From an uncultured Pirellula sp. (GTDB lineage Bacteria; Planctomycetota; Planctomycetia; Pirellulales; Pirellulaceae), in assembly GCA_903837255.1 (NCBI GenBank), contig CAILTZ010000396.1, positions 1 through 11,025 of the forward strand: DNA of 11,025 bases. Reading direction: 5' to 3'. Every line of letters begins with the position of its first letter. The stretch's first letter is position 1. A model generated the notes under the pieces. It saw only the letters and a program-made list of their open reading frames with translations. It did no database searches and was not told the origin of the DNA. This document shows positions 1 through 11,025 of the stretch, one piece after another. The translations under genes were made by a program, and so were the position numbers.

Positions 1-563
1 ACGATGTCTGCACCCAGATCCAGAGGTCTTAGGATGCAAGGTGGAACGAAGGTGCTGTCGACGGCCAGCAGAACTCCGGCCTTGCGCGTTACGGCAGCGA
101 TTTGCTCGAGGTCTGGAACGCTCATGAGCGGGTTTCCGATCGACTCGACCCACACCATCTTGGTTTCTGGGCGGATCGCCTCGGCAATATGATTCGCATC
201 ATCGGCATGGACCAAGGTGACGGAGATATTGTTTCGATTGCAGATTTTATGGAGCAATCGATACGTGCCCCCATACATGTCACAGCCTGCTACGATGTGC
301 GAACCGGATTGCAAAAGCCCCACAGCGCAGTGGGTGGCAGCCATTCCGGAGGCAAAAGCTAGCGAGCCGGCGGCTCCTTCGAGGTCGGCGATCGTCTTTT
401 CGACTCTAGCCCTCGTGGGTGAACCGCTGCGGGAGTAGTCAAACGTTCCCCAATCCCCAGGTCCGGGTTGAACGTAGGTGGTCGATAGATAAATCGGGGG
501 TACCACCGCGCCGGTGGAATCCGGTTCGCTGCCGATGTGGATGGCTCGTGTTCGAAATTTCAT
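1..563 (-). CDS. Cys/Met-metabolism PLP enzyme (cystathionine gamma-synthase/lyase family), 3' end cut by window edge
   Basis: Transsulfuration enzyme of fold-type I PLP proteins. This family makes or cleaves cystathionine, or acts on O-acyl-homoserine or methionine, in the cytoplasm. I see 187 complete codons from ATG at 563 (MKFRTRAIHIGSEP). Family landmarks in order: VPPIYLSTTY (21-30), the cofactor-phosphate motif YSRSGSPTR (43-51, where the usual Asn is Ser), FASGMAA (70-76), YGGTYRL (97-103), the ESIGNP variant of ETPTNP (140-145), and VDSTFVPP (168-175), which has the PLP-pyridine Asp but Ser for the usual Asn. The catalytic lysine lies beyond the window. Its ATG overlaps the stop of the preceding PLP gene as ATGA, and AAGGA lies about 11 nt upstream, so the two are probably translationally coupled. 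Whether it is a beta-lyase, a gamma-lyase or a sulfhydrylase cannot be decided from this half. Family assignment is secure; reaction is open. Confidence 0.9.
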   Translation of the reverse strand, partial: MKFRTRAIHIGSEPDSTGAVVPPIYLSTTYVQPGPGDWGTFDYSRSGSPTRARVEKTIADLEGAAGSLAFASGMAATHCAVGLLQSGSHIVAGCDMYGGTYRLLHKICNRNNISVTLVHADDANHIAEAIRPETKMVWVESIGNPLMSVPDLEQIAAVTRKAGVLLAVDSTFVPPCILRPLDLGADI

Positions 564-1780
564 AGGCTGGGTCTTCCTTCGTTGGTTGCTTCGAGAGCTT
601 GGCGCAAGTCCTCGATCAGATCGTCGGTGTCTTCGATACCGACAGCCATTCGGATCATGTTATCGTAGATCCCGAATTGGGCGCGCTGCTCGGGTGGGTA
701 ATCGAAGTAGCTCATGACCAGCGGCTGTTCGATCAAGCTCTCGACGCCTCCGAGGCTCGGGCCGATGCGAGGGATCTTGCACCGATCGATGATCGCGGCC
801 GTCTGCTGCCAATCGGCATCTTTGATTAAGAACGTGACGAGCCCGCCGTATCCCTTCATCGTCTTTTTGGCGATCGTATGCGAGGGATGCGAGGCTAGTC
901 CGGGGTAGAAAACCTTTTCAACGCGTGGGTGATTCTCTAGAAACTCAGCAATCTTCTGACCATTGTGGTTGTGCCGTTCCATGCGCAATGCGAATGTCTT
1001 CAAGCCCCGTTCGAGCAGATACATGTTGTGAGGCGAATTGATCGAGCCGAGGATTCCTCGAAGTTTTCGGACCGGCTCAAGCTTTTCTTTCGAGCCACAG
1101 ATGACACCTGCGAGCAGATCGTTGTGGCCTCCCATGTACTTGGTCGCCGAATGCCAGACGTAATCGACTCCCCACTCGATCGGCTTGAGGTTGTAGGGGG
1201 TGGCCAACGTCGAGTCGATGAGCGTCTCGACTCCGGTCCGTTTTCCGATCGCTACGAAGGCTTCCAGGTCGATCACCGACAGGTGAGGGTTGGTGGGTGA
1301 CTCGCTGACGATCATCTTGGTCTTGGGATTGATGGCCGCTTGCATGGCATCCATGTCCCCGGTTTTGACTTGGTGGGTGACCACACCGAATCGGGAAAGA
1401 TGCTTGAGGCAGAATTCGCGGCTGCGGTGGTAGCATTGGTCGAAAAAGATGATTTCGTCGCCTGCGGATAGTTTGCACATGAGCAAGCCGACGACGGCGG
1501 CCATACCGCTCGAGTAGATGATCGCATCCTGGGCACCTTCGAGGGCCGCGAGTTTGCGTTCGACGACTTTCTCGTTGGGGTTTCCGTAGCGGCCGTATTC
1601 TTCGCGATCGTGGTTCTCGCGCAGGTAGTCCAGGATCGATTGGGTCGACTCGAAGGTATAGGTCGACGAGCAACAGATCGAATCGGTGATCGCGTCGTTG
1701 GGTTTCTGGCGAGCTTCGCCAGCATGGACGCTCTGGGTACCAAAACCGAGCTGGCTGTTTGGATTCGAAGACGATGTCAT
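560..1780 (-). CDS. metB: Cystathionine gamma-synthase, plant-like (PLP enzyme)
   Basis: Probably condenses an activated homoserine with cysteine to form cystathionine, the first step of transsulfuration to methionine. 406 aa, close to the family length. Motifs (numbered from ATG at 1780): YGRYGNPN (62-69), YSSGMAA (89-95), SESPTNP (159-165), IDSTLATP (188-195), and the PLP lysine K214 in HSATKYMGGHNDLLAG. The C-terminal half (YPGL.SHP.H.IAKK, PSLGGVES, QPLVMSY, EDTDDL) follows plant cystathionine gamma-synthase as I remember it more closely than E. coli MetB. Plant enzymes use O-phosphohomoserine and bacterial ones usually O-acylated homoserine; the substrate here is unknown. The frame stays open to an ATG at 1888, but those 36 extra residues are low-complexity and lie in the leader, so I prefer 1780. 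Neither start has a clear Shine-Dalgarno. The stop overlaps the next PLP gene. Other reactions of the family remain possible. Confidence 0.85.
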   Translation of the reverse strand: MTSSSNPNSQLGFGTQSVHAGEARQKPNDAITDSICCSSTYTFESTQSILDYLRENHDREEYGRYGNPNEKVVERKLAALEGAQDAIIYSSGMAAVVGLLMCKLSAGDEIIFFDQCYHRSREFCLKHLSRFGVVTHQVKTGDMDAMQAAINPKTKMIVSESPTNPHLSVIDLEAFVAIGKRTGVETLIDSTLATPYNLKPIEWGVDYVWHSATKYMGGHNDLLAGVICGSKEKLEPVRKLRGILGSINSPHNMYLLERGLKTFALRMERHNHNGQKIAEFLENHPRVEKVFYPGLASHPSHTIAKKTMKGYGGLVTFLIKDADWQQTAAIIDRCKIPRIGPSLGGVESLIEQPLVMSYFDYPPEQRAQFGIYDNMIRMAVGIEDTDDLIEDLRQALEATNEGRPSL

Positions 1781-1925
1781 GGAAAGCAAAGGGAGCTGAG
1801 GTGAAGATCGAAATTCTGTTGCGAGCAGAGTTCGCAGCGAGCGAGCAGCGTTTGCAACGAGCGATCCGAGACAACGGACATCGGTCAAACTCGAGTGTCG
1901 TTGGTAGCGAATGGCTCTTTAGCAG
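1781..1925 (-). promoter_or_regulatory. Leader between the candidate aptamer and metB (possible expression platform)
   Basis: 145 nt of probable untranslated leader. It contains a possible hairpin in which GTTGC (1858-1854) pairs with GCAAC (1822-1818), enclosing a GC-rich segment with the octamer GCGAGCAG repeated at 1821-1828 and 1841-1848 (plus-strand reading). No U-tract follows, so this is not a standard intrinsic terminator. An in-frame ATG at 1888 would turn most of it into an N-terminal extension of the synthase. I see no other gene. Confidence 0.3.
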
Positions 1926-2048
1926 TGAGGCTGCAATCGGCCGCAAATCCCTGATTGGACGGGTAATTGTAATCGCAACTGGGCTGATCAGCAAGTCTTG
2001 CAGTTGCCGGGTTCCAACGATGTCTCGGTCCCTCAGGCGACCACCTCA
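1926..2048 (-). promoter_or_regulatory. Candidate SAM-riboswitch-like (S-box clan) leader RNA
   Basis: Read on the minus strand, this stretch holds sequences like the SAM-I core in the right order: GAGGGACC (2034-2027), GGAACCCGGCAAC (2015-2003), a distal stem AACTG/CAGTT (2005-2001 with 1981-1977), then TACAATTACC (1971-1962). Possible helices: closing stem TGAGG (2048-2044) with CCTCA (1930-1926); GGTC (2042-2039) with GGCC (1942-1939); a bulged P2-like stem pairing GCC (2038-2036) with GGC (2008-2006) and GGG (2032-2030) with CCC (2011-2009); and a short CCC/GGG stem (1963-1961 with 1951-1949). It lies about 150 nt before the cystathionine gamma-synthase start, where a SAM sensor would be expected. 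The P2 stem does not copy the SAM-I kink-turn exactly, so it could be a SAM-I/IV variant, another RNA, or chance. Pairings were drawn by hand. Confidence 0.5.
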
Positions 2049-2055
2049 TCCGGCT

Positions 2056-3009
2056 TCAGCGGAGCTCTTCATCGAAACTTGGTGTGAGGTGGGATACTCC
2101 CCATGGCGATGTGGAATCGTGCCGAGCTGGCAACAAAGGGATCGCCGCAGCGATACCCAAGACGATCCCAGCTTCGATGCCGTAGGCCAATACATAGTAC
2201 TGCAAGCGAAGATCCCAGGAGAGACCAGGGTCAGTAAAACCAGGGCCAATGTTGATCAGCATCAGTCCGACGGTCTGAAAGACCAAAGGCCCGGCCAGTA
2301 ACACAAAGGTAAACAGGCCGCGATAGAAAAGACGACTCCTGCTGCGGAAGGCTCCTACCTCAAAAAACGCCAAAAGCATGATTCCGATCGCAAGCCACGC
2401 AAACCAAATCCCGATCGCAAGAAAGTCCATGAAAGATGGGCCAATACCTGAACCGAAGGAACTAAATCTCAACCATTTCGCCGCCATCGCAACCATAGCC
2501 GATACTGTCATCGCCCCGAGCATCATCCGTATCGAATATTGACCGGAACTTGCTCGATTCTTGGAAACCCAGTAAAAATCGCTGCGCCGAAGCATTTGAC
2601 TCAGCAGCCATCCTGCTAGAGCGTAGATACCCAAGCTACCCACCATGATGACCAAGACGATCTCAATATCCGTTCCTCGCCAATCAATTCCCATCCCCAC
2701 GAGCACAAAGAAACTGATGCACAGCGGAAGGATCAAACCAAGCAAGACTCGAGCAAGCTTGCTGGCCACATAACTGTGAATCAGCAGCCAAAGCACGATA
2801 TACTGAGCGAGCCAAAGACCAACGGAAACACCATCCAACCAATCCGGTCCCAGTCGCCGCGAGGGAACCCCAAAATCCCCGACCACCGTTGCAATCAACA
2901 AGAGGATCCCCCAGAGGACTTGCAGGCGTGTCATCCGCTGCGGAGACTGCTGAAGATCGCTAGCAGGAGCCTCGACCAATTCATAAGGGTCTTCGCTAAC
3001 TTCGCTCAT
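2056..3009 (-). CDS. Multi-pass membrane protein of unknown function (paralogue B)
   Basis: Function not recognised. 317 aa: a short acidic cytoplasmic-type N-terminus (MSEVSEDPYEL) followed by about eight hydrophobic segments, near 29-48, 59-82, 85-108, 116-138, 161-178, 193-218, 231-252 and 271-293. The motif QYSIRMMLGAMT (157-168) opens the fifth segment, and YGIEAGIVLG (276-285) lies in the last. Both motifs recur at matching positions in the upstream gene, so the two are tandem duplicates. Its ATG overlaps the stop of that gene as ATGA, and AAAGGA lies 6 nt before it (3016-3021), which fixes the start. The stop is only 8 nt before the candidate riboswitch stem. There are no enzyme motifs, no ATP-binding motif and no cysteine pairs. 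Planctomycetes carry many small integral proteins with an F/YSIR-LL motif just before a helix, which may be a distant relation. Confidence 0.85.
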   Translation of the reverse strand: MSEVSEDPYELVEAPASDLQQSPQRMTRLQVLWGILLLIATVVGDFGVPSRRLGPDWLDGVSVGLWLAQYIVLWLLIHSYVASKLARVLLGLILPLCISFFVLVGMGIDWRGTDIEIVLVIMVGSLGIYALAGWLLSQMLRRSDFYWVSKNRASSGQYSIRMMLGAMTVSAMVAMAAKWLRFSSFGSGIGPSFMDFLAIGIWFAWLAIGIMLLAFFEVGAFRSRSRLFYRGLFTFVLLAGPLVFQTVGLMLINIGPGFTDPGLSWDLRLQYYVLAYGIEAGIVLGIAAAIPLLPARHDSTSPWGVSHLTPSFDEELR

Positions 3010-3971
3010 AAGGTTTCCTTTGCATCCAACGATCGCTGACTGGGTAACAGATCCATCACTAGCGAAAGGCCAAGTACAAATCCCAACTCCACCGCGTAGG
3101 AAAGCAAGATTTCTCGGATCCCTACTGCGTTGCTAAACTTCCAAAAAAAATAGCTAGACATCATCGAGCCACCCATAGTATAGAGCGTCGGACCAATGAG
3201 CATGACGATCCACCAGGCAATTTGGTAATACCGATGAGCGTAACTAAACCGAGCACCTAACTGCATGTAAGCCAACAGGGCGGTCCATGGAATGATCCAC
3301 GCTAACCAAAGCATCATCTCCCAGGTACTTTCTAGCAATACGGGATTTGCACCCGAACTCTCCTTGCTCACGAACTGAGCGATGTTCTTTCCCACCAGGC
3401 TCAGCGCGGCCGCTGCGGTCATCGCCCCGAGCAACCAACGGATCGAATATTGATTGCCGGGTCTGCCGGTCTTGCCAAGGGAAAACTTGAACAGTTTCAA
3501 CATGCCGCTGATCGCGAGCCCTTGTACCCAATAAAAAAGCACCCCGACCGTCATGCAAAAAAATATCTCTACAGGACTTATTCGTAAAGCTGAAAAGATC
3601 AGTAGAGGCCAAATCGCTGTTAAGGTTATCGCAAGCGATAAAAGTGTTCCTTGAATGAACCGATTGAGAAAACTCGGTGCGTACGATCGAAGCCACAGCC
3701 AGATACCGGCGAATTGGGAGATGACAAATCCCGAGAAGATCGCGACGAATCCAAGACCAAAATCCGTGTTCGGCCATGTGAACATCATGACCAAACCGAA
3801 TAAAACAGGACTGACAAAATTGAAAAGCATTACCGACGTAAAAAGGGCAAAGGCTCTACTAGCCGACTGGCTGAGCATAAGAATCTCCCGATCGATGTTC
3901 TCATCGGGATAATTTTCCCCTTGCGATGAATCTCGGAGAGACTCAAAGGGGTCATCGTCTATTAGATTCAT
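3006..3971 (-). CDS. Multi-pass membrane protein of unknown function (paralogue A)
   Basis: Function not recognised. 321 aa from ATG at 3971, with an acidic N-terminus (MNLIDDDPFESL) and about eight hydrophobic segments, near 40-64, 71-93, 107-128, 133-157, 178-195, 217-237, 249-268 and 288-309. Shared with the downstream copy: DPFESL/DPYELV near the N-terminus, QYSIRWLLGAMT (174-185), and YAVELGFVLG (292-301). An in-frame ATG at 4031 would add 20 residues, but GAGGAG sits 5 nt before 3971 and the paralogue alignment begins there, so 3971 is preferred. Base composition is visibly lower in GC than the flanking genes (parts near 40%), probably because membrane segments use AT-rich codons rather than because of transfer. 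A 97-nt gap separates it from the amidase stop, so membership of that operon is uncertain. Confidence 0.85.
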   Translation of the reverse strand: MNLIDDDPFESLRDSSQGENYPDENIDREILMLSQSASRAFALFTSVMLFNFVSPVLFGLVMMFTWPNTDFGLGFVAIFSGFVISQFAGIWLWLRSYAPSFLNRFIQGTLLSLAITLTAIWPLLIFSALRISPVEIFFCMTVGVLFYWVQGLAISGMLKLFKFSLGKTGRPGNQYSIRWLLGAMTAAAALSLVGKNIAQFVSKESSGANPVLLESTWEMMLWLAWIIPWTALLAYMQLGARFSYAHRYYQIAWWIVMLIGPTLYTMGGSMMSSYFFWKFSNAVGIREILLSYAVELGFVLGLSLVMDLLPSQRSLDAKETL

Positions 3972-3976
3972 CTTGG

Positions 3977-3982
3977 CTCCTC
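3977..3982 (-). promoter_or_regulatory. Shine-Dalgarno site choosing the start of membrane paralogue A
   Basis: Minus-strand GAGGAG ends 5 nt before the ATG at 3971. No comparable site precedes the alternative in-frame ATG at 4031. It is one of the few strong Shine-Dalgarno sites in the window. Confidence 0.65.
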
Positions 3983-4068
3983 GACCACCCCATGGTTGCT
4001 CGTCAGGAATTAGTCCGATCACCATCCTCACGTTTGAGAATCACAGGCAGCGATGCCGCGTTTCCAGC

Positions 4069-5451
4069 CTACAGGACTCGCGTCAATTCAGGTTGACCGG
4101 GAACAGTTGGCAGTGCCCCCTGGATCCAATCGGCGACCATCAACAACTGCGGCTCGTGAAAAAAACGTCCCGTAATCGCAATCGTCTTGGGCTTCTTGTT
4201 GGTCAAATCCTCGCCAAACGAAACGACCATCGATGGGTGACCCGTCAGGTTCATCCGCGCCAAGTCGCCATCACCAAGATACACATCGACCTTGCGGAGC
4301 ACCTGCTCGGTCTTTTGTATCAAATCGACCCTCGCACGCATGGCCTGGACATAGTCGATCGCCGAGCAGAACTGCGCTTCGCGAAAGGTCGGTGCCCATT
4401 TTCCAACCTGATCGTCCTGCTGGATGCTCTTGAAGAGATCTCCGTGCATCGCGGCAGCTTCGACACTGATCGCGTCGGTCATGGCCTGGATCCGCGGATC
4501 GGGCTCGAAATCCAACTCGACCACTTCGCAACCCTCGTCCGAAAGCATCTTGGCAAGTGTTTTTTCTGAACCCCTCGCACGGCTCGATACCCCAAACCGC
4601 AGCTTCTTGATCGACCAATCCGGTATCGGCCACTCAAACGGTGCATCGAAAACCGATGCGTCCTTGCCATCGCTCCCGAGCATCTTCGAAAAGACTACCC
4701 CGCAATCGCGCGGTGTTCGCCCAATCGGTCCTATCTTGTCCATCGACCAACCCAGGGTCATGCATCCAAAGCGGCTGACTCGACCGAAACTCGGACGCAG
4801 GCCGCAAGTGCTGCACACCCGCGTCGGCGATACGATGCTGCCAAGGGTCTCGGATCCGATCGCAAAACCGCATAAACCAGCGACCACCGCACAAGCGCTC
4901 CCGGCCGAGGACCCTGAACTCCCTTGCTCGATGTCCCACGGATTGCGCGTCATGCCACCGAACCACTGGTCTCCCCATGCCAACGTCCCCACAGTGAGCT
5001 TGGCAAGCAACACTGCTCCTGCCGATTCCATCCTCTGGGCAATCGTCGCCAACGCTTGTCGCTTGCGATCTCGATAATCGACGGCTCCCCAAGTCGTCGG
5101 CATTCCCGGTATGGAAATGATGTCCTTGGCCCCCCAAGGTATCCCGTGCAAAATGCCTAGGTCCTTGCCAGAAGCTAACTGTCCGTCGGCGAGCTTGGCA
5201 CTCTCGATGGCTTGCTCGTTGTAGGAAACCACGCACAGCAGCTGCGGATCGTAGCGCTTGAGCCGCTCTAAATACATCGCCGTGAGCTGCTCGCTGGTAA
5301 AGAGCTTGCGCCTAAGCCCCGCTGCCAACTGCTCGACGGTCCAAAACGCAACCTGTTCGAGTTTGTCCTGAGCAAACTTGGGCAACTCGATCGACTCAAG
5401 AATCTTGGGATCCCAAGCTCCCTGCGAACCTTTTGCTGGATCGTTTGACAA
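4069..5451 (-). CDS. Amidase-signature family hydrolase (AtzE/GatA-like)
   Basis: Hydrolyses an amide bond with the Ser-cisSer-Lys triad of the amidase-signature family; substrate unknown. 460 aa, normal for the family. The triad is readable: K109 in GIPWGAKD, cis-Ser S181 in GSSAGSACAVVAG, and nucleophile S205 in GSETLGSIVSP. The S181-S205 spacing of 24 equals that in FAAH and GatA. GLRPSFGRVSRFG (217-229) and DKIGPIGRTPRD follow as usual. No signal peptide is visible. The first codon appears to be TTG at 5451: no ATG or GTG occurs in frame between the preceding stop and that point, and the next Met is residue 59, already inside the domain. There is no Shine-Dalgarno. It follows the AtzG-like gene by 24 nt and in the same frame, so it is probably its catalytic partner, as in AtzE-AtzG and GatA-GatC. 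A housekeeping GatA role is less likely because the preceding subunit carries an export signal. Confidence 0.9.
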   Translation of the reverse strand: MSNDPAKGSQGAWDPKILESIELPKFAQDKLEQVAFWTVEQLAAGLRRKLFTSEQLTAMYLERLKRYDPQLLCVVSYNEQAIESAKLADGQLASGKDLGILHGIPWGAKDIISIPGMPTTWGAVDYRDRKRQALATIAQRMESAGAVLLAKLTVGTLAWGDQWFGGMTRNPWDIEQGSSGSSAGSACAVVAGLCGFAIGSETLGSIVSPTRVCSTCGLRPSFGRVSRFGCMTLGWSMDKIGPIGRTPRDCGVVFSKMLGSDGKDASVFDAPFEWPIPDWSIKKLRFGVSSRARGSEKTLAKMLSDEGCEVVELDFEPDPRIQAMTDAISVEAAAMHGDLFKSIQQDDQVGKWAPTFREAQFCSAIDYVQAMRARVDLIQKTEQVLRKVDVYLGDGDLARMNLTGHPSMVVSFGEDLTNKKPKTIAITGRFFHEPQLLMVADWIQGALPTVPGQPELTRVL

Positions 5452-5475
5452 ACGATGCCCGAACTGAGTCGTGGG

Positions 5476-5838
5476 TTAGACGAAGGCTGCCGGCAAAAAG
5501 ACCGTTGCCATCGGAGTGTTCTCATCGATCAAGCTCGTGCGCAATGCCTGAATCGCTTTGGCCTTGGCATTGAGTCGCTTGGCGATTTCTTCGCAGTGTG
5601 CATCGCTGAGTTCGACTCGCGATTGCCAGGCGGCTTGGCGAACCATCTCGGAGGTGATCTCAAGGATCTCCTTCGTCCCAGGGGCAGCTTGAGGCTCCTG
5701 ATCGATGGGAAAACAGGCCGCCATGGCTTGGGCTTGGGGCATCGTGGCCACCAAGCCGCTTGCCAAAAGACTGCTGATGAGCCATTCGCGACGACCCATC
5801 GGGCCTGGAACGAGATTCGATGGGTTCGGCTGATGCAT
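5476..5838 (-). CDS. Small Tat-signal protein with AtzG/GatC-like domain, probable amidase partner
   Basis: 120 aa from ATG at 5838, 17 nt after the cytochrome stop. Residues 14-41 form an export signal: twin arginines in GRREWLIS (15-22), a hydrophobic stretch (20-32), then AQAMAAC. Cleavage could be after AQA. MAAC is a weak lipobox, so Cys42 might be lipidated. The mature part is mostly two predicted helices (56-72 and 77-102), followed by LIDENTPMATVFLP (103-116). That layout, a helix pair then a DE..P-A-VF-P tail, matches the AtzG-like family (formerly DUF4089), small GatC-like subunits that stabilise amidases. The amidase gene comes next, which supports this. Family members are normally cytoplasmic, so the Tat signal is unusual. 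An alternative ATG at 5799 (MGRREWL) would give a shorter, more typical signal. The domain call rests on motif memory and could be wrong; the signal peptide is clearer. Confidence 0.75.
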   Translation of the reverse strand: MHQPNPSNLVPGPMGRREWLISSLLASGLVATMPQAQAMAACFPIDQEPQAAPGTKEILEITSEMVRQAAWQSRVELSDAHCEEIAKRLNAKAKAIQALRTSLIDENTPMATVFLPAAFV

Positions 5839-5855
5839 GGTGGCTCTATCTATTG

Positions 5856-8800
5856 CTATTGCTTGGCTGTGGTTAGGTTCGGATCGATTGCAACTTTCAC
5901 CGACTCTTCGCCGATGATGTCTCGGTTGACTCCAACAAAGACCCAGTGCTCCCCTTCGCTCATCGGGACCTTGACGTTCTTGCCATCGACGGGGATCGGT
6001 TTGCCGTTGGCCCAAAGCGCGATGCTACCTTTCGGAGCATTGCCAAAGTCCAGCACGACATCACCGGCTCGGGTGATGTTGAATTTGGTCCGCAGGAAGG
6101 TGTGGTTAGGGACGCCTGGGTGAGGTCGGAAGGTGGCTAGCGAGCGCATCGGAACGCCACCGGAGACCAAGGCTGGGTGGAGTTGCCAAGTGAAGTTGCT
6201 TTGATCGCCTACGATCGAATCGAGGCTGGTGCGATTGAATAGCACGTGGGCCTTTTCGGTCCACAACAAGGTCTCCCATTGCCGGACTGCTCCGTCGAGG
6301 GCCACGAGCATCTTGCCATCGATCTTGCCAATTTCGGTGATGAATCGCAGCAGATGGATCGCTTCGTCTTGGGTGAGCGAATCGAGTAGTCCATCGGGCA
6401 TGAGCGAACGGGATTCTTTGATTTCTTGGATGTCCCCCTTGGCAATCGTGACTTCTTTGCCGTCGGCAAGCCGCAGAACGACTTCGTCGTCGGATTCACG
6501 AACAGGGATCCCTGCAAAGACTTCGTCGCTGTCGGTGCGAACGAGCTTGGCGTTGTACCCTTCTTTGACTTTAGCGGCTGGGTTCAGGAGGGACTCGAGC
6601 AGATAATCCGAAGGTGCTTGGGCTCCGATGCTCGTCAGGTCCGGTCCAACCAGGCCACCGACACCGCCGATCTTGTGGCATTGGATGCATTGGAGTTCGT
6701 TGCGGCGGTAGATCCATTCCCCTTGGACCGGATCCCCTTGGGTTTTGGCCAGTTCGAGCCATTTGTTTTTGAGTTCATCGTTGAGAACCCATCGATTCTC
6801 TTGAAGTTTCCCAGCAGCATCGATGGCTTGGATGAGATCGCCACCGGCGTTCATCTTTCGCAGGGTCGATTTGAGTTGTCGTGCAGCCGAGGCATCGATC
6901 GCGACACCTTGGAGGGCCGCGAGGAGGTTGGGCGCTCCGTCTTTGCGGCCTAGGAAACCTGAGGCGGCATTGCTGATGGCTTCAGCGCGCGATGGGTCCT
7001 TGGCCAAACGGCTGATGAGCGATTTGGCAGCTCCACCGAGGTTGCTGTCGGCTTGCCGTTCCATCGCTGCGATAGCAACATCGATGTTCTGGTCTTGGGT
7101 CAATTGGTTGACGAGTTCTTTGGACGGATCATCGCCCAGGTTCGCGACGCTTCGCAGCGCGGCGATTCGAATGGCCGACGAGCTACCGGCATCTTGGCTG
7201 ACGGCTTCGATCCGAGGTCGGGTACCGGCAATCCGCCACGGTCCTAAGCTTCTTAAGGCGACGAGGCCCAGATCCATCGGAGCCAAGGCTTCGTTTTTCT
7301 TGTCCTTGGCGAGGGCCCCTTCGGCAAGCTTCGTCAAGACTTCGGCGGTGGCGGGTTGGATTGCCAAGGCCTCTTTGCGGCGCAGGGATGCATCGAGGAT
7401 GGCTTGGAGCAACTGACCTCGAAGGTTTTCATCGGGCAGCGAGGTCGGAGCGTTGGGATCGATAAGCCGATCGACCAACTTGGCTTGCTGAGGTCCATTG
7501 CCCAGCTCTGCAACCAGGATCGCCATCGTCGAGCGGGCAGCTTGGGCGTTGGCTGGCGAGTCGCTGGTGACTTTTTCGTCGAGCATTGTCAGGACTGCAT
7601 CGATGGTGCTGGGGTCTTCGACCGCTTTCAATGCAAAGGCGATGGCTGATGGATCGTTGCCGAAGCGGAACTTGCCGGTTCGGAATTCCGGAAGCCAAAC
7701 GCTCGACAGGTCTCGCATGGTTTGCCACAGGGCAAAATCCAGGAAGCGGTCCATCGGTTGATGGAGAGCAAGGCAGGCGGCTTGAGCGGCTTCGACGCTC
7801 GGCAGTTGAGACAGCAGTCGGACGGCTTCGAGTCGCACGCGTGGGTGCTGGTCTTGGACGAGGTTTTTGCCAACGGCGGTCCATTGTCCGATTTGAGAGG
7901 GATCCAGGGAGCCGAACTGGCTGGTTTTAACCCATCGGATTTGGTTCGCGATTTGGTGGGTGTATGCAGCTCGCAGGCGACCGTCATTGGATTCGAAGAG
8001 AGCTTTCTGAAGGGTTGGATCGAAGTTGCCGAGGCCTTCGCTGACCCAGGAGAGTTCCAGTTGTTCGAGGCCTCGGCTCGGATCCTTGGCAACTTGCTGG
8101 ACGTGGGCATCGAAGCTTGCTCTGGCTTGTCCGGAAGCTTTCACCTGTTGACGGAGTGCTTGGCCAGCAAAGAGTCGCACAAGGTCTGCATCGTCGGTGA
8201 GGCGTTGGAGATTTTTCTCGACGGGATCTTTCGCGGTGATCGGTTGGCTGGTGACTGGCTTTTGGTCTTTGTGGGTCAATCGCCAGATTCGGCCGTGGGT
8301 ACGGTCACGTCGCGGGTCGCGGAAGTCGACTTCGCCGTGCTGGATGATTGGGTTGTACCAATCGGCGATGTAGAGGGCTCCGTCGAGGCCTTGTTTGGCA
8401 TCGATGGGCCGGAAAGCCACGTGCGGGGTTTTGATCAATTCGGCTTGCTGGACCGATTCGTAACCGGAGCGGTCTTCGGAGACTTTGAAGCGGCAAACGC
8501 GGTGAGCTCGGAAGTCGTTGGTGACCATCGAGCCTCGGATCGATTCAGGCCAGTGGTCGCCCGAGAGGATTTCCAAACCGCAGTGTTTGGGGCTGCCAGG
8601 GTTGAGTCCGCTGAGGATCCGTTTGGCACCGACGGCAGTAACAAAGACGCTCCCTTGGAAGGTGTAGTTGACGCCTTCGCCATAAGCACCGTCTGTAGCG
8701 AACATTTGCCCATAGCGATCGAAGTGAACGCCCCATGGGTTGACGAACCCGCGCACGACGATTTCGAGTCGTTTGGATTCGGGGTGGAAACGCCAGATAC

Positions 8801-9455
8801 CGCCACCGTTGAGTCGCTCGACCCCCCAAGGAGTTTCGATGTGGGAGTGGATGTAGATCGATTGGTTCATATAGATCCAGCCGTCGTGTCCCCATCGCAG
8901 CGAGTGGAGCAGGTGGTGGGTGTCTTCGGTACCGAAACCGGCCAGGACGATCTTCTTTTCGTCGGCGATCATGTCGCCATCGGTATCGCGGAGGTACAGG
9001 AGTTGATCGCTGTTGACGACATAGGCGCTGGCCATATCGCCGTCGTTGGCTGGCAGCACGCCGGTGGGGATCAGCAGTCCATCGGCAAAGACGATGGTGC
9101 GGTCGGTTTTACCGTCCTTGTCGGAGTCCTCGAGGATCAGGATCTTGTCGTTGGAGGGTTCACCGGGTTTGATTTGAGGATAGGTTTCGCTTGAAGCGAT
9201 CCACAGACGGCCGTGGTTATCGAAGTTCATATGGATCGGCTTGGCCATGGCCGGATCCCCTGCAAAAAGTTCTGCTTGCCAACCGTCGTCGACCACAAAG
9301 GTGGCATTTTCGACCGCTGCATCGGGGACGGGGATGTCTTTGAGTTCGCGTTGGGCGTGCAGCGGTGCGCTGATTAGAGGCAGGCCCAGGAGGGTGCCGA
9401 GGGTGATCGAGGCCAGTGCGGCAGATCGCCTGCGAAAAAGGTGGGGTTTGGTCAT
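5856..9455 (-). CDS. PVC-type exported c-type cytochrome with beta-propeller and HEAT-like domains
   Basis: Planctomycete/Verrucomicrobia-specific exported haem protein of unknown substrate, thought to act in periplasmic redox or carbohydrate metabolism. 1199 aa from ATG at 9455; the frame continues 14 codons to a TTG at 9497. Domains (numbered from 9455): Sec-type signal (1-34, RRR then a hydrophobic core, ending LHAQ); beta-propeller dehydrogenase-like domain (about 51-393), with two Asp-rich Ca-binding-like loops, DSDKDGKTD (111-119) and DTDGDMIAD (157-165); HEAT-like helical repeats (about 416-886); the haem domain with CIQCH (923-927, DNA 6675-6689) followed by GLVGPDLTSIG and a candidate axial Met in SLMPDG (1017-1022); and a beta-rich tail (about 1046-1199) with LWANGKPIPVDG, resembling jelly-roll modules of glycoside hydrolases. 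It is the first gene of a tight cluster with the Tat protein and the amidase. No Shine-Dalgarno is visible. It is intact, with no frameshift. Confidence 0.92.
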   Translation of the reverse strand: MTKPHLFRRRSAALASITLGTLLGLPLISAPLHAQRELKDIPVPDAAVENATFVVDDGWQAELFAGDPAMAKPIHMNFDNHGRLWIASSETYPQIKPGEPSNDKILILEDSDKDGKTDRTIVFADGLLIPTGVLPANDGDMASAYVVNSDQLLYLRDTDGDMIADEKKIVLAGFGTEDTHHLLHSLRWGHDGWIYMNQSIYIHSHIETPWGVERLNGGGIWRFHPESKRLEIVVRGFVNPWGVHFDRYGQMFATDGAYGEGVNYTFQGSVFVTAVGAKRILSGLNPGSPKHCGLEILSGDHWPESIRGSMVTNDFRAHRVCRFKVSEDRSGYESVQQAELIKTPHVAFRPIDAKQGLDGALYIADWYNPIIQHGEVDFRDPRRDRTHGRIWRLTHKDQKPVTSQPITAKDPVEKNLQRLTDDADLVRLFAGQALRQQVKASGQARASFDAHVQQVAKDPSRGLEQLELSWVSEGLGNFDPTLQKALFESNDGRLRAAYTHQIANQIRWVKTSQFGSLDPSQIGQWTAVGKNLVQDQHPRVRLEAVRLLSQLPSVEAAQAACLALHQPMDRFLDFALWQTMRDLSSVWLPEFRTGKFRFGNDPSAIAFALKAVEDPSTIDAVLTMLDEKVTSDSPANAQAARSTMAILVAELGNGPQQAKLVDRLIDPNAPTSLPDENLRGQLLQAILDASLRRKEALAIQPATAEVLTKLAEGALAKDKKNEALAPMDLGLVALRSLGPWRIAGTRPRIEAVSQDAGSSSAIRIAALRSVANLGDDPSKELVNQLTQDQNIDVAIAAMERQADSNLGGAAKSLISRLAKDPSRAEAISNAASGFLGRKDGAPNLLAALQGVAIDASAARQLKSTLRKMNAGGDLIQAIDAAGKLQENRWVLNDELKNKWLELAKTQGDPVQGEWIYRRNELQCIQCHKIGGVGGLVGPDLTSIGAQAPSDYLLESLLNPAAKVKEGYNAKLVRTDSDEVFAGIPVRESDDEVVLRLADGKEVTIAKGDIQEIKESRSLMPDGLLDSLTQDEAIHLLRFITEIGKIDGKMLVALDGAVRQWETLLWTEKAHVLFNRTSLDSIVGDQSNFTWQLHPALVSGGVPMRSLATFRPHPGVPNHTFLRTKFNITRAGDVVLDFGNAPKGSIALWANGKPIPVDGKNVKVPMSEGEHWVFVGVNRDIIGEESVKVAIDPNLTTAKQ

Positions 9456-9487
9456 GGGATCGGTTTCAAATCGGGAGAGAAAGACTG

Positions 9488-9519
9488 TAGGTATCAAAAA
9501 CCGTAGGTTTCAAAAACAA
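9488..9519. repeat. Two tandem 16-bp repeats upstream of the cytochrome gene
   Basis: TAGGTATCAAAAACCG (9488-9503) is followed directly by TAGGTTTCAAAAACAA (9504-9519), 13 of 16 bases identical. The pair lies 33-64 nt before the cytochrome ATG, in its 5' leader or promoter. The spacing of about one and a half helix turns would fit tandem sites for a regulator, but it may be chance slippage in AT-rich sequence. Confidence 0.5.
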
Positions 9520-9587
9520 CAACCTTCAAACAAAAGGAAAGGTTCGGTCGGCGTCCCATTGTAACTAACGGAAACGTCGATTGAGGG

Positions 9588-9593
9588 TATAAT
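9588..9593 (+). promoter_or_regulatory. Candidate -10 box of the ROK gene promoter
   Basis: A perfect TATAAT lies 55 nt before the ROK ATG. The sequence 17 nt upstream (CTAACG, 9565-9570) is a poor -35; TTGTAA at 9559-9564 is better but 23 nt away. On the opposite strand TTGACA (9604-9599) reads like a -35 for the cytochrome gene, but no -10 lies at the right distance. It is a prediction from consensus only. Confidence 0.4.
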
Positions 9594-9648
9594 CGGGCTG
9601 TCAAAATTTTTTTTGTGATCAGTCCCCTAGAGTCCCTGCGTGAGTGCC

Positions 9649-10656
9649 ATGAGTGAGAATATCTACTGCGGATTTGATCTGGGCGGAACCAAGATGCTGT
9701 GCGTCTTGATGGACCAGAAGAAGAAGGTGATTTTCAGAGAGCGCAAGAAAACCAGGGGTGCCGATGGTGGTCAGGCCGGCATTGTTCGGGTCATCGAGTT
9801 GATCCGCGAGACGTTGGTCAAAGCCAGCATCGAGCCTGAGCGTGTCCAATGCATTGGGATCGGTTGCCCTGGGCCGGTCGACATGGAAAAAGGGATTGTT
9901 CACTTGGCGGTGAATCTCAAGTGGAAAAATGTACCCTTGGCCAAGCATTTAGAGGACGCCTTTGGGCGGCCCGTTGCGGTCCTCAACGACGTCGACGCGG
10001 GGGTCTACGGTGAGTATGTCTGCGGCGCGGCTCGCAATGCCCATAGCGTGGCTGGTATTTTCCCTGGAACCGGCATCGGCGGAGGCTTTGTCTACGAAGG
10101 CCAGATCTTGCGGGGCAAGTCCCATACGGGGATGGAGATTGGGCATACCAAGATCACGTCGAGCGATCACACCAGTGGCACAAAGATGGGTGGAACGCTT
10201 GAGAGCGAAGCGAGTCGATTGGCCATCGCGGCCCACTGTGCGAAACTGGCCTATCGCAACGAAGCTCCGGTGCTAGCGAAACTTGCTGGCACCGATTTGA
10301 TCGAGATCCGCAGCAAGGTCCTGGCCGCATCGATCAAGGGAGGCGATGAGCACGTCGAGACGGTGGTTCGAAGGGCGGCTCGAACGATCGGATATGCGGC
10401 GGTGAATCTGATTCACATGCTGACTCCGGAAGTGATTATCTTGGGAGGCGGGCTGGTTGAAGCGTTGAGCCATCTGTATCTAGAGGAAGTCAAAAAGGTA
10501 GTCGCGGACAATGTGCTCGAATGCTACCAGGATATCTACAAGATCAAACTAGCGGAGCTTGGGGACGATGCCGGTGCGATCGGTGCAGGCCTATGGGCCG
10601 CGAGCCGATACGGGCACATGAGCAAAGCCGAATTAGCAAACGTGGAATCCGTATAG
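9649..10656 (+). CDS. ROK-family sugar kinase or regulator lacking the zinc-cysteine motif
   Basis: ROK (repressor, ORF, kinase) protein of the actin-like ATPase fold, likely an ATP-dependent glucokinase-type enzyme in the cytoplasm. 335 aa from ATG at 9649; an in-frame GTG at 9640 adds three residues. Motifs: phosphate-1 DLGGTK (10-15), GIGCPGPVD (70-78), catalytic Asp D114 in NDVDAGVYGE (113-122), phosphate-2 PGTGIGGG (139-146), and EIGH (163-166), which binds sugar and normally the structural zinc. No N-terminal helix-turn-helix is present, so an enzyme is more likely than a NagC/XylR-type repressor. The CxCGxxGCxE zinc motif that normally follows EIGH is absent: residues 167-190 hold DHTSGTKMGGTLESEASR with no cysteine. 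LGGGLV (265-270) and the GDDAGAIGAGL tail (305-315) complete the fold. It diverges from the cytochrome gene and stands alone. The sugar substrate cannot be told. Confidence 0.88.
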   Translation: MSENIYCGFDLGGTKMLCVLMDQKKKVIFRERKKTRGADGGQAGIVRVIELIRETLVKASIEPERVQCIGIGCPGPVDMEKGIVHLAVNLKWKNVPLAKHLEDAFGRPVAVLNDVDAGVYGEYVCGAARNAHSVAGIFPGTGIGGGFVYEGQILRGKSHTGMEIGHTKITSSDHTSGTKMGGTLESEASRLAIAAHCAKLAYRNEAPVLAKLAGTDLIEIRSKVLAASIKGGDEHVETVVRRAARTIGYAAVNLIHMLTPEVIILGGGLVEALSHLYLEEVKKVVADNVLECYQDIYKIKLAELGDDAGAIGAGLWAASRYGHMSKAELANVESV

Positions 10657-10671
10657 CTCTGCTAGCTCTGC
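10654..10671. repeat. Tandem duplication of a 9-mer at the ROK stop codon
   Basis: TAGCTCTGC occurs twice in a row (10654-10662 and 10663-10671). The first copy begins with the ROK stop codon TAG, so the second supplies another TAG three codons later in frame. It is probably slippage, with no clear function. Confidence 0.6.
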
Positions 10672-10771
10672 AATCTCAGCAGCCGAAACAACTTCCTCGC
10701 CCGATGTTTCTAACGTGCTCGCCACGACAACAAACAGCCTGTGCTTGTTCCAGCACAACTCCAAACCTTCT
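10672..10771. other. Intergenic DNA after the ROK gene with one weak hairpin
   Basis: No credible gene. TGTGCT (10740-10745) and AGCACA (10752-10757) form a 6-bp stem with a 6-nt loop. No T-tract follows, so it is at best a weak or factor-dependent end for the ROK transcript. Open frames here on either strand run into the adjacent repeat and look spurious. Confidence 0.4.
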
Positions 10772-11025
10772 CTTGGCGGTTCTGGATGGTGCCTGGGATC
10801 CTTGAGTCTCACGCAAAGGCGCAAAGACGCAAAGGGAAAAAGCCGGGATCTTTCGCAACGTCTACAACAAGCAAGATCCACTACCGGCAGCTTGGTTCTT
10901 CCATCAGCGTTCATCAGCGGTCTGGTTCCGCGGTCTGGCTCTGCGGTCTTCTCCTTTGCGAGCTTAGCGCCTTGGCGAGAAACCCTCTTAGCGGTTCTGG
11001 TTGCTGGCCGGGATCCTTGAGTCTC
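10772..11025. repeat. Intergenic repeat region: CGCAAAG octamers, inverted partner and 39-bp direct repeats
   Basis: A 39-bp sequence at 10772-10810 (CTTGGCGGTTCTGG to GGGATCCTTGAGTCTC) recurs at 10987-11025 with 34 of 39 identities, a period of 215 bp; the second copy is cut by the window edge. Right after the first copy come three CGCAAAGN octamers (10812-10835). An inverted, degenerate version (CCTTTGCG, then GCGCCTTGGCG) lies at about 10952-10979, so the block between them could fold into a long imperfect stem. CGCAAAG-rich intergenic repeats of this type recur in several phyla and are often mis-annotated as short proteins. Open frames through it on both strands are by-products. I see no transposase or recognisable attachment site. 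Confidence 0.7.

Follow-up and report, generated by a model that had tools for sequence, protein, structure and literature searches.

How is the expression of two sulfur amino acid genes controlled in a planctomycete of the genus Pirellula? The window, by which we mean the whole analyzed stretch of 11,025 nt, poses this question on its minus strand, where a gene without a Pfam match (E ≤ 0.001) ends at 2056 and is followed by a 275-nt intergenic gap, a metB-like gene, and a second PLP gene, the start of which shares the letters ATGA with the metB stop. Both PLP genes belong to PF01053 (Cys/Met metabolism), in agreement with the original prediction for this locus; none of the best 25 NCBIfam matches of the metB-like gene reached its cut-off. 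The same prediction proposed a divergent member of the SAM-I/SAM-IV riboswitch clan at 1926-2048, based on three short minus-strand words resembling SAM-I strands. These words (GAGGGACC, GGAACCCGGCAAC, and TACAATTACC) do stand in the proposed order, inside the gap.

Membership in the SAM-I/SAM-IV clan was not borne out. Covariance searches with RF00162, RF00634, and RF01725 gave no match at E ≤ 10 in 1780-2160, and nothing in Rfam release 15 reached its gathering score anywhere in the window. Six Rfam matches at E ≤ 10 fell in 1780-2160, with no SAM family among them, and the weak matches over the predicted interval (AniS, snoRNA families, and Cardiovirus_CRE) were so far under their cut-offs that they were taken as chance. 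RF00162 likewise had no match at E ≤ 10 across the genome assembly of the window, which is 83% complete. The fold of 2060-1915 is not more stable than that of shuffled sequences (z 0.33), and a search of 146 genomes of the order for the three words as an exact pattern returned a single genome, that of the window. Neither GAGGGACC nor GGAACCCGGCAAC has a counterpart in four close relatives (L063 to L066) that were aligned upstream of 1956 and whose MetB proteins are 90 to 91% identical. Lacking a model match, a stable fold, conservation in related planctomycetes, and any occurrence of the pattern outside one genome, the SAM-I/SAM-IV assignment was rejected. The block that is conserved across the leaders of relatives lies at 1954-1913, so that the interval proposed originally holds the 5′ two thirds of what we describe below as a SAM-II-type aptamer and leaves out its 3′ third.

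This block emerged from a DNA search of 100 genomes of the family with 2060-1900, which returned a repeated match of about 40 to 65 nt beside metB, centred on 1955-1911. The metB leaders of the fetched loci carry AGGGAUUUGCGGCCGNUUGCAGCCU and, a few nucleotides further on, CUGCUAAAGAGCC. Leaving aside two misread loci (L062 and L079), the distance from the GGG to the extrapolated MetB start ranges from 39 to 451 nt; in the window, 132 nt separate the 3′ strand of helix P2a from the metB ATG. A strict pattern fixing all 13 nucleotides of the core extracted 55 distinct sequences (alignment A1), in which 28 of 42 columns are invariant, partly because the extraction pattern imposed it. The covariance model R1 was built from A1 with the P2 pairs only. 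A looser set of 79 distinct rows (A2) keeps two weak matches, the second ones in L067 and L050, as gap or unpaired cells. The features of the window are collected in Table 1.

Table 1. Features of the metB leader and the adjoining genes in the window, with the evidence for each
Feature	Position	Strand	Evidence
Word 1 of the original prediction, GAGGGACC	2034-2027	-	Sequence read
Word 2, GGAACCCGGCAAC	2015-2003	-	Sequence read
Word 3, TACAATTACC	1971-1962	-	Sequence read
Likely promoter -35 box TTGCTG, 17-bp spacer	1994-1989	-	Position in relatives; 3 of 6 letters match TTGACA
Likely promoter -10 box TACAAT, inside word 3	1971-1966	-	Position in relatives
Compact SAM-II-type aptamer, 42 nt	1913..1954	-	R1 66.6 bits (with the window among the source sequences of R1); conservation in the metB leaders of the family
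P1 5′ strand AGG	1950..1952	-	Pairs A1952-U1928, G1951-C1929, G1950-C1930
L1 GAUUU (SAM-II G8, A9, U10-U12), third strand of the binding triplex	1945..1949	-	Alignment A1
P2a 5′ strand GGC	1940..1942	-	Pairs with GCC 1915-1913; paired in 99.6% of A2 cells (A2 was fitted to these pairs)
P2b 5′ strand UUGCAG	1931..1936	-	Pairs with 1925-1919 around bulged U1921
P1 3′ strand CCU	1928..1930	-	Pairs with 1952-1950
P2b 3′ strand CUGCUAAA (GCUAAA = SAM-II G42-A47)	1918..1925	-	Alignments A1 and A2
Hairpin after the aptamer, no U tract, candidate expression platform	1872..1903	-	Alignment with close relatives
metB-like gene (cystathionine gamma-synthase/methionine gamma-lyase group), ATG 1780 to stop 560	560..1780	-	PF01053, 423.7 bits
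Second gene for a PLP enzyme of Cys/Met metabolism, truncated at the edge of the window	1..563	-	PF01053, 204.2 bits on 3-563

At E ≤ 1e-6, R1 detects the element in 95 of the 142 genomes searched in the order, under 18 family labels; at E ≤ 0.1 the count rises to 99, the extra four being weak. A further family label (f8) shows no R1 match better than E 0.05 among its genomes listed, while the 18 other labels have strong ones; 23 genomes of this search, outside the listing, gave no match. Across the phylum, at least 17 of 392 genomes have a match at E ≤ 0.01, a lower bound, as 16 candidates were scored per genome; two of these 17 matches (L112 and L113) lack the core. Three weak matches in one genome (L155 to L157, G513), having neither UUGC nor GCUAAA, were rejected. 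The 97 strong R1 matches were reduced to a set of 94 loci by removing one on a short contig (L090) and two copies of other loci (L095 of L029 and L107 of L070). R1 contributed 28 of the 94 and DNA similarity 14, the rest having come mainly through MetB. A MetB motif lies within 1,500 nt downstream in 87 loci and other searches added three, so the element precedes metB in 90 of 94, a proportion biased by the many loci that were fetched through MetB. Among the 28 loci obtained by R1 only, MetB follows in 24; the other four (L108 to L111) stand before another open reading frame.

All 12 pairs of the predicted pseudoknot (P1 plus P2) can form in the window. Over A2, 98.4% of cells pair, and in P2b, whose UUGC corresponds to SAM-II U20-C23, every cell that holds letters is paired (100%). 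Changes on both sides are confined to the outer P1 pair (10 cells), which has AU in 49 cells, CG in 5, UA in 5, GU in 2, no pairing in 14 (14 of 75 when the 4 gaps are left aside). Covariation within the order therefore gives weak support, as P2 hardly varies. In A1, L1 GAUUU is invariant except for its A, which is nearly so, the UUU being fixed by the extraction pattern; CUGCUAAA, also fixed by the pattern, is invariant in A1 and is kept in 77 of the 79 A2 rows.

The core of this element matches that of SAM-II. Thirteen nucleotides (U10-U12, U20, U21, G22, C23, G42, C43, U44, A45, A46, and A47) are described as completely conserved in SAM-II riboswitches in a passage of PMC3764141, and all 13 are present in the window, at 1947-1945, 1936-1933, and 1923-1918. 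They occur in 55 of 55 A1 rows, where the pattern fixed them, and in 77 of the 79 distinct A2 rows; the two rows without the full core are chance-level matches of 15.6 and 13.5 bits. The segments GAUUU, CGGCC, UUGCAG, and GCUAAA and their strand order match the RF00521 (SAM-II, SAM_alpha) consensus, which has GGC and GCC at the places corresponding to P2a, and a methionine-pathway gene lies downstream as in SAM-II. The differences lie in the size of the parts. Contiguous P1 pairs number 2 to 4 in 82 of 94 compact elements versus 6 in the consensus, the stretch up to GCUAAA is 4 to 6 nt in most compact elements versus 11 nt, and L1 is three nucleotides shorter. Counted to CUGC, L3 measures 2 to 4 nt in 74 of 94 loci, 0 to 7 nt in 92, and 30 and 33 nt in two; counting to GCUAAA adds two nucleotides. 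P1 and L3 are thus reduced in parallel, which would be expected of an L3 that spans P1. The SAM-II long-loops family (RF01726) shares the core, and its loops are longer than those of the compact elements except for L3 of L070 (33 nt) and L073 (30 nt). By eye, these two long L3 loops (L070:2759-2831 and L073:968-1037) could hold a hairpin of their own.

The window copy itself matches neither RF00521 (gathering cut-off 36 bits) nor RF01726, even at E ≤ 10, and was therefore filed as a SAM-II variant and not as an RF00521 member. The link to the family is provided by intermediates. The four loci without MetB (L108 to L111), from another class of the phylum, have a P1 of 5 to 6 pairs and an L3 of 6 to 7 nt. 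R1 scores them at 42.3, 42.3, 42.3, and 36.8 bits, and at the same places RF00521 gives 34.6, 36.3, 28.9, and 30.1 bits, L109 alone being above the cut-off; their RF01726 scores of 25.7 to 27.3 bits are under its cut-off of 44. Further away, R1 aligns in register with the metA SAM-II riboswitches of Sinorhizobium meliloti and Rhizobium (15.3 bits each) and gives 7.7 bits to that of a Shinella, low scores in all three cases; RF00521 scores the same three at 81.6 to 86.7 bits. At least five elements of the family appear among RF00521 matches at the exact place, at 15.3 to 20.5 bits (E 0.07 to 1.1), a chance level at which only the coincidence of place counts: at E ≤ 10, RF00521 has matches in 95 of 100 family genomes and in 13 of 14 control genomes. 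Other weak RF00521 matches in family genomes (L082 to L086) score 21.0 to 25.6 bits; of these, L083 and L085 at least are contained in long open frames. Taken together, these comparisons make a strong case for the SAM-II class.

RF00521 rises above its cut-off in 1 of 100 genomes of the family and 1 of 384 of the phylum, in contrast to the 95 of 142 genomes of the order found by R1. The reason why Rfam misses the element is probably a P1 of about 3 pairs in place of 6, together with a short L3; in the structure line of RF00521 only P1 is paired, so that a short P1 would cost detection. By this account, members with a short P1 would escape the standard SAM-II model because it does not treat the conserved pseudoknot helix as paired.

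Upstream of the aptamer, a promoter-like layout recurs at a nearly fixed distance. The arrangement TTG-N3-N16..18-TANNNT, ending 8 to 19 nt before the aptamer GGG, was found in 71 of 94 loci (the window among them), whereas shuffling the last 60 nt gives an expectation of 0.68 (counts that ignore shared ancestry). In close relatives, TACACT or TAAACT aligns with TACAAT of the window and TTGATG with TTGCTG, and the third word of the original prediction thus likely holds the -10 box of a promoter. A strict sigma-70 scan of the window alone found no promoter in 1700-2100, so the claim is founded on position in relatives. Transcription would start near 1959, leaving the first two words outside the transcript, and the distance from the promoter would place P1 at its extreme 5′ end. 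The layout is missing from 23 loci, including L108 to L111. Among nine of these exceptions, the pair lies 44 to 50 nt upstream in seven (L020, L028, L060, L068, L074, L036, and L077) and 115 nt upstream in one, and one has none. Some of those seven are labelled Rhodopirellula or Rubripirellula, and in several of them an inverted repeat is visible by eye between promoter and aptamer. The window has an inverted repeat of its own, CAACTG (2006-2001) and CAGTTG (1981-1976), on the minus strand around the palindrome CTGATCAG and overlapping the -35 box; it was not seen in the four close relatives and is possibly an operator or a chance occurrence.

Downstream of the aptamer, a hairpin with a U tract lies between element and gene in 47 of 94 leaders versus 1.8 expected from mononucleotide shuffles. 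The other 47 have no such terminator, and neither has the window leader in a scan of 1700-2100. Its hairpin at 1903-1872 recurs at the same place in close relatives, with -8.6 kcal/mol in the window and -12.3 to -18.1 kcal/mol in five relatives. Within the first 14 nt of the terminator, GCCGC occurs in 28 of the 47 versus 5 of 155 other terminators in the loci (shared ancestry uncorrected). This 5′ arm is complementary to GCGGC in L1, and the terminator 3′ arm GCGGC copies the L1 strand. In nine examples picked for the pairing, the duplex of L1 with the arm has -11.8 to -15.4 kcal/mol versus -15.5 to -23.5 kcal/mol for the terminator hairpin, which is the more stable in all nine. A Watson-Crick stretch of at least 5 nt between L1 and the terminator arm is present in 22 of the 47 versus 37 of 155 control terminators, and does not exceed 4 nt in 25 of the 47. 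Terminators with arms able to pair with L1 suggest an OFF switch at the level of transcription. SAM-II riboswitches are reported, in passages of PMC2258182 and PMC6061858, to be mostly transcriptional in output, which fits a model of strand exchange with a terminator.

On the evidence of conservation, position, pairing potential, homology to RF00521 through intermediates, and terminators in half of the leaders, we interpret 1954-1913 on the minus strand as a compact SAM-II-type aptamer located at the 5′ terminus of the transcript of the metB operon, which would act as a SAM-bound OFF switch in leaders with a terminator; we put the probability of this reading at roughly 0.86. The most likely role of the element is to sense S-adenosylmethionine and turn off the methionine-pathway genes that follow it. 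The original idea of a SAM riboswitch before a planctomycete transsulfuration operon would hold by homology, although its class and its place were wrong.

We infer the transcription start, SAM binding, the direction of switching, and the antiterminator pairing from sequence, and propose the following mechanism. SAM would bind in the major-groove triplex formed by L1 and P2b (GAUUU, UUGC, and GCUAAA) and fix the pseudoknot in place, its P2a helix (GGC:GCC) included. Where a leader has a terminator, L1 (GCGGC) would then be kept from the terminator 5′ arm (GCCGC), the terminator would form, and metB would be off; without SAM, L1 would pair with the GCCGC arm and transcription would run on. A broader hypothesis, to which we give about even odds, is that these elements constitute an order-wide compact subclass of SAM-II of a Pirellulales type, defined by an aptamer of about 42 nt with a 3-bp P1, a very short L3, and a position at the extreme 5′ end, and by terminator arms that copy the P2a strands, so that aptamer and terminator would exchange strands directly. 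If this is true, few natural SAM aptamers would be as small, and it would follow that the aptamer can do without the greater part of P1 and of the A-minor contacts between P1 and L3.

Four other explanations of the conserved block and its surroundings were considered. A SAM-V riboswitch, or another pseudoknot with a SAM pocket that is not SAM-II, is highly improbable. Its appeal is that the binding cores of SAM-V and SAM-II are reported as almost identical in a passage of PMC6061858. However, RF01826 is absent at E ≤ 10 from the window scans and from a scan of 15 loci that does return RF00521 and RF01726 for the intermediate loci, the P2a 3′ strand reads GAGCC in place of a Shine-Dalgarno-like purine run, and half of the leaders contain terminators, which are reported for most SAM-II riboswitches and not for SAM-V. 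The chance that a divergent SAM-I/SAM-IV-clan riboswitch occupies 1926-2048, alone or in tandem with the SAM-II-type element, is slimmer still. Such tandems do exist, seven in one order and two in the other according to a passage of PMC9481103, and the three words resemble SAM-I strands by eye and stand in order; against this weigh the missing model matches and conservation described above, the overlap of the words with the likely promoter, whose box within the third word keeps a near-fixed distance in 71 of 94 loci, and the position of the segment upstream of the predicted transcription start.

Very high conservation and closeness to the promoter would also suit an operator in the DNA immediately after the promoter, bound by a methionine repressor. 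We consider this as remote as the SAM-I/SAM-IV reading, since the sequence is asymmetric, L3 varies in length (up to the 30 and 33 nt of two loci), some changes in P1 are paired, and the model of an RNA family matches the intermediate loci. As the element is open in one frame of the window, a conserved leader peptide is conceivable; all three length classes modulo 3 are represented among the elements (49, 27, and 18 of 94), and each frame contains a stop in 51 to 82 of the 94 loci, which led us to reject this explanation and to assign it almost no probability.

With the SAM-II-type reading, the locus fills a seemingly empty niche, the control of methionine genes in a large planctomycete order: a compact SAM-II-type element before metB is widespread in this order and is missed by Rfam. 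SAM-II is reported from alpha- and gammaproteobacteria and Bacteroidetes in PMC2258182, and RF00521 appears in a section of PMC3101246 on an alphaproteobacterium. We found no earlier description of the compact element in the open-access texts covered (PMC2864571, PMC3764141, PMC2258182, PMC6061858, PMC9481103, PMC3101246, and PMC13273304). A "Rhodopirellula-1" motif is listed for Proteobacteria and Planctomycetes in PMC2864571, with one mention in the main text, and the compact element may be identical to this motif. The alignments provide a seed with which the SAM-II family could be extended, and a minimal aptamer with which to gauge how far P1 and L3 are needed for SAM binding.

Other arrangements of SAM-II elements were observed in the phylum. 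In L108 (1501-1549, minus strand), L109, L110, and L111, a strong terminator stands directly behind the SAM-II element and is followed by a gene for a protein of about 170 aa. The L108 protein has no Pfam match, and a protein search returned 10 proteins including itself, the named ones being planctomycete hypothetical proteins. In the genome G144, L081:2735-2950 holds a canonical SAM-II riboswitch (RF00521 39.5 bits), then a terminator-like hairpin recognized by eye, followed in tandem by another copy resembling SAM-II (2888-2928, R1 11.0 bits); the tandem precedes an open reading frame of about 137 aa that has no Pfam match. The same genome also carries a compact element before metB (L091).
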